Below are positions 1 to 64,000 of a stretch of 64,000 nt of DNA, in pieces. A model generated the notes under the pieces. It did not search any database, was not told where the DNA came from, and was given only the letters and a program-made list of their open reading frames with translations. The position numbers and the translations under genes were made by a program. The stretch's first letter is position 1, and the number at the start of each line of letters is the position of its first letter. The DNA comes from Parvularcula marina (lineage in GTDB: Bacteria; Pseudomonadota; Alphaproteobacteria; Caulobacterales; Parvularculaceae), in assembly GCF_003399445.1 (NCBI RefSeq), contig NZ_QUQO01000001.1, positions 1,919,001 through 1,983,000 on the forward strand. The letters are read 5' to 3'.

Positions 1-197
1 CGTAAGGAGTGAACATATTCCTCCGTATGCGCAGCGGTAATGACATCTTCGGGCGCCTGTGGGGAGAAGGTGAGGGCGCTTTCCTCGACGATCTCATTGG
101 AGATCAGCGCCTCGCGCAGGAGGTTATATTTCTCCGCCGGAAAGCGGTGACCTTGCGGCAGAGCGAGGGTGAAATCCGTCGAGAAATAAAACCGCAT
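1..197 (-). CDS. Histone deacetylase family protein, N-terminal part (truncated by window edge)
   Basis: Only the first 65 codons are in the window; the gene runs off the left edge. The N-terminus has the arrangement typical of bacterial histone-deacetylase-like amidohydrolases (AcuC/class II HDAC superfamily): a short beta strand, then LPQGHRFPAEKY followed by an LREAL helix, then the E-EYVHSL segment near residues 58-65. The Zn-binding and catalytic residues lie outside the window, so activity cannot be judged. In this superfamily the reaction is usually deacetylation of acetyl-lysine or acetylated polyamines. The ATG overlaps the hemH stop by one base (TAATG), so the two genes are probably translationally coupled. 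Confidence 0.8.
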   Translation of the reverse strand, partial: MRFYFSTDFTLALPQGHRFPAEKYNLLREALISNEIVEESALTFSPQAPEDVITAAHTEEYVHSL

Positions 198-1267
198 TAC
201 TCGGCAGCCGCGGCGGCCACATCCTTTGGCGCAATCCAGCCGCCCAGCTCCCGCCGTGCCAGCTCTTCAAGACAGGCAAGAAACGCCTCATCATTATTGA
301 GGCACGGAATGGGGGTCAGCTCCTGCCCGCCCGCTTCTTTGAACGTTTCGCGCAGGCCGATGCCGATCTCTTCAAGCGTTTCGATACAGTCGGAAACAAA
401 AGCAGGGGCCGCAACTGCGAGCTGTTTGATTCCGTCCTCTGCGGCCTTTTTCACAAGGCTTTCGGTCGAGGGTTCGAGCCATTTCTCCGGGCCGAATTTC
501 GACTGAAAGCCGAGTGGCGCGAAGGTCTCATCCCAGCCCATCCGTTCACGGAGCAGCCGCGCCGTCTTCTGGCAATGACAATGATAGGGATCGCCCGCAT
601 TGAAATATCGTTGCGGAATACCGTGGAAGGAGAGGATTACGCGCTCTGTCTCCTCCGGCACGTGCCGCCGCATCGAGGTCTCAAGAGCATCGATGTAAGA
701 GGGCTCATCGTGAAAGGGTGGAGCGATCCGGATAGCGGGCTGCCAGGGCCGCTCTTTCATGGCCTCTGCGACCTTGTCCGCGACCGTCCCCGTCGTCGTC
801 GCTGAATATTGCGGATAGAGCGGCAGGATCATGATCCGGTCATGACCCTTCGCCATTAGCGCGCCGATCCGCTCCGGGATCGAGGGGTTCCCGTAACGCA
901 TCGCGTAATCAACGGTGACGTCATCGCCTAAGCGCTCAGCCAAGCCTTCCATCTGCCGTTGGGTGTAATAGGCGAGGGGGCTCTGTCCTGACTCTTCATG
1001 CCAGATAGACTGATAGAGCTTGGCTGTCTTGGATGGTCTCGTATTCAAAATGATCCCGTAGAGAACCGGCAGCCAGAAAATCCGCGGGTAATCGACGACC
1101 CGTTTGTCGGACAGGAACTCACGCAGATAGCGGCGCACGGAGGCTGGCTCTGGAGTATCGGGCGTGCCGAGATTGACGAGCAGCACGGCCACGCCGCCGG
1201 TCTTCACCGAGGGGTGCGCGGGCGGCAGGTTCATCTCCTTGCCGGATTGTCGGTTGGTCTCTGACAT
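197..1267 (-). CDS. hemH: Ferrochelatase
   Basis: 356 residues, the usual bacterial length. The enzyme inserts Fe2+ into protoporphyrin IX in the last step of protoheme synthesis. The N-terminal VLLVNLGTP strand (about 29-37), LPLYPQYS (148-155), SFHGIP with the catalytic His at about 215, and the ETLEEIG segment carrying the conserved Glu (about 296-302) are all present. A CLNN motif sits near the C-terminus; I see no C-terminal cysteine cluster of the kind that binds a 2Fe-2S centre in some ferrochelatases. The first ATG is used; a second Met at residue 12 follows AAGGAG with no spacing, so it is a less likely start. It lies directly upstream of the HDAC-like gene, with which it overlaps by one base. 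Confidence 0.96.
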   Translation of the reverse strand: MSETNRQSGKEMNLPPAHPSVKTGGVAVLLVNLGTPDTPEPASVRRYLREFLSDKRVVDYPRIFWLPVLYGIILNTRPSKTAKLYQSIWHEESGQSPLAYYTQRQMEGLAERLGDDVTVDYAMRYGNPSIPERIGALMAKGHDRIMILPLYPQYSATTTGTVADKVAEAMKERPWQPAIRIAPPFHDEPSYIDALETSMRRHVPEETERVILSFHGIPQRYFNAGDPYHCHCQKTARLLRERMGWDETFAPLGFQSKFGPEKWLEPSTESLVKKAAEDGIKQLAVAAPAFVSDCIETLEEIGIGLRETFKEAGGQELTPIPCLNNDEAFLACLEELARRELGGWIAPKDVAAAAAE

Positions 1268-1362
1268 GCCGGGGTGCTAGTGATGTTAGGCGCGGCGCTC
1301 AAGCTACTTGCCGCATCGTTGCGCATGTTTGCCGCACCGACCCTTTCGGGAAAGGAAATGTC

Positions 1363-1893
1363 ATGAAGCTCCTCCGCTCCGCCCTTGCCATTGCTGCGTT
1401 CGGCGTTTTGTCCGCCTGCGCGACCTCCACTCCCTATGCCGCTGCGGGCAGCGATGATGGATACGGGTTCTCAGAGCAGCGGATCGAGGACGACCGCTTC
1501 CGCATCACCTTCAAGGGCAATTCCCTTACAGACCGCGAGACGGTCGAGACCTATCTTCTCTATCGCGCCGCCGAGATCACGCTTGAATATGGCTATGACC
1601 ATTTCATCGTCGTGAAGGATGATACCGAGAAATCGACCACCTATTCCGGCACGCGTGATCGCGGCTTTTATTCCTATTACGGCGTCGGGCGACCCTTCCC
1701 CTATTATGGCTACGGCTATCGCTGGGACCCGTTCTATGACGATGTCGATATCCGTGAGCGCCGCCGCTATTCGGCGATTGCCTATATCGTTCTCGGCAAA
1801 GGCGCGAAGCCGGCCGATGAACCGGCCGCCTATGATGCTCGCCAGGTCATCGAAAACCTGCGGCCTTCCATCATTCTACCTGAGCAGGGCTGA
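1363..1893 (+). CDS. CC0125/CC1285-family lipoprotein
   Basis: 176 residues. A signal peptide ends in a lipobox (VLSAC, Cys at residue 19), so it should be lipid-anchored in the envelope. The mature part carries the RFRITFKGN-x-LTDRETVETYLLYRAAE segment (about 46-70) that I associate with the Caulobacter CC0125/CC1285 lipoprotein family, followed by a Tyr/Gly-rich patch around residues 95-125. The family has no assigned biochemical function. The gene is divergent from hemH, with 95 bases between them, and precedes the prolyl oligopeptidase gene on the same strand. Start chosen for the signal peptide. Confidence 0.85.
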   Translation: MKLLRSALAIAAFGVLSACATSTPYAAAGSDDGYGFSEQRIEDDRFRITFKGNSLTDRETVETYLLYRAAEITLEYGYDHFIVVKDDTEKSTTYSGTRDRGFYSYYGVGRPFPYYGYGYRWDPFYDDVDIRERRRYSAIAYIVLGKGAKPADEPAAYDARQVIENLRPSIILPEQG

Positions 1894-1972
1894 GCCCGGT
1901 ATTTGAGGGATTGCGCCCCGCGTGGGCGGCGTTACGGTCCCGCCCATAAAGTTAACCGGGCAGGAGGAAACC

Positions 1973-4084
1973 ATGCTGCCGAAAAACTTCCTGCGGTCAT
2001 CTCTGGCCGTGCTGGCCGTTGCGACGACGGCGATTTCCATCACGCATGCACAAGAAGAGGCGCCCGCAATGGCTGAATCCGACGACCCCTATCTCTGGCT
2101 GGAAGAGGTCGAAGGCGAGCGGGCACTGGAATGGGTTCGGTCTCAAAACGACCGGACACTGGCAGAGCTTCAAGCAAGCCCGCTCTATGAGGGTCTCCTC
2201 GAAGAAGCCCGCGCGATCCTGACTTCTGATGAGCGGATCCCGGGCGCGGCTTTGCGCGGCGGCTATGCCTATAACTTCTGGCAGGACGAAACGAACGTTC
2301 GCGGCCTGTGGCGCCGGATGACGACCAAGGATTACGTCGCGGGCAAATCCGACTGGGACACTGTCCTCGACCTTGATGCCCTCGCCGAAGAAGAAGGCGA
2401 GAACTGGGTCTATAAAGGCGTGAGCTGCCTCGCGCCGGCCTATGAGCGCTGCATCATCACCTTGTCGCGCGGCGGCTCTGATGCGTCCGTCCGCCGGGAA
2501 TATATCATCGGCGAAGGCTTCGTTGAGGATGGCTTCAACCTCGCCGAGGCGAAAGCCGGCACGGCCTGGCTCGATGCCGACACGATGCTGGTCGCAACCG
2601 ACCTTGGCGAAGACACCAAAACCGACAGCGGCTATCCGCGCCTCGTCCAGCTCTGGGAGCGCGGCACCGCGATTGAGGACGCGCCTGTGATATTCGAAGG
2701 CGAGAAGAGCGATGTCGGCAGCTTCCCCTTCTCGGTCTGGGCCGACGGGAAATATACCGGCGGGGTCGTTCGCGCGCGAACCTTCTATGAGAGCGATTAC
2801 AATACGCTGGGTGAAGACGGTCAGCTCTTCGCGCTGCCGCTGCCCGCGAAATCGAGCTACTCCGGCTATGTCGATGGCAAGGTCATCGTCTCGCTTCAGG
2901 AGGATTGGGAGATCGGTGGCGAGACCTATAAAACCGGCTCCGTCGTTGCTTACGATCCCGAAACGGAAAAGACCTCGCTGATCTTTGCCCCGTCCGACCG
3001 GGTCGCGGTCGATGGGGTGTCGAGTTCAGAGGACACGGTCTTCGTCTCGCTCCTCGACAACATCAACGGAAAGCTCCTCAGCTTCACGCCGACCCGCAAG
3101 GGCTGGAAGAAGAAGGAGATCGCCCTGCCGGAAAACGGCGTGATCTCGGTCTCCTCCGTCGATGACGAAACCGGCGACATGCTGGTCTATTACGAAAACC
3201 CGACGACACCGGAGACGCTTTTCTATGTGAAGAAGGGCGGCGCCCCGCGGGCGCTCAAATCGACCCCGGATTTCTTCAACGCCGAGGGCATGGTCACAAA
3301 GCAATATGAAGCGACCTCCACGGACGGTACGAAGATTCCCTATTTCGTGATCGCTAAGGAAAGCGTGCTCGAAGCCGGTCCCGCGCCGACGGTCCAGTAC
3401 GGCTATGGCGGTTTCCAGGTGTCGATCCTGCCGCAATATTCGGCAACGACCGGCAAGCTCTGGCTGGAGAATGGCGGCGTCTATGTCATCGCCAACATCC
3501 GTGGCGGCGGCGAGTTCGGGCCGGAATGGCACCAGGCGGGCCTCAAGACCAACCGGCAAAAAATCTATGATGATTTCTATGCCGTCTCCGAGGACCTGAT
3601 CGCAAAAGGCATCACGACGTCAGATCAGCTCGGCATCCTTGGCGGCTCGAATGGCGGGCTTTTGATGGGGGTCGCAATGACCCAGCGCCCGGACCTCTAC
3701 AAAGCGATCGGCATCGGCGTGCCGCTGCTTGATATGCTGCGCTATGACCAGCTGCTCGCCGGGGCCTCATGGGTCGGTGAATATGGCAGTCCGTCGATCC
3801 CCGAGGAGCGGGCCTTCCTTGAGAAGATCAGCCCCTATCATAATGTGAAAGAGGACGTGGATTACCCCCGCGCCTACTTCTTCACCTCGACCAAGGACGA
3901 CCGCGTCCATCCGGGTCACGCCCGGAAGATGGCGAAGAAGATGGAAGCTCAGGGCCACCCCTTCCTGTATTATGAAAACATCGAAGGCGGCCACGGCGCT
4001 GCGGCGAACCAGGAGCAACAGGCCAAACGCCTCGCGCTTCAATATGTGTATTTCGCGAACCTGCTCGGTTTGGACGCGGAATAA
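1973..4084 (+). CDS. Prolyl oligopeptidase family serine peptidase (S9A), secreted
   Basis: 703 residues from the ATG at 1973, chosen because AGGAGG lies at 1962-1967 and a clear signal peptide ending near THAQ follows; an in-frame GTG further upstream has no such support. The N-terminal seven-bladed propeller half begins with the family motif DDPYLWLEEVEG. The C-terminal alpha/beta-hydrolase half has the nucleophile in GGSNGG (Ser about 559), Asp in STKDDRVHP (about 642-643) and His in EGGHGA (about 674). It should cleave short proline-containing peptides, probably in the periplasm given the signal peptide. A good hairpin terminator follows. Confidence 0.94.
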   Translation: MLPKNFLRSSLAVLAVATTAISITHAQEEAPAMAESDDPYLWLEEVEGERALEWVRSQNDRTLAELQASPLYEGLLEEARAILTSDERIPGAALRGGYAYNFWQDETNVRGLWRRMTTKDYVAGKSDWDTVLDLDALAEEEGENWVYKGVSCLAPAYERCIITLSRGGSDASVRREYIIGEGFVEDGFNLAEAKAGTAWLDADTMLVATDLGEDTKTDSGYPRLVQLWERGTAIEDAPVIFEGEKSDVGSFPFSVWADGKYTGGVVRARTFYESDYNTLGEDGQLFALPLPAKSSYSGYVDGKVIVSLQEDWEIGGETYKTGSVVAYDPETEKTSLIFAPSDRVAVDGVSSSEDTVFVSLLDNINGKLLSFTPTRKGWKKKEIALPENGVISVSSVDDETGDMLVYYENPTTPETLFYVKKGGAPRALKSTPDFFNAEGMVTKQYEATSTDGTKIPYFVIAKESVLEAGPAPTVQYGYGGFQVSILPQYSATTGKLWLENGGVYVIANIRGGGEFGPEWHQAGLKTNRQKIYDDFYAVSEDLIAKGITTSDQLGILGGSNGGLLMGVAMTQRPDLYKAIGIGVPLLDMLRYDQLLAGASWVGEYGSPSIPEERAFLEKISPYHNVKEDVDYPRAYFFTSTKDDRVHPGHARKMAKKMEAQGHPFLYYENIEGGHGAAANQEQQAKRLALQYVYFANLLGLDAE

Positions 4085-4104
4085 CAAACAGCCTTAGAAC
4101 GAGA

Positions 4105-4133
4105 AGCGGGGGTCGGGTGCCCCCGCTACTTTT
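4105..4133 (+). terminator. Rho-independent terminator after the prolyl oligopeptidase gene
   Basis: Perfect 8-bp stem AGCGGGGG/CCCCCGCT (4105-4112 with 4120-4127), 7-base loop, then ACTTTTA. It ends 13 bases before the start of the symporter gene, so the symporter probably has its own promoter or depends on readthrough. Confidence 0.75.
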
Positions 4134-4145
4134 ATATGGAGAGGG

Positions 4146-5507
4146 ATGATGGAAGGCAGTCTTGAGGGTCTGGGCGCATTGCCCTTCTGGGGGATTACGC
4201 TTGGCGCGTTTGTGCTGTTCTATTTTCTTGGCAGCGTCCTTAAATTCCCGCTCTGGCTGAGAGTCCTGATCGCGCTCCTTGTGGGCGGATTTGTTGGCTA
4301 TCTCTTTGGGGATGTGGCTGCTAGTGTGAAGCCGGTCGGTGACGGGTTCGTCAAACTGATCCGAATGCTTATCATTCCGCTGATTTTCACGACCATCGTT
4401 GCGGGCGTCATTTCGCTTGGCGATCCCAAAAGGCTGGGTAGTCTCGGTGTACGGACGATCCTGCTTTATCTTTGTACGACCGTGTTTGCCGTTGGGCTTG
4501 GGGTTCTGGCTGGGCTGATCGTCAAGCCGGGCGTCAATGTCGATTACGCTGCAGCCGATGTCAGCGCTCAATCTGATCTGACCTCACGGCTGGAAACGGC
4601 GGCGGCAGCCAGCCAGTCACAGACTGCTGCCGACAAGCTTTTAGATATCATTCCCGCCAACCCGATTGAGGCGATGGCGGACGGCAATATCCTGCCGATC
4701 ATTTTCTTCTCCATCTTGTTCGGCATCGGGATCATCGCGGCGAAAGAGGGTGAAGGCCCCGTCGGGAAGGTCATGGAATCCGCTGCTGAGGCGGTTCTGA
4801 AGATCACGCATTTTGTCATGCTTCTGGCACCTTATGGTGTCTACGCGCTCATGGCCTGGGTCATGGGGACGCTTGGCCTTGGGGTTCTCGACAACCTCGC
4901 CAAGCTCGCGGTGGCTCTTTATATCGCCTGTGCCGTCCACATTCTCTTTGTCTATGGCGGCCTTATCCGCGTTGTGGTTGGCCTGCCGCTAATCCGGTTC
5001 TTCAGCGGCATTCTTGATGCGATGAGCACGGCCTATTCAACGGCCAGTTCATCCGCGACGCTGCCGGTGACAATCTCCAATGTGAACAAAAACCTTGGCG
5101 TTGAGAAATCGGTTGCGGGCGCTGTCCTGCCGATCGGTGCGACCGTCAATATGGACGGCACCAGCCTTTATATCGGCCTTGTCGCACTGTTCGCAGCGCA
5201 GGCAGTTGGATTGGATCTGGGGACGGCTGAGTATCTCGCTATCGGGATTGCGGCTGTCGGCGTCAGCATCGGTGCCGCCGGTATTCCGTCCGCAAGCCTG
5301 TTCCTTGCGGTTGGGGTACTGACGACTATCGGCGTAAGCGAAGCAGATGCGATCCTCATCATCGCGCTGATCTTCCCGTTTGATCGCCTACTCGACATGA
5401 TGCGGACGATGACGAATGTGACGGGAGATGCCGCAGTCGCAACAACGGTCGCAAAATGGGAAGGCGCTCTTGATGAGGAAATCTTCCGGCGGGCAGAAAA
5501 AGAATGA
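4146..5507 (+). CDS. Dicarboxylate/amino acid:cation symporter (DAACS family)
   Basis: 453 residues, inner membrane. It shows the GltP/DctA pattern: hydrophobic N-terminal helices, the LIRMLIIPLIFTTIVAGV segment (about 74-91), the Ser-rich hairpin YSTASSSATLPVT (about 296-308), GATVNMDGTSLY (about 329-340) and the second hairpin AAGIPSASLFLAVGVL near residue 376. The family couples uptake of C4-dicarboxylates, glutamate or aspartate to Na+ or H+; the exact substrate cannot be read from sequence. Two adjacent ATGs (4146 and 4149) are possible after GGAGAGGG. The stop overlaps the next ATG (ATGA), and the coupled asparaginase-like protein suggests an Asp/Asn-related role. Confidence 0.92.
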   Translation: MMEGSLEGLGALPFWGITLGAFVLFYFLGSVLKFPLWLRVLIALLVGGFVGYLFGDVAASVKPVGDGFVKLIRMLIIPLIFTTIVAGVISLGDPKRLGSLGVRTILLYLCTTVFAVGLGVLAGLIVKPGVNVDYAAADVSAQSDLTSRLETAAAASQSQTAADKLLDIIPANPIEAMADGNILPIIFFSILFGIGIIAAKEGEGPVGKVMESAAEAVLKITHFVMLLAPYGVYALMAWVMGTLGLGVLDNLAKLAVALYIACAVHILFVYGGLIRVVVGLPLIRFFSGILDAMSTAYSTASSSATLPVTISNVNKNLGVEKSVAGAVLPIGATVNMDGTSLYIGLVALFAAQAVGLDLGTAEYLAIGIAAVGVSIGAAGIPSASLFLAVGVLTTIGVSEADAILIIALIFPFDRLLDMMRTMTNVTGDAAVATTVAKWEGALDEEIFRRAEKE

Positions 5508-5995
5508 GATCTGTCCGTATTCTGACGACAGGCGGCACGCTCGATAAGGTCCATGACTGGCGGGCCGAGAACATCACCTTTGCAGGCGCGGGCAAGTCCC
5601 AGGTGCCCGAGGTGCTGGAGCATGGCCGCTGTTATCACCCTGAGGTCGAGCAGCTCTTTCAGATCGACTCGCTCGACATGACCGAGACCTATCGCAATCT
5701 CCTTCTCGAACGGGTGAAAGCCGCGGCAGAAGAGGGGATCGTGATCACCCACGGCACCTCGACCATGGCGGAGACGGCGCGCTTCCTCGACGGCAAGGCG
5801 GAGGGCAAGACCATCGTCCTCACCGGCGCCATGCGGCCGCATTCCCTGTTCATCTCGGATGCCGCCTTCAATCTCGGCGGGGCGGTGATCGCGGCCCAGA
5901 CACTGCCGGCAGGCGTCTATGGCGTGATGAACGGCCTCGTTTTTGCGGCATCGGAGCTCAAAAAGAACGAGAAGCTCGGCCGGTTCGACGTTTAA
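5504..5995 (+). CDS. Short asparaginase-domain protein
   Basis: 163 residues, about half the length of a classical type I/II asparaginase, covering only the N-terminal catalytic domain. TTGGTLDK at 8-15 supplies the nucleophilic Thr of the family; the second signature, HGTSTMAETARFL (about 84-96), has Ser where classical enzymes have Asp (HGTDT). FQIDSLDMT and LTGAMRPHS are also conserved. Stand-alone short forms are known to me in proteobacteria, so this is not necessarily a broken gene. It starts inside the symporter stop codon, hinting that it acts on an imported acidic amino acid or amide, but the substitution makes true asparaginase activity uncertain. Confidence 0.85.
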   Translation: MRSVRILTTGGTLDKVHDWRAENITFAGAGKSQVPEVLEHGRCYHPEVEQLFQIDSLDMTETYRNLLLERVKAAAEEGIVITHGTSTMAETARFLDGKAEGKTIVLTGAMRPHSLFISDAAFNLGGAVIAAQTLPAGVYGVMNGLVFAASELKKNEKLGRFDV

Positions 5996-6007
5996 GGGGC
6001 GGAGCAG

Positions 6008-6463
6008 GTGAGCTGGCTTGAACTCAAAATACCGCCGCTCCTTCTGATGTTGCTCTGCGGCTTTGGCATCTTCTGGTTCGGTGCCAGCCCCGACGCCCTC
6101 ACGAACTGGGCATTACTCATTCCGGGCGCGCTCACGGGCGTTTTGGGCGTCATCCTGCTGGTCCGGGCCGTCCGCCGCTTCATGGCGGCAAAGACGACCG
6201 TCAATCCACATACACCCTCCAAATCGAGCGAACTGGTCATCGAGGGCGAGTATCGCTGGACGCGCAATCCCATGTATCTGGGCATGTTGCTGATCCTCAT
6301 CGGCCTCCTGATCGTCCTGCCGTCCGTGACTGGCGGCGCCATTGCGGCCTCCTTCTTTGTCTATATCACCCGGTTCCAGATCATGCCGGAGGAGCGGCTG
6401 CTCGAAGCCCAGTTCGGCGGCGAGTATCGCGAGTATAAGCGCCGGGTCCGCCGCTGGATCTGA
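6008..6463 (+). CDS. Isoprenylcysteine carboxyl methyltransferase/PEMT-like membrane protein
   Basis: 151 residues with about four membrane segments. The C-terminal half carries the ICMT/PEMT signature: GEYRWTRNPMYLG (about 79-91), then a hydrophobic pair, then EERLLEAQFGGEYREYKRRV near the end. Members methylate lipids, prenyl-cysteines or other small hydrophobic acceptors with S-adenosylmethionine; the acceptor here is unknown. The start is a GTG at 6008 preceded by GGGGCGGAG. It lies 12 bases after the asparaginase-like gene and may be the last gene of that short operon. Confidence 0.85.
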   Translation: MSWLELKIPPLLLMLLCGFGIFWFGASPDALTNWALLIPGALTGVLGVILLVRAVRRFMAAKTTVNPHTPSKSSELVIEGEYRWTRNPMYLGMLLILIGLLIVLPSVTGGAIAASFFVYITRFQIMPEERLLEAQFGGEYREYKRRVRRWI

Positions 6464-6670
6464 GGCGGCAAGGATCACCTTGACCTTGGCCCCCCGTAAG
6501 TTTATCCACCGCGCTCAAAATTCGGTCCAGCTGTGTCTTTCGCAGCGTCTACCGGCACGACCCTTCATCACCATATGAAGACGAGGCCGGGGATGTCCCG
6601 CCGCCGGGGTAACGCCCTCGCGGCGGCTAACTGCGTTTGGCGCCCCGCTTGACCGAAAGGAAAAGGATTT

Positions 6671-8170
6671 ATGTTCGACAGCCTGTCTGACAGACTCTCC
6701 GGTGTATTCGACAAGCTCCGCGGCCGCGGGGCCCTGTCGGAGGCCGACGTCACCGAAGCCCTGCGCGAAGTGCGCGTGGCCCTGCTCGAGGCGGATGTCG
6801 CGCTGCCTGTCGCACGCGAATTTGTCGGCAAAGTCAAAGAACGCGCCATTGGTCAGGAAGTCCTGCGCTCGGTCACGCCGGGCCAGCAGGTCGTCAAGAT
6901 CGTCCATGATGTCCTGATCGAAACGCTCGGTGGCGGCGATAATGCGCATGAGATCAATCTCAACCATGCGCCGCCCGTCGCGGTTCTCATGGTCGGCCTT
7001 CAGGGCTCGGGGAAAACGACGACCACGGCGAAACTCTCAAAACGGTTGAGCGAGAAGGACAAGAAGCGTGTCCTGATGGCATCGCTCGACACGCGCCGTC
7101 CGGCCGCCATGGAACAACTCCGTGTACTGGGTGAGCAGGCGAGCGTCTCGACCCTGCCGATTGTCGATGGGCAGACGCCGGTCCAGATCGCGCGGCGTGC
7201 GATGGAAGCGGGCCGTCTCGGCGGCTATGATGTCGTCATGCTCGACACGGCGGGCCGTCTGTCGATTGACGAAGACCTCATGGCTGAGGTCCAGGAAATC
7301 CACAAAGTAACGAACCCGGCTGAAACACTGCTTGTTCTTGATGCCCTGACTGGTCAGGACGCTGTTCAGACGGCGGAGAAATTCAAAGCCCGTGTGCCGG
7401 TCTCAGGCGTCGTCCTTACCCGGCTTGATGGTGATGCGCGCGGCGGCGCGGCCCTCTCCATGCGGAGCGTTACGGGTGCGCCGATCAAATATGCCGGGAT
7501 GGGCGAAAAGCTCGATGCTCTCGATGTCTTTGACCCGGAGCGCATGGCGGGCCGTATCCTCGGCATGGGCGACATCGTCTCGCTGGTCGAGAAAGCCAGT
7601 GAACAGATCGACGAGGAGAAAGCCGCCAAGGCCGCCAAGAAAATGGCCAAGGGTGAGTTTGATCTCGATGACCTGAGGGATCAGTTCGCCCAGATGCGCA
7701 AAATGGGCGGCATGGGCGCAATCCTCGGCCTGATGCCCGGCATGGGCAAGATCAAGAACGCGGTCGATGCCGCCGGCGGTTTCGACGACAAGGAAATCCG
7801 CCGTCAGGAAGCGATCATCGGTTCCATGACGAAAAAGGAGCGCAAGAAACCGGCGCTCATGAATGCCTCCCGCAAACGCCGTGTCGCCTCTGGCGCGGGC
7901 GTGCAGGTGCAGGACGTCAACAAACTGCTCAAAGCCCATAAGGGCATGGCCGACATGATGAAAAAGATGGGCAAGGGCGGCAAGCGAGGCATGGCGGCGA
8001 ATATGGCCAAGATGCTCGGCGGCGGCGGTCCCGGCGGCATGGGCGGTCTTGGTGGCGGCATGCCTCCCGGCATGGGCGGGGGCGGGATGCCCGGTCTTGG
8101 CGGCGGCGGCGGTCTTCCGGGTCTCGGTGGCGGCAGCCTGCCCGGCCTTGGCGGAGATAAAAAGAAATGA
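6671..8170 (+). CDS. ffh: Signal recognition particle protein Ffh (SRP54)
   Basis: 499 residues. The N domain (ALSEADVTEALREVRVALLEADV) is followed by the GTPase G domain with P-loop GLQGSGKTTTTAKL (about 109-122), the LDTAGR G3 motif near 196 and the TRLDGD G4 region near 251, then the Met-rich M domain that binds SRP RNA and signal peptides. The last 50 residues are an unusual Gly/Met/Pro/Leu-rich tail built from short repeats such as PGLGGG. AAGGAAAAGGA precedes the ATG. The stop overlaps the start of the next lipoprotein gene. The 207 bases upstream hold no recognisable gene; I looked for SRP RNA there and did not find it. Confidence 0.97.
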   Translation: MFDSLSDRLSGVFDKLRGRGALSEADVTEALREVRVALLEADVALPVAREFVGKVKERAIGQEVLRSVTPGQQVVKIVHDVLIETLGGGDNAHEINLNHAPPVAVLMVGLQGSGKTTTTAKLSKRLSEKDKKRVLMASLDTRRPAAMEQLRVLGEQASVSTLPIVDGQTPVQIARRAMEAGRLGGYDVVMLDTAGRLSIDEDLMAEVQEIHKVTNPAETLLVLDALTGQDAVQTAEKFKARVPVSGVVLTRLDGDARGGAALSMRSVTGAPIKYAGMGEKLDALDVFDPERMAGRILGMGDIVSLVEKASEQIDEEKAAKAAKKMAKGEFDLDDLRDQFAQMRKMGGMGAILGLMPGMGKIKNAVDAAGGFDDKEIRRQEAIIGSMTKKERKKPALMNASRKRRVASGAGVQVQDVNKLLKAHKGMADMMKKMGKGGKRGMAANMAKMLGGGGPGGMGGLGGGMPPGMGGGGMPGLGGGGGLPGLGGGSLPGLGGDKKK

Positions 8171-8589
8171 TCCGTCTAACGCTTATCTCATCTGTTGCTC
8201 TGCTTGCGGCCTGCGCCAGCAATGACGACAATACGATCAGTTCCATGAATTATCTTCAGGCGCCGATTGAGGCGGCCTGCGCGCGCGATGCCCTGATCGA
8301 TGAGGAGGGCTTTGCGGCCGTGACCTCGATCCGGCAGATCGGCGGCGCCGAACAGATCGACGCCACATTCAATCAGGACATGCCCGTTACCGTCATCGTC
8401 CGCCGTCAGGACGACGGCACAGGTGAGGTCAGCGTCTTTACGCGGCTGGAGGAGGGCGCAACGCCCCTTGAGCGCCGCAAAGCGAATTTCGCTGTGACAA
8501 CAGCGGATGAAACCATCTATCGTCAGTGTACCGCTGACGGGAAGATCAATCCTGGTGACGGCGACGTCATCATCGAAGCACAAGAGTGA
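8167..8589 (+). CDS. Small lipoprotein of unknown function, coupled to ffh
   Basis: 140 residues. A short signal peptide ends in LLAAC (Cys at residue 16), so an envelope lipoprotein is predicted. The mature part is acidic, with no motif I recognise; two further Cys residues (near 38 and 119) could form a disulfide. The ATG overlaps the ffh stop (ATGA) and rpsP follows 12 bases after the stop, so it sits inside a translation/secretion operon. Its position suggests co-expression with the protein synthesis machinery, not a specific function. Confidence 0.75.
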   Translation: MIRLTLISSVALLAACASNDDNTISSMNYLQAPIEAACARDALIDEEGFAAVTSIRQIGGAEQIDATFNQDMPVTVIVRRQDDGTGEVSVFTRLEEGATPLERRKANFAVTTADETIYRQCTADGKINPGDGDVIIEAQE

Positions 8590-8601
8590 AAGAAGGAAAT
8601 C

Positions 8602-9039
8602 ATGGCTCTTAAAATCCGTCTCGCCCGTGGTGGCGCAAAGAAACGCCCTTACTACTCCGTCGTCGTTGCCGATGCGCGCATGCCGCGTGATGGCCGCTTC
8701 ATCGAGAAAATCGGCTCCTACAACCCGCTGCTCGGCAAGGACGATGAAAAACGTGTGCAGATCAATGCAGAGCGCGCCAAGCATTGGCTTGAGCATGGCG
8801 CCCAGCCGACCGATCGTGTCGCCCGCTTCCTGTCCGCCATTGATCTCGTAAAATGGGAGCACGGTAACAACCCGAACAAGGCAAAGCCGGGCAAGAAAGC
8901 CCAAGAGCGCGAAGAAGAGAAGAAAGCCAAGGAAGAAGCTCGCGCTGAAGCCGAAGCTGCTGCCAAGGCTGAAGCTGAAGCTCCTGCCGAGGCACCGGTC
9001 GAGGAAGCTGCTGCCGACGACGCCGAAAAGGCTGAGTAA
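8602..9039 (+). CDS. rpsP: 30S ribosomal protein S16
   Basis: 145 residues. The first 85 or so are the conserved S16 fold ([18 protein letters not shown], then [10 protein letters not shown] and the VARFLS segment). The remaining 60 residues are an Ala/Glu/Lys-rich, highly charged extension that becomes acidic at its end, longer than in E. coli but of a kind seen in alphaproteobacteria. AAGGAAAT lies before the ATG. It is followed by rimM, as usual, but trmD and rplS are not downstream. Confidence 0.97.
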
Positions 9040-9045
9040 GGACAG

Positions 9046-9585
9046 ATGTCCAACACCCCGCGCATGGTCGTGGTCGGCCAGTTTGCTGGCACGCATGGTG
9101 TGCGCGGGGGGTTCAAGCTCCGCAGCTTTACGGAGCAGCCGGCTGATATCGCCGCCTATGGCCCGGTGGCGACCGAAGATGGCCGTAAACTGACGATCAA
9201 GCTCGTCAGGGAATTAAAACCGGGCCTTTTTCTCTGCTCCGCGCCTGAAATCACGACCCCAGAAGAGGGCGATGCCTATAAGGGCGCGCTCCTGCATGTC
9301 GCGCGCGAGCTCCTGCCCCCGCCCGACGAGGACGAATTCTATCTCGATGACCTTATTGGCATGACGGCGGTAACGCCGGAGGGCGAGCCTGCGGGACAGG
9401 TCAAAGCGGTCGTCAATTATGGCGCGGGCGATCTTGTCGAGCTGTCGCAAGTACCTGGCCGGAAAGGCGCGGTTCTCCTCCCCTTTACCAAAGAGGCCGT
9501 GCCAGAGATTGATCTTGCCGGGGGCCAGCTCACCGTCATCCTGCCTGAAGAAGATGACGAGTTACCGCCCGACGACGCCGTCTGA
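9046..9585 (+). CDS. rimM: Ribosome maturation factor RimM (16S processing)
   Basis: 179 residues. The N-terminal RimM barrel begins VVVGQFAGTHGVRGGFKLRSF (about 5-25), and a PRC-barrel-like C-terminal half begins at DEFYLDDLIGM near residue 97. RimM helps assemble the head of the 30S subunit and binds S19. AAGGAC precedes the ATG, 6 bases after rpsP. The acidic C-terminus (EEDDELPPDD) is ordinary for the lineage. In most proteobacteria trmD comes next; here a small membrane protein gene and then convergent pheT follow. Confidence 0.95.
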   Translation: MSNTPRMVVVGQFAGTHGVRGGFKLRSFTEQPADIAAYGPVATEDGRKLTIKLVRELKPGLFLCSAPEITTPEEGDAYKGALLHVARELLPPPDEDEFYLDDLIGMTAVTPEGEPAGQVKAVVNYGAGDLVELSQVPGRKGAVLLPFTKEAVPEIDLAGGQLTVILPEEDDELPPDDAV

Positions 9586-9653
9586 CTTGCGGGTGCGGGC
9601 GGCTGTCCCCATTCTTGCATGAACAGAACGGTCAAACCCGGAGTGCACCGCCC

Positions 9654-9851
9654 ATGGGCGCCATACCCTATCTCGTCCTGCTCGCGATTTTCGCGCTGGT
9701 CCTCTACTGGTTCGCGCGCCGGTCGGAGACGGACAAGGACGCGTCGAAGGGCATTCTCGGCATTGGCCGGGATCAGGACCGCGAACCGGAGCTGGATGAG
9801 CTTAGCCCGAGGGAGCGGGTGCGCCGTCTCTCGGGCCGGGACAAGGATTAG
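9654..9851 (+). CDS. Small single-pass membrane protein, unknown function
   Basis: 65 residues from the ATG at 9654, chosen because GGAG (9640-9643) lies at normal spacing; an in-frame TTG at 9615 would add 13 residues. One transmembrane helix (about 5-22) is followed by RRSE and a charged cytoplasmic tail ending in a SPRERVRRLSG segment. I do not recognise a family. It follows rimM by 68 bases. Its TAG stop overlaps the pheT TAA stop on the other strand in the tetranucleotide TTAG. Confidence 0.6.
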   Translation: MGAIPYLVLLAIFALVLYWFARRSETDKDASKGILGIGRDQDREPELDELSPRERVRRLSGRDKD

Positions 9852-12226
9852 CCGCGCAGTTTTGCGCCTGTCTTCTCTGCCTGCGCCACGATCCGGGCGC
9901 TGATGGCGTCGATTTCCTCTTCGGTCAGGGTTTTCTCACGCGGCTGAAGCGTGACTTCGAGCGCGAGCGACTTCTCGCCCTCGCCAATCCCCTTGCCGCG
10001 ATAGACATCGAACAGCCGCACATCGGTGAGGAGCTGTTTCTCCGCGCCGCGAACGGCTTTGAGGAGTTTCTCCGCAGGCGTCTCTTCTGGCAGGACAAAG
10101 GCGAAATCGCGCCGGACCGGCATGAGCTGGCTGGCATTGAGCGGCGGACGGCCGCTCGCGGTCTTGCCTTTGGGTGCCGGGATCTGGTCGAGGAAAACTT
10201 CCATCGCCGCAACGGGGCCGGGCACATCAAGGGCTTCGAGCACGCTGGGGTGTACTTCGCCGAAATGGGCGAGTGTCACTTTGGGGCCAAGGCCGAGCCG
10301 AGCCTTGCGGCCGGGATGGTAATGGTCCGGCGCATCCGTCAGGGTCATGAGATTATCGGTGTTCACCCCTGCCGCCTGAAGAACGCTGATCGCCAGCGAT
10401 TTGGCGGTGAAGACATCGGGCGCGGATTTCTCGCCCTGCCAGCCGGACGGGGCGGCGCCCCACGCAATGGCGGAGACGACGCTGCGCTGATCTTCGGGGC
10501 GATCCCCCTGATAGCCGCCGCCAAGCTCGAAAAGCCGGACATGGCGTGCGCCGCGTGCGGCATTGCGGCCCATAGCGAGCAAGAGGTTCGGCAGGGCGCC
10601 GGGGCGCATCTGTCCGAGATCGGAGGAAATCGGGTTCGAGAGTTTCGGGGCGTCCTTGCCGCCGAACATCTCGGCGAAAGGTGCATCGCAGAAGGCCCAG
10701 GTGACCGCTTCGTGATAGCCGGCGCCTGACATCGTCTCGCGGGCCTTGCGCTCGCGTTGCGGCAGGATGGCCGGGGCATGACGGTCAGCAGCACTCAAAG
10801 GCGGCAGCTCGTCCGTTGGCAGATTGTCGAGCCCGTGGATCCGCGCGATCTCTTCGACAAGATCAGCCTTGCCTTCGATGTCGGGGCGGAAGCTTGGCGG
10901 GGTCACCGTCCATGTGCCGCCGCGCGAGACCTCGAACCCGAGCGCACAGAGGATGCGCTCTTTCTCGCTGTCAGAGACGTCCAAACCCGTCAGGCGAGCG
11001 ACTTCCGATGTCGGGAATTCAATTTCGCGAGCGGTATCCGGGATCTCGCCAGCGAGGGCGATCTCACTCGGCTCGCCGCCGCAGATGTCAAGGATTAGCT
11101 GGGTCGCAAGATCGAGACCGAGCTGAACTGATTGCGGATCGACGCCGCGCTCAAACCGGTAGCGGGCATCAGAGACGATGCCGGTCTTGCGGCCCGTGCG
11201 CGCGGTGATTAGCGGATCGAAAAGCGCGCTTTCGACCAGGACATCGGTTGTTTCATCCGTACAGCCCGAGTCCTCGCCGCCCATCACGCCGCCAAGGCCG
11301 AGAACGGCCTTATCATCGGCGATGACGCACATCGTCTCATCGACCTCATAGGTCTTGCCATCAAGGGCAAGGAAGCTCTCACCCTTTTTGCCCATCCGGG
11401 CCCGGACCGTGCCGGTCAGTTTCGCGGCATCATAGACGTGCAGCGGACGGGCGCGGTCATAGGAGACATAGTTCGTGATGTCAGCGAGTGCATTGATCGG
11501 GCGAAGGCCGATCGCGCGGAGCTGTTCCTGAAGCCAGTCAGGCGAGGGGACATTCTTCACGCCCCGGATGAGCCGGGAGCCGAATGCCGGGCAGGCTTCC
11601 TTGTCGTCAATCTCGACCGGGATCGGCTGGGCAAAGCTGCCCCCCACGGTTTCGGGAACAGGAGAGATCAGCGTGCCGAGCCCGGTAGCGGCGAGATCAC
11701 GTGCGACGCCATCAACACCATTTGTGTCCGGACGGTTCGGCGTGACTTCGAAATCGATCACCGGATCATCAAGCCCCAGCACATCAGCGAGCGGCGTGCC
11801 GACAGCAGCTTCGGGTAGCTCCATGATGCCGTCATGGTCGTCGCCAAGCTCCAGCTCACGGGCCGAGCACATCATGCCGAGGCTTTCGACGCCGCGGATT
11901 TTGGCTTTCGAGAGGGTGACGTCGAGACCGGCAATATAGGTGCCGACCGGGGCAAAGGCGACGTGGATGCCTTCGCGCGCATTCGGCGCGCCGCAGACGA
12001 TCTGCAGCTCGCCATCTTTTGTGTCGACCTTACAAACCTTCAGCTTGTCCGCATCGGGATGTTTCTCGGCATGCTTGACATAGCCGACCGTGATCGCGCT
12101 GAGGCGATCCGCGGGGTTCTCGATCTCCTCGACCTCAAGGCCGATCCGCACCATGGCGTCGGCGATCTCGTCGATGGAGGCATTGGTGTCGAGATGCTTT
12201 TTCAGCCAGCTGAGTGTGAATTTCAT
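9848..12226 (-). CDS. pheT: Phenylalanyl-tRNA synthetase beta subunit
   Basis: 792 residues from MKFTLSWLKKHL at 12226; the reading frame stays open further upstream but that part overlaps the thioesterase gene and is not coding. Domains in order: N-terminal module, EMAP-like tRNA-binding domain (about 39-150, with KLKVCKVDTKDG and IVCGAPNAREG), B3/B4 editing domain (about 210-380, AFGSRLIRGVKN), B5 domain (about 400-475), catalytic-like core, and the FDX-ACB anticodon-binding domain in the last 95 residues (PVRRDFAFVLPEET). It forms the alpha2-beta2 enzyme with PheS. Its ATG overlaps the thioesterase stop by 4 bases, so the thioesterase lies between the two synthetase genes. Confidence 0.97.
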   Translation of the reverse strand: MKFTLSWLKKHLDTNASIDEIADAMVRIGLEVEEIENPADRLSAITVGYVKHAEKHPDADKLKVCKVDTKDGELQIVCGAPNAREGIHVAFAPVGTYIAGLDVTLSKAKIRGVESLGMMCSARELELGDDHDGIMELPEAAVGTPLADVLGLDDPVIDFEVTPNRPDTNGVDGVARDLAATGLGTLISPVPETVGGSFAQPIPVEIDDKEACPAFGSRLIRGVKNVPSPDWLQEQLRAIGLRPINALADITNYVSYDRARPLHVYDAAKLTGTVRARMGKKGESFLALDGKTYEVDETMCVIADDKAVLGLGGVMGGEDSGCTDETTDVLVESALFDPLITARTGRKTGIVSDARYRFERGVDPQSVQLGLDLATQLILDICGGEPSEIALAGEIPDTAREIEFPTSEVARLTGLDVSDSEKERILCALGFEVSRGGTWTVTPPSFRPDIEGKADLVEEIARIHGLDNLPTDELPPLSAADRHAPAILPQRERKARETMSGAGYHEAVTWAFCDAPFAEMFGGKDAPKLSNPISSDLGQMRPGALPNLLLAMGRNAARGARHVRLFELGGGYQGDRPEDQRSVVSAIAWGAAPSGWQGEKSAPDVFTAKSLAISVLQAAGVNTDNLMTLTDAPDHYHPGRKARLGLGPKVTLAHFGEVHPSVLEALDVPGPVAAMEVFLDQIPAPKGKTASGRPPLNASQLMPVRRDFAFVLPEETPAEKLLKAVRGAEKQLLTDVRLFDVYRGKGIGEGEKSLALEVTLQPREKTLTEEEIDAISARIVAQAEKTGAKLRG

Positions 12227-12633
12227 TGGTCTGTCTCCGCAGTAAGGGCGGTTTTGTCGATCGGTTTGGGGCGGCCATCGGGTCCGAGCGCCACAAAGGT
12301 GAAATCGGCTTCGGTGACGAGGTGGCGTTCGCCAAGCATGTTGCGCAGAACCCAGACCTCGACATGCACGGTGACGGATGTCGTCCCCACACGCATGATG
12401 TCGGTGTAGCAGCAGACAACGTCGCTGACATGGATTGGCTGGTGGAACCGCATCGCGTTGACGGCGACGGTCACGACGCGGTTCTTGATGTGATCGACCG
12501 CGGCGATGGCGCCGGCAATGTCCATCTGGCTCATCACCCAGCCGCCGAAAATGTCGCCCGCGCCATTGGCATCGGCCGGCATGGTCAGTGTACGGGTCGT
12601 CAACGTGCCTTGGGGTTCTGTCTGTTCGGCCAT
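12223..12633 (-). CDS. Acyl-CoA thioesterase (hotdog fold, YciA/BACH-like)
   Basis: 136 residues, single hotdog domain. The segment DANGAGDIFGGWVMSQMDIAG (about 20-40) holds the catalytic Asp and the GG turn of the YciA/BACH acyl-CoA hydrolase family; RFHQPIHVSDVV and LVTEADFTFVALGPDGRP follow in the expected places. It should hydrolyse acyl-CoA thioesters to free acid and CoA in the cytoplasm. It starts 5 bases after pheS and overlaps pheT by ATGA, so it is tightly co-translated with both synthetase subunits, an arrangement I do not consider common. Confidence 0.92.
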   Translation of the reverse strand: MAEQTEPQGTLTTRTLTMPADANGAGDIFGGWVMSQMDIAGAIAAVDHIKNRVVTVAVNAMRFHQPIHVSDVVCCYTDIMRVGTTSVTVHVEVWVLRNMLGERHLVTEADFTFVALGPDGRPKPIDKTALTAETDQ

Positions 12634-12638
12634 GGGCT

Positions 12639-13679
12639 TCAGAACCCGTAATGCTCAAGCCAGCGCGTGTCGCCGGAGAAGAAGTCGCGCAGGTCGGGGA
12701 TGCCGTATTTCAGCATGGCGAGCCGATCGACGCCCATGCCGAAGGCAAAGCCCTGATATTCATCGGGGTCGAGCCCACAATTTTTCAAGACATTGGGATG
12801 CACCATGCCGCAGCCGAGGATCTCCATCCATTTATCGCCCTGACCGAATTTGATCGCGCCATCGACACGCTCATAGGCGACATCCATCTCGGCGGATGGC
12901 TCCGTGAACGGAAAGAAGTGCGGGCGGAAGCGAGTGCTCAGATCATCGATCTCAAAGAACCGTTTGACGAAGGCCTCCAGCGTGCCCTTCAGGTGACCCA
13001 TATGGGTCTCCTTGTCGATGACGAGGCCCTCGACCTGATGGAACATCGGCGTGTGGGTCTGGTCACTGTCGCAACGGAAGGTCCGGCCCGGCGCGATGAT
13101 GCGGATCGGCGGCTTCTCAGAGGTCATGGTCCGGACTTGCACCGGCGAGGTATGCGTACGGAGCACCATGCGCGAGCCGTCTTCTTTTTCCTCAAAGAAG
13201 AAAGTGTCGTGCATTTCGCGCGCGGGGTGGCCGGGCGGGAAGTTCAGCGCCGTGAAATTGTGAAAATCATCCTCGATGTCCGGGCCGTAGCGGACGGAGA
13301 AACCCATATCGGCAAAGATTGCCTCGATCTCGGCAAAGACCTGGCTGACGGGGTGGATCTTGCCGCGCGGCTGGGGATCAACAGGCAGGGTAACATCGAC
13401 CGTCTCGGCCTTCAGGCGCGCTTCGAGAGCTGAATGGGCGAGGATATCGCGGCGCGCGGTGATCGCGGTGCCGACGCGTTCTTTGAGGCCGTTCAGAAGG
13501 GGGCCGGCTTCCTGACGCTCTTCGGGGCTCATCTTGCCAAGCGATTTCATCCGTTCGGAGATGACGCCCTTCTTGCCGAGCGCATGGACGCGCAGTTCTT
13601 CGAGGGCGGTTTCATCCGCGGCGGCGTCGATTTTTGCCATCAGCTCGGATTCGAGGCTGGGAAGATCGTCTAGGGCCAT
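12639..13679 (-). CDS. pheS: Phenylalanyl-tRNA synthetase alpha subunit
   Basis: 346 residues. An N-terminal coiled-coil tRNA-binding arm (about 1-95) is followed by the class II catalytic core: [19 protein letters not shown] (motif 1 region, about 111-129), [18 protein letters not shown] (motif 2, about 201-218) and [14 protein letters not shown] (motif 3, about 315-328). It charges tRNA-Phe together with PheT. It lies downstream of rplT beyond a strong terminator, so it probably has a promoter in the 138 bases between them. Confidence 0.97.
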
Positions 13680-13756
13680 GGCTGTTCGTACCTGTCTAAA
13701 TTCTCTGGCGCCTCATGCCCGAGGCAGGGGGGCTCATCAAGCGGCGGGCGGCGTAA

Positions 13757-13792
13757 CAAAAAACCCGCTTGCGGAGGGCCGCCAGCGGGTTC
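13757..13792 (-). terminator. Rho-independent terminator of rpmI-rplT
   Basis: Read on the minus strand, AACCCGCTGGCGG pairs with a CCGCAAGCGGGTT arm (one internal mismatch), a 4-base loop lies between, and a run of six T follows. It lies about 26 bases beyond the rplT stop. Confidence 0.85.
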
Positions 13793-13817
13793 TGCCGTGA
13801 AGAAGGGGGAAGCGTGC

Positions 13818-14174
13818 TTATGCGAGCGCGCTTTTTGCCTTCTCCACAAAGGCCGTAAACGATTCCGGCTCACGGGCAGCAAGTTCGGCCAGCATTTTGC
13901 GGTCGACTTCGATGCCAGCCTTGGCAAGGCCGTTCATGAATACCGAATAGGTGATGCCATGCTCACGGACAGCAGCGTTGATCCGCTGGATCCAGAGCTT
14001 GCGGAATTCCCGCTTGCGGGCCTTCCGGTCGCGATAGGCATATTGGCCGGCCTTTTCGACCGCCTGATTGGCGGTGCGGAACAGGCGGCGGCGAGCGCCG
14101 TAATAACCTTTGGCGCTGGCGAGAACTTTTTTGTGGCGGGCGGAACGGACGGTCCCGGTCTTCACACGTGACAT
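13818..14174 (-). CDS. rplT: 50S ribosomal protein L20
   Basis: 118 residues, the normal length. The very basic N-terminus ([17 protein letters not shown]) and the segment [21 protein letters not shown] (about 21-41) match L20, as does [17 protein letters not shown] (about 61-77). L20 is required for early 50S assembly. AGGAGG lies just upstream of the ATG. It is preceded by rpmI by 15 bases. In many bacteria L20 represses its own operon by binding the leader; see the hairpin upstream of rpmI. Confidence 0.97.
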
Positions 14175-14189
14175 ATGACGGGCCTCCTA

Positions 14190-14390
14190 TTAGCGCGCGT
14201 AGGGCATGTATTTCTTCGCGATCCGCTCGTCGGCGTCGCAGAGAACCATGGCTTTACGTTTTTGACGGATTTGCTTGGGCGAGCGCTTGATCATGCCGTG
14301 GCGCTTGCCAGTAGGATAGGCAACCAGCTTACCTTTGCCGGTGACCTTAAAGCGCTTTTTGGCGCCCGATTTGGTCTTCATTTTGGGCAT
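14190..14390 (-). CDS. rpmI: 50S ribosomal protein L35
   Basis: 66 residues. [20 protein letters not shown] at the N-terminus and a basic C-terminal half ([18 protein letters not shown]) identify L35. It is first of the rpmI-rplT operon. infC, which in many bacteria precedes rpmI, is not here: the upstream neighbour is the PiT-like transporter, whose terminator is 131 bases upstream of this start. Confidence 0.96.
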
Positions 14391-14413
14391 TTCATCTACT
14401 CCGCTGTGGGATG

Positions 14414-14436
14414 GAGCACCGGGGAAACCGGTACTC
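14414..14436 (-). promoter_or_regulatory. Hairpin in the rpmI leader, possible ribosomal protein control site
   Basis: A 9-bp stem (GAGTACCGG with CCGGTGCTC on the minus strand, one G-T pair) closes a 5-base loop 24-46 bases upstream of the rpmI start codon. No T run follows, so it is not a simple terminator. L20 in other bacteria binds structured rpmI-rplT leaders; whether this hairpin does so is inference. Confidence 0.45.
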
Positions 14437-14520
14437 GGGAAATCGTCGCCGAGGCATGCCTTGGGCCAGACGACGGGTGGAAGCGGCGGGTTCTAACGGC
14501 TTGTTCTGGCGAATCAAGCG

Positions 14521-14546
14521 GAAAAAGCCCCGAACTCAGGGCTTTT
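14521..14546 (-). terminator. Rho-independent terminator after the PiT-like transporter
   Basis: AAAAGCCC/GGGCTTTT 8-bp stem with an 8-base loop; on the minus strand it ends in five T. It lies 6 bases after the transporter stop and separates it from rpmI. Confidence 0.75.
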
Positions 14547-14551
14547 CCACA

Positions 14552-15901
14552 TTAAGAGCCGAGTGACATCACAAAGCGCACGAGAGAGGTGCCGGAAATC
14601 GCCAGAGTCATGCCCATGACGATGCCGCCAATGATGAATTTCTGACGGTTCGGGTGATCCTCGGGCTTGGAGAACGCAAACCAGACGACCGGCAGCAGGA
14701 TAACGTTGCCGACTATGACAAGGTATTTGAACGTCTCGGTCGGGAAGAGTTCGGCCCAGCCGATGGGGTCGCCTGACAGCGTGGCGCCGATGGCCGGCAG
14801 GCCGAGCGCAAGGTCGATCGAGAGGACGATACCGATAAAGGCCTTCGCGATGTCTTCGCCGGTGTCGATGACGGCAACGATGAAGCGCGTTGCGCGAGTC
14901 AGGATGGCAAAGGCGTATTCACGGCCGGCGATCAGGCCGAGGAAGACCCAGGTGGTCGACATCGGGATCTCGCTCAGTTCCTTGAAGAAGAAGAGCAGTG
15001 ACGCATAGATGAAGTCGACGATGGTCGCCGAGCGGATGTCGGTCACGGCCGTCTTGGTGCGCAGGATGCGCTGCACCGGGCCCCCGCCATTGGCGAAGGT
15101 CAGCCCCAGCAGCAAGAGGATGATGACCATCGCGCCAAAGCCTTCGGCCGCCGTCAGCTCACGCGGCAGGAAGACGAAGATGTTGGCAAAATCCTGAATG
15201 AGCCAGATCGACCAGAGATAGGCCGTGGTCGCCCACTGTGCGACGACCCAATAAAGCCCGCGCCCGACAGAGAGCGCCATGCCAAGGCCGATGGCTTCGA
15301 GGACCAGCACGCAGCCAATGCCGACATACATCTCGTTGATGTTCGAGATCGTCCCGAAATAATAATATTGCGAGGCAAGAAAGACCGTGCCGACGATGGC
15401 AATCATACCGTAGGGCACGAAGGCTTCAGGGTCGTTTTTCTTGAACCAGTCTTCAAAAGTGCGCGTGACCAGCATGTAGACGCCAAAGCCGGTGACAAAG
15501 GCGACACCATAGCCAATTAGCGACTTCTCGATCATGGAGCCAAGGCCCCCGAGCGTCGCAAAGATCGTCAGCACCATGAAGGAAGTGGAGACCGGGATAC
15601 CCAGCCGGGTGATGATCACGAGAACGGCGGGCGGCAGGACGTGATACCACTCGATCGGGATCGGCGGATATTTGGATGTATTGGCCAGGCGTCCGTAGGA
15701 CGGATCCCCGTCATTGACCTGCCAGCCATAGGTGAAGGTTACGACCAGGATCAGCGCTGCGAAGGCAAACAGGATTGTCCAATGCAAGTGGCGGTTGGAA
15801 TTGATGAAGGTGCCGAGGGTCTGCAGCGCGTCGTTACCGACAACCGCATAGGCCGCAAGGATGAAGCCTACCGCGGCCCACAGTGTGATATCGAATTCCA
15901 T
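14552..15901 (-). CDS. PiT-like inorganic phosphate permease (divergent)
   Basis: 449 residues with about 10-12 membrane segments and no signal peptide. Two repeated features resemble the PiT phosphate transporter family: a first-helix motif GNDALQTLGTF (about 22-32, compare GANDVANA-GT) and a later ITRLGIPVSTSFMVLTIFATLGG (compare LGLPVSTTH); a second GG region, FANGGGPV, lies near residue 279. Overall it is well diverged from PitA. A candidate Pho box and -10 element lie upstream, which supports phosphate as substrate. Sulfate or another anion cannot be excluded. Confidence 0.65.
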   Translation of the reverse strand: MEFDITLWAAVGFILAAYAVVGNDALQTLGTFINSNRHLHWTILFAFAALILVVTFTYGWQVNDGDPSYGRLANTSKYPPIPIEWYHVLPPAVLVIITRLGIPVSTSFMVLTIFATLGGLGSMIEKSLIGYGVAFVTGFGVYMLVTRTFEDWFKKNDPEAFVPYGMIAIVGTVFLASQYYYFGTISNINEMYVGIGCVLVLEAIGLGMALSVGRGLYWVVAQWATTAYLWSIWLIQDFANIFVFLPRELTAAEGFGAMVIILLLLGLTFANGGGPVQRILRTKTAVTDIRSATIVDFIYASLLFFFKELSEIPMSTTWVFLGLIAGREYAFAILTRATRFIVAVIDTGEDIAKAFIGIVLSIDLALGLPAIGATLSGDPIGWAELFPTETFKYLVIVGNVILLPVVWFAFSKPEDHPNRQKFIIGGIVMGMTLAISGTSLVRFVMSLGS

Positions 15902-15942
15902 AATTTACCCGCTGCCCAATTTTTCCGGAAAAGGCAGGTCGC

Positions 15943-15974
15943 CCTATACGCGGTGTGCAACGGTTTCATGACAG
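15943..15974 (-). promoter_or_regulatory. Candidate Pho box and -10 element for the PiT-like transporter
   Basis: On the minus strand CTGTCAT (15974-15968), a 4-base spacer and CCGTTGC (15963-15957) resemble the 7-4-7 layout of PhoB sites; the first repeat matches the consensus, the second only partly. TATAGG follows 8 bases later (15948-15943), close to the distance seen in E. coli phoA. The transporter start is about 42 bases downstream. Confidence 0.5.
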
Positions 15975-16013
15975 TTGGGGAAATCGACGAAGATCCGTGG
16001 AATTTTGTGCTAA

Positions 16014-16610
16014 CTACAACCGGCGGGCAGGTTTCCGGGTCTTCAGGAACACGTAGAAGGCGCCCCGGCCGCCGTGTCGTTGGTGCGATGGCCTCACTGA
16101 GGAGATCCTGTCACGCAACGGGGTGCGCTCCACCCATTCGAGAAAGCGCTGGCGCAGGATGCCGCGGGGCGCCTCTTCAAAGGGGTCATATCTGCTTTCG
16201 CCCAGATGGCCCTTGCCGGTGATGACAAGCACGACCCTGTTGCCGCGCAGGCTGGCGAATTCGATGAAATGATCGAGCCGGGTGCGGGCTTGCTCTTGAG
16301 TCAGACCGTGAAGGTCTAGCTCGGCGTCGATCTCGACGCGGCCCCTTGCAACATGCCGGGCCTGCCGCGGATCCCCCGCCTCATAGGCCGGGGGCAATTC
16401 TTCGGGCGGTGTTGTCTTTTTGGGAAGCGCGATCGGCAGGGGCGGCGCGCGGCGCTTGCGCGGAGACATGGACGGCGCAGGTTTGGGTTCTTCGGATAAA
16501 TCCGTGATCGGCAGGATCGCGCCCGGTCGCGGCGTCACCGTGTCGGTGACCTTCTGCCAGAGTGCTTTCTCCCCGGGCCGCAAGGGCCGCTTGCCGCCCC
16601 TACGGGGCAT
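16014..16610 (-). CDS. Smr/MutS2-domain protein
   Basis: 198 residues. The first 100 are Pro/Arg-rich and probably disordered. The Smr domain follows: DAELDLHGLTQEQARTRLDHF (about 103-123) with the DLHGL motif, then VVLVITGKGHLGESRYDPF (about 135-153) and the GRGAFYVFLK strand near the C-terminus. Smr domains are often DNA or RNA endonucleases; in alphaproteobacteria this stand-alone form lies next to mltA, as here. Its start overlaps the mltA stop by 11 bases. Confidence 0.9.
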   Translation of the reverse strand: MPRRGGKRPLRPGEKALWQKVTDTVTPRPGAILPITDLSEEPKPAPSMSPRKRRAPPLPIALPKKTTPPEELPPAYEAGDPRQARHVARGRVEIDAELDLHGLTQEQARTRLDHFIEFASLRGNRVVLVITGKGHLGESRYDPFEEAPRGILRQRFLEWVERTPLRDRISSVRPSHQRHGGRGAFYVFLKTRKPARRL

Positions 16611-17787
16611 CGGGAAGGGCGCTATTGGGAAGAAGCACGATCATCCGGCCGGGGGCTTTCAGAACGCCTGCCGCTTCACCCGCTGCCTCGCCCGCGCCAA
16701 AGAAAACATCCGCCCGCTGAGCACCGGTTATCGCGCCGCCAGTATCCTGTGCGATGTAGAGTGCGCGTTCGGGTGTCTCACCATCGCGCTCCAACCAGAC
16801 GGGCAGGCCATAGCCGTAAATCTCGTCATCGACAGCAAGGCTGCGCCGTGTCGTCAGTTGCACGCCCTGCGCACCCAAGGGGCCGAGCTCGGGATCGGGT
16901 AATCCATCGAGCGTTGTGAAGAAGACATAGGACGGGTTCGAATAACGCACCCGCGCGGCGTCCTCATATGGCGCGGCGCGCAGCCATTCGCGGATCGACT
17001 GCATGGAGACAGCCTCCAGCGGCAAGGCACCATCTTTCACAAGCGTTCGCCCGACGGGGACATATTTATGCCCGTTCTGCGCGGCATAACCGACGCGCAT
17101 GACCTCTCCATCCTCCATAACGAGACGGCCTGAGCCCTGGATCTGCAAAAACAGAAGGTCTGTCGGATCCATAAAGGCGAGCGGAGCGGTCGCTTCGGGC
17201 GGCGCGGTGATGATCTCCTGATGCGTCGCATAAGGAACAAGCCGGTTACCGCTGACCTGTCCGGCGACACGCTTGCCCGCAAGGCTTGGATCGAAGGCGC
17301 CGAGATCCACCGTGATCAGATTATCGGGGCGGGTCAGGACAGGAACAAGGCCCGGCGCGGGCGCGCTATTTGCCGGATAGGTCGGCTCAAAATAGCCCGT
17401 GAAAAGCGCTTCGCGGCTTTCGGGCGTTTTCCGGCTGACAAGGACAGGCGTGAAATTCGTCTCGATAAAGCGCCGGGCGGCGCCTTCAGGCGCGTCTTCT
17501 CCGCCCAGCATCGCCGCTTGAAGGCAGAGATCGGTGATGACCGCGCCGGAGACTTCGCCGGAATTCTCAATCCCCGGCAGGAAATCGACCGTACCCGCAG
17601 GGTTCTTGGTTAGCTTTGCGCAGCTTCGCAGGAAGACCGGCATGGCCTCGGCAACGCGGTCCTCTTCCCAGCCTTCAAGAGCAGCATAGGAGATCGGCAG
17701 GGCAGCCAAAGGCGCTGGCGGGCGTTCCTTGGGGCTCGTCGCACAACCGACAGCGAGCAGGGACAACGCAAGGGCGATACGCTTCAC
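16600..17787 (-). CDS. mltA: Membrane-bound lytic murein transglycosylase A
   Basis: 395 residues. The signal peptide ends in LLAVGC (Cys at 15), so it is a lipoprotein. The MltA barrel contains EALFTGYFEPTYPA near residue 125 and AFMDPTDLLFLQIQGSGRLVM near 205; the C-terminal 3D domain contains DTGGAITGAQRADVFFG, where Asp359 corresponds to the catalytic acid of the family. It cleaves peptidoglycan glycan strands to 1,6-anhydro products. It is downstream of the Tim44-like gene and overlaps smr, an order common in alphaproteobacteria. Confidence 0.94.
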   Translation of the reverse strand: MKRIALALSLLAVGCATSPKERPPAPLAALPISYAALEGWEEDRVAEAMPVFLRSCAKLTKNPAGTVDFLPGIENSGEVSGAVITDLCLQAAMLGGEDAPEGAARRFIETNFTPVLVSRKTPESREALFTGYFEPTYPANSAPAPGLVPVLTRPDNLITVDLGAFDPSLAGKRVAGQVSGNRLVPYATHQEIITAPPEATAPLAFMDPTDLLFLQIQGSGRLVMEDGEVMRVGYAAQNGHKYVPVGRTLVKDGALPLEAVSMQSIREWLRAAPYEDAARVRYSNPSYVFFTTLDGLPDPELGPLGAQGVQLTTRRSLAVDDEIYGYGLPVWLERDGETPERALYIAQDTGGAITGAQRADVFFGAGEAAGEAAGVLKAPGRMIVLLPNSALPDAP

Positions 17788-17817
17788 GGACTTACCCCCT
17801 TCTTTAATCGGGCAGGA

Positions 17818-18471
17818 TCAGTTTGCGGCGTTCTCGGTCGCGCTCAATACCCAATTGGGATCGGTCGAGCCTGCCGGGCGCGAATAGGTCCAGCGGTCAC
17901 GGACGAGATCGATCCGGTTCGGGTCGCCATCGACGATATTACCATCCCCATCGCGCATTACGCGGATCTGGTCAGAGCGATACTCGACGACGATCTCGAT
18001 ATGATCGCTGCGCTTCCCGGCACTGACGACTTCGGCCTTCTCGATGCCGACAAAGGTGACGTCCATCGTCTGACCGGCATTCTCCCGGCCTTTCACGGCA
18101 ATCTCAAAGGTCCGCATGACGCTCGGATCGACAAAGGGACGGATGCGGTCGAGATCGCCGCGGGCAAAGCCCTGCACGATCATCTCATAGGCGGATTTGG
18201 CGCCATCGACGAAGCGGGCGTGATCAAAACCGGGGTAATGCTCGATGACTTTTTCAGCCCAGGCCGGCGCGGGCGCTTTGGGCTTTTCGACCGGCTCTTC
18301 TGGCATGGTCAGAGGCGCCTCGGCTTCCTCCTTCTCTGTCTGGGAGAGGTGAGTGCGCAGGCGTTCGGCGTCTTTCTGCTCAGCGCCGCCACGCGTTCCG
18401 AGAACGGAAAACAGCTTGTAGCTGAGGAAGGCGGCCAGTCCGACAAAGAAGAGGAGAATTGGATCAATCAT
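17818..18471 (-). CDS. Tim44-like domain protein (TimA-type)
   Basis: 217 residues. One N-terminal membrane helix (IDPILLFFVGLAAFLSYKLF) is followed by a charged linker and a Tim44/MBA1-like domain from about residue 75 (YPGFDHARFVDGAKSAYEMIV) to the C-terminus (DRWTYSRPAGSTDPNWVLSA). Bacterial members are inner-membrane proteins related to mitochondrial Tim44; Caulobacter TimA is the best-known case. Their function in envelope or secretion processes is not settled. It is the first gene of Tim44-mltA-smr, divergent from fxsA-secB. No convincing ribosome binding site precedes the ATG. Confidence 0.9.
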   Translation of the reverse strand: MIDPILLFFVGLAAFLSYKLFSVLGTRGGAEQKDAERLRTHLSQTEKEEAEAPLTMPEEPVEKPKAPAPAWAEKVIEHYPGFDHARFVDGAKSAYEMIVQGFARGDLDRIRPFVDPSVMRTFEIAVKGRENAGQTMDVTFVGIEKAEVVSAGKRSDHIEIVVEYRSDQIRVMRDGDGNIVDGDPNRIDLVRDRWTYSRPAGSTDPNWVLSATENAAN

Positions 18472-18525
18472 GGGTGACTATTTTCAGCGGTTCAAAACTC
18501 TTGGGGTCGTAGCGGCTTGGCTCTG

Positions 18526-18537
18526 CCCTATATAGGG
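18526..18537. promoter_or_regulatory. Palindromic -10-like element between Tim44 and fxsA
   Basis: CCCTATATAGGG is a perfect 12-base palindrome in the 108-base divergent region. It can offer a TATAGG/TATATA-type -10 to both strands. No clear -35 partner at 17 bases is visible, so the assignment is tentative. Confidence 0.35.
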
Positions 18538-18579
18538 GTTTACCGCAATTCTCACAGTGTCCCCGATGGAGGCGCAAGC

Positions 18580-18972
18580 ATGGCGCTCATCCTTTTCATA
18601 CTTCTTATCGGCCTGCCGATTGCCGAAATCGCCCTGTTCATCAAGGCCAGCGCTGTCATTGGCTGGTGGTCGGTGATCGGCCTTACCATTCTGACAGCTG
18701 TTTTGGGGACGGCGCTGATCAGGGTGCAGGGCTTTCAGGCCCTGCATAATCTGCGCGGCAGTATGGCCGAAGGCAAAGCGCCGGTCGAACCGGTGGTTGA
18801 TGGTGTGTTCCTGTTGATCGCCGCGCCTCTGATGATGACGCCGGGCTTTCTGACTGACACGATCGGCTTTCTGCTGCTGGTGCCGCCGGTCCGGCACGAG
18901 ATTGCGCGCTATGCGCTCCGGCGGCTGCGTCGGGCTGTCGACAATGGCAATATCAGGGTCGTGCGGCACTAG
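18580..18972 (+). CDS. fxsA: FxsA family inner-membrane protein
   Basis: 130 residues from the ATG at 18580, chosen for GGAGG at 18568-18572; the frame is open further upstream without such a signal. It shows the FxsA pattern: LPIAEIALFIKASAVIGWW (about 11-29), the ILTAVLGTALIRVQGFQALHNL segment (about 37-58) and LIAAPLMMTPGFLTDTIGFLLLVPPVR (about 77-103). In E. coli overexpression of FxsA relieves phage T7 exclusion by F; the normal role is unknown. It precedes secB, as in other alphaproteobacteria. Confidence 0.93.
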   Translation: MALILFILLIGLPIAEIALFIKASAVIGWWSVIGLTILTAVLGTALIRVQGFQALHNLRGSMAEGKAPVEPVVDGVFLLIAAPLMMTPGFLTDTIGFLLLVPPVRHEIARYALRRLRRAVDNGNIRVVRH

Positions 18973-19062
18973 GCGCGACTCGGGAAATCGTTCTACCGCC
19001 TTGCTTAGAACCGCGCTCGCATGGTAGCGGCCCGCTTCCCGAATAACCGAGGAAGAACCTCC

Positions 19063-19551
19063 ATGTCCGAGACGCCCCCGAACGACCAGCAACCCACCTC
19101 AGACCAACCGGTCATGCGCGCCATGTCGCAATATCTCAAAGACCTGTCCTTTGAGAGCCCTGGCGCCCCGCAATCGCTGATGAGCAATCTGCCCGCTCCC
19201 GAAGTCGAAGTCGGCGTCGATGTGAATGCCCGCCGGGTCGGTCCTGATCAGTACGAAGTTGAGCTGGCTTGCAACGCGACCTCTACGCGCGATGGCGAGA
19301 CCGTGTTCGTGGTCGAGACCAATTACGCCGGTCTCTTCCTCATCCAGAACGTGCCCGACGATCAGATGGAGCCACTCCTTCTCGTCGAAGCACCGCGTCT
19401 TCTCTTCCCGTTTGCCCGTCAGATCGTGGCGAGCGCGACCAAGGAAGGCGGCTTCCCGCCGCTGATGCTTGAGCCGCTTGATTTCGCTGGCATGTACCGC
19501 ATGCAGCGGGCACGCGCTGCCGAAGGGGCAATGCCGAACGGCAACGCCTGA
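19063..19551 (+). CDS. secB: Protein-export chaperone SecB
   Basis: 162 residues from the ATG at 19063 (AGGAAG upstream; the earlier in-frame ATG at 19021 adds residues unlike the family). RAMSQYLKDLSFESPGAP (about 19-36) and the later LLLVEAPRLLFPFARQIVASATKEGGFPPLMLEPLDF segment are the two SecB signatures. SecB is a tetrameric cytoplasmic chaperone that keeps preproteins unfolded and delivers them to SecA. Confidence 0.97.
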   Translation: MSETPPNDQQPTSDQPVMRAMSQYLKDLSFESPGAPQSLMSNLPAPEVEVGVDVNARRVGPDQYEVELACNATSTRDGETVFVVETNYAGLFLIQNVPDDQMEPLLLVEAPRLLFPFARQIVASATKEGGFPPLMLEPLDFAGMYRMQRARAAEGAMPNGNA

Positions 19552-19620
19552 TAAAGGCGCAAGGCTTGCAAGGACCGCTTCTTAATCAAGCGGTCCTGCA
19601 TGACGGGGGAGAATACTGGG

Positions 19621-20859
19621 ATGAAAATCCTGTTCCTGCACAACAACTACCCGGCCCAGTTCGGGGCGATCGGGCATTATCTCGCAAGCGAAGGCTGGGA
19701 GGTCAGTTTCATGACCCAGCGCGCGGGCACGAAGTCTGACGTGATTAACGTCACCGTCTACCGCGACCGCGATCAGCCTAAGGAATATGATGTCGGCCAC
19801 CCCTACCTGCAGAGCACGGGCAAGGCAGTCGTCACCGGGCTGTCGGCGCTGGAAGTCGCCAATCATCTGAAGAAGAAGCAGGGCTATACGCCGGACGTGA
19901 TGGTGGCCCATTCGGGCTGGGGCCCGGGCTTGTTCCTGAAAGAAGCCTGGCCCGACACCCCGCAGGTCGGCTATTTCGAATGGTATTATAAGGGCGAGGC
20001 CGACGACGTCGTCTTCATGCATGGCCCCGGTCGTCCGCATTTTGAGAAAGCGCGCGAGCGCATCCGCAATGCAACGATCATGTCCGAGCTAATTTCCTGC
20101 GATGCCGGGCTCGTGCCGACCGCCTATCAGGCGTCCCAGTTCCCGCAGATTTTCCAGCCCAAGCTGCGCGTCATGCATGATGGGGTGGACACGGAGAGTT
20201 ACAAACCCGCCGATCCGGGTGAAGTCACATTCGGGGACGACAAATTCACCAAGGGCGAGGAAATCCTCACCTATGTCGCGCGCGGCATGGAGCCCTATCG
20301 CGGCTTCCCTGAATTCATGAATGCGCTGGAGCTGTTGCAAAAGCGGCGGCCCAAACTGCGCACTATCATCGTGGGTGAGGATCGTACCGCCTACGGCAAG
20401 GCACTGAAATCCGGTAAGACGTATAAGGAAGATGCGCTGGAGCGGCTCGATCTCGACCTCTCGCGGATCACCTTTACCGGCCTTCTGCCGCGGAACGAGT
20501 ACCGCAAGGTCATCCAGCTTTCATCCGTGCATGTCTATTTCACCGTGCCCTTCGTCCTGTCGTGGTCGATGATGGAAGCGATGAGCACGGGCTGCCTGAT
20601 GCTCGCCTCTGACACCGCCCCCGTCCGGGAGCTGATCAAGCATGGCGAGAACGGCTATCTGACCAATTATCAGGATAAAGAGCGTCTGGCCGACGATCTT
20701 GAGAAACTTCTCTCGACCAAGGATGATCACGAGCATATCCGGAAAGCGGCGCGCGAGACGATCACCAATAATTACGCTGCACGCGATCTTTATCCGGCGA
20801 AGAAAGCCTTCTTTGCAGAGGTGGCCGCCGGGCGTCAGTTCTCGCGCGGTTTCGTCTGA
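19621..20859 (+). CDS. Glycosyltransferase family 4
   Basis: 412 residues from MKILFLHNNYPAQFG at 19621, with GGGGGAG upstream. The GT-B fold is visible: an N-terminal acceptor half with GHYLASEGWEVSFMTQ near residue 15, and a C-terminal nucleotide-sugar half with TYVARGMEPYRGF near 220, a LLPRNEYRKVIQLSSVHVYFT block near 290 and SMMEAMSTGCLMLASDTAPVRELI near 315-340, including the conserved Glu. The sugar and acceptor are unknown; no polysaccharide cluster surrounds it. Confidence 0.9.
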   Translation: MKILFLHNNYPAQFGAIGHYLASEGWEVSFMTQRAGTKSDVINVTVYRDRDQPKEYDVGHPYLQSTGKAVVTGLSALEVANHLKKKQGYTPDVMVAHSGWGPGLFLKEAWPDTPQVGYFEWYYKGEADDVVFMHGPGRPHFEKARERIRNATIMSELISCDAGLVPTAYQASQFPQIFQPKLRVMHDGVDTESYKPADPGEVTFGDDKFTKGEEILTYVARGMEPYRGFPEFMNALELLQKRRPKLRTIIVGEDRTAYGKALKSGKTYKEDALERLDLDLSRITFTGLLPRNEYRKVIQLSSVHVYFTVPFVLSWSMMEAMSTGCLMLASDTAPVRELIKHGENGYLTNYQDKERLADDLEKLLSTKDDHEHIRKAARETITNNYAARDLYPAKKAFFAEVAAGRQFSRGFV

Positions 20860-20863
20860 TCCC

Positions 20864-20901
20864 CTTAAAATGAGAAAGGGTCACGCATTGCTGCGTGACC
20901 C
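20864..20901 (-). terminator. Strong Rho-independent terminator of the 24-codon ORF and probably the whole upstream minus-strand operon
   Basis: On the minus strand GGGTCACGCA pairs perfectly with TGCGTGACCC over 10 bp around a GCAA tetraloop, followed by TTTCTCATTTT. On the plus strand no T run follows, so it acts mainly in the minus direction. Confidence 0.85.
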
Positions 20902-20962
20902 CGTCAGACCCGCCATTGATCCGGGCCATGTCCCTGAAAGAAGGGACTGTGGGACGTCGCCG

Positions 20963-21037
20963 TCAGGCGAGAGGCTGCTCCCGATCCAAAAGCTCGACAC
21001 CAACCACGTTCCAATGGCGAATTTTCTGACTCGACAT
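20963..21037 (-). CDS. 24-residue small ORF with a near-perfect Shine-Dalgarno sequence
   Basis: ATG at 21037 is preceded by AAAGGAGGTGATCTG, complementary over more than 10 bases to the 3' end of 16S rRNA. The peptide begins MSSQKIRHWNVVGVELLD and ends REQPLA. No membrane helix and no family that I recognise. Between its stop and the terminator are two further inverted repeats (about 20928-20946 and 20909-20931), so the transcript is about 170 or more bases, mostly structured. It begins 101 bases after the GFA gene on the same strand. It could be a small protein, a leader or attenuator peptide, or a dual-function small RNA; I cannot tell which. Confidence 0.55.
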   Translation of the reverse strand: MSSQKIRHWNVVGVELLDREQPLA

Positions 21038-21138
21038 CAGATCACCTCCTTTCAGTTGCTTCCGCAGAGTGAAGGGTGACCTAAATTGCGGGTTCCAGCA
21101 AGCGGCGGGGAAAAGATTAGTTACCGCTGGTTCCGGGC

Positions 21139-21540
21139 TTATGCCTCAAAGCCATTCTGATGCTGCTTTCCTGAATCGCCGATTTCATCCCAGACAGCCT
21201 TGGAGCCGACCCAGATATGGTGGGCGACACGCAAGGTCTCACCGCCTTCGCTAAGAATGCCAGCCGGGACAAACATCGTGTCCGGATCATTCATGCCGGG
21301 AAGCGTCGAGCCGCAAGTCTTGCAGAACCAAGATTGCCAGTCGGCATCGGGCTTCTTCCAGTTCGAAACCAGCTCTTCTCCGCGTAGCCAGCGAAAGTCC
21401 TTGTTGGGAACAATGACGACAGGGATACCTGAGCTGCCAGTCAGTTTCCGGCAGATCGAGCAATGACAGACATAAATGTCTTTGAGCTCCGCATTGATCT
21501 CGAACGCGACGCCGCCGCAATTGCATTCAGCTTTTACCAA
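21139..21540 (-). CDS. GFA family protein (glutathione-dependent formaldehyde-activating fold)
   Basis: 133 residues from a TTG at 21540, chosen because GGGAGAG sits just upstream; an ATG at 21570 lies inside the preceding gene and lacks such a site. The zinc-binding pattern of the GFA/CENP-V fold is complete: ECNCGGVAF near residue 4, VCHCSICRKLTGSSG near 25-39, and WFCKTCGSTL near 72. Members are often annotated as glutathione-S-(hydroxymethyl) synthase, but most have unknown substrates. It lies 13 bases after the unknown 321-residue gene. Confidence 0.9.
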   Translation of the reverse strand: MVKAECNCGGVAFEINAELKDIYVCHCSICRKLTGSSGIPVVIVPNKDFRWLRGEELVSNWKKPDADWQSWFCKTCGSTLPGMNDPDTMFVPAGILSEGGETLRVAHHIWVGSKAVWDEIGDSGKQHQNGFEA

Positions 21541-21553
21541 AGGACGCTCTCCC

Positions 21554-22519
21554 TTACGGCGCAGCGACATAGACCGGGATGAGGGCTGCCTGCTGACGTC
21601 GCCACGCTTCGATCAAGGTCTTGGCAAGCACGATGGCGGCGACCCGTGTCTGGGTCGGATCGGACCTTACAAGAATGGCCAGCCCCAAGGCGATGCATTG
21701 CGCCATGGCGGGGGCGCCGCCCGCAATCCGTAGCGCGTCATAGCCGGTTGAGACATCCGCACGGAAATCATCTGGGTTCGGCTCGCGCATCGCGGCGAGC
21801 GATAAAAGCGGCAGGGCTTCGGCGGCGTGCTCAAGCCGCTCTTCAATCAGGGCCGCGCGATGCCGCTCGATCTGCTTTGCATGATCGGCAAGGCTGTCCT
21901 CCGCGAGCGTGCCGAGGATCGCCGCTTCCATACGCGAGGGGCGGGGCAGGTCGGTTTCGGAAATCGCCTCAACCGCCAGATCAAGATCGATCAGATTATC
22001 GGGTTTGAAGGCGGCGAGCAGGGCAAGGTCCGGCATCAGGGCCGGGCCCGTCTGCCAGAAATGGCCGGTCTTCAGATCCTTCCACGCCGCGCTGATCCGC
22101 GAGAGCAGATAGCTGTCATCCGCGCGGTGCCCGCCGGAGAGGAGCGCGGCAATTGACAGCTCGATCCAGGGCGAGGTGCTGCGCAGCGAAAAGCTAGTCC
22201 ATTGCGCGCGAAAAGCGGAGAGATGCGTGCCGATATGGCCGCTGACGGCGGGTGAGCCCATCAGGAAAGGCGCAAGGATCAGCGCTTCCCAATTCTCGAA
22301 ACTGCCGAAGCTCCCCTCCGAGCGCTGCATGTCGAGGGCATAGTTGGCGGCGCGCGCGGGCTCGGCGCCGGAGGCAAGAATGATGACGGCCGCCGCATCG
22401 CGCAGCCTTTTCGGCGCGGATCGGCACGGGCCTGCCGACAGCTCCTTGCGGATCTCGAGATAATCGAGCAGCGGCAGCGAGGGGCCGGGGGCCACTATGG
22501 GGGCGGTTGCGTCGGTCAA
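21554..22519 (-). CDS. Hypothetical protein, helix-rich, unknown family
   Basis: 321 residues from a TTG at 22519 that overlaps the stop of the ThiF-like gene (TTGA), with GAGGTG a few bases upstream; the frame is open further back but that part duplicates the preceding gene. It is rich in Ala, Leu and Arg, with repeated helical segments (for example RLRDAAAVIILASGAEPARAA near residue 40) and no signal peptide or strong membrane helix. I do not recognise a family. Its coupling to the ThiF-like gene is the only functional hint. Confidence 0.7.
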   Translation of the reverse strand: MTDATAPIVAPGPSLPLLDYLEIRKELSAGPCRSAPKRLRDAAAVIILASGAEPARAANYALDMQRSEGSFGSFENWEALILAPFLMGSPAVSGHIGTHLSAFRAQWTSFSLRSTSPWIELSIAALLSGGHRADDSYLLSRISAAWKDLKTGHFWQTGPALMPDLALLAAFKPDNLIDLDLAVEAISETDLPRPSRMEAAILGTLAEDSLADHAKQIERHRAALIEERLEHAAEALPLLSLAAMREPNPDDFRADVSTGYDALRIAGGAPAMAQCIALGLAILVRSDPTQTRVAAIVLAKTLIEAWRRQQAALIPVYVAAP

Positions 22520-23274
22520 GCGCGCACCTCGGCAGCGCAAACCGGACAGGCAGGATCTTTCGGCACCGAAATGCGTCGCAGTCGGCCTTCCCTTCCCTGA
22601 TAGATCAGGAGTTCGTTTTTCATCGCCCCCTTCATACCAGTGAGATATTTCATGGCTTCGAGGGCTGCAAGACTGCCCACCACGCCGGGCACCGCGCCAA
22701 GGACGCCTTCGGTCTCGCAATCGGCGGCATCTTCAGGGGGCGAGGGCACAAGACAACGATAGCAGGCGGAGGCCTCATCCATGGGGAAAAGAGCGATCTG
22801 CCCGTCGAACCGCCCGATCGCGGCGGAGAGGAGCGGCACGCCTTCGGTGCGGCAGGCCTCATTGATGAGATAGCGCGGCGCGAAACGGTCAACGCCTTCG
22901 ATCACGAGGACGCATCCGGCAACCAGATCCTTGGCATTTTCGGCATCGAGATATTCAGCCGTGAAGCTCACCTCAATCTCGGGATTGAGTGCGGCCAGCG
23001 CGCGTGCCGCGCATTCGGCCTTCGGCTTGCCGATGTCCTCGGTCGTATAAAGCGCCTGTCGCTGGAGGTTTGAGAGCGCGACCATGTCGGCATCGACAAT
23101 GTGGATGTGCCCGGCCCCAGCAGCAGCCAGATAGGTGAGGATCGGGCAGCCAAGACCGCCCGCGCCGACCACGAGAATTTTTGACTCTTTCAGGCGCTGC
23201 TGGCCCTGACCGCCGATCTCCGGGAGCAGAAGTTGGCGGCGATAGCGTTCGATCTCTTGCTTGGAGAGGCTCAT
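22516..23274 (-). CDS. HesA/MoeB/ThiF family adenylyltransferase
   Basis: 252 residues. The E1-like ATP-binding motif [21 protein letters not shown] is near 33-53, the Asp-containing strand [15 protein letters not shown] near 58-72, and two zinc-binding CxxC pairs are at CYRC (about 166) and CPVC (about 244). Such enzymes adenylate the C-terminal Gly of a ubiquitin-like sulfur carrier (MoaD, ThiS or relatives). No carrier or molybdopterin/thiamine gene is adjacent. It overlaps dut by ATGA, a pairing that is common in alphaproteobacteria. Confidence 0.92.
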
Positions 23275-23732
23275 TGCCCCGTCGAGCCGAACCCGCCCGT
23301 GCCGCGGACGGTCTCTGAAAGCTCGCTGACTTCTTCGAAGCCGGCCTGCACAACGGGTGCAACGATCATCTGGGCGATGCGCATGCCGCGCTCGATCAGG
23401 AACTCTTCATTGCTGGAATTATAAAGGATGACCCGCAGCTCACCACGGTAGTCCCAATCGACCGTGCCGGGGGAGTTAAGACAGGTGATGCCGAATTTGG
23501 CGGCAAGGCCGGAGCGCGGGCGGACCTGCACTTCATAGCCTTCGGGTATGGCCATGGTCAGGCCGGTCGGCACCATCGCGCGCGCGCCGGGCGGCAGCGG
23601 CATGGGCGACTGATCCTCGGCGATGGCGGCGCGCAGATCGGCCCCGGCGGCGCCTGCGGTTTCGTAAGACGGCAGGGGCAGGTCTTCGCCATGCGGCAGG
23701 CGACAGACTTCGATGACGGGGCCTCGGCTCAT
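23271..23732 (-). CDS. dut: dUTP diphosphatase
   Basis: 153 residues, the trimeric dUTPase. The five motifs are present: AGADLRAAI (about 29-37), [11 protein letters not shown] (about 71-81), [14 protein letters not shown] (about 85-98), [10 protein letters not shown] (about 117-126) and the Gly-rich [10 protein letters not shown] at the C-terminus. Motif 3 has Trp where Ser, Glu or similar is usual between the two Asp residues. The enzyme hydrolyses dUTP to dUMP and PPi, limiting uracil in DNA. The ATG overlaps the folC stop (ATGA). Confidence 0.95.
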
Positions 23733-25060
23733 TTATGGTCCTCCAGAATATGACCGGCGAGGTAGAGCGAGCCGCAGATCAGGATTCGCGGCATGCCCTC
23801 GCCGGAGCGTCCGGTATCCCTCATGGCCTGTTCGACGGCTGCCGTCACGCTTTCCATCGCCTCGGCCGGGACACCGGCATCCTGCGCGATACGGGCAAGA
23901 TCCTCGGCATCATAGGAATTATTCGTCGGCGATTTCACGGTCAGGACGGTTGAGACGAGATCCTCGAAAGCGTGGAAGAATCCGTGCGCATCCTTGTTCG
24001 CCTGCATCCCGCAGATCAGGATGACGGGCTTGGGGCTGCGCTCTTCGAGGTCGGCTAGGGTGCGGGCGAGGGCCTGCGCCGCATGCGGATTATGCCCGCC
24101 ATCAAGCCAGATCTCGCCGGGGTCGCCTGTATGGCGCTCGACCATGTGAACGAGCGGGCCTTCGGTCAGGCGCTGCATCCGGGCGGGCCAATGGGCTTTT
24201 TCGATGCCTTCGGAGATCGCGTCTTCGCTTGGCGCCAAGCCGGCGGCCTTTACGGCAGCAACGGCGAGGGCGGCATTGTCGATCTGGTGATTGCCCGCGA
24301 GCCGCGGCAGGCTGAGATCGCATAGCCCGTTCTCGTCTTCATAGACGAGCCGCCCGCTCTCCTGCCGATAACTCCAATCCTCATTATAGACATGCGGATT
24401 GGCGCCGATGGCGAGGGCCTTGGATTTAAGGGTTTCGAGCGCGTCGGCGCGCTGCTGGCCGGTGACGAAAGCGGCGCCCGATTTGAGGATGCCTGCCTTC
24501 TCGCCTGCAATCTCGGGCAGGGTTTCCCCCAGCCATGACTGGTGGTCGAGCGCGATGGGGGTGATCACGGCGGCGCGCGGATGCTCGATCACATTGGTCG
24601 CATCGAGCCGCCCGCCAAGGCCGGTTTCCAGCACCACGACATCGCCGGGTGTCTCGGCAAAGGCCAGGAACGCCGCTGCTGTTACGGCTTCGAAATAGCT
24701 GAGCGGCAGATCACCGGCAGCCGATTCACACCGGCCAAGCACGCTCGCGAGCTGCTCATCGCCGATCTCCTCACCGGCCAGCACGATTCGCTCATTGAAT
24801 CGCACCAGATGCGGGGAGGTGAATCCATGAACCTTCAGCCCGCCAGCCGCGAGGATCGAGCGGATATAGGCGCAGGTCGAACCCTTCCCGTTGGTCCCGG
24901 CGATATGGATGACGGGCGGCAGCTTCTCATGCGGATTGCCCAGCCGGTCGAGCGCTTGGGTGATCCGGTCGAGACCGAGTACGATTTCGGCGAGGCTCCG
25001 CTCGGCGAAGCCATCGAGAATGGATTGAATGGCCGCCTGGGCGGCAGTCTGTGGGATCAT
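23729..25060 (-). CDS. folC: Bifunctional folylpolyglutamate synthase/dihydrofolate synthase
   Basis: 443 residues from [18 protein letters not shown] at 25060; the frame is open further upstream but that lies inside accD. The Mur-ligase-like P-loop [17 protein letters not shown] is near 50-66, followed by [15 protein letters not shown] (about 77-91) and [11 protein letters not shown] near 146; DGGHNPHA near 324 begins the C-terminal domain. It adds glutamate to dihydropteroate and folates. It starts one base after the accD stop, the classic alphaproteobacterial accD-folC order. Confidence 0.95.
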
Positions 25061-25061
25061 C

Positions 25062-26030
25062 TCACTCGGCAGCTTTGGGAAGCTCTTCTTCCTCAGGGGC
25101 CGGTGCCGGCAGGCTTGCCTGTTCAGGTGCCTTTTCCTCGGCAATCTCAACGACAGGGGCGGCAACAGCCTTCTTCACGCCCTGTTTCATCAGGACACGA
25201 AGGAGAGAGGAAAGCGTTTCGCGCATCGCGTGGCGATGGACGACCTGATCGACCATGCCTTTTTCGAGAAGATACTCCGCGCGCTGAAAGCCTTCGGGCA
25301 GTTTCTCGCGGATTGTCTGCTCAATGACGCGGGGACCAGCAAATCCGATCAGCGCGCCGGGTTCGGCCAGATGCACGTCGCCCAGCATGGCATAAGAAGC
25401 GGTGACCCCGCCCGTTGTCGGGTGGGTCAGAACAACGATATAGGGCAGGCCCGCATCGCGCAGCATCTGCACGGCGATCGTCGTGCGCGGCATCTGCATC
25501 AGGGACAGGATCCCTTCCTGCATCCTCGCACCGCCCGAAGCGGCAAACAGCACCAGCGGCGCCTTGTCTTTAATCGCAGTCTCGGCGGCCTTGATGATGC
25601 CTTCACCCAGCGCCATGCCCATCGAGCCGCCCATGAAGCCGAAATCCTGCACTGCGGCGACAAGCCGGAGATGGTCGAGCGTGCCGCGCGCAATGACGAG
25701 GGCGTCTTTCTCGCCGGTCTTCTTGCGGCTGTCGCGCAGACGGTCAGAATATTTCTTGGTGTCGCGGAATTTCAGCGGGTCCTCATGGACATCCGGCAGC
25801 TCCACCTGATCCCATTTGCCGTCGTCAAAAAGCGCGGCGAGACGCTCGGTCGGGCTGATCCGCTGGTGGTGATCGCATGTCGGGCACACCTGAAGCGCTG
25901 CCTCCAGATCCTTGAGGAAGGTCATCTCCGCACAATTCGGGCATCGCGACCAGAGGGTGTCGCCTCTGTCGTCTCGCTGACGAAAGATCTTCTTGATGCC
26001 GGGCGGGGTGATGTCGGACAGCCAGTTCAT
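25062..26030 (-). CDS. accD: Acetyl-CoA carboxylase carboxyltransferase beta subunit
   Basis: 322 residues. The N-terminal zinc ribbon has CPNC (about 31-34) and CPTC (about 53-56). The carboxyltransferase core contains [12 protein letters not shown] near 134, [19 protein letters not shown] near 158-176 and [19 protein letters not shown] near 201. The last 40 residues are an Ala/Pro/Glu-rich tail. With AccA it transfers the carboxyl group from biotin to acetyl-CoA, the first committed step of fatty acid synthesis. It follows trpA by 9 bases. Confidence 0.97.
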
Positions 26031-26039
26031 TTCGATCTA

Positions 26040-26861
26040 TTACCCAGATTTTCTTGCGGTTTTGATAGCGCGAGATAGCCCTTCAGCCAAACTCACGGTT
26101 TGTTTAATCGCGTGATCGTGACCTTTTTCGAGCCCCTTGGCGAGCGTGTCGACAAGGGCGGAGCCCACGACAACGGCGTCAGCCTCACGGGCAATCTCAG
26201 CGGCACGTTCTTCTGTCTTGATACCGAAACCAACGGCGACAGGTAAAGAGCTCGCCTTCTGAAGGCGTTCAACGGCGCCGGAAACAGCGGCCGCCGCGCC
26301 GGTCTTCGCGCCGGTGATCCCAGCAACCGAGACGTAATAGACGAAACCGGACGAGTTTTTCAGGACGGCGGGCAGGCGCTCATCATCCGTGGTTGGGGTC
26401 GCAAGTCGGATGAAATCGAGCCCCGCGGCGCGGGCCGGCAGGCACATCTCGGCATCTTCCTCAGGCGGCAGGTCGACAATGATCAGACCGTCTACCCCAG
26501 CGTCATGTGCGTCTTTCACAAAGCGCTCCGGCCCATAGGAATAGAAGGGGTTGTAATAGCCCATCAGGACCAACGGGGTCTCATTGTCCTGCTCTCGAAA
26601 CGATCTTACCAGATCAAGCGTCTTGGGCAGGGTCTGGCCCGCATCAAGGGCGCGTTGGCCGGCCAGTTGGATCGCTGGGCCGTCCGCCATCGGGTCGGTG
26701 AAGGGCACGCCGATCTCGATAATGTCTGCGCCTGCGCCGGGCAGGGCGCGGATCAGCTCAAGCGAGGCGTCAAACCCCGGATCGCCGCCCATGACAAAGG
26801 GGACGAACCCGGCGCGGTTCTCAGCTTTCAGCTTCTCGAAGGTGGCGGTCAGTCGGGACAT
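26040..26861 (-). CDS. trpA: Tryptophan synthase alpha subunit
   Basis: 273 residues, TIM barrel. [19 protein letters not shown] (about 47-65) holds the catalytic Glu49 and Asp60; [14 protein letters not shown] near 96 and [15 protein letters not shown] near 173 are the other family signatures, and [11 protein letters not shown] near 213 forms the phosphate-binding end. It cleaves indole-3-glycerol phosphate to indole and glyceraldehyde-3-phosphate, in complex with TrpB. Confidence 0.97.
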
Positions 26862-26899
26862 TGGCGGCGTGTGGCGAAAATGGAGGGCGGGGGCAAGCC

Positions 26900-28153
26900 T
26901 TACCCGATTTCGACTCCCAGATGCTCGGCGACGGAGAAGATATCCTTATCGCCCCTTCCGCAGAGATTCATCAGGACGATCTGATCGCGTTTCAGCTCAC
27001 GGGCCTTATCGAGGGTCCGGGCAAGCGCATGGGCGGGCTCAAGCGCCGGGATGATCCCCTCGAGTTTTGAGAGAAGCTGGAACATGTCCAGCGCCTCCTT
27101 GTCGGTCGCGCTCTGATATTCGACCCGGCCGATCTCATGCAGCCAGGCATGTTCCGGCCCGATGCCCGGATAATCGAGGCCGGCGGAAATCGAATGGCCT
27201 TCGACGATCTGGCCGTCATCATCCTGCAAAAGATAGGTCCGGTTGCCGTGAAGAACGCCCGGGCGCCCACCCTGAAGGGATGCGGCGTGATCGGGGGTCT
27301 CAAGACCCAAACCCGCTGCTTCAACGCCGATGATTTCGACATCGGTATCATCAAGGAAGGGGTGGAAAAGCCCGATTGCATTCGAGCCGCCGCCGATACA
27401 GGCCATGATCGTGTCGGGCAGGCGCCCCTCGCGGTCGAGGAGCTGCTGGCGGGCTTCCCGGCCGATCACCGACTGAAAATCCCGGACCATGGCCGGATAG
27501 GGGTGGGGGCCCGCTGCCGTGCCGATGATGTAGAAGGTGTCCGCGACATTGGTGACCCAGTCACGCAAGGCCTCGTTCATCGCGTCCTTTAGCGTCCCCC
27601 GGCCGGAGGTGACGGGCACGATTTCCGCGCCCAGCAGCTTCATGCGGAAGACATTGGGTTTTTGCCGCTCGACATCGGTGGCGCCCATATAGACCGTGCA
27701 CGGAAGGCCAAAGAGGGCGCACACGGTCGCGGTCGCGACCCCGTGCTGGCCGGCGCCGGTCTCCGCAATGATCCTTGTCTTGCCCATGCGGCGGGCGAGC
27801 AGGATCTGCCCCAGGCAATTATTGATCTTGTGCGCGCCGGTGTGATTCAGCTCATCGCGTTTGAAGAAAATGCGCGCGCCGTGGCCCTCGGGCGCTGTCT
27901 CACGCACATGCTCGGTCAGGCGTTTCGCCTCATAAAGTGGGGAGGGGCGGCCCACATAATTTGTGAGCAGATCCTCGAATTCGGCGTGAAACGCCGGGTC
28001 TTCCTTGGCCGCCTCATATGCTTTCTCCAGCGATAGGACGAGCGGCATCAGCGTTTCGGCAACAAAACGGCCTCCGAAGATGCCGAACCTTCCCTCTTCG
28101 TCCGGGCCGGAGCGATAGGAATTGGGGCGGGCGTCAGGGCTCGGACTGCTCAT
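26900..28153 (-). CDS. trpB: Tryptophan synthase beta subunit
   Basis: 417 residues. [14 protein letters not shown] contains the PLP lysine (Lys109); [12 protein letters not shown] near 131-142 and the [16 protein letters not shown] phosphate-binding loop near 246-261 are intact. It condenses indole with serine to give tryptophan. Order trpF-trpB-trpA, with no trpE, trpD, trpC or trp leader in the window. Confidence 0.97.
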
Positions 28154-28168
28154 CTGGCGGGCTTTCTC

Positions 28169-28840
28169 TCAAGGGGTGCGAAGCGCGGCCCTAGCAGCAA
28201 GAGCCGCTTCGACAAATGCGGCAATTCTCTTGGGGTCTTTAACGCCTCTGGATCGCTCGACGCCGGAGGAGACATCGACGCCCGAGAAGGCCGGGAACAT
28301 GTCACAGGCGCGGATGGCGTCCGCGACATTCGCCGGGGTCAGCCCGCCCGCTAGGATGAAGGGTGTCTCGCCGCGATAGGCTTTGAGGGCGGACCAGTCG
28401 AAGGGCGTGCCGTGCCCTCCTTGACGCTTATAGCCGTCTGGCGGCAGCGCATCGAAAATCCAGCTACCGGGGACGGGGTCACCCTCGCCGGGCAGGTCGC
28501 TTTCCTGCCAGATGCCTTTGGCCAGCATGCAATCGGGGAAGGCGCGGACCAGCTCAAACCGTTCCGCCCGGTTCTCCCGGCCATGGATCTGGACGATATC
28601 GAGCCCGACACTGTCCCTGATGGCGTGGATCTCCTCCGCGCCCTGATCCGCGAACAGCCCGACGATTTGCACTTTCCCCCGCGCCAGCTCGGCTAGGGCG
28701 GCGGCTTTCTCCGGCGCCACATATCGCGGGGAGACACGGGCGAAGACAAACCCGATCATCGTGGCCCCGGCATCAATGGCGGCCTCGACGGCGTCCTGAG
28801 TCGTCAGGCCACATATTTTGATATCGAAACGGTCTTGCAC
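28169..28840 (-). CDS. trpF: Phosphoribosylanthranilate isomerase
   Basis: 223 residues from a GTG at 28840. FDIKICGLTTQDAVEAAIDAG at the N-terminus has the catalytic Cys of the KICG motif; GFVFARVSPRYV near 30-41 has the SxRyV signature, VQIHGRE near 80-86 and ILAGGLTPANV near 171-181 complete the barrel. It catalyses the Amadori rearrangement in tryptophan synthesis. It follows lapA by 10 bases and precedes trpB by 15. Confidence 0.95.
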   Translation of the reverse strand: MQDRFDIKICGLTTQDAVEAAIDAGATMIGFVFARVSPRYVAPEKAAALAELARGKVQIVGLFADQGAEEIHAIRDSVGLDIVQIHGRENRAERFELVRAFPDCMLAKGIWQESDLPGEGDPVPGSWIFDALPPDGYKRQGGHGTPFDWSALKAYRGETPFILAGGLTPANVADAIRACDMFPAFSGVDVSSGVERSRGVKDPKRIAAFVEAALAARAALRTP

Positions 28841-28850
28841 GAGAAAGGGA

Positions 28851-29186
28851 CTAGCGTCGCAGCGCGAGCAAGCGCGACTTCTTCGGTGTATCGCCCACAG
28901 CGAGCGTCAGCTCGTCCTCAAGGCGGCGGATTTCGCGCTTTCTGTCCTTTGCCTTACGGCGCAGCGAGCCCGCGCTCAGCCACATGCCAAAGGCGCCAAG
29001 GAGGAAGCCGACAATGAGGCAGGCGATCAGCGCCGCCCAGAGCGGAATGGCCGGGGTCGCCAGCGCCGGGTTCTCAAGGCTTGTCGGGTCGAGACTGATC
29101 CGCACCATCTGACGGTTGGCGACGAAAAAGACGACCAGCAACAGCCCGAAGACAAAGAACAGGAAATAGGCGAGCAGTTTACGCAT
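28851..29186 (-). CDS. lapA: LapA-domain inner-membrane protein
   Basis: 111 residues. Two membrane helices (about 5-24 and 48-70) frame a short loop with the NRQMVRISLDP segment (about 24-34) of the LapA family, followed by a basic coiled-coil tail (SLRRKAKDRKREIRRLEDEL). In E. coli LapA works with LapB in regulated proteolysis of LpxC; here no lapB is adjacent. Position between ihfB and trpF is typical of alphaproteobacteria. Confidence 0.85.
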   Translation of the reverse strand: MRKLLAYFLFFVFGLLLVVFFVANRQMVRISLDPTSLENPALATPAIPLWAALIACLIVGFLLGAFGMWLSAGSLRRKAKDRKREIRRLEDELTLAVGDTPKKSRLLALRR

Positions 29187-29237
29187 GCCGCCAGAAATAG
29201 GGCTTTTCGCAGCTCACGGCCAGTGGCGAAGCGGGTG

Positions 29238-29543
29238 TTATTCCGCCGCGGCGAGGGCGACGTCTTCCTGGTTCAGACGCTCGCGCATTTCCTTGCCGGC
29301 CTTGAAGAAAGGCGTCCATTTCTCCTCGATCTCGACAGGATCGCCGGTCCGCGGATTGCGGCCCACGCGCGCTTCGCGATGTTTCACCGAAAAAGCGCCA
29401 AATCCGCGCAGCTCAACACGGTCGCCCTCGGCCAGCGCAGTTGAGATATGGTCAAAAATGGCGCCGACGATTTTCTCGACATCCTTGACGAAAAGATGCG
29501 GATTCTCAGCCGCAAGCACCTGTACGAGCTCTGATTTAATCAC
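29238..29543 (-). CDS. ihfB: Integration host factor beta subunit
   Basis: 101 residues from a GTG at 29543 with GGGGAG upstream. It is an HU/IHF fold: [17 protein letters not shown] at the N-terminus, [30 protein letters not shown] (about 43-72) including the intercalating-Pro arm (RNPRTG), and a helical C-terminus. IHF bends DNA as an alpha-beta heterodimer. rpsA, which usually precedes ihfB, is absent; ubiE is divergent instead. Confidence 0.95.
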
Positions 29544-29728
29544 GCCTCGCTCCCCATTGCCTCAATATCAACACACGCAATTTTTGCCCTTTGCGCGTGC
29601 CCCACAGCCTTATGTGTATAACGAGTAAGGTTAAAATGCCAGAGGCAACAACAATTTGCGAAAATGACGCGATTGCCCCTGTGGCATGCATGGTCCACAT
29701 ACCGCCTGATATTTGCATAAAGGCGAGC

Positions 29729-30496
29729 ATGCCCATGGAGACCGTCAGTTTTGGGGATCGTGATGTCGCGCCCGAGGAAAAGGGCGGACTGGTGCGGGCC
29801 GTCTTCGGATCGGTCGCGCCACATTACGACCTGATGAATGACCTGATGTCGGGCGGGCTGCACCGGGTGTGGAAAGATGTCCTGCTCGACAGGCTGAACC
29901 CCCAGCCGGGCCAGACCCTCGCCGATGTCGCTGGCGGGACGGGCGATATCGCCCATGGCTTCATCCGCCGGGCGGGCACGCGGCCTGCACGTGGGCGCAA
30001 TGAGGCGAGTGCCTTCATCATCGACGTCAATCACGCAATGCTCGAAGCCGGACAGGGCCGGGATGAGGAAGAAGGTCTCACCGAGAGTGTGACCCGCGTT
30101 TGCGGCGATGCCGAGGCGCTGCCGCTGCCCGATGCGTCGGTTGATACCTATACGATCGGCTTTGGTATCCGGAATGTCACCTATCGCGACCGAGCGCTCA
30201 AAGAAGCGTTCCGTGTTCTGAAAAGGGGCGGGCGTTTTGCCTGCCTTGAATTCTCGCGGCCCATCACGCCGCTGATTGAGGCCGCCTATAATACCTATTC
30301 CGATGCGGTGATCCCGCGGCTCGGCGGTGCCGTTGCGGGGGATGCGGACAGTTACAAATATCTGATCGAAAGCATTCGCCGCTTTCCGCCGCAGGAGGCG
30401 TTCGCGGCAGAGGTGCGGGCGGCGGGTTTTTCTCGCGTCAATGTCGAGAATTTGACCGCCGGGGTTGTGGCCATTCATTCAGGGTGGAAGATCTGA
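29729..30496 (+). CDS. ubiE: Demethylmenaquinone/2-methoxy-6-polyprenyl-1,4-benzoquinol methyltransferase
   Basis: 255 residues from the ATG at 29729, preceded by AAGGCGAG; the frame is open to 29591 but lacks a better start. Family motifs: VFGSVAPHYDLMNDLMSGGLHRVWK (about 25-49), the SAM-binding segment LADVAGGTGDIAHGF (about 67-81), CGDAEALPLPDASVD near 117 and GFGIRNVTYRDRALKEAFRVLKRGG (about 139-163). It methylates the quinone ring in ubiquinone synthesis. First gene of ubiE-ubiB-coaBC; the 185-base region shared with ihfB should hold divergent promoters. Confidence 0.95.
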   Translation: MPMETVSFGDRDVAPEEKGGLVRAVFGSVAPHYDLMNDLMSGGLHRVWKDVLLDRLNPQPGQTLADVAGGTGDIAHGFIRRAGTRPARGRNEASAFIIDVNHAMLEAGQGRDEEEGLTESVTRVCGDAEALPLPDASVDTYTIGFGIRNVTYRDRALKEAFRVLKRGGRFACLEFSRPITPLIEAAYNTYSDAVIPRLGGAVAGDADSYKYLIESIRRFPPQEAFAAEVRAAGFSRVNVENLTAGVVAIHSGWKI

Positions 30497-30500
30497 CGCG

Positions 30501-32021
30501 ATGTTCCGGACACTAAGCAATTTTCGGCGGCTTATCCGCGCGGGCTGGGTTCTCTCCCGGCATGACGCGTTGATCCCGCGTGAATTTGCGCACCTTCTGC
30601 CGGCGCCCGTTCGCCTGCTCGGGCGCCTCTCGCGTATTGGCGCGCGGGGGCGGGGCCTTCGGCCCGGTGAGCGGCTCGCCAAAGCGTTGGCGGGGCAGGG
30701 TCCGGCTTACGTCAAATTCGGCCAGCTTCTTGCGACCCGTCCTGACATTGTCGGCTTTGAGATGGCGAATGATCTGGGCACGCTCCAGGACCGGATGCCG
30801 CCGTTCCCGACGGATCAGGCAAAGGCAGAGATTGCCCGCGCATTAGGGCGCCCCGTTGAAGATATTTTCGCTGAATTTTCCGAACCTATTGCGGCCGCCT
30901 CTGTCGCGCAGGTCCACAGGGCGCGGCTAAAAGATGGCGGAGAGGTCGCCGTCAAGGTTCTCCGTCCCCGGATCGAACAGAAGGCGCGGCAGGATTTCCG
31001 GGCATTCCTCCTCGGCGCAAGGCTGCTGGAGAAATTCTTCAAGACTGTCCGCCGGATGGAGCCGATCAAATTCATCCGCACGCTTTCGGAAGCGGCAGAG
31101 GTCGAGCTTGATCTCAGGATCGAGGCGGGCTCGGCATCAGAGCTCATGGAAAATCTGCGCGAGACGCCGGAGATCCGGGTGCCGGACGTGATCTGGGACC
31201 TCTCCGCGCGCCGTGTCCTGACGATTGAGTGGATCAATGGAACGCCGGTATCGGATACGGCAGCGCTCGATGCGCGGGGGATTGACCGCCCGGCGCTGGC
31301 GCGGCTGGTGCTCCAGACTTTCCTGACGCAAGCGCTGGAGCATGGTTTCTTCCATGCCGACATGCACCAGGGTAATCTCCTGATTGATGAGAAATCCCGC
31401 CTTGTGCTGATCGATTTCGGGATCATGGGGCGGCTTGATGAAGAGGCGCGCCGGGTCTTTGCCGAGATCATCTATGGCTTCATCCGGCGTGATTACCGGG
31501 CCGCGGCCAAAGCGCATTTTGATGCGGGCTATGTGCCCGCCCATTATAATATGGAAGCGTTTGCCACCGCCCTGCGTGCGGTCGGCGAGCCGATTTTCGG
31601 GCGCACGGCGGAAAAGATGGACATGTCCCGCGTCCTCCAGCAGCTCTTTGACGTGACCGACGTCTTTGACATGCATTTGCGGCCCGAGCTGGTGCTCCTT
31701 CAACGGACGATGGTCGTGGTCGAAGGCGTCTCGCGGATCCTCGATCCCCAGATCAATCTGTGGGAGACGGCCGAACCCGTCGTGAAGGAATATATTGCCG
31801 CCCGTGTCGGCCCGCGAGCGATCCTCGGCAATGCAAAGAAAAGCGGCGAGGCGGCGCTGCATCTGCTCGAAGCTTTTCCGCAATTTGCGGCAGCAGCAGA
31901 GGAAGCTGCCGAGCAGATCCTCAATGGCGGCGTCAATCTGTCGGACGATACGGTCGACCGGCTGGCTGATGCCCTGCGGGGCAGGAGGCGGCGCAAATCC
32001 GATGCGCCGAGCGCGGCATGA
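30501..32021 (+). CDS. ubiB: UbiB (ABC1/ADCK family) atypical kinase-like protein
   Basis: 506 residues from the ATG at 30501, four bases after ubiE. The family signature KFGQLLATRPDIVG is near 76-89, the Ala-rich nucleotide loop AAASVAQVHRARLKDG near 131-146, VAVKVLRP next, and HADMHQGNLLID near 287-298 and LIDFGIMGRL near 306-315 correspond to the catalytic and metal-binding loops. There is a hydrophobic C-terminal region. It supports ubiquinone synthesis, probably as an ATPase that helps extract lipid intermediates. The stop overlaps coaBC (ATGA). Confidence 0.95.
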   Translation: MFRTLSNFRRLIRAGWVLSRHDALIPREFAHLLPAPVRLLGRLSRIGARGRGLRPGERLAKALAGQGPAYVKFGQLLATRPDIVGFEMANDLGTLQDRMPPFPTDQAKAEIARALGRPVEDIFAEFSEPIAAASVAQVHRARLKDGGEVAVKVLRPRIEQKARQDFRAFLLGARLLEKFFKTVRRMEPIKFIRTLSEAAEVELDLRIEAGSASELMENLRETPEIRVPDVIWDLSARRVLTIEWINGTPVSDTAALDARGIDRPALARLVLQTFLTQALEHGFFHADMHQGNLLIDEKSRLVLIDFGIMGRLDEEARRVFAEIIYGFIRRDYRAAAKAHFDAGYVPAHYNMEAFATALRAVGEPIFGRTAEKMDMSRVLQQLFDVTDVFDMHLRPELVLLQRTMVVVEGVSRILDPQINLWETAEPVVKEYIAARVGPRAILGNAKKSGEAALHLLEAFPQFAAAAEEAAEQILNGGVNLSDDTVDRLADALRGRRRRKSDAPSAA

Positions 32022-33256
32022 CGGCAGATGGCCTTTTAGGAAAGCGCGTGCTCCTTATCATCAGTGGGGGGATTGCTGCTTATAAATCCCTGTTTCTGAT
32101 CCGGCTGCTCAAGACTCGCGGCTGCGCCGTTACCGGTGTTCTGACAAAGGGCGGCGCGGAATTCGTGACCCCGCTCAGTGTCGGCGGTCTGACCGGAGAG
32201 AAGTGCTACACGGATCTTTTCGATCTCACCGATGAAGCGGAGATGGGGCATATCGAGCTGTCACGTGCAGCCGACCTTGTCGTCGTTGCGCCTGCCAGTG
32301 CGGATCTGATGGCCAAGACAGCCAATGGCCTCGCCGATGATCTTGCGTCGACCCTTCTTCTGGCAACGGACAAACGAGTGCTCTGTGCCCCAGCCATGAA
32401 TGTCCGCATGTGGGAGCACCCCGCGACCCAGCGGAATATTGCTACGCTGAAAGGGGACGGCGCGCTGTTCGTCGGGCCGGAAGATGGCGAAATGGCCTGC
32501 GGCGAATATGGCCCCGGCCGGATGGCTGAGCCCGAGGCGATTGTTGCTGCCATCGACGCTGCGCTTTCGGGCAGGGAGATCCCGCAATCGCCCGTTACGG
32601 ACGGCCCGCTTTCGGGGCGGCATATCCTTGTGACGGCAGGGCCGACCCATGAACCGCTCGATCCTGTGCGGTATCTGGCGAACCGGTCTTCAGGCAAGCA
32701 GGGCTACGCGATTGCGTCCGCCTGCGCCGCGCTCGGCGCGAAGGTGACACTGGTCAGCGGGCCGGTGGGGCTCACCTCTCCGCCGGGGGTCAACAAGATC
32801 CGTGTCGAGACGGCCCGGCAGATGCTGAAAGCGTGTGAGGACGCCCTGCCAGCCGACAGCGCGGTGATGTGCGCGGCGGTGGCCGATTACCGGCCTGATA
32901 TTGAAACGCCGCACAAGATCAAGAAGGAGCGCGGCGGGCTTTCCGCGATCACGCTCGCGGAAAACCCTGATATCCTCAAAACGATTGCGCAATTACCGGC
33001 GGATCGCCGTCCAGCGCTGGTCGTGGGATTTGCGGCGGAGACGGATGATGTGCTCGGCCATGCCGAGGCCAAGCGTAAGCGCAAGGGCTGTGACTGGATC
33101 ATCGCCAATGACGTCTCACCCGGCACCGGAATCATGGGCGGGGATGAGAATGCGGTGACCATTCTCTCCGATGAGGGTCAGGAGAGCTGGACCCTCACGT
33201 CAAAACAGGAAGTCGCGCGGCGGCTCGCCGAACGGATCGCAGCCGCGCTTGCGTGA
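32018..33256 (+). CDS. coaBC: Bifunctional phosphopantothenoylcysteine decarboxylase/phosphopantothenate-cysteine ligase
   Basis: 412 residues. The N-terminal FMN-dependent CoaC domain has ISGGIAAYKSLFLIR (about 15-29), the catalytic His in MGHIELSRAADLVVVAPAS (about 76-94) and APAMNVRMWEHPA near 126. The C-terminal CoaB domain starts near 200 with ILVTAGPTHEPLDPVRYLANRSSG (about 205-228), and the Lys of KIKKERGG near 301 is in place. It makes 4'-phosphopantetheine for CoA. Last gene of the ubi operon; the convergent GumN-like gene ends 7 bases away. Confidence 0.96.
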   Translation: MTADGLLGKRVLLIISGGIAAYKSLFLIRLLKTRGCAVTGVLTKGGAEFVTPLSVGGLTGEKCYTDLFDLTDEAEMGHIELSRAADLVVVAPASADLMAKTANGLADDLASTLLLATDKRVLCAPAMNVRMWEHPATQRNIATLKGDGALFVGPEDGEMACGEYGPGRMAEPEAIVAAIDAALSGREIPQSPVTDGPLSGRHILVTAGPTHEPLDPVRYLANRSSGKQGYAIASACAALGAKVTLVSGPVGLTSPPGVNKIRVETARQMLKACEDALPADSAVMCAAVADYRPDIETPHKIKKERGGLSAITLAENPDILKTIAQLPADRRPALVVGFAAETDDVLGHAEAKRKRKGCDWIIANDVSPGTGIMGGDENAVTILSDEGQESWTLTSKQEVARRLAERIAAALA

Positions 33257-33263
33257 ATGACGA

Positions 33264-34196
33264 CTACGGATTGACCCGGACGCTTTCGTGGCCGTGCTGG
33301 GTGAGATAATCCTGCACCGATTTAGCGCCAGCAAGGTGCCCGGCGCCGACGGCGACAAGGAAGGTACCTTCCTCTTCCTCGATCAGTCTGTCGATCTTCA
33401 CGGCCCATTTCTCATTGCGCTCATAGAGCAGCTTGCTCGCAAGTTCTGGCGTTTCTTCCCAGCCATCGGACATGAATTCGGCCAAACCGTCCGCATCCCC
33501 ATCATACCATAGGCCGACCATCTCGGCGAAATAGCCTTCGACATCTGAAAGCTCATCAACGCCTTCGATGAGCGATTTCGCCCAGACTTCGTCCGGCACA
33601 TCGGCAATGATCTGGATCTGTTCGGCGAGGCCTTCGAAATAGCGCTGCGTCTTGCCTTCTTCACTCGCCCGAGCGCCGAGCAGCATCTCAATGCCTGCGG
33701 CCGGGTCACCGCCGGCTTTCGCCATGGCAAGCTGTGTCAGTTGGATGCTCGCAAACCATGGCCGCATATTGCCGAGCGCCTCAGCGGTGAGGCCATATTC
33801 TTTCAGCGCCTCATTCAGCTCTTCGCGCTGGTCAGCGGTGAAAAGGTCGGCGAATTTCCGTCCATCCGTATAAAAACCTTCTGACATGATCAGCGGGCTG
33901 GCGGCTTGGACTTCCTCGGGCGAGGTCACATTCGCTTCGAAAAAGACGGCATTCGCCTCGGCCCAGGCGGCTTCGAACGCGTCCGTCTCCCAGTCGAGAT
34001 CGGGGTGGAGGATGTGGATCGTGCCCATCATATAGACGGTCGTGTCCGCGTCGCCTGTCTTCCAGATCGCAACATTGGACGGCCCCTCTGTCGCTTCGGC
34101 CAGTGTTTTGGGGGCGTCATCGGCGGCGAATGAGGTCGCGCCCGCAAAGGCGAGAGCCGAAACGCCGAGAAGCGCAGATTTAAGGGTCCGGGTCAT
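33264..34196 (-). CDS. TraB/GumN family protein, secreted
   Basis: 310 residues from the ATG at 34196 (GGAGAAT upstream). A signal peptide (LLGVSALAFAGATSFAA) is followed by the TraB/GumN domain: VYMMGTIHILHPDLDW near 50-65 with the GTxH motif, NAVFFEANV near 80 and the C-terminal LVAVGAGHLAGAKSVQDYL near 285-303 with the second GxxH motif. The family is related to Tiki metalloproteases, but bacterial roles are mostly unknown. Probably periplasmic. A TATAGGGG -10-like sequence lies about 30 bases upstream. Confidence 0.9.
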   Translation of the reverse strand: MTRTLKSALLGVSALAFAGATSFAADDAPKTLAEATEGPSNVAIWKTGDADTTVYMMGTIHILHPDLDWETDAFEAAWAEANAVFFEANVTSPEEVQAASPLIMSEGFYTDGRKFADLFTADQREELNEALKEYGLTAEALGNMRPWFASIQLTQLAMAKAGGDPAAGIEMLLGARASEEGKTQRYFEGLAEQIQIIADVPDEVWAKSLIEGVDELSDVEGYFAEMVGLWYDGDADGLAEFMSDGWEETPELASKLLYERNEKWAVKIDRLIEEEEGTFLVAVGAGHLAGAKSVQDYLTQHGHESVRVNP

Positions 34197-34259
34197 GGAA
34201 TTCTCCAATTGAAGGATCGCTGATCCCCTATATGGGGAGAGGTGTTCGGAAAAACGAGC

Positions 34260-34736
34260 TTACTTGACGCGCCGCACACGAATGGATTGACGGCTGTCAT
34301 CGAGTTTCAGCCGGTAGCTGCCCATCGCCGCCTCGGTGATCGTGACGGTTTTCGGCGGCTTCTTCGAATTGACGCGGATGGGCCGGTCACTTGAGAGCTG
34401 GCGCCAGACCTGACCATTATCAAGAATGATCGTCAGGTGATCGGTCCGGTCAACGACAATCTCTGTAATGTCCGAATAGATGGCAGGCGCATCACCGCTT
34501 TTGACCAGCTCGCGTTTGGCCTCGAATTCCGCTTTCAGCTCTTCCTCGCTTTTCGGCGCGGCAAGCGTCGAGCGTGGGGCGGCAGCCTCAAGCGCCAGCG
34601 CTTCGGGAGCGGCTTCTTCACGGCCGGCCAAGCGGTCATAACAGGCGAGCCGCTCGGCGGGCACATCAATGACGCGGCAGGTCTCAAGGCTCGGTTGGCT
34701 GAGCGCGGCGCTGGCAATCAGAAGGCTGGTCAGCAT
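34260..34736 (-). CDS. Hypothetical secreted protein
   Basis: 158 residues. A short signal peptide (MLTSLLIASAALSQ) is followed by the motif CRVIDVPAERLACYDRLA (about 20-37), seen at the N-terminus of many small periplasmic proteobacterial proteins of unknown function, an Ala/Glu-rich linker, and a beta-rich C-terminal half (LTIILDNGQVWRQL, about 106-119, and YRLKLDDSRQSIRVRRV). Two cysteines in the first motif may form a disulfide. No function assigned. It is upstream of the GumN-like gene, 64 bases away. Confidence 0.75.
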   Translation of the reverse strand: MLTSLLIASAALSQPSLETCRVIDVPAERLACYDRLAGREEAAPEALALEAAAPRSTLAAPKSEEELKAEFEAKRELVKSGDAPAIYSDITEIVVDRTDHLTIILDNGQVWRQLSSDRPIRVNSKKPPKTVTITEAAMGSYRLKLDDSRQSIRVRRVK

Positions 34737-34804
34737 GGGGCAGTCCCTTATCGACTTGCGACAAAACTATGGGATGCCCGGGGGCCCGTCAATCAAGGCG
34801 GAGC

Positions 34805-35803
34805 TTAGCTGTCCGAGCCGTAAGTCATCTCCATGAAGACATCTTCGAGGTCGGCCTCGACGGTGGAGAGGTCTTTGACGCTGATCCCGCTCTGGCTGAG
34901 CGCGGCGAGGATGTCGGCGACCCGCGTCGTGCTGGGGGTGTAGTCGATATATAGCGCGCCATCGCGAAGCTCGGTGCGGCAGGCATCGCCGATCTGCGGC
35001 AACGCCGTGATCTCATCTTCCGGCACGACCATCAAGGATTTGCGGTCGAGGCTCGCGATCAGCTCATCCTTGGGCTTCACGGTTTTCACCTCACCCTGAT
35101 GGATGATGCCGATCGTATCACAGAGGGTCTGCGCCTCTTCGAGGTAGTGCGTTGTCAGAATAATCGTGACGCCGCGTTGGTGCATCTCGACGACCTGCTC
35201 CCAGAGCTGTTTGCGCAGCTCGATATCGACCCCGGCGGTCGGCTCATCGAGGATCAGGATCGGCGGGGAATGCACCATGGCTTTGGCAACGAGCAGGCGG
35301 CGTTTCATCCCGCCCGACAGCATACGGACATAGGCGTCGGCCTTGTCCTCCAGCCCCAGCGCGCGGAGGATTTCCATCGTGCGGCGCTGGTCTTTGGGCA
35401 CACCGTAAAGCCCGGCCTGAATCTCCAGCCCTTCTTTGGGGGTGAAGAAGACATCCGCCGAGATTTCCTGCGGCACGACCCCGATTGAGGCGCGGGCCGA
35501 GCGGTGGTTCTTGTCGATGTCAAAGCCCCAGATCGAGACCTCGCCTTCGGTCTTGGTGACAAGGCCCGCAAGGATATTGATGAAGGTCGATTTGCCCGCG
35601 CCATTCGGGCCGAGCAGGCCGAACATCGAGCCGCGCGGAATGGTCAGGTCGATCCCTTTGAGGGCTTCTTTGGGCGGGGACTTCTTGGTGCCTGCATAGA
35701 TCTTCTTCAGCCCGCGTGCGACAATCGCGGCGTCGGAGACTTCGGCATCTGCTGTGGAAACGGGGCGAGCATCATCTGGCATTGGGGCTATGTCGGCGCG
35801 CAT
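34805..35803 (-). CDS. ABC-2 type transporter ATP-binding protein (no permease nearby)
   Basis: 332 residues from the ATG at 35803; MPDDARPVS at 35782 is an alternative and neither has a clear ribosome site. Walker A GLLGPNGAGKST is near 62-73, signature LSGGMKRR near 161-168, Walker B ILILDEPTAGVD near 181-192 and the switch His in TTHYLEEAQ near 213-221. The C-terminal 90 residues are an accessory domain seen in NodI/CcmA-like exporters. The matching membrane subunit is not encoded next to it. The substrate cannot be predicted. Confidence 0.9.
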   Translation of the reverse strand: MRADIAPMPDDARPVSTADAEVSDAAIVARGLKKIYAGTKKSPPKEALKGIDLTIPRGSMFGLLGPNGAGKSTFINILAGLVTKTEGEVSIWGFDIDKNHRSARASIGVVPQEISADVFFTPKEGLEIQAGLYGVPKDQRRTMEILRALGLEDKADAYVRMLSGGMKRRLLVAKAMVHSPPILILDEPTAGVDIELRKQLWEQVVEMHQRGVTIILTTHYLEEAQTLCDTIGIIHQGEVKTVKPKDELIASLDRKSLMVVPEDEITALPQIGDACRTELRDGALYIDYTPSTTRVADILAALSQSGISVKDLSTVEADLEDVFMEMTYGSDS

Positions 35804-35927
35804 GGGGGGCGGGTCAAGCAAGCAGAGCGGAAGAGTGTTTTACCTCAGCTAATCCAAAGGGCAGCCGGAGGGGTTGAGGCCCCCTCCCGAATATGTGTCA
35901 GAGGGGGAGGCAACAGGAGGATCTCTC

Positions 35928-36296
35928 ATGGCATCCCGCGTCACCGCCAATCTGCCGAGCGCCGATTTCGACCGGACCGAAGAGTTCTACGGCAGGCTGG
36001 GTTTCGCGCGCGGCTACCGGGATGAGGGCTGGATGATCCTCGCCAATGGGCCTTACGAGATTGAATTCTTCCCGATGAATATCGACCCCGCTTCAAGCTG
36101 GTTCTCGGCCTGTCTCCGCACGGATGATCTCGATGGCCTATATGAGACCTTCTCTGCCGCGGGTCTGCCGCAGGATGACAAGGCCATCCCCCGCCTCGGC
36201 GAGCCGGTCGTGGAACCCCACGGCATCCGGCTTTTCTACATGCTCGATCCCGACGGCAGCCTGATCCGGGTGATCGATGAGGCCTATCAGGGCTGA
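35928..36296 (+). CDS. VOC superfamily protein (bleomycin-resistance-like)
   Basis: 122 residues from the ATG at 35928, with AGGAGG at 35915-35920. ANLPSADFDRTEEFYGRLGF (about 6-25) and LFYMLDPDGSLIRVI near the C-terminus give the two beta-alpha-beta-beta-beta modules of the vicinal-oxygen-chelate fold. The form resembles bleomycin-binding proteins, which sequester drugs without catalysis, but similar sequences have other ligands. Resistance should not be assumed. Confidence 0.85.
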   Translation: MASRVTANLPSADFDRTEEFYGRLGFARGYRDEGWMILANGPYEIEFFPMNIDPASSWFSACLRTDDLDGLYETFSAAGLPQDDKAIPRLGEPVVEPHGIRLFYMLDPDGSLIRVIDEAYQG

Positions 36297-36363
36297 GCGA
36301 TCTTGAAAGCGCGCGCATTTTCTCTCATCAGGTGGCCTCTGACGTGAGAACTGGAATTCGATC

Positions 36364-36642
36364 ATGGCCGCACCCACCATCGCCAAACCCGATCTTGCCG
36401 CGATCCTGCAAAAGGTGACCTTCCGCCCCGAGGCGCTCGAAGTCGTCTTTGTCGACCAGGCGCGGGTCGCCTGCGAAGGGCCGGGCGGCGCGTCCGGGCA
36501 CCCGCGGACTTTCTATACGGTCGGGTATGAAGGCTATGCCGAGTGCAAATATTGCGACCGGCTGTTCGTCTATGACCCGGCGCGGGCCGGTGAGCAGGTC
36601 GAGGGCGAGGCTGTCCTCGCGCTGGCGGCGCCCGGCGCCTAA
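36364..36642 (+). CDS. CHCC zinc-finger protein (NDUFS6-like)
   Basis: 92 residues. The zf-CHCC domain is visible: VACEGPGGASGHPRTFYTVG (about 36-55) supplies Cys and His, then AECKYCDRLFVYDP (about 60-73) supplies two Cys. This is the fold of the mitochondrial complex I accessory subunit NDUFS6, and alphaproteobacteria carry it as a small stand-alone gene. A role in complex I is known for the mitochondrial protein and is inference here. Its stop overlaps the next gene's stop on the other strand (CTAA). Confidence 0.88.
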   Translation: MAAPTIAKPDLAAILQKVTFRPEALEVVFVDQARVACEGPGGASGHPRTFYTVGYEGYAECKYCDRLFVYDPARAGEQVEGEAVLALAAPGA

Positions 36643-37178
36643 CGCCGCCGCAGGATCTCTTCGCGCAAATCGCCCGGCGCTTTCTTATGATAGCGCCGCA
36701 TCAGGACATAGACGACGGCGATCCAGAAGAAGAGCAGCCCGAAGAAATAATAGAACCCGGCCATGTCCTCGATGATGTAGGACAGCGTTTCCGGTGTCGT
36801 CTTACGCAAGAGCGAGGCATCGCCCGAGCCAAGATAAAGCTCGGCGGCCATGTCATTGGGCTGCGGGACCCAGCCCCATTGCTGGGCGTAATAAGCAAGC
36901 CCCGCCAAGAGGCCGAGGATGATCGGCGAGCCGAGCAGGAAAGTCCCCACTGTCGCGAGCAGATAGGCCGGAAAGCGCGGCATGTTCGTCTCGGTATAAA
37001 TGACCTCGAAATCGGCTTCGCTGAGGCCCTCAAGCAGGGCTGCATCGGTCCGGCCGATGCGGGCGAACTCTTCCTTGGCGCCGATGCTCAGATCAGTCCG
37101 GATGCGGCGCTGCCAGTAATGAAGCGCGCCATAGCCGCCGCCGATCACGACGGCGCAGAAGAGAAGATAGTAGAGCAT
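36639..37178 (-). CDS. Hypothetical inner-membrane protein
   Basis: 179 residues from MLYYLLFCAVVIGGGYG at 37178 (GAGGCAGG upstream); the frame is open further back without a signal. Three membrane helices: about 1-20, 81-108 and 148-170. The charged segment between the first two (RIRTDLSIGAKEEFARIGR) faces the cytoplasm if the N-terminus is out. I do not recognise a family. Its stop overlaps that of the convergent zinc-finger gene. Confidence 0.72.
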   Translation of the reverse strand: MLYYLLFCAVVIGGGYGALHYWQRRIRTDLSIGAKEEFARIGRTDAALLEGLSEADFEVIYTETNMPRFPAYLLATVGTFLLGSPIILGLLAGLAYYAQQWGWVPQPNDMAAELYLGSGDASLLRKTTPETLSYIIEDMAGFYYFFGLLFFWIAVVYVLMRRYHKKAPGDLREEILRRR

Positions 37179-37239
37179 CAAAGCCTGCCTCGGTTGGAGA
37201 GGCTCCTTAAAGGGCGAAAGGGGCGTTGGGCAATGTCGC

Positions 37240-37788
37240 TCAGACCTTCGCCTTTGCCAGCGCCGCGCTGAGGGCGTCCGCAACTTCGCCGCGTTCTTTG
37301 GGAGAGAGGAAGCTGCCGACGATCAGGGTCTTGCCCTTCTCGATGAGGCGCATCTGGCTTTCATGCTCGATCGGCCGGTCGATCTCGACCCGTACCCAGA
37401 AAGGGTTGAGCTTCCAGCGCGTCTCATGACCGGAGGGCAGGACGCGAGAGACCCAGAGCGCGTCATCGGTCAGCATGATCCGCTCATGCCGCCGCCCCTG
37501 AACGTAGGAGAGCTTGAAGGCGAGCCAGACAATAAAGATGTCGACGCCGCAGAAAAACGCGACCGGCCACGCACCGGCCGTGAAATAGATCAGCGCATTC
37601 ATGACATTGACCGCGATCACCACCGCCATGACCTGCCGGAATCCTTCCCAGCTCAAGGAACGGTTAGGGGTGAGAAGGGCGTGAAAGGCGAAGTCCTCAT
37701 CCCGCGCGACAGGCTGCATGTCCTCGCGCCGGGCCTTGCCCGTCACGGTCGGCGCCATGGTCTCTAATGTGCGGATGCGCGTGTTCAT
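37240..37788 (-). CDS. DUF2244 domain membrane protein
   Basis: 182 residues from an ATG at 37788; ATGs at 37758 and 37719 are also possible and no start has a strong ribosome site. The DUF2244 core starts at FHALLTPNRSLSWEGFR, followed by two closely spaced helices (about 60-100) and a C-terminal cytoplasmic half with VLPSGHETRWKLNPFWVRVEI. The family often lies near cytochrome oxidase genes; none is here. It begins 61 bases upstream of the previous membrane protein's open frame on the same strand. Confidence 0.82.
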   Translation of the reverse strand: MNTRIRTLETMAPTVTGKARREDMQPVARDEDFAFHALLTPNRSLSWEGFRQVMAVVIAVNVMNALIYFTAGAWPVAFFCGVDIFIVWLAFKLSYVQGRRHERIMLTDDALWVSRVLPSGHETRWKLNPFWVRVEIDRPIEHESQMRLIEKGKTLIVGSFLSPKERGEVADALSAALAKAKV

Positions 37789-37846
37789 GCAGGCATGATA
37801 GTCGGCGGGAAGGTGACCGTCACGTGACGGAATTGTCGCGTAGGCG

Positions 37847-38464
37847 TCAGCCTTTGCCCGACACCTTGTCCCAGAACTCGGCGCGGTCATTCGTGCGCGG
37901 AAAAGGCGTGTCCGGAACTGGCTGGCCGAGAAAGGCGCAAAGCGGCGCCCATCCTTCTTTCGCCTGAAAGACGAGGAGCCTGTCGGCCGGGATGGCGGCC
38001 TTCACCGCTTGCTCATGCGCGATGAACGCGTCGTGCAGTTCCTGCTTGCTTTTCTCTGGGGCAAATCCGGATTTCGCGATCACCCGCTCGGCCATATTCA
38101 GCCAGTCGCGCATTTCCTCCGGGGCCTGATCTTTGCTGCAGATCAGCGTGTGGATGGTAGAGGAGTAGCTCTCCGTCCAGCTTTCTGGGCTGCGGGTGGA
38201 GAGGACGAATTTGGCTTCCGGGTAGGCGGCGGAAAGTTCACGGAAGAACGCTCCTGTCGGCCAGTCGACCGCGCTTTGATACCCGTCATAGATCGCCGCC
38301 CAGTCCGGATTGCCGTCAGCGGCAGCAGACCACAGCGGCACCTGCGTCGGCATGTTGAGCAGCACTTCTTCCATGTGATGGCATGGGCCGAGGCCAAGCA
38401 CATTAAGGGCAAGTTTGAGTGAATAGGTTCCCGTGCGGCCAACGCCGGCGCCAATAACTTTCAT
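37847..38464 (-). CDS. Sulfotransferase family protein
   Basis: 205 residues from MKVIGAGVGRTGTYSLKLAL at 38464. GVGRTGTYSLKLAL is the 5'-phosphosulfate-binding loop of the PAPS-dependent sulfotransferase fold, and KFVLSTRSPESWTESY near 97-112 matches the 3'-phosphate loop. The short length fits the eukaryote-like Sulfotransfer_4 group. Acceptor unknown; no PAPS synthesis gene is in the window. It lies 58 bases upstream of the DUF2244 gene on the same strand. Confidence 0.85.
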   Translation of the reverse strand: MKVIGAGVGRTGTYSLKLALNVLGLGPCHHMEEVLLNMPTQVPLWSAAADGNPDWAAIYDGYQSAVDWPTGAFFRELSAAYPEAKFVLSTRSPESWTESYSSTIHTLICSKDQAPEEMRDWLNMAERVIAKSGFAPEKSKQELHDAFIAHEQAVKAAIPADRLLVFQAKEGWAPLCAFLGQPVPDTPFPRTNDRAEFWDKVSGKG

Positions 38465-38530
38465 GTTTCTGGTGTCTCCCCCTGAAAGGGACACTCTAAA
38501 GGAGGCGGCGACCGCCACCAAACGGGAAAC

Positions 38531-39421
38531 TCACTCGTCCTGTCCGGCCTCAATCACCTGACGGCGGATCTCTCTTGTCCGGGTAAAGAGCTTGTGAAGC
38601 GCGTCGCCGTCCTCCCAGCGGATGGCGCGCTGCAGGGAGGAGAGGTCTTCGGAGAACCGGCCCAGCATCTCGAGCACCGCATCCTTATTGGCAAGGAAGA
38701 TGTCGCGCCACATATCCGGGTTCGAGGCGGCGATCCGCGTGAAGTCCCGAAAGCCGCCTGCGGAATATTTGATGACTTCGCTTTCGGTCACGGTTTCAAG
38801 ATCGGCGGCCGTGCCGACGATGTTGTAAGCAATCAAGTGCGGGATGTGGCTGGTGATCGCAAGGACGAGGTCATGATGCTCCGCCTCCATCACTTCGACT
38901 TTACTCCCCAGCGCTTCCCAGAAGGATTTGAGTTTCTCCGTGGCCGCCGCATCGGCGCCATCAGGCGGGGTCAGGATTGTCCAGCGGCCTTCGAAAAGCT
39001 CGGCAAACCCGGCCTCGGGGCCTGAATTCTCCGTACCCGCCACGGGATGAGCGGGGATCAGGTGGACGCCCTCAGGCGCGTGGGCGGCCATCGCCTTGAG
39101 GGCGGAGAGCTTGACCGAGCCGACATCGCTTAAAGTGGCGCCGGGTTTCAGCGCGCCGGCAATCTCCTTTGCCAGCGCATCGAAGGTGCCGACCGGGGTA
39201 CACAGAACGACCAGATCGGCGTCCGCGACGGCTTTTGCGGCATCGGTCTCGGCGCGGTCAACGAAGCCCAGCTCGACGGCTTTCTTGCAGACAGCCTCGT
39301 CCCGGTCCGCGCCGATGATCTCGCCCGCAACGCCCGCGCGGCGCATGGCATGGCCAAGCGAGGAGCCGATAAGGCCCAGCCCGATCAGGGTCACACGGTC
39401 ATAGAGTGGCGTCTTGGTCAT
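38531..39421 (-). CDS. Prephenate/arogenate dehydrogenase family protein
   Basis: 296 residues from MTKTPLYDRVTLIGLGLIG at 39421; further upstream the frame is open only by chance. GLGLIGSSLGHAMRRAG (about 14-30) is the NAD(P)-binding loop, followed by ADLVVLCTPVG near 78 and HLIPAHPVAGTENSGPEAG near 119-137, which holds the catalytic His and substrate residues. The C-terminal helical domain includes HHDLVLAITSHIPHLIAY. It oxidises prephenate or arogenate in tyrosine synthesis. In many alphaproteobacteria hisC follows; not so here. Confidence 0.93.
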   Translation of the reverse strand: MTKTPLYDRVTLIGLGLIGSSLGHAMRRAGVAGEIIGADRDEAVCKKAVELGFVDRAETDAAKAVADADLVVLCTPVGTFDALAKEIAGALKPGATLSDVGSVKLSALKAMAAHAPEGVHLIPAHPVAGTENSGPEAGFAELFEGRWTILTPPDGADAAATEKLKSFWEALGSKVEVMEAEHHDLVLAITSHIPHLIAYNIVGTAADLETVTESEVIKYSAGGFRDFTRIAASNPDMWRDIFLANKDAVLEMLGRFSEDLSSLQRAIRWEDGDALHKLFTRTREIRRQVIEAGQDE

Positions 39422-39484
39422 GATAGCGGCCCGGCAGATAAAGATCCCTGTTGGCCTGCCGCCGGTCTTGCCGTCAAGCGAGGC

Positions 39485-39513
39485 TTGACAACGATTAGAC
39501 AATTAGCTAATTA
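39485..39513 (+). promoter_or_regulatory. Strong promoter with overlapping palindromic operator for the sdpR-like gene
   Basis: TTGACA at 39485-39490, a 17-base spacer and TAATTA at 39508-39513 form a near-consensus sigma70-type promoter. AATTAGCTAATT (39501-39512), a perfect 12-base palindrome, covers most of the -10 element, as expected for autorepression by the ArsR-type protein encoded next. The +1 should fall at about 39520-39521, on the start codon itself. Confidence 0.7.
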
Positions 39514-39520
39514 TCAATTC

Positions 39521-39832
39521 ATGACCAGCGTATTCAAGGCCCTCTCCGACCCGACCCGGCGCAAAGTGCTCGAGCTCCTCAAACAGGGGCCGATGTCGGC
39601 CGGCGAGCTGGCGGGCCATTTCGTCGTCTCCAAACCGACCATGTCGGCGCATTTCTCGGTCCTCAAGGAAGCGGACCTCGTTCACGCGGAAAAGGACGGC
39701 AAGCAGGTCATCTATCATCTCAAGCTCTCCGTACTCGAAGAAGCCTTGCTCGGTCTTGCCGGATCATTCGGGATCGCGATGCCGGGAAAGCAGGCTAGCG
39801 GGGGCGTTGCCAAAGGAGAAACGGCAAAATGA
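39521..39832 (+). CDS. ArsR/SdpR family autorepressor
   Basis: 103 residues from the ATG at 39521. A winged helix: FKALSDPTRRKVLELLKQGPM (about 5-25), the recognition helix region VSKPTMSAHFSVLKEADLV (about 36-54) and the wing EKDGKQVIYHL. No cysteine metal site of the arsenic or zinc sensors is present, so SdpR-type control, via a membrane partner, is more likely. No Shine-Dalgarno sequence is visible and the promoter predicts a start at the ATG, so the mRNA is probably leaderless. The stop overlaps the next gene (ATGA). Confidence 0.88.
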   Translation: MTSVFKALSDPTRRKVLELLKQGPMSAGELAGHFVVSKPTMSAHFSVLKEADLVHAEKDGKQVIYHLKLSVLEEALLGLAGSFGIAMPGKQASGGVAKGETAK

Positions 39833-40209
39833 AACAGGTCACAACTTCCCTTATTTTTGCTGTTATGATGATCGGTTCAGCGCTGGCTATGGCGTATGCG
39901 GATCAGCTCGGCCTGAAGGAGCCTGCCGATGAACGAATCTATGGTGTCATGATTGGTTTCATGCTCGCCTGGTTCGGGAATATCATGCCCAAACAGGGGC
40001 CGGAAACCAATTGTGCGCAATGCAGCCCCTCAAAAGGGCAAAACATGCGTCGGTTTGCCGGGTGGGTTTTCGTGATTGCGGGACTGGCTCATGGCGCCGT
40101 CTGGCTCGCTGCGCCGCTTGAGGTTGCCAACTACATCGCGATGGGAATTGTAGCTGGGGCGCTGGTGCTGGTGATAGGCCGCGCGACCGTCACCCGCGCC
40201 TGGGTGTGA
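39829..40209 (+). CDS. SdpI-like small membrane protein, coupled to the ArsR/SdpR-like repressor
   Basis: 126 residues with four membrane helices (about 5-25, 39-53, 73-92, 97-117). The GFMLAWFGNIMPK segment (about 43-55) resembles the GN-MPK motif of SdpI immunity proteins, and RRFAGWVFVIAGLAHG matches the following helix. Between them a short loop holds NCAQC (Cys pair, CxxC), unusual for SdpI. In Bacillus, SdpI binds the SDP toxin and then captures SdpR at the membrane; whether that applies here is inference. Confidence 0.65.
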   Translation: MKQVTTSLIFAVMMIGSALAMAYADQLGLKEPADERIYGVMIGFMLAWFGNIMPKQGPETNCAQCSPSKGQNMRRFAGWVFVIAGLAHGAVWLAAPLEVANYIAMGIVAGALVLVIGRATVTRAWV

Positions 40210-41907
40210 TTATTCCTGTGCGGAGGGCCAGTTCAGCTGGCCTTCCTCCAGGATAAAGATCGTCAGGTCGAGATCGTCGCCTTTGACGTAATTGTGCCCA
40301 CTGACGATATTGACCGGATAGGGCGCAACCCCTTCTTCTGACATTGCGGCCAGAAAGCCCTGCTGCTCGGTCACATCGATGATGGCGACACCGCATTCCC
40401 AGTGGCCCAGCAGGAACTCTGCCGATTGCGCGCCGGTATCGGCAAGATATGTCCGTGTCCCGAGATAACGGACATTGGACGGCTCGCGATAGCCTGCGGT
40501 CGTCGCCATGATCTCTTCACAGCCGGTCAGTTTCCCGACTTCCTGCGCAACGTAGTAAGACGGCCAGAGTGGCTTGAGGGCCGGAATGGCACCCTGAAAG
40601 ACAGCCCAGTATGTGCCGATACCAGCGGCCATCAGGACGGCGAGGCGGGGCAGTGCTGACGGGCGTCGCGCGGCCATGATCCCGGCACCGATAGCGATCA
40701 GCCCAAAGATGATCGCCAGCACATTCGGCGCGCTCATCATTGTGGTGCCAAGATAATCCGCCGCAATCATCGGCACGGCGGCGAGGATGGCGGTGGCCAG
40801 CACGAAAAGCCCGAGGAAGGCCAGATGGATCCGGCGCGGCCATTTCTTCGACCAGAGCTCGGCGGCATCCTTGATGCCCCATGCGGCAAGGATTGCCAGC
40901 GCCGGCATGGCGGGGAAAATGTAATGCGGCAGCTTGGTCGCGATCAGCTCGAAGATCAGCCATGTCGGGACCAGCCAGCAGATCAGGAATTTGACGGCCG
41001 GGTGCTCGCGTTTCGTCCAGGCAAGGCCCGCAGCGAGCCCGACAAACAAAGTGCCCGGCCAGAAGGTGATCGGCAGGAGGAGCGTGTGATAGCCGAAGGG
41101 CCCTGCATGGCTGTCATCGCTTTCGGCGACCTTGCCCAATAATGCGTGCCCGACCGATTCCATGAAGAAACCGCCATCGGTCTTGATGTTGATGGCGATC
41201 AGCCATGGCAGAGCGATGGCCGCAGCCACCAGCACGCCGAATAGCGGACGGATGCGTTTGAGGACGCCCCAGTCGCGCGTCCAGATGCCGTAAGCCGCGA
41301 TCGTCGAGACCGAAACGAGGGTGACGATCGGCCCCTTGATCATCAGCGCGGCGCCCGTTGCTGCCCAGAAGATGAGCGGTGCCCCGATGAATTTCGGTCT
41401 TGGCGATCCCTTCGCCTGAGTGAGAAGGAAGAAGAGTGCGGCCTGCGCGATCACGCCTGCGGCCAGCAGCATGGCATCGGTCTTCGCTGTGCGCGCCTCG
41501 ACAGCCGCCATCAGGGTCAGGCCGAGCATCACGCCTGCGGCCATCCCGCCTTGCGCGCCGATGATCCTTGCGCCCAGCCATGCGGTGAGGATCCCGCCGA
41601 TCAGTACACCGATGAGGGAGGGCAGGCGGAACGCCCAGATCGGCGCGTCCGGTCCGCCAAAGGGGGCGGAGGTTGCCACCTGCATCCAGTATATGCCCGC
41701 CGGCTTCACCCAGCGCGGATCTTCCTGAAAGCGGATGTCGATATAATCGCCCGTCTCCATCATCTGTGATGAGGCTTGCGAGTAACGCGCCTCGTCCCGG
41801 TCCATCACGGGAATCGAGAAAAAGCCGGGCAGGAGGGCAAGGAGCAGGATCGCGATCAGTGCGCCCCATTCTCGTGTGTTCAGTGTCTTGCGCAGATCGC
41901 CAGTCAC
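40210..41907 (-). CDS. ArnT-like glycosyltransferase (GT39/GT83 family)
   Basis: 565 residues with about 12 membrane helices. The first periplasmic loop begins PVMDRDEARYSQASSQMM (about 33-50), with the DE motif of the GT-C fold, followed by RWVKPAGIYWMQ near 64-75; the soluble C-terminal domain is about 130 residues. Relatives transfer sugars from undecaprenyl phosphate to lipid A or proteins. The upstream GT2 gene, overlapping by 4 bases (ATGA), probably makes the polyprenyl-phosphate sugar. The aminoarabinose synthesis genes are absent, so the sugar is unknown. Confidence 0.9.
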   Translation of the reverse strand: MTGDLRKTLNTREWGALIAILLLALLPGFFSIPVMDRDEARYSQASSQMMETGDYIDIRFQEDPRWVKPAGIYWMQVATSAPFGGPDAPIWAFRLPSLIGVLIGGILTAWLGARIIGAQGGMAAGVMLGLTLMAAVEARTAKTDAMLLAAGVIAQAALFFLLTQAKGSPRPKFIGAPLIFWAATGAALMIKGPIVTLVSVSTIAAYGIWTRDWGVLKRIRPLFGVLVAAAIALPWLIAINIKTDGGFFMESVGHALLGKVAESDDSHAGPFGYHTLLLPITFWPGTLFVGLAAGLAWTKREHPAVKFLICWLVPTWLIFELIATKLPHYIFPAMPALAILAAWGIKDAAELWSKKWPRRIHLAFLGLFVLATAILAAVPMIAADYLGTTMMSAPNVLAIIFGLIAIGAGIMAARRPSALPRLAVLMAAGIGTYWAVFQGAIPALKPLWPSYYVAQEVGKLTGCEEIMATTAGYREPSNVRYLGTRTYLADTGAQSAEFLLGHWECGVAIIDVTEQQGFLAAMSEEGVAPYPVNIVSGHNYVKGDDLDLTIFILEEGQLNWPSAQE

Positions 41908-42689
41908 GCTTTGTCCTCATGGGGGCGAAGAAGAAGCTCTTTTGACGGATAATGTGTCCGCCGCATCAGCCAGATGACACCCATCAGGTCGAAAAGACCC
42001 GCAAAGGCGCGGCCGATATTGGAATATTTTGAGGCGCCGTGAACGCGCGGGCGGTTATCGACCGGCACATAGCGCGCTTCATAGCCGAAATGCTGAACGA
42101 GCGCGGGCAGATATCTGTGCACCGCATCGAAGAAAGGCAGCGACAGGAACACATCGACCGGCAGCAGCTTTAGCCCGCAGGCCGTGTCCGGGCAGTCATC
42201 CTTGAGGAGGCTGCGGCGCAGGCCATTGGCAAAGCGCGAGGCATATTTGCGGTTATTGCCGTCCGTACGCTGCTTTCTGACGCCGCCGACAATGCCGACC
42301 GTCTCGATGGTCGAGAGATCAACCTCGCCAGTCAGCGCCAGCATGTCTTTGGGATCATCCTGGCCGTCACCATCCATGGTCGCCATCCAGCGCCCGCGTG
42401 CCTGCAACGCGCCCGTGCGCAGGGCCGCGCTTTTGCCCGCCCGATTGGGGTGAAGGGCGAAGCGGAGCTGCGGATTGGCCGCCAGCATTCCTTCGACCAC
42501 GGCGCCCGTGCCGTCATCCGAGCCATCATCGACGATGAGGAGTTCGGCGGATCGGCCAGCGAGGGCGGCCAGCACTTCTTCGATCACCGGGCCGATATTT
42601 TCGACTTCGTTGAAGACGGGGATCACGACCGTGAGGTCGGGGCGGGCCGCAGGGGGCTGGGGAGCGTCAGAAGTAGGGGTCGAGGACAT
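41904..42689 (-). CDS. Glycosyltransferase family 2 (polyprenyl-phosphate sugar transferase-like)
   Basis: 261 residues. LTVVIPVFNEVENIGPVIEEV (about 19-39), LLIVDDGSDDGTG near 50-62 and MATMDGDGQDDPKDML near 102-117 (the DxD-like metal site) are characteristic of DPM1/ArnC-type transferases. VDNRPRVHGASKYSNIGRAF near 209-228 is also typical. A C-terminal amphipathic or weak membrane helix follows. It should move a sugar from a nucleotide donor to a polyprenyl phosphate for the coupled ArnT-like enzyme. Confidence 0.92.
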   Translation of the reverse strand: MSSTPTSDAPQPPAARPDLTVVIPVFNEVENIGPVIEEVLAALAGRSAELLIVDDGSDDGTGAVVEGMLAANPQLRFALHPNRAGKSAALRTGALQARGRWMATMDGDGQDDPKDMLALTGEVDLSTIETVGIVGGVRKQRTDGNNRKYASRFANGLRRSLLKDDCPDTACGLKLLPVDVFLSLPFFDAVHRYLPALVQHFGYEARYVPVDNRPRVHGASKYSNIGRAFAGLFDLMGVIWLMRRTHYPSKELLLRPHEDKA

Positions 42690-42816
42690 GCAATCTCAAC
42701 TGGGCTAACCGGCCCTTTCGAGGGCCAGACAATCAAACTTGCCGTCATCCAGCATGAAACTCGGGCGAGCGAAACTCCCGATCATGCGAAAACGGCGGTT
42801 GGCGAGACGCAGACAG

Positions 42817-42841
42817 CAAAAAGGCCCCGGAAAGGGGCCTT
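42817..42841 (-). terminator. Rho-independent terminator of trmD-rplS
   Basis: AAGGCCCC/GGGGCCTT perfect 8-bp stem around a 5-base loop, with a run of five to six T on the minus strand, 23 bases beyond the rplS stop. Confidence 0.88.
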
Positions 42842-42863
42842 CGCTTGAGCTTTGGGGCTCTGC

Positions 42864-43280
42864 TTATTCTTTGTCGGCGGCTTTGCCGGACTTTTTCTTG
42901 CCAGCTTTCGCCGCAGCCTTGCCGCGATAATCGACCTTTTCGGCGATCCGGGCAGATTTCCCGCGACGGCCACGAAGATAGTAAAGCTTGGCGCGGCGGA
43001 CTTTACCGCGGCGGACGACTTCGATGGAATCAACCAGCGGCGAGTAGATCGGGAAAACCCGCTCAACACCTTCACCAAAGGAGATCTTGCGGACGGTGAA
43101 GCTCTCATTGAGGCCCCGGCCGCCACGGCCAATGCAGACGCCTTCGAAAGCCTGGAGACGCTCGCGCGTACCTTCACGGACTTTCACCAGCACGCGCAGC
43201 GTGTCGCCGGCGGCAAAGGCAGGAACTTCGGGTTTGAGTTCGGCGGCGTGTTCCGCCTCGAGCTGTTCAATAATATTCAT
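42864..43280 (-). CDS. rplS: 50S ribosomal protein L19
   Basis: 138 residues. [14 protein letters not shown] at the N-terminus, [26 protein letters not shown] (about 25-50) and [46 protein letters not shown] give L19. A 20-residue Lys/Ala tail extends the usual length. It overlaps trmD by ATGA. These two genes normally follow rpsP-rimM but here lie 33 kb away on the other strand. Confidence 0.96.
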
Positions 43281-44002
43281 GACGGCGATCCGTCCTTTTC
43301 CTTGTCGCCGGATTGGACCCCGCCATTCCCATCGGAAAGCAGGTCGGGTCGTCGCGCGCGCGTCAATTTAAGAGCCTCTTCCCGCCGCCATGCCGCGATC
43401 TTCTTGTGATCACCGGATAACAGCACTTCAGGGATTGAGGCCCCCTCGAAATCTCTTGGCCGGGTATATTGAGGATATTCAAGCAAACCCTGCTCGAAGG
43501 ATTCCTCTGCCCTTGAAGAAGGCGCGCCCAATACACCGGGGATCAGCCGCACGCAAGCCTCTATCAGGGCCTGGGCGGCAACTTCGCCGCCGGCGAGGAC
43601 GAAGTCACCAATCGAGACTTCTTCAAGGTTTCTGGCGGCGATCACTCGCTCATCGACCCCCTCGAACCGGCCGCAGACAAAGACCGCGCCGGGCCCTTGC
43701 GCCAGCTCATGGGCGCGGGTTTGCGTGAAGGGGCGCCCACGAGGGGAGAGAAGGAGGCGCGGGCGGGTCTCATCGCCCAAGGCGTCGATGGTTCGGGCAA
43801 GCACATCGGCGCGCATCACCATGCCCGGCCCGCCGCCTGCGGGCGTGTCATCGACGGTGCGGTGTTTGTCGTCTGCAATGTCACGCGGGTTCAGCGTGTC
43901 GAGGCTCCACAGCCCGTCGGCAAGCGCACGGCCCAGCACCCCGACGCCGAGCACGCCGGGAAAGGCATCGGGATATAGAGAGATGACGGACGCTTTCCAC
44001 AT
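43277..44002 (-). CDS. trmD: tRNA (guanine37-N1)-methyltransferase
   Basis: 241 residues, SPOUT fold. [16 protein letters not shown] at the N-terminus, [24 protein letters not shown] (about 50-73), the trefoil-knot segment [13 protein letters not shown] near 109-121 and [20 protein letters not shown] near 131-150 are conserved. It methylates N1 of G37 in tRNAs, which prevents frameshifting. The promoter should be in the 342-base region upstream. Confidence 0.96.
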
Positions 44003-44344
44003 GGGAGGAGGGGTTTGGCGGAGGACGACGCGAGGGGCAAGGTTTTCGGCTAGTTGTGGGAGAGGTGCTCAAACATCATTTTGCGGAGTGCATTTTGTGC
44101 GCATTCGGATGGTGCATACACGAAGTAATGTAATCACCATTGCGGAAGGGCCAAACGATCTAAGTGAGCCTACATTTTGAACAATAATCAAGGATGGCTC
44201 GGCAACGCGAGAAAGGTTGTTGAAATTTCGGACTTGCAGTTAGTGTGAGGATGATGCCCCAGGCGCATACTTCATCGATGTAGCAAAACCCTTGTTGACC
44301 AAGAACAGCCAACCTGATTTGCTGCGGTTATAAGGGGAGTGAAA
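44003..44344. other. 342-base intergenic region, lower in GC than its surroundings
   Basis: No convincing gene. From about 44070 on, A and T are visibly more frequent than in neighbouring genes. It must contain the trmD promoter (minus) and a promoter for the unknown gene at 44345 (plus); TTGACC at 44295-44300 is a possible -35, but no -10 at 17 bases is seen. No repeats or tRNA remnants were recognised. Confidence 0.5.
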
Positions 44345-44776
44345 ATGGGGCGAACGGAATCAATCTTCCTAGGTATTTTGCTGTTGGCAACTGTACTCGC
44401 GGTTGTCACCGTAGTGATACGGACGGATACAAGATCTGCTGAGCTCATGGGTGACTCAGAGATTCAAGCAAAACTAAAAGTTTTAGACGAAATAAACGCG
44501 TCAATTTCGAGTGCCCAGGATCAACTTGAGAGGCTGGATCAGCAAGTGGCACTGATGACGGACTTTGTTGCCAAAGGCGACGACCCCTCTCAGCTTCGCG
44601 ATATTACTCTGATGCGGCGCTTGGATCGGTTGGACGACAAATTTGAAATCTATCGGAATGAAGAAATCAAAAGACAGGAAGAGCGAGAAAGACAAGACTA
44701 CCTGATAAATGTCAGCTTCACTTTGATCGGTGCGCTACTGGGTTATGCCATTAGCTATGCATTCCGGCCTAGGTAG
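44345..44776 (+). CDS. Hypothetical membrane protein with coiled coil, in a low-GC islet
   Basis: 143 residues from the ATG at 44345, with GGGGAG six bases upstream; a GTG two codons earlier is an alternative. A membrane helix (about 7-27) is followed by a long helical, coiled-coil-like middle (about 38-118, rich in Asp, Glu, Gln and Leu; EIKRQEERERQD near its end) and a second membrane helix near the C-terminus (about 124-138). Codon use is more AT-rich than in neighbours (for example AAA, CAA, GAA, ATT). I do not recognise a family. Recent acquisition is plausible. Confidence 0.65.
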   Translation: MGRTESIFLGILLLATVLAVVTVVIRTDTRSAELMGDSEIQAKLKVLDEINASISSAQDQLERLDQQVALMTDFVAKGDDPSQLRDITLMRRLDRLDDKFEIYRNEEIKRQEERERQDYLINVSFTLIGALLGYAISYAFRPR

Positions 44777-44979
44777 GACTTTTTCTTGGAACAAGGTGCG
44801 TCAAGAATATCAGAACTCTATCAATCGTTCGAAGTTGTCTACAGTTTAAATCTTCCACGCCAAGGCGCGGCGCCTCTCTGCTTAAATCTCGGCCTTGCAA
44901 TTCCAAGGACCGCCATGATCAGAAATGCACGTTTCACTGCCGCGTGCCTCACCTTACCCGGCGCACATTAGACGAGAAT

Positions 44980-45012
44980 AAAAAAGCAGGGGCAAGCGCG
45001 GGGCCACGCCCG
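44980..45012 (-). terminator. Probable terminator after the HExxH lipoprotein gene
   Basis: On the minus strand a GGGC...GCCC arm pair with an inner GC-rich hairpin is followed by CTGC and six T. The stem is imperfect, so this is tentative. The 44777-45014 gap otherwise holds only a weak 61-codon frame without a ribosome site. Confidence 0.4.
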
Positions 45013-45014
45013 TT

Positions 45015-46208
45015 TCAGCGGGCGGCGGCAGCCTTTTCCTCTGCGATATCATACCATTTCTGGACCGCCTCTTGCCCAGCGACTTCTGCGGCCCGGCGGC
45101 GGACTTCGTCCGGGGTCAGAAGACCCCGATCGAGCGCGGATTTGAACCAGTCCGCATAGACGCCGCCTGTTTCGGCAAAGCCGTCTTCTTTCATCGCATG
45201 ATAAAGCGCGGCGGCGAGGAGGTGCATGCCGTCATCGCGGCTGCTCCATCGCGGACCGGGTTCGGCAGCGAAGTCAAAATGCTCCGCCAGCAGCTGGTCG
45301 AGCGCTTGCGTTGAATCCTCATCGATCAGTCCCATGAAACTGTTATAGCCAAAGGCCGGGTTATGGTTCTCAACGATGGAGATGATCCACGGGTCTTCCT
45401 CAAGAGGCTTCAGCTTCTCAAGCAGCTCCTTGTCCTGACGATCAAAGGGCGGATGGAAAATTTCATGCGCTGCGACGTGCAGATGAGTGTCGGGATCAAG
45501 ATGATAGACAGCAAGGAAGCGCTGCCCCTTGATTCTGATACCGTAGGGATGCACGAAGCGCACAACGATCAGCTCGATTTCGGGATCAAGATCCCGCCCA
45601 AGATAAAGCTCATGATACGGAATGAGATCGTAACCGGAGACAGCAGGCTCAATCGCCGCAATGGCCTCATTGAGGCGCGGCAGCGTGTCTTTCGCATAGA
45701 ACTCCTCAAGACCGACTTCCTTCAGCCCTTCAAGCGCGAGAGCGATGTCGGGCATGATCTGTAGGGCGGCCGCGTAGTTCCGCTCGCTCCAGTCGGCCTC
45801 CGCCATCAGTCCCGGTTTCAGATAGGTCTCAGGATCTTTGGCTGAGCGCAGGACATCGTCGAGCGTATCGGTGGGGCCAGCGGAGAAGAAATTGACTAGC
45901 GTCGGGCCGGTCAGGCGTTTTTTCTCGACACGGAGGTTCTGGTCGATGCGGTCGAGCGCTGCCACGGACGCAGGCGGCATTTTCTCGCGCAGGAACCCGA
46001 TGGTCTCGGCGTAATAGGGGGCTTGCAGCACATCACCCGAGATCACCCCGATCAGGAGGAGGGCATCAAGTCCCGGCGAAGTGCTGACGACCCATTGGGT
46101 CTGCGTCTGCTCTACCTTATCCGTAGACGGCGGAACGGTGGCGCAGGCCCCCAGAATGATTGTCAGGACGAGGGCAATCCCTGATCGTCTCCAGCCGAGA
46201 AATGACAT
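45015..46208 (-). CDS. Lipoprotein with HExxH motif, putative metallopeptidase
   Basis: 397 residues. The signal peptide ends in ILGAC (Cys at about 22). Around residues 244-256, HVAAHEIFHPPFD contains HEIFH (248-252), the zinc-metallopeptidase core; a downstream Glu suitable as third ligand could be E277 or E289 in the ENHNPAFGYN and GLIDED regions. The rest is helix-rich with no family I can name. The motif fits a secreted, membrane-anchored metallopeptidase, but a short HExxH alone is weak evidence. A separate AraC-type regulator lies upstream. Confidence 0.72.
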   Translation of the reverse strand: MSFLGWRRSGIALVLTIILGACATVPPSTDKVEQTQTQWVVSTSPGLDALLLIGVISGDVLQAPYYAETIGFLREKMPPASVAALDRIDQNLRVEKKRLTGPTLVNFFSAGPTDTLDDVLRSAKDPETYLKPGLMAEADWSERNYAAALQIMPDIALALEGLKEVGLEEFYAKDTLPRLNEAIAAIEPAVSGYDLIPYHELYLGRDLDPEIELIVVRFVHPYGIRIKGQRFLAVYHLDPDTHLHVAAHEIFHPPFDRQDKELLEKLKPLEEDPWIISIVENHNPAFGYNSFMGLIDEDSTQALDQLLAEHFDFAAEPGPRWSSRDDGMHLLAAALYHAMKEDGFAETGGVYADWFKSALDRGLLTPDEVRRRAAEVAGQEAVQKWYDIAEEKAAAAR

Positions 46209-46293
46209 CGCACTATCCTTCCGAAGTCCGGCCCCTGCCGGTGATCAGCGATGCCTAGCTCATTGGCGGGGCTCCCGACTTGAACGGATTTGA

Positions 46294-46974
46294 TCAGGCC
46301 GCGCGAAAAGTGGCCGGTGTCCGGCCGGTGGCGGATTTGAGCGCCCTTGTCAGATGCGGCTGATCGGCAAAGCCGCAAAGCTGGGCCGTCTCGGCGATGG
46401 AGGCGCCGTCCCGCAGCTCTTGAATGGCGCGCCTGATCTGGGCCTCCCGCCTGATGTCGGTGGGCGGGCTGCCGAGCCAGCGCCGGCAGACCCGGCTGGC
46501 ATGCGGCACACTGACACGGCAGGCCGTCGCGGCGGCCTCGATCCGCCAGCCGCAGAAAAGGAGCGCGAGGAACTCATCGAGCCATTGCGGCGGCGCAATC
46601 GGGGCCTGCGGGGTCGCCTCCTCAAGAAGGGCGAGCGCGGCGTCATGCTTTGAGGCTTCGGCCAGCCGGATCAGCTCATCCGTCGCCGGGGTCGCATAGA
46701 CACCATAGCCTGTCTCATCGGCGGGCCCGGCGGGCAGGGGGATGTTGCAGACTTCGCAATCGCCCTCGCCAAATTCATTGGCATGGGCGTGATAGGTCGG
46801 ATGAATGACAATATGGCCGGGGCCGCAATCATACCGGCCATCAAGCCCGCTTTCGATATAGCGCCCGGTCAGAATGATGGCGGCATAGGCATTCTCATGC
46901 CGGTGCGCGGGAAGGACATCGCCTCCCCTGAAGCGATCCGCCTCCATGGCCGGAATGCGAATGAGCACCGTCAT
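46294..46974 (-). CDS. AraC family transcriptional regulator
   Basis: 226 residues from MTVLIRIPAM at 46974; a GTG at 46989 is an alternative. The N-terminal half is a cupin-like sensor (VLPAHRHENAYAAIIL near 20-35, GDCEVCNIPLPAG near 72). The C-terminal half has AraC-type helix-turn-helices: ATACRVSVPHASRVCRRWLG near 150 and the second, ASIAETAQLCGFADQPHLTRALKSATGRTP, from about 190. Inducer unknown. Divergent from the M16 peptidase gene. Confidence 0.88.
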   Translation of the reverse strand: MTVLIRIPAMEADRFRGGDVLPAHRHENAYAAIILTGRYIESGLDGRYDCGPGHIVIHPTYHAHANEFGEGDCEVCNIPLPAGPADETGYGVYATPATDELIRLAEASKHDAALALLEEATPQAPIAPPQWLDEFLALLFCGWRIEAAATACRVSVPHASRVCRRWLGSPPTDIRREAQIRRAIQELRDGASIAETAQLCGFADQPHLTRALKSATGRTPATFRAA

Positions 46975-47230
46975 CTTCCTCGGCTCCACTGACCTGCCGG
47001 GCAGCCCGCTTGCGGGTGCCTGTTAAGGAAAGGATGCCACCGGCGCGGGCACTTGCAAAGCGGCCTAGCGCCGTAATTCCGGGGGATCACAAGGCTTTAA
47101 GGGGCGACAGAGACAGCTCCGGGCGGTAAAGCGCCCCTCATTGACTATCAATAAAGGTGGGGCCACGGTGCCGCCGCAAATCCAGAAGCCAGCGGGCCTT
47201 TCCCGCAGCATGTTCCTTGGGGAGCCAAAA

Positions 47231-50110
47231 ATGCGCAGATCTCTCATTATTTCGACCGCTCTTGCCGCCGCGCTGGCGCTGACGGCCTGTGAAACGACCG
47301 GCTCGACCGGCAGCTCGATGGAGGACATGGCGCTGCCCGGCGGCATCAAGCTCGTCGAGAAAGTCACGAAAAAGGGCGATGAAGTCGTCATCCCCTATTC
47401 CAAATATGTCCTGCCGAACGGCCTGACCGTCATCCTGCACGAAGATGATTCAGACCCGCTGGTCCATGTTGATGTGACCTACCATGTCGGCTCTGGCCGT
47501 GAGGAGATCGGCAAGTCGGGCTTTGCGCACTTCTTCGAGCACATGATGTTCCAGGGGTCGGAAAATGTCGGCGACGAAGAGCACTTCAAGATCGTCTCTG
47601 AATCGGGCGGCACGCTGAACGGCACGACCAACACCGACCGCACCAACTATTTCGAGACCGTCCCGTCAAACCAGCTTGAGAAAATGATCTGGCTCGAAGC
47701 GGACCGCATGGGCTTCCTTCTCCCCGCCGTCACGCAGGAGAAGTTCGAGGTCCAGCGCGAGACCGTGAAGAACGAGCGCGGCCAGAACTATGACAACCGC
47801 CCTTACGGCCTGATCCGCGAAAAAGTCGCCGAAGCGATGTACCCGGAAGGCCATCCTTATAGCTGGCTGACGATTGGTTATATCGAAGATCTCAACCGCG
47901 CCGACCTTGATGACCTCAAGCGCTTCTTCCTGCGCTGGTACGGACCCAACAACGCGGTACTGACGATTGGTGGCGACCTCGACAAGATGCAGACCCTCGA
48001 ATGGGTCAACAAATATTTCGGCTCGATCCCGGCTGGCCCGGAAGTCGCAGACCCCGTGCCGACCGAGGTCACGCTCGATGCTGACCGTTATATTTCGTAT
48101 GAGGACAATGTCTCCCTGCCGCTGGTATGGATGACCTTCCCGACGGTACATGTCTATCACCCGGATGAGGCGCCGCTTGACGTGCTCTACTCCATCATGG
48201 GCGATGGCCGGACCTCGCTTCTCTACAAGAACATGGTCAAGGACGGCTATGCCGTGCAGGCCAGCGCCAGCCATGGCTGCAGCGAGCTTCATTGTCAGTT
48301 CACGATGTTTGCCCTGCCGAACCCGGCCAGCGGCAAGTCGCTCACCGATCTTGAGCAGATCATGCGCGACAGCCTCAAGGAATTCGAAGAGCGCGGTGTG
48401 CTCGATGACGACCTTGAGCGTGTGAAGGCCGGTATCCGCGCGAGCAATATCTTTGGTCTTGAAAGTGTTCGCGGCAAGGTCAGCCAGCTGGCGGCCTTCG
48501 CCACCTTCGCTGACACGCCGAACTACATCCAGAAAGAGATCGACCGCTATGACGCCGTCACGAAAGAGGACGTCATGCGGGTCTATGAGAAATATATCAA
48601 AGACAAGTCCGCGGTGATCCTCTCTGTTGTGCCGAAGGGCCAGCCGGACATGGTCGCGGCGCCTGACAATTGGACCTTCCCGGGACGGACGATCCCGGAA
48701 GCCTCAGATGATGACAGCGCTCTAGCGCTGCGCATCCCGGCGGATGACTTTGACCGGTCGATGCAGCCGGCGGCTTCGGGTGAGAACCCGGTTGTCACCC
48801 TGCCGACCCTGTGGCGCGATGAGCTGTCGAACGGCGTTGAAGTCCTCGGCGCGATCAACGACGAAACGCCGACGACGGCCATTTCGCTCCGCATTGAGGT
48901 CAGCCAGCGCGATGAACCGCTTGAGAAACTCGGCCTCGCCGAAATCACGGCGGCGATGCTGAATGAAGCAACGCAAGAGTCGACCAACGAAGAGCTGTCG
49001 AACCGTCTGGCGAAGCTCGGCTCGTCGGTTTCGGTCAGCGCCGGTAGCCGTTACACGACGATCACTGTTCGTTCGCTCACGGAAAATCTCGATGAGACGC
49101 TCGCCATTGCGCGCGAACGCCTGCTTGAGCCGGCCTTCAACGAGGACGACTTCCAGCGGGTGAAAGGCCAGACGATCGAGGGCATCAAGCAGTCGAAGAC
49201 GCAAGCGTCGGCGACCGCCAGCCAGGTCTTCACCCAGCTTATGTACGGCAATGACAATGCCTTTGCGTGGCGCGATGCGGGCCGTGTCGACACGGTCGAG
49301 ACCATCACGCTCGATGATGTCAAAGCGTTCTATGACACCTATTATAAGTCTGGTGCAGGTAGCATCATTGCGGTCAGCGACTTGCCTGAGAAGAAGATGA
49401 TGGCCAGCCTTGCGGCCTTCTCGCCGTGGAGCGGGGATGCAATGCCGCAGAAGGAGCTCGCGCCCTTCCCAGCCATCGATGCGAGCAAGCTCTATCTCAT
49501 CGACAAGCCGGGTGCGGCCCAATCCGAGATCCGGATTGGTAAGCGCGCCCTGCCATTCGATGCGACGGGCACATACTATAAAGCAACGCTGATGAACTAC
49601 GCCCTTGGCGGCGCGTTCAACAGCCGGATCAACCTCAACCTGCGTGAAGACAAGGGCTATACCTACGGGGCTCGCTCATTCTTCTCCGGCTCCGATCAGT
49701 ATGGGGAGTATCGGGCGCAGGCAGGTGTCCGTAAGGATGCAACGGCCGCGTCCATCGTTGAATTCTTCAGCGAGATCGGCAGCTATCAGGAAGATGGCAT
49801 CTCCGAGGACGAACTGGCCTTCACCAAGCAGGCGATCGGCCAGTCCGAAGCCCGCGATTATGAAACGCCGTTCCAGAAGCTCGGCTTCCTCTCGCAGATC
49901 CTGACCTATGATCTGCCGGATGATTTTGTTGATGAGCAGCAGGACATCCTCCGCAACCTGACGAAGGAGAATGTCGACATGCTGGCAGCCGAGCTGCTCG
50001 ATGGTGACATGGCGCTGGTCGTGGTTGGCGACAAGGAGGCCATCTGGGATGAGCTCGAAGCGCTGGGCCGTGAGATCGTCGAACTCGACGAAAACGGCAT
50101 GCCGAAATAA
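47231..50110 (+). CDS. M16 family zinc peptidase, lipoprotein
   Basis: 959 residues from MRRSLIISTALAAALALTAC at 47231, after GGGGAGCC; the frame upstream is open without a signal. A lipobox (LTAC, Cys about 20) predicts an envelope location. Two M16 repeats: the active N-terminal one has HFFEH (HxxEH) near 99-103 and the third-ligand Glu in VKNERGQNYDNRPYG near 180; the second repeat, from about 520, lacks the zinc site, as usual for the family. It should degrade peptides in the periplasm or at the outer membrane. A 7-bp inverted repeat (47100-47106 with 47132-47138) lies in the long leader. A terminator follows. Confidence 0.94.
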   Translation: MRRSLIISTALAAALALTACETTGSTGSSMEDMALPGGIKLVEKVTKKGDEVVIPYSKYVLPNGLTVILHEDDSDPLVHVDVTYHVGSGREEIGKSGFAHFFEHMMFQGSENVGDEEHFKIVSESGGTLNGTTNTDRTNYFETVPSNQLEKMIWLEADRMGFLLPAVTQEKFEVQRETVKNERGQNYDNRPYGLIREKVAEAMYPEGHPYSWLTIGYIEDLNRADLDDLKRFFLRWYGPNNAVLTIGGDLDKMQTLEWVNKYFGSIPAGPEVADPVPTEVTLDADRYISYEDNVSLPLVWMTFPTVHVYHPDEAPLDVLYSIMGDGRTSLLYKNMVKDGYAVQASASHGCSELHCQFTMFALPNPASGKSLTDLEQIMRDSLKEFEERGVLDDDLERVKAGIRASNIFGLESVRGKVSQLAAFATFADTPNYIQKEIDRYDAVTKEDVMRVYEKYIKDKSAVILSVVPKGQPDMVAAPDNWTFPGRTIPEASDDDSALALRIPADDFDRSMQPAASGENPVVTLPTLWRDELSNGVEVLGAINDETPTTAISLRIEVSQRDEPLEKLGLAEITAAMLNEATQESTNEELSNRLAKLGSSVSVSAGSRYTTITVRSLTENLDETLAIARERLLEPAFNEDDFQRVKGQTIEGIKQSKTQASATASQVFTQLMYGNDNAFAWRDAGRVDTVETITLDDVKAFYDTYYKSGAGSIIAVSDLPEKKMMASLAAFSPWSGDAMPQKELAPFPAIDASKLYLIDKPGAAQSEIRIGKRALPFDATGTYYKATLMNYALGGAFNSRINLNLREDKGYTYGARSFFSGSDQYGEYRAQAGVRKDATAASIVEFFSEIGSYQEDGISEDELAFTKQAIGQSEARDYETPFQKLGFLSQILTYDLPDDFVDEQQDILRNLTKENVDMLAAELLDGDMALVVVGDKEAIWDELEALGREIVELDENGMPK

Positions 50111-50136
50111 TTCCCTGACGGGAACATGAATTGAGG

Positions 50137-50168
50137 AAGGGCCGGGCGGCAATGTCCGGCCCTTTTTC
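50137..50168 (+). terminator. Rho-independent terminator of the M16 peptidase gene
   Basis: AAGGGCCGG pairs with CCGGCCCTT over 9 bp around a 10-base loop, followed by TTTC. It lies in the 65-base gap before the convergent holA stop. Confidence 0.85.
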
Positions 50169-50175
50169 TATGGAA

Positions 50176-51237
50176 CTAGCTGCGTGAGCGTCCCGCCATC
50201 ATGGAGAGGCGCAGCAGCGTCCGCTCGACAAGTTCCGCCTGCGGCATGCCGGTTCGCTTGGAATCAAGATCCGTCACATAAACATCCCTGACTGCCTGCC
50301 GGAGGCGCGGCAGCGGCCAGGAGGTGAGGGCGCGGGAGAAACTGCGCTGCTCCCCGAAAAAGACAGGCGGACGCAGGGATTTGATGGCCGCCTCGCGGGC
50401 GGTGCCGCGATCAACCGCTTCCTGCACCGTCTGCAGGCGGAGAAGCTTGTTCTGAAGGATGCGTAAGATCGCCAGCGGCGAAACCCCGGCGCCGCGTGCG
50501 CGGTAGAGCGCTTCGGACAGCCGGCTCGTCTCCCCGCCCAGCGCAAGGTCGATGATCTCGAAGGTCGCATCGGACGTGCTCTCGGCCAGTGCCTCGCGGA
50601 TATCCTCCGTGCTCACCGTTGCGGCCTCACCGCGCTGGGCTTTCGTGCCCTTATAGAGGATGAGCTTTTCCAGTTCCGAGCGGGTGATGCCGCGATCCTC
50701 GCCCAATCGGCTGGCGAGCGCCATCAGCGCCTCTTCCTCGATATCGAGCGCTTCGGCTTTCAGAGCTGATCGCAACGTGTCGAGCAGATCCTGTCCGTCC
50801 TCGGCATAACAGGCAATCGCCGCTGCGGCACGGCTGGCCTCACAGGCTTTGCGCAGGGCGCTTGTCTTTTTCAGCTCCCCGGCCTCAATCACGACCAGCG
50901 CATTGGGGGTCAGCTCATCGCTTTCCAGCGCCTTGAGGAGATGTTTGACGGCCTTGGTTACATGATCGCCGCTGCCGCGCACACGGATCAACCGCTCCCC
51001 GCCCATGAAGGAAAGCGCGGCAGCCTCATCGGCCAGTTGCCCGGTGGAGGTAATATCCGCCTCGCCCAGCTCAACCGCGTTGAAGGGGTCATTGGGGTCA
51101 TCGACCACATGTTTGGAAAGCTGCGCTGCGCGTTCGCGGACCAGGCCCTGATCGGGGCCGTGAAACAGTGCGACATGTGTGCCCTGCGGCCTGCTTTTCA
51201 GGAAACGGGCAATATCGCCTGTCTTGATCGCTGTCAT
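50176..51237 (-). CDS. holA: DNA polymerase III delta subunit
   Basis: 353 residues. HVALFHGPDQGLVRERAAQL (about 21-40) is the degenerate P-loop region of HolA, followed by LIRVRGSGDHVTKAV near 83-97, VIEAGELKKTSALRKACE near 117 and the LGEDRGITRSELEKLILY segment near 179-196. Delta is the clamp-loader wrench that opens the beta clamp. Its start overlaps the lptE stop (ATGA), in the usual leuS-lptE-holA order. Confidence 0.94.
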   Translation of the reverse strand: MTAIKTGDIARFLKSRPQGTHVALFHGPDQGLVRERAAQLSKHVVDDPNDPFNAVELGEADITSTGQLADEAAALSFMGGERLIRVRGSGDHVTKAVKHLLKALESDELTPNALVVIEAGELKKTSALRKACEASRAAAAIACYAEDGQDLLDTLRSALKAEALDIEEEALMALASRLGEDRGITRSELEKLILYKGTKAQRGEAATVSTEDIREALAESTSDATFEIIDLALGGETSRLSEALYRARGAGVSPLAILRILQNKLLRLQTVQEAVDRGTAREAAIKSLRPPVFFGEQRSFSRALTSWPLPRLRQAVRDVYVTDLDSKRTGMPQAELVERTLLRLSMMAGRSRS

Positions 51238-51812
51238 TGGCCCTGCGGCGGGGTGCCGGTGTCAAACCGTCCGTCCACGTCCAGAATATCCGGCAGCTCA
51301 ACCTCATTGGCCTCAGGCGGGCGCCCGGCTAAATAAAGCGCCATGTCGGTTTCGATGCGTCGGGCAATCTCGACGGCGGCGCGGCGGGCGGCATCTTCGC
51401 GGCCTACGAGCGAGGCATATTGGCTGGAGACAACGCCATAGCTCGTCATCGCCGAAATGCTCTGGCGGTGAACGATCTTGCCGGTCTCCGTGTCGCGCAG
51501 TCGATAGGAGCCAAAGAGCGTGTAATCGAACCGTGTCGTGGCAGCAGAGCGCCGAACGACGGTGGCGGCCCGGCGGTCTTCAAGACTGACAAGCAACTCG
51601 TAACGCGGCGCCCCACCGGCGGGCTCGGGTAACAGGTCGCGCAGCTCTCGGTTTACCAGCCGCTGGATCTCGGGATTGGCTTCGATCCCGGCGATCTCAA
51701 CCGAACGCAGCCCCTCGGCCACCGCACTGTCGCCGCCCGTCGAATAAAGCGGCGTGAAACCGCAGGCGGGCAGAGAAATCAGAAGAGCGGCAGCGAGGAG
51801 AGGGCGCAGCAT
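51234..51812 (-). CDS. lptE: LPS assembly lipoprotein LptE
   Basis: 192 residues. A signal peptide with lipobox (SLPAC, Cys 17) leads into GFTPLYSTG, the typical LptE start; the rest has the alternating strands and the C-terminal helix (DAARRAAVEIARRIETDMALYL, about 145-166) of the family. LptE plugs LptD in the outer membrane and helps insert lipopolysaccharide. The start overlaps the leuS stop (TAATG). Confidence 0.92.
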   Translation of the reverse strand: MLRPLLAAALLISLPACGFTPLYSTGGDSAVAEGLRSVEIAGIEANPEIQRLVNRELRDLLPEPAGGAPRYELLVSLEDRRAATVVRRSAATTRFDYTLFGSYRLRDTETGKIVHRQSISAMTSYGVVSSQYASLVGREDAARRAAVEIARRIETDMALYLAGRPPEANEVELPDILDVDGRFDTGTPPQGQ

Positions 51813-54400
51813 TATCCCACCACGATGTTGACGATGCGTCCGGGCACCACGATCACTTTGCGCACATTCTTGCCCTCGGTAAAGCGCTGGACGTCAGGCA
51901 TTGCGAGTGCGGCGGCCTCGATGTCGGCGTTCGGGGCGTCTTTTGCGATGGTCAGCTCACCGCGTTTCTTGCCCTGCACCTGCACCATCAGGGTCTGGGT
52001 GTCGGTCGCGAGCAGGCTTTCCTCGGCTCTCGGCCAGTCGGCATGACAGCAGAGGCCGTCACCGCCGAGTGTCTCCCAGCATTCCTCGGCAAGGTGCGGC
52101 ATGAAGGGGGCGACCATACGGGTCAGCGCCGACAGCGCTTCGGCGGTCACGAATTTATTGGCGTCATCCGACACGCTGAGGCCCTTGAGGTGCCCAAGCA
52201 GTTCATAGAGCCGGGCAATCGCCTTGTTAAAGCGGAACTCCTCGATATCTTCCGTGATGCTCGCAATCGCGCCATGCACCGCGCGGCGGCGTTCTACCAG
52301 ATCACCGGGCAGATCCGCAGGGCAGATTGCCGGGGCGCCTTTTGCTGCGCCGGGGAAGCCAGCGACGAGATCATAGACCCGGTTGGCAAAGCGCCAGGCG
52401 CCTTCCGCGCCGGCGGTCGTCCATTCGACATCGCGCTCAGGCGGGGAGTCAGAGAGGACAAAGAACCGGATCGCATCCGCGCCATAGGTGTCAGCCATCT
52501 CTTCTGGTGAGACGACGTTCTTCTTGGACTTGGACATTTTCTCGATGGGGCCAATTGCGATCTCGCTGCCGCCATCGATCAGGAATGCCTTGCTGCCCTT
52601 GACTTCGACTTCTTCGGGTGTCCGCCAATTGCCCTCTGCGTCCTTATACGTCGCATGTGTCACCATGCCCTGCGTGAAGAGGCGGGCGAAGGGCTCATCT
52701 GTATCGAGATAACCACAATCCTTCATGTTTCGTGCAAAATAGCGCGCATAAAGAAGGTGCAGGATCGCGTGCTCGATGCCGCCAATATACTGATCGACGG
52801 GCAGCCAGCGGCTCGCCTCTTTCGCATCGACCGGCTTGTCGCCGGGCTGGCTGGCAAACCGTGCGAAATACCACGAGGAGTCCACAAATGTGTCCATTGT
52901 GTCGGTCTCGCGCCGCGCCGCGCCGCCGCATTTGGGACAGGTCGTCTCGCGCCAGTCCTTGGCATAATCCTTATCAAGAGGATTGCCCGGCTCCTTGAAG
53001 GCTTCGGCAGGCACTTTCGGCAGCTCAACCGGCAACTGATCCACAGGGACAGGGACGATATCGCATTTCTCGCAGTGAATGACCGGGATCGGACAGCCCC
53101 AGTAACGCTGGCGGGAAATCCCCCAGTTCCGCAGGCGATAATTCGTGGTCCCCTGGCCCCAGCCCATTTCCTCGATTTTGGCGATGGCGGCGGGCAGGGC
53201 CTCTTCGGCCTTCATGCCGTCCATGAAGCCTGAATTGATCATCGTGCCGGGGCCGACATAGGCCTCATCCGCGACATCATAACCCTCTTCATCCGTACCC
53301 GTTGGCAGGACGACCGGAATGACGCTCAGATCATACTTCCGCGCAAAATCGAGGTCGCGCTGGTCATGTGCCGGGCAGGCAAAGATCGCGCCCGTGCCGT
53401 AAGTCGAGAGAATGAAATTCGCGACAAAGACCGGCAGTTCGCGATCATCGAAAGGATGCTTGCCGGTGACGGGCAGGCGATAGCCTTTCTTCTCGGCCTT
53501 CTCGATGGCTTCTTCGGAGGTGCCGGCGGCCTGGCATTCCTGAATGAATTTCTCGAGGTCAGGATCCGACTTCGCAAAATGCTTCGCCAGCGGATGATCC
53601 GGGGAGACGCCCAGGAAGCTTGCGCCGTAAAGCGTGTCCGGCCGGGTCGTGTAGATCTCCAGCCCCGAAATCGGCAGGCCCTCGCCATTGAGCGGAAAGC
53701 TCATCTGTAGGCCCTTGGATTTGCCGATCCAGTTGCGCTGCATCTCCTTGACGTGGGCGGGCCAGCCATCAAGACGGCCATCATCAAGCGCTGCGAGAAG
53801 ATCATCCGCGCGCTCCACGATCTTGAAGAACCACTGATTCAGTGTACGGCGTTCCACGGGCGCGCCGGAGCGCCAGCCCTTGCCGTCGATCACCTGCTCA
53901 TTGGCGAGCACCGTCATGTCGACGGGGTCCCAGTTCACTTGCGCTTCCTGCCGGTCGATGAAGCCCTTTTCGAGGAACTCAAGGAACAGCCGCTGCTGCT
54001 GGCCATAATAATCGACATCGCAGGTGGCGAGATCACGGCTCCAGTCGAACGAGAACCCGATGCGTTTGAGCTGGTCCCGCATCACATCCATGTTCGAATA
54101 GGTCCATTCGCCCGGATGCTTGCCGGTCTGCATCGCGGCATTCTCGGCCGGCATACCGAAGGCATCAAAACCCATCGGGTGCAGAACATCATGGCCGCGC
54201 GCGCGTTTGAACCGCGCGATCACATCGCCCATGGCATAGTTGCGGACATGGCCGATATGGATCTTCCCCGACGGATAGGGAAACATTTCGAGCACGTAGT
54301 ATTTCGGCCGGTCGCCGGATAGCTCGGCGCGGAAGGCGTCGGCCTCCTCCCATGCTTTCTGCCATTTCTCTTCGGCGGCTCTGAAGGCGTATTTGGCCAT
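51812..54400 (-). CDS. leuS: Leucyl-tRNA synthetase
   Basis: 862 residues from [20 protein letters not shown] at 54400; the frame is open upstream but lacks support. [15 protein letters not shown] has HIGH at 48-51, and KMSKS is near 622. The editing domain (about 230-420) contains [13 protein letters not shown]. The zinc-site-like ETTCPKCGG segment lies in the central region. It charges tRNA-Leu. Downstream are lptE and holA; the DUF3576 gene that usually precedes it is displaced to 59.7 kb. Confidence 0.97.
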
Positions 54401-54558
54401 GCTGGAAATTCTTCTCTTTTCGTCGTTCAGTTCATGCGGAGCCCGCCTTCTGGCGCGGGGCGCGGGGCGCGGCAAGGGACTGAGCCGCGGCATTGGAATT
54501 TTCCCGCTGATAGCGCTACCAATGCGCAAACACAAAACACCCATGGGAGGGAAAAGCG

Positions 54559-56508
54559 ATGAAACAGACCTTGCTTGCGAGTGCCGCCATTCTGGGCAGC
54601 CTGTTTGCTGCGGCAGAAGCCGCGCCGGAGCTGGCGCCGATTTTCTCTGATTCCATGGTGGTTCAGCGCGGGGAGCCGATCCCCGTCTGGGGCACAGCGA
54701 CGCCGGGGGCCGAGGTCACGGTCTCGCTGGGTGAGGCGGCGAGCGGCACGGCGACGGCGGGTGAAGATGGCCGCTTCCGCGTCGATCTCAGCCCGCAATC
54801 GGCCAGTGGGCCGTACGAGCTGACGGTCAGCGAGGGCCGCGACCGGGTGACGCTGGAGGATGTCATGGTCGGCGATGTGCTCCTCTGCTCGGGCCAGTCC
54901 AATATGGAATTCCCTGTCTCCCGCGCGCTCAATGCAGGCCGCGAGGTCGGCGCGGCGAATGATCCGCTGATCCGGCACTTCACCGTGCCGAAAGCTTATC
55001 TTCCCGAACCGACGATGGAGATGTCAGCGGATGCGAGCTGGCAGAAAGCAACGCCGGAAACCGCCGGGCACTTCTCGGCTGTCTGCTATTTCACCGCGCG
55101 CGACCTGAAACCGCATCTGCCTGCCGGGTTCGCCATCGGGCTCATCAACTCCTCATGGGGCGGCAGCCAGATTGAGGCGTGGCTGCCCAAGGCCAAGCTC
55201 GAAAAACTTGGCGGCAATGAGGCCGACCTCGCCCTGCTCGCGGAATATGGGGAGAGCCCGCATACAGCCTCGCTGAAGATCGGCGGTAAGTTCGAAAACT
55301 GGTGGAATGGCGCCATGCCGGAGGGCCCCGTGCCCTATGCGCCGGGGGCGGACGAAGTTGCGTGGAAAGACGCGCCCGAAGGATTGGGCAGCTATACCGA
55401 TTGGGCGTCGGAGAACCTCGCCGGCAAGACCGGGCTCATCTGGTATCGCGGCACAGCAACCCTGACTGATGCACAGGCGGAGAAGGCGGAAATCTTGCGC
55501 CTCGGCCCGGCGGATGATGTCGACTATACTTGGATCAACGGCACCTTCGTTGGCACGACTTTCGGTTGGGGCGATCCGCGCAGCTATGACATCCCCGAAG
55601 GGGTACTGACCGAAGGCGAGAATGTCATCATCTCCGGCGTCTATAACAGCTGGGGCGCGGGCGGTATGACGGGTCCGGAGGATGTCATCTCCATCGAGAT
55701 GGCATCGGGCAAGAAAGTGCCGGTCACGGATTTCAAATTCTGGTTCAGCCCGGACGGCATCGGCTCGCCGCCGCGTGGGCCATGGGAGTCGGTCAGTGGC
55801 CTGACGACCATCGGTAATGGCATGATCGCCCCGCTTGGCCCGACGAAATATAAGGCCGCCCTCTGGTATCAGGGGGAATCCAACGCGGATGAACTAGCCG
55901 CGATCTATGATGATCAGCTGATCGCGCTCGCCGAAAGCTGGCGCGAGCAGTCCGGCGTTGCGGACCTGCCGGTCTTTATCGCCCAGCTGCCGAATTTCGG
56001 CGGGCTGAGTGAGGGCGGCGGGGACTCGAACTGGTCCACTTTGCGCGAAGCCCAGCGTCAGGCAACGCTTGCCGACCCGAATATGGAACTCGTTGTGCTG
56101 ATTGATGCGGGCGACCGCTGGGATATCCACCCGCCGAACAAGCAGGTGGTGGGCCAGCGCATGGCTGACTGGATCAGAGAGGCCGTCTACGGACAGGATA
56201 TCGAGGCGGGCGGCCCTGTGCCGGTGAAAGCCGAGCGCCGTCGGCGCCGGACGATTGAAGTGAGCTTTGACCGTATCGGCGGCGGGCTGATGGCGGCGGG
56301 CGGCATGGCCGGCCCGTTCGCTGTCTGTGGTGCCGAGGGCTGTGAGCCTGCAACCGCCACCCTGCGGGATGAAAAGACTGTGGACGTCACGATCCCTTCT
56401 TCGACCGAGGTACAGACGATACGCTATTGCTGGGGCGATGCCCCGGTCTGCACGCTGTTCGGCGAGGATGGCGAACCTGCAGTGCCGTTCGAGCTGACCG
56501 TCGAATAG
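54559..56508 (+). CDS. Sialate O-acetylesterase-type SGNH hydrolase, secreted
   Basis: 649 residues with a signal peptide ([20 protein letters not shown]). After a beta-sandwich start ([20 protein letters not shown], about 27-46), the catalytic motif GQSNM has Ser114, and [10 protein letters not shown] has Asp521 and His524. A middle insert (about 290-395) resembles a sugar-binding domain. The family removes O-acetyl groups from sialic acids and plant polysaccharides. No sialic acid genes are near, so acetylated xylan or similar is plausible. It is divergent from leuS, with an ATG-proximal GGAGGG. Confidence 0.92.
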
Positions 56509-56529
56509 GGGTAACTATCACGGCACGGA

Positions 56530-57222
56530 TTACTTCTTCAGTGAGAAGGGGGAGAAATTCGTGCCGCGGTCAAAGATCTCGACCCCTTCGGCCTTTTTCA
56601 GCTGTCCGATCACGTAATAGGTGACAGGGGTCAGGATCGCTTCCCACACGACTTTCAGGACATAGTTCAGCATCATGACCTGCAGGATCTGGCTGATCGA
56701 CCAGACGCCTAAGAATGCGACGGGATAGAAAATCAGGCTGTCGATCCCCTGACCAACGACGGTCGAGCCAATCGTCCGTTGCCAGAGATGTTTGCCTTCG
56801 CTCATCAGCTTCATCTCTGCCATCACATAGGCATTTGCGAATTCCCCCGCCCAGAAAGCGATGAGGGAGGCAAGCACGATGCGGGGCGTCTGCCCGAAGA
56901 CATAGGCGTAATGCTCCTGTCCGCCCCAATCCTCAGCAGGCGGCAGGCTGACCACCGCGAATGCCATGAAGACGGCGAATAGGTTAGCGGCAAACCCGGC
57001 CCAGACGGCCCGGCGCGCACCGGCATAACCGTAGACTTCGGTCAGGATGTCGCCCAGCACATATGACAGCGGAAAGAACAGGATACCGGCGCCGAATGTC
57101 GCGCCAAAGACGTCCGCGATCTTGGCTGCCCCGATCAGGTTCGAGCACAGAAGAACGGCGACGAAGGCGCCGAGTGCCAGATCGTAATAGCGGAAATGAT
57201 GGGCGGGTTTTTCGTCGGACAT
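56530..57222 (-). CDS. Queuosine precursor transporter (YhhQ/DUF165)
   Basis: 230 residues with six membrane helices. LLCSNLIGAAKIADVFG (about 20-36), FFPLSYVLGDILTEVYGYAGAR near 49-70 and the conserved IGSTVVGQGIDSLIFYPVAF near 148-167 identify the family. It imports 7-cyano-7-deazaguanine or related precursors of queuosine. I searched the leader for a preQ1 riboswitch and did not see one. Convergent with the esterase gene. Confidence 0.93.
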   Translation of the reverse strand: MSDEKPAHHFRYYDLALGAFVAVLLCSNLIGAAKIADVFGATFGAGILFFPLSYVLGDILTEVYGYAGARRAVWAGFAANLFAVFMAFAVVSLPPAEDWGGQEHYAYVFGQTPRIVLASLIAFWAGEFANAYVMAEMKLMSEGKHLWQRTIGSTVVGQGIDSLIFYPVAFLGVWSISQILQVMMLNYVLKVVWEAILTPVTYYVIGQLKKAEGVEIFDRGTNFSPFSLKK

Positions 57223-57354
57223 GGGGCTTTAATCTTTGCGGGTGATTGCCAACTTTGCGCTGGAGCGGAGGTGGCTGCAAGTCGTGGGTGGATTGAGGAT
57301 GGGAGGCTGGCTTTGGTGTTTGAGCCATAAGGCCAATTGCGCCACTTTAGGACC

Positions 57355-58104
57355 ATGACCAGAACGATCGATTTGAATGCCGATCTCGGCGAAGGCTGCG
57401 GCGATGACGAAGGGTTGATGGAGGTGATCTCCAGCGCCAATATCGCCTGTGGCGGCCATGCCGGGGATGAGATGTCGATGCGCACGGCCCTGCAGCTGGC
57501 CAAACGGCATGGTGTGGCGGCGGGCGCGCACCCTTCCTATCCGGACAAGGAGCATTTCGGGCGGCGGTCGATGACTGTAGAGCCTGAGGCGCTGCTAGAG
57601 ACTCTCTCGATGCAAATTGCGAATCTTGCCGGTTTTGCAGCGGAGGAGTTCGTGACACTGCGCCACGTCAAACCTCATGGCGCGCTTTATAACGATGCCG
57701 CACGCGATCCGGCGCTGGCAGCGGTCGTGTTGGCCGCCATTCGGAAGGTGTTACCGGACGCCGCGCTTGTGGGCCTTGCCAATTCAGCGCTTGAGCAGGC
57801 CGCGCATGCGGCTGGCCATCCCTTCATTGCCGAGGGGTTTGCGGACCGTGTCTATACGGAAGAAGGGTTTCTTTTGCCGCGATCGGAAGAGGGGGCGGTG
57901 ATCGAGGCGGAGAGCTGCCGGATCGCGCAAGCCTTGGCGCTCGCAAAGGGGCGTCCCGTAGCAACGGCGAAGGGCGATGACATCACGATCCCCGTCGAGA
58001 CGATCTGCGTTCATGGCGATACGCCCGGCGCGCTCAATAGTGCAAAGGCGATCCGCGCCGCGCTGGAACATGACGGGCTGGCCGTCAGGGTGGCGACCCC
58101 ATGA
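57355..58104 (+). CDS. pxpA: 5-oxoprolinase subunit A (LamB/YcsF family)
   Basis: 249 residues from MTRTIDLNADLGEG at 57355, after TTAGGA. IDLNADLGEGCGDDEGLME (about 5-23), SANIACGGHAGDE near 27-39, GAHPSYPDKEHFGRR near 59-73 and HVKPHGALYNDAARDP near 103-118 are family signatures. PxpABC hydrolyses 5-oxoproline, a spontaneous by-product of glutamine and N-terminal glutamate, to glutamate using ATP. Coupled to pxpB by ATGA. Confidence 0.95.
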   Translation: MTRTIDLNADLGEGCGDDEGLMEVISSANIACGGHAGDEMSMRTALQLAKRHGVAAGAHPSYPDKEHFGRRSMTVEPEALLETLSMQIANLAGFAAEEFVTLRHVKPHGALYNDAARDPALAAVVLAAIRKVLPDAALVGLANSALEQAAHAAGHPFIAEGFADRVYTEEGFLLPRSEEGAVIEAESCRIAQALALAKGRPVATAKGDDITIPVETICVHGDTPGALNSAKAIRAALEHDGLAVRVATP

Positions 58105-58724
58105 TGCGGGCAAGGATGATTGGCGATGATCTGGCGGAGCTGGCGGTTGAAGACGGCGGGGCTGCGCAGGCAGTTGCGGACCTCCTGCGCGAAAGCGGCA
58201 GTTTCGAAGAGATCGTGCCAACCATGCGAAAGGTAGCCGTTCAGTTCGATCCTCTCTCCATCGAAGCAGAAGATGTGCTCACCCTGCTGACGAATGCGAA
58301 ACGCAATGCCGTCGAGGGGGCGTCCGGTGAAGCTAAAACACTTGTCGTGCCCGTCCATTATGGCGGCAAAGACGGCCCCGACATTGAGCTGGTCGCGGCC
58401 TCTGCCGGGCTATCGGTTGCGGAGTTCATCGAGCTGCATGGCGCGCGCGAGTACCCTGTCGAGATGATGGGATTCACACCGGGTTTTGCCTATCTCGGCG
58501 GGCTCGATGACCGCGTGACAGCGGGACGACTTGAGACACCAAGGCCGCATGTGCCGGCGGGGTCTGTAGGCACAATCAAGGGGTTCTCCTGTATTTATGC
58601 GCTTGCCGGTCCCGGCGGCTGGCCGATCATCGGGCGGACGGATTTCCCGCTTTTTGATCTTGATAAAGAAGATCCCTTCCGCCTTGTCCCCGGCATGAAG
58701 ATCCGGTTCGAGGCTGCGCAATGA
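58101..58724 (+). CDS. pxpB: 5-oxoprolinase subunit B (KipI-like)
   Basis: 207 residues; two ATGs in a row at the start. VPVHYGGKDGPDIELVAASAGL near 83-104 and the conserved GFTPGFAYLGGLDDR near 122-136 followed by PRPHVPAGSVGTIKG mark the KipI/PxpB fold; GPGGWPIIGRTDFPLFD near 171-187 is the cyclophilin-like domain. It forms the carboxylase-like part of the 5-oxoprolinase with PxpC. It lies between pxpA and pxpC, overlapping both. Confidence 0.94.
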   Translation: MMRARMIGDDLAELAVEDGGAAQAVADLLRESGSFEEIVPTMRKVAVQFDPLSIEAEDVLTLLTNAKRNAVEGASGEAKTLVVPVHYGGKDGPDIELVAASAGLSVAEFIELHGAREYPVEMMGFTPGFAYLGGLDDRVTAGRLETPRPHVPAGSVGTIKGFSCIYALAGPGGWPIIGRTDFPLFDLDKEDPFRLVPGMKIRFEAAQ

Positions 58725-59662
58725 CGCTTCTCATCAGTGAGCCCGGCATTCAGACGACGATCCAGGCAGGCGCAAGGCGGGGCCTGCGTCACAAGGGCGT
58801 GCCGGTATCGGGGCCTGCGGATGAAATTTCAGCCGCGCTCGTCAACCGGGCTGCAGGCAATCGTCCCGATGCGGCGCTTCTTGAGATCACCTATGGCGGC
58901 TTTGCGGCGGCTCTTGATGGCCCGCTGACGCTCGCGGTCGGCGGGGCTGAGGCGGAGATCACCGTCAATGGGCTGAAAGTCTCGCCGTGGGCGCCGATCA
59001 ATATTGGCCGAGGACGGCGGGATATCCGCATCGGCCCGGCCATAAAAGGCGCGCGGGTCTATCTTGCTGTACGCGGTGGTCTGAAGGCGGATCAGTTTCT
59101 GGGCTCCTGTTCGACCTATCTGCCGGCAGGCTTTGGCGGATATCAGGGGCGAGCCCTGAAGGCGGGCGATGAGCTTGTCATCGCAGGCACCGATGCCATC
59201 GCCGAACCGGCAACGGTGCCGGCCTCGCTACGGCCTTTCGTCTCGGAAGGCTGGTCTCTGCCGGCGCTTGCCTCTGCCGAAACGGACTGGCTGTCCGAGA
59301 CATCCCGCGCCCGCCTGTTCGGTGCGCCGTTCATTGCGGGGCGGCAGATGAGCCGTATGGGGATTGAACTCGTAGGCGATGACCCGCTGGAAGTCCGTGA
59401 GAAAGGGCTTCCTTTCAGCGCGCCGGTCTTTCCGGGCACGGTGCAATGCCCGGGCAGCGGGCATCCCTTCATCCTGTCGGCGGATGCCCAGACGACGGGC
59501 GGCTATCCACGAATTGCCCAGATCATCCGCGCGGACCGTCATCGGCTGGGGCAGATCCGCCCCGGCGATCAGGTGACCCTGACAGAGGTGACCGATGCGC
59601 AGGCGCGCAAAATTCTGGCCACAAAAAAGGCGGCTCTCGCCGCCTTCCTGATGTCAAAATGA
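58721..59662 (+). CDS. pxpC: 5-oxoprolinase subunit C (KipA-like)
   Basis: 313 residues. IQAGARRGLRHKGVPVSGPADE (about 13-34), the biotin-dependent carboxylase-like core RVYLAVRGGLKADQFLGSCSTY near 108-129, and VQCPGSGHPFILSADAQTTGGYPRIAQII near 244-272 are the family signatures. It pairs with PxpB. The operon ends here; DUF3576 is convergent, with its stop 10 bases away. Confidence 0.94.
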   Translation: MTLLISEPGIQTTIQAGARRGLRHKGVPVSGPADEISAALVNRAAGNRPDAALLEITYGGFAAALDGPLTLAVGGAEAEITVNGLKVSPWAPINIGRGRRDIRIGPAIKGARVYLAVRGGLKADQFLGSCSTYLPAGFGGYQGRALKAGDELVIAGTDAIAEPATVPASLRPFVSEGWSLPALASAETDWLSETSRARLFGAPFIAGRQMSRMGIELVGDDPLEVREKGLPFSAPVFPGTVQCPGSGHPFILSADAQTTGGYPRIAQIIRADRHRLGQIRPGDQVTLTEVTDAQARKILATKKAALAAFLMSK

Positions 59663-59672
59663 CGTATGGGGA

Positions 59673-60158
59673 TCAGCCATCAAGGCTGTTCAGGCGCAGC
59701 TCGCGCGCGCGGGACAGGATCGCGTTTTCGATCTCGCGGGCGGTTGCCGGGTTCACCGGGGCATCGACCCAGCCATAATCCGTGAGCTGCTGGCGGAAGA
59801 CCGTGACGCGCAGCGCGTCGGCCCGAAGCGCCGTGTCGAGGATATAGACATTCGTCTTGAAGCGTTCCTGCGGCACCTGCGGGTTGCCGTACCAGTCAGT
59901 GGCGATGATCCCGGCAAGGGGATCGGCCTTGTCGACCGGCATGAAATCGATCGTGTCGAGCGATGCCAGCCACAGATAGCGGTTCACATTGGTCGGCACG
60001 CTGCCACCGCGATCAGCCTTGATCAGCGGCGCATCCCGGCCCGGGACCGAAACATCGTTGTTAGCGCAGGCGGCGAGAACCGCTGCAGCTCCGGCAATGC
60101 CGAAAATTTTGAGCATACGAAAACGTTCCGGCGTCATAGCCTGTCGACCCTTATTCAT
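59673..60158 (-). CDS. DUF3576 lipoprotein
   Basis: 161 residues as drawn; an internal Met at residue 8 has a better ribosome site (AAGGG), so the protein may start there. A signal peptide with lipobox (AVLAAC, Cys about 31) precedes the DUF3576 core: NVNRYLWLASLDTIDFMPVDKADPLAGIIATDWY (the first half about 57-90) and RADALRVTVFRQQ near 112. Probably outer-membrane-associated. In many alphaproteobacteria it lies between a porin gene and leuS; here five genes separate it from leuS. Confidence 0.9.
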   Translation of the reverse strand: MNKGRQAMTPERFRMLKIFGIAGAAAVLAACANNDVSVPGRDAPLIKADRGGSVPTNVNRYLWLASLDTIDFMPVDKADPLAGIIATDWYGNPQVPQERFKTNVYILDTALRADALRVTVFRQQLTDYGWVDAPVNPATAREIENAILSRARELRLNSLDG

Positions 60159-60333
60159 TTTGGCCTATACCTAACCAGTCGGCCCGCGGCGTCAATGCCA
60201 CTCGCAACAGGAATATGCACGTGTCATTCCTGCCACGTTATCCTGTAACCGTAGAAGTTTGCCGTCGAGTTTATTTGTAAGCCGCCGAATTACCTGCCAG
60301 ATAAGGATGAGAGCGCTCCACAAGGGCGTAAAA

Positions 60334-61608
60334 ATGATGAGGAAATGTCTGATGGCGCTTCGGCGTAAGCATGCGTTGAATGGGCTGGCAGGGGCTTTTG
60401 TCTCTTGCCTGGCACTCGGCGTGGCTGCGGCGCAGGACGAAAACCCCATTGAAGTGTCCGGTGAGCTCAGTGTTGTTACGGGTGTTGTCGATGGCGAAAC
60501 GAAAGCCGACGCCAATGCCGAGCTGAACGTCACTGCGACTCACATCCTCAACAATGGCGTCGAACTGGGCGCGTCCGGTTCTGTCAGAGCCGATGCTGAC
60601 CGGCCGTCGCAATATTATGCGGCCGGGCGTTATTCCTCGCTTCTGTCCGGTGGTGACCGTGGTGTCGGGCCCGAAGGCGGCGATGTTTTCCTTGAAGGCG
60701 CCTATCTTTTTGCCAGAGGCGGCTTCGGCAGCATTCATCTGGGCAAGGATGCCGGGGCGGCCAGCCGTCTGGCGGTGACATCTCCCAACATTTTCCGCGC
60801 CGTTGGCGTCAATGACTGGAAGACGGACCTGACCGGTCTCAATGACGTTCACACGATCAATGATTTCTCCGGCCAGTCGACCAAGATCACCTATATGCCG
60901 CCGCCGGGTTTCTTGGGCGGGCTGATTGGCCAGCTCCAGCTTGGCGTTTCCTACGCGCCGGAACTCGACAATTGCGGTGACCGTCGCTGCGCGCCTGAAG
61001 ATGGCTTTGGCGCGCCGAGCGATGTGTCCCTTCTGGGCGCAAACCAGCGCTGGCAGGATGTGCTCGAAGCAGCACTTTACTACCAGAACGGCTTCAAGGT
61101 GCGGGATGACCGCCTGACGGTCGGTCTGAGCGCAAGTTACGTCACCGCCGACAAGGATGAGAGCGGCCAGCCGGTCGAACCGGTCGTCCCTGTCTTCGGC
61201 GATTACAAAGGCTACGCTTTCGGGCTGAACCTCGCTTACGGCAATGTGACCTTCGGCGGCTCGATGAAATCGACCAATGCCGGGTTCGATGAGAACCGGG
61301 ATGAGGACTATCTCGCCTTTGACGCTGGGGTGACCCTCGAAGCGGGCGAATGGAACTTCATGCTAGGCTACGGGAATGCCGATGCCGAGCGCGATGCGAC
61401 CCTGCTGGTCGGCCCGGCGACGCCGGATGCCGCTTTCGGCCGGCTCGACCGCGAGACCCAGACCGCGCAGGCCGGTGTCTCTTATGTCTTTGATCATGGC
61501 GTGACGCTGGGCGCTGCCGCGCAATTCGTCGACAGCCAGCGTGACGAAGCGATTGGTGGATCAGAGAATGCCGCTGCCGTCATGTTCGAAAGCTCGATCA
61601 AGTTCTGA
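60334..61608 (+). CDS. Porin-like outer-membrane protein
   Basis: 424 residues from the ATG at 60334, preceded by AAGGGCG; an ATG at 60307 is less likely. A signal peptide ends near AAAQD. The mature protein is a series of amphipathic beta strands: ELGASGSVRADADRPSQYY, an EGAYLFARGGFGSIHLGKDAG turn near 125-145, and a C-terminal Phe (SSIKF) typical of barrels inserted by the BAM complex. General diffusion porin; specificity unknown. Divergent from DUF3576. Confidence 0.88.
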   Translation: MMRKCLMALRRKHALNGLAGAFVSCLALGVAAAQDENPIEVSGELSVVTGVVDGETKADANAELNVTATHILNNGVELGASGSVRADADRPSQYYAAGRYSSLLSGGDRGVGPEGGDVFLEGAYLFARGGFGSIHLGKDAGAASRLAVTSPNIFRAVGVNDWKTDLTGLNDVHTINDFSGQSTKITYMPPPGFLGGLIGQLQLGVSYAPELDNCGDRRCAPEDGFGAPSDVSLLGANQRWQDVLEAALYYQNGFKVRDDRLTVGLSASYVTADKDESGQPVEPVVPVFGDYKGYAFGLNLAYGNVTFGGSMKSTNAGFDENRDEDYLAFDAGVTLEAGEWNFMLGYGNADAERDATLLVGPATPDAAFGRLDRETQTAQAGVSYVFDHGVTLGAAAQFVDSQRDEAIGGSENAAAVMFESSIKF

Positions 61609-61624
61609 TCCGGCCCCGGCGGTC

Positions 61625-62239
61625 CTACCCGCTCCATGCGCCGATCACGCCCATTCCGTAAAATGGCAATCCATGCAGTCCGCAGGCGGAGTCTGCGGTC
61701 ATTCCGCCAAGCGCAAAGGCGGGGATGGACATGCGCCGCGCCAGCGCCGCTGCGTTTTCTGCGCCGAGGGGCTGTGCATCCTCGTGACTGGCCGTTGGCC
61801 ATACTGGCGAGACGAAGCCGAAATCCGCGCTCTTCTCTTCTGCAATCCGAGCCTCCGCCGCGTCATGAACGGGCCAGCTCACAAACCCCGTGGAGGGGCA
61901 GGCATGGCTGCCATCGGCTCCGGCCAGCACCATGCGCGCGGTCAAAAAGAAATGACCCTTTGCCTTGGTTACAGCCATCGTTTCCGCCGCCAGCGCCCGG
62001 CGTGCTTCTGCAGGCAACCCGTCATGGCGGAAGAGGACGGCAAGCGGCGGGACATCTCCGGCCTCCGGCACCTCGCGCAATAAAGAGAGAAGATCCGCCT
62101 GTCGCCGGTCATCTGTGAACAGGACCAGCGAGAAAGGCGGCAATGCCCCCGGCCATACCGGGGCGGCCTGCCGTAATGCCGTTGCGGCCTCACACAGGCT
62201 CCTGACATTTGACGCAATATCGGGCATCGGAGGGGCCAT
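61625..62239 (-). CDS. Thiamine phosphate synthase-like (ThiE/TenI) protein
   Basis: 204 residues from an ATG at 62239, whose start overlaps the yggS ATG head-to-head; an ATG at 62227 would avoid the overlap. Neither has a ribosome site. The TIM barrel shows SLVLFTDDRRQADLL near 36, the GHFFLTARMVLAGADG segment near 90, FGFVSPVWPTASH near 145-157 and AFALGGMTADSACGLHGLPFYGMGVIGAW near the end. The SPVWPTASH loop resembles the phosphate-binding region of TenI/ThiE-like proteins. The catalytic role is uncertain; ThiE-like proteins near yggS occur in other alphaproteobacteria. Confidence 0.72.
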   Translation of the reverse strand: MAPPMPDIASNVRSLCEAATALRQAAPVWPGALPPFSLVLFTDDRRQADLLSLLREVPEAGDVPPLAVLFRHDGLPAEARRALAAETMAVTKAKGHFFLTARMVLAGADGSHACPSTGFVSWPVHDAAEARIAEEKSADFGFVSPVWPTASHEDAQPLGAENAAALARRMSIPAFALGGMTADSACGLHGLPFYGMGVIGAWSG

Positions 62240-62921
62240 GACAGAAATTGATGTGATCGCAAACTTGAAGGACGTCGAGGCGAAAATCGCCGCCGCGGCG
62301 GAAGATGCCGCGCGCGATCCGGCGGAAGTGTTCCTCACGCTGGTCAGCAAGACCTGGGAGGCGGACGATATCCGCCCGCTCCTTGATGCCGGGCATCGCC
62401 GCTTTGGCGAGAACCGGGTGCAGGAAGCGCAAGGCAAATGGCCGGAGTTGAAAGATGCCTATGATAGTGTCTGGCTTCACCTCATCGGTCCGCTTCAGAC
62501 CAATAAGGCGAAGGACGCGGTCCGGCTGTTTGATGTGATCGAGACCCTCGACCGGGAAAAACTCGCGCAGAGCTTCGCCAAGCTCGCCGAGGATGGCGAG
62601 CTGATCCCCGAACTACTCGTGCAGGTGAATACCGGTGAGGAAGAGCAAAAAGCGGGCGTCGCACCGAAGGCGGCAGCGGATTTTGCGCGCTACTGCCGGG
62701 ATGACCTCGCCCTCCCGGTCACGGGGCTGATGGCCATTCCGCCTGCGGATGAGCCGCCGGCCCCGCATTTCGCGCTTCTATATAAGCTGTCTGAAGAGCT
62801 TGGCCTGCCGCGTCTCTCCATGGGGATGTCCGGCGATTACGAGACGGCCATTCATCTGGGGGCGACGGATGTCCGGGTCGGCTCTGCGATTTTCGGCCCC
62901 CGCCGCCCGAAGGAGGGGTAA
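62238..62921 (+). CDS. YggS family pyridoxal phosphate homeostasis protein
   Basis: 227 residues from the ATG at 62238, preceded by GGAGGGG; the frame continues upstream without support. VFLTLVSKTWEADDIRPLLDAG (about 32-53) carries the PLP lysine (SK), FGENRVQEAQGKW near 59-71, HLIGPLQTNKAKDAV near 81-95, and LSMGMSGDYETAIHLGATDVRVGSAIFG near 193-220 forms the phosphate-binding end. It buffers PLP and affects amino acid pools. Confidence 0.95.
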   Translation: MTEIDVIANLKDVEAKIAAAAEDAARDPAEVFLTLVSKTWEADDIRPLLDAGHRRFGENRVQEAQGKWPELKDAYDSVWLHLIGPLQTNKAKDAVRLFDVIETLDREKLAQSFAKLAEDGELIPELLVQVNTGEEEQKAGVAPKAAADFARYCRDDLALPVTGLMAIPPADEPPAPHFALLYKLSEELGLPRLSMGMSGDYETAIHLGATDVRVGSAIFGPRRPKEG

Positions 62922-62929
62922 GGAGCAAT

Positions 62930-63580
62930 ATGGCCGGTCAGATACGCCTTATCCTGCTTGAGCCTGACGCCGCCATCCGCGCGGCGCTGGTCGAACAGTT
63001 CGCCGTCGCAGGCGAATTCCACGCCATTGCCGCCGCTGATGTCGATGGCCTGCCGGATGAAGAGAGCAGTCTTTCGCATATCGATGTACTGCTCACGGAT
63101 GAAGCGCGGCCCGAAACGCTGTCTGCCGCTGCCGCGCGCGGCTTTCGGGGGCCGGTTATCGCGTTCAGGGCAGGTGAGGGCGTTCAGATACGTCTTGAGC
63201 GGCCTTGCCGGTTCTCAACCCTTGCCGCGACCATCCGCTCGGCCCTTCATGATCATACGCGTTCGGAGGATGCCCGTTTCCAGCTCGGGCCATACGAGTT
63301 CAGCCCGGCGGAACGCGTGCTTGCGGTTCCCGGCGAGGAACCCATCCGCCTGACCGACAAGGAAGCGGCCATCCTGCGCTATCTCTACCGGGCGGGCACG
63401 CGGCCGGTCAGTCGCGAGGAGCTACTCGGCGAGGTCTGGGGGTATCAGTCGGGGATCACGACGCACACGCTCGAAACCCATATCTACCGGCTGCGCCAGA
63501 AGATCGAGCCTGATCCCAGCGAGGCAAGGCTGCTGATCACGGTCGAGGGCGGCTATCGCCTCGGCCAGACGAACGCCTAG
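62930..63580 (+). CDS. OmpR/PhoB-type response regulator with degenerate receiver
   Basis: 216 residues. The N-terminal receiver-like domain keeps acidic residues (EPD at 11-13) and a candidate phospho-acceptor Asp57 (DVLLTDEARPE), but the switch Thr/Ser and catalytic Lys positions carry Arg (VIAFRAGEG and LERPCRF). A complete winged helix follows from about 120: RLTDKEAAILRYLYRAGTRPVSREELLGEVWGYQSG and THTLETHIYRLRQKIEPDPS. No histidine kinase is adjacent. It may work without phosphorylation. AAGGAG precedes the ATG, 8 bases after yggS. Confidence 0.9.
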   Translation: MAGQIRLILLEPDAAIRAALVEQFAVAGEFHAIAAADVDGLPDEESSLSHIDVLLTDEARPETLSAAAARGFRGPVIAFRAGEGVQIRLERPCRFSTLAATIRSALHDHTRSEDARFQLGPYEFSPAERVLAVPGEEPIRLTDKEAAILRYLYRAGTRPVSREELLGEVWGYQSGITTHTLETHIYRLRQKIEPDPSEARLLITVEGGYRLGQTNA

Positions 63581-64000
63581 CGCCGCGCAAGGATTAGATC
63601 ATTGGCAATGGCGACGACCCGTCTGGCGTTCGCCGCCCAGGTGAGATCCCGCTCAAGCAGCACCTGACGCGCGGCCCGGCCGAGCCCCTCACGTAGCGCG
63701 GCATCCTCTGCCAACAGATCAAGCGCCTGATGGAAAGCGCGGGTATCGCCTGGCGGGGTCAGGAAGGCGGTCTCTCCGTGGGTCACCACTTCGCGGATAT
63801 TGGGCTGGTCGGGCGCGATGACCGCGCGGGCCTGCGCCATATATTCCTGCAGCTTGAGGGGGGAGGCATAGGCGGTGACCGCTGGCTGCAAGGCAATGTC
63901 GAATGCCGCGATATGGGCGGCGACTTCGTTGCGCTGGACGACGCCTGTCACGGTCAGCCGGTCTGCCACGCCCAAGCGTTCGGCCTGAGCTTTGAGGGAA
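63577..64000 (-). CDS. Glycosyltransferase family 4, C-terminal part (truncated by window edge)
   Basis: The last 140 codons of a gene that continues past the right edge. VADRLTVTGVVQRNEVAAHIAAFDIALQP begins a nucleotide-sugar-binding half; PLKLQEYMAQARAVIAPDQPNIREVV holds the conserved Glu of the GT4 EX7E-type motif, and the GETAFLTPPGDTRAF turn follows. Sugar and acceptor unknown. The stop overlaps that of the convergent regulator gene (CTAG). Confidence 0.85.
   Translation of the reverse strand, partial: SLKAQAERLGVADRLTVTGVVQRNEVAAHIAAFDIALQPAVTAYASPLKLQEYMAQARAVIAPDQPNIREVVTHGETAFLTPPGDTRAFHQALDLLAEDAALREGLGRAARQVLLERDLTWAANARRVVAIANDLILARR

Follow-up and report, generated by a model that had tools for sequence, protein, structure and literature searches.

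What is a 24-codon ORF with an extremely strong Shine-Dalgarno (SD) sequence doing in Parvularcula marina, in a short stretch between a GFA-domain gene (21139-21570, minus strand) and a convergent glycosyltransferase gene (19600-20859, plus strand)? The unit to which it belongs, of ~195 nt, is a stand-alone RNA gene and, judging from its sequence relationships, a divergent homolog of the Caulobacter small RNA (sRNA) CC2171, Rfam family RF01867. As to its role, we put at about one in two the probability that it belongs to an alphaproteobacterial sRNA family, spread across the class, that engages the ribosome and for which translation matters but the peptide is not the product.

The window, by which is meant the whole 64-kb stretch of DNA that was analysed, has the gene on its minus strand. 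Promoter-like sites come first, then a leader and the ORF, and a folded domain leads to the terminator (Table 1). What the original prediction described is indeed there: a near-perfect SD, the 13-mer AAAGGAGGTGATC (21040-21052, minus strand, its single exact occurrence in the window), ahead of an ATG at 21037; the ORF itself, MSSQKIRHWNVVGVELLDREQPLA; and the terminator hairpin with its GCAA loop and T-rich tail. Of the two inverted repeats that it also listed, the one at 20928-20946 is real, as hairpin P3, and the one at 20909-20931 is a weak 4-bp stem which competes with a conserved long-range helix.

Table 1. Parts of the RNA gene and their positions in the window
Feature	Position	Strand	Remarks
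Whole RNA gene	20867..21066	-	5′ end approximate; limits inferred from promoter spacing and terminator
Promoter-like region	21073..21101	-	candidate -35-like TTGCTG (21096-21101), 17-nt spacer, loose -10-like CACCCT (21073-21078); inferred
16S-complementary arm, GAAAGGAGGTGATCTGA, 17 nt	21037..21053	-	two G-U pairs; extended Shine-Dalgarno; reaches A of ATG
24-codon ORF	20963..21037	-	start and length conserved, peptide not
P1a 5′ strand, GTCAGA, within codons 3-5	21025..21030	-	covariation in homologs
P1a 3′ strand, TCTGAC, immediately 5′ of terminator	20903..20908	-	covariation in homologs
P1b 5′ strand, CGCCATTG	21012..21019	-	domain fold, and RNA fold with 5′ arm held open
P1b 3′ strand, CAATGGCG	20911..20918	-	domain fold, and RNA fold with 5′ arm held open
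P2 hairpin, CGGGAG-CAGC-CTCTCG, right before stop codon	20968..20983	-	covarying stem and C[AG][AG][CT] loop in homologs
P3 hairpin, GTCCCT-TCTTTC-AGGGAC	20930..20947	-	fold of unit and of domain
Intrinsic terminator, T-rich tail	20867..20902	-	hairpin GGGTCACGCA-GCAA-TGCGTGACCC

To what does the unit belong? The original prediction knew of no matching family, and in this it has been overtaken. At the gathering threshold an Rfam scan gave no match in the window, and a sensitive scan of 301 bases aligned 20877-21061 to the full RF01867 model (1-159 of 159) at 26.6 bits, E 5e-4 for the 301 bases, which does not reach the curated cut-off of 75 bits. Among 200 genomes of the order RF01867 scores above the cut-off in 30, and it does so in three loci outside the order (L233, L234, L237); in further families matches with this anatomy reach E 1e-8 to 1e-2. 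Wherever the anatomy of these matches was read, SD, start and ORF are alike, and those in Caulobacteraceae have a common core, AAAGGAGGTG(R)(Y)C..RTGTC, and a short ORF. Members above the cut-off share with the window, which aligns over the full length, the 5′ arm, start codon, short ORF, P1 register and terminator; the window is unlike them in having ATG rather than GTG as its start, GTCAGA/TCTGAC in P1, and another P2 loop. Besides the common core, P1 register and terminator, common descent is indicated because the window locus is the top RF01867 match of its own genome, because there are intermediates in other families, and because two further models link the two. One, R1, is a 47-nt sequence-only model of the core, and the other, R2, was built from 26 sequences with the window's genus excluded. 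On the window R2 gives 58.7 bits (E 1.4e-23) over 20952-21063, the only strong match genome-wide, so that the gene is single copy. With R1 the core is found at E 1e-4 or better in about a quarter of 385 genomes of the class, mostly one per genome; within the genus, 9 of 10 genomes have it. When reference genomes were scanned with a pattern, at least 117 contigs came up, mainly of Rhizobiales, Hyphomonadales and relatives, SAR116 and Rhodospirillaceae. The unit is far more widely conserved than the original prediction could foresee, with homologs, usually one per genome, across Alphaproteobacteria. Hitherto RF01867 has been catalogued as an uncharacterised Caulobacter sRNA, and the present data extend it over much of Alphaproteobacteria. 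In the literature consulted, which leaves aside the original description by Landt et al. 2008, no ORF, 16S complementarity or function is described for it; Rfam 15 adds a covarying pair to its consensus structure (PMC11701678), and a 215-nt sequenced transcript of Mesorhizobium huakuii, MH_s33, is labelled RF01867 (PMC5596092), so a homolog is reported to be expressed.

Outside the class, the phylum sample, with R1 matches checked in three genomes, yielded no convincing homolog. One R1 match outside Alphaproteobacteria (L254) was rejected as the antisense of the 16S 3′ end, which itself scores with core models (19.9 bits with R2) and is a trap for core-based searches; for that reason matches on the core alone are weaker evidence. 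Two others (L251, L253) are an ordinary SD before a protein gene, read as resembling an oxidoreductase subunit, the start region of which, AAGGAGGTGATCTGATGTCTA, is a core look-alike, and a second match in the genome of L251 (L252) is without a start codon. A search of viral contigs for the exact core found none. A match of the 3′ part to RF02353 (BjrC68), at 20.4 bits with a cut-off of 39, is absent on Bradyrhizobium-like homologs and was taken as chance. Eight MAG contigs labelled Gammaproteobacteria or Klebsiella (L075, L082, L094, L103, L110, L114, L123, L129) carry the element; either some gamma lineages have it too or the bins carry wrong labels.

How far does the SD depart from the usual? 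The predicted duplex of the arm with the 16S tail is of -27.9 kcal/mol, while for the 57 ORFs of at least 150 aa in the window the best is -17.7 and the median -9.3, and the early claim that it is far stronger than those of its neighbours holds. The consensus arm, GAAAGGAGGTGATCCAA, is complementary to the 16S end, TTGGATCACCTCCTTTC, and 111 of the 145 non-redundant homologs have 17 contiguous pairs, wobble allowed, between the 5′ arm and the last 17 nt of 16S rRNA. Part of the invariant core was demanded by the search pattern, which left positions -2 and -1 free; yet -2 is a pyrimidine in 139 and -1 a purine in 140 of the 145, and since this is what wobble pairing requires, the 16S pairing is preserved. 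Among unbiased R1 matches the distance from the first A of AAAGG down to the start codon is exactly 15 nt in all 55 loci read, and in all 55 codon 2 starts with TC; L242, which starts ATGAAT, is an exception. The present data point to one partner, the 16S 3′ tail. In the RNA folded alone the SD is partly hidden, its mean unpaired probability being 0.29 in the window and 0.37 in homologs.

Is the fold under selection as well? Folding of the 192-nt unit gives z = -3.65, and none of 200 shuffles is as stable. The key feature, which the original prediction could not see, is the long-range helix P1, which starts ~8 nt past the A of the start codon and of which P1a joins codons 3-5 to the bases 5′ of the terminator. 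The domain that P1 closes reaches from just past the start codon to the terminator, and closure is seen in 98% of the 113 natives and in 30% of shuffles (mean domain fold z of the natives, -3.8). RNAalifold could not use a full-length MAFFT alignment of ~100 homologs, which had too many gaps in its middle, and P1 was instead tested by anchored helices, by domain folding and on an alignment of 32 sequences; on the latter RNAalifold found P2 and did not find P1 by itself, P1 being entered by hand and then counted. There P1a and P2 are paired in 90.6% of cells, falling to 38-51% when the partner is slid, and double-change cells number 28 against 7.4 in shuffles, of which none in 500 reaches 28. 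Kinship inflates such shuffle tests, yet several distinct compensated states exist, non-redundant homologs having P1 as GTGAG/CTCAC, GTGAT/ATCAC, TCATT/AATGG, CATGG/CCATG, TCATA/TATGG or CACCA/TGGTG, and the window having GTCAG/CTGAC. Of the homologs with P2, most have it 54-62 nt past the start codon; its CAGC form was found in 97 of 151. One homolog (L028) has ~80 nt extra between the ORF and the P1 3′ strand.

The ORF has its own constraint. Its length is 18-36 codons in 144 of the 145 non-redundant homologs with a detectable terminator, against 25% for dinucleotide shuffles and, for the two alternative frames, 22% and 17%. The exceptions to this range are L190, with 56 codons, and two Bradyrhizobium-like cases with 14, which the terminator filter had left outside the set of 145. 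In L190 the core opens a signal-peptide-like sequence, MSHGAKPVIAVLFGISALLTAGVASA..., unlike the other homologs; the 14-codon ORFs (L226, L227) read VSLTKRCHLAGIAR and VSYLKRCHLAGIAR. Across families the peptides share only MS(S/H), which is set by the RNA core. That start and ORF length are conserved while the peptide drifts is unusual and suggests translation itself as the signal; it is probably the translation that counts and not the peptide. Among the options that the original prediction had offered, a dual-function sRNA comes closest, with structure, start site and ORF length conserved in ~145 non-redundant homologs, and with the length of the frame, rather than the peptide, under selection together with the RNA structure. 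Spot 42 and the rnTrpL of Sinorhizobium are likewise small RNAs with a translatable short ORF, though their peptide is reported to be functional whereas the one here is not conserved.

How might such an RNA operate? Its single-stranded 5′ arm would pair with the entire free 16S 3′ tail, the start codon being at normal SD spacing, and a ribosome would load, translate ~18-36 codons and stop at or just past P2. For translation P1 would have to open, and two states can be envisaged, one with P1 closed, the 16S contact made and entry blocked, and one with P1 open and the RNA under translation. The RNA may sense or buffer the availability of ribosomes, and selection would keep the docking arm, the start codon, the translated length and the folded domain closed by P1. 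The conserved start, length and docking arm, taken with the drifting peptide and a P1 in need of opening, are in keeping with an RNA working through ribosome engagement. Counted against this are the partly hidden SD, the 14- and 56-codon exceptions, the incomplete hold of the CAGC form of P2 and the missed Rfam cut-off, as is the statement, in a passage that does not name CC2171, that Caulobacter ncRNA regions are untranslated (Schrader et al., PMC4117421).

Could the ribosome simply be held? A mimic of a perfect start might tie up free 30S subunits through the 17-nt duplex with 16S rRNA, while P1 blocked the mRNA channel and the ORF was translated little or not at all. The pairing, which takes in all of the 16S tail, reaches the start codon and exceeds what initiation needs, would suit such a decoy, as would the onset of P1 inside the 30S footprint and the single-copy stand-alone gene; the kept ORF length and, in 144 of 145 homologs, a frame free of early stops point instead to real elongation, and leave the decoy an unlikely reading, perhaps one chance among several. 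Of elongating ribosomes and merely held ones, we prefer the former. 6S RNA presents RNA polymerase with a mock promoter. That a near class-wide alphaproteobacterial '6S RNA for the ribosome' exists, docking on the whole 16S tail, with P1 holding or releasing the 30S subunit and so tuning translation capacity, is a similarly tentative thought; the resemblance is one of working only, both being structured RNAs with a gene of their own that may copy a start signal used by a central machine, and there is no sequence relation, the target of 6S being RNA polymerase and the putative one here the 30S subunit.

What of an ordinary small-protein gene, whose product is the 24-residue peptide and whose structure is a feature for mRNA stability? 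The extreme SD and a frame that is always open speak for it, and one sphingomonad-like group conserves the peptide MSHGSA-GSVQFVRETRR, but codon differences are 1119 nonsynonymous to 284 synonymous (~4 to 1), substitutions at codon positions 1, 2 and 3 number 722, 645 and 520, so that the third changes least, and what is shared across families comes from the RNA core, with no Pfam or NCBIfam match for the 24 residues. The comparison of homolog codons, and P2 being read in all three frames across homologs, gave no sign of purifying selection on the peptide. With a peptide that diverges so freely this reading, also among those first proposed, is improbable. The sphingomonad-like group (L186, L212-L214, L216, L218, L225) has an 18-codon ORF and keeps that peptide or near variants.

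Slightly more doubtful still is a sponge for sRNAs with CCUCC (anti-SD-like) seeds. The arm complements any such seed, and RNA sponging is known in Caulobacter, by CrfA against SisA-D (PMC12559287), but the complementarity runs for 17 nt along this particular 16S tail and takes in AAA and GAUC(Y)(R), which is beyond what a CCUCC seed needs, and the start codon and ORF length are left unexplained.

The genomic setting bears on the remaining proposals. In 18 homolog loci, mostly of different genera, the flanking genes vary among families, the downstream gene is convergent in most of those inspected, and no co-directional downstream gene is conserved. A TTG-containing motif peaks at 64-68 nt upstream of the start codon among homologs and is at -64 in the window, and a terminator-like hairpin directly 3′ of P1 is present in most homologs; the RNA would thus be transcribed from its own promoter and end at its own terminator. 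A leader peptide or attenuator of a downstream gene, for which the order of short ORF, hairpins and terminator would be apt, or the 3′ tail of an upstream operon, to which the ~100 bp separating the unit from the GFA gene upstream might point, is very improbable, since neighbours vary, the next gene is often convergent, as here, and the unit travels alone with its promoter-like spacing conserved. The element adjoins a tRNA gene on the opposite strand in the Bradyrhizobium-like L226 and L227, and in L063 an FMN riboswitch (5129-5280, 115.4 bits) lies a few hundred bases downstream of it.
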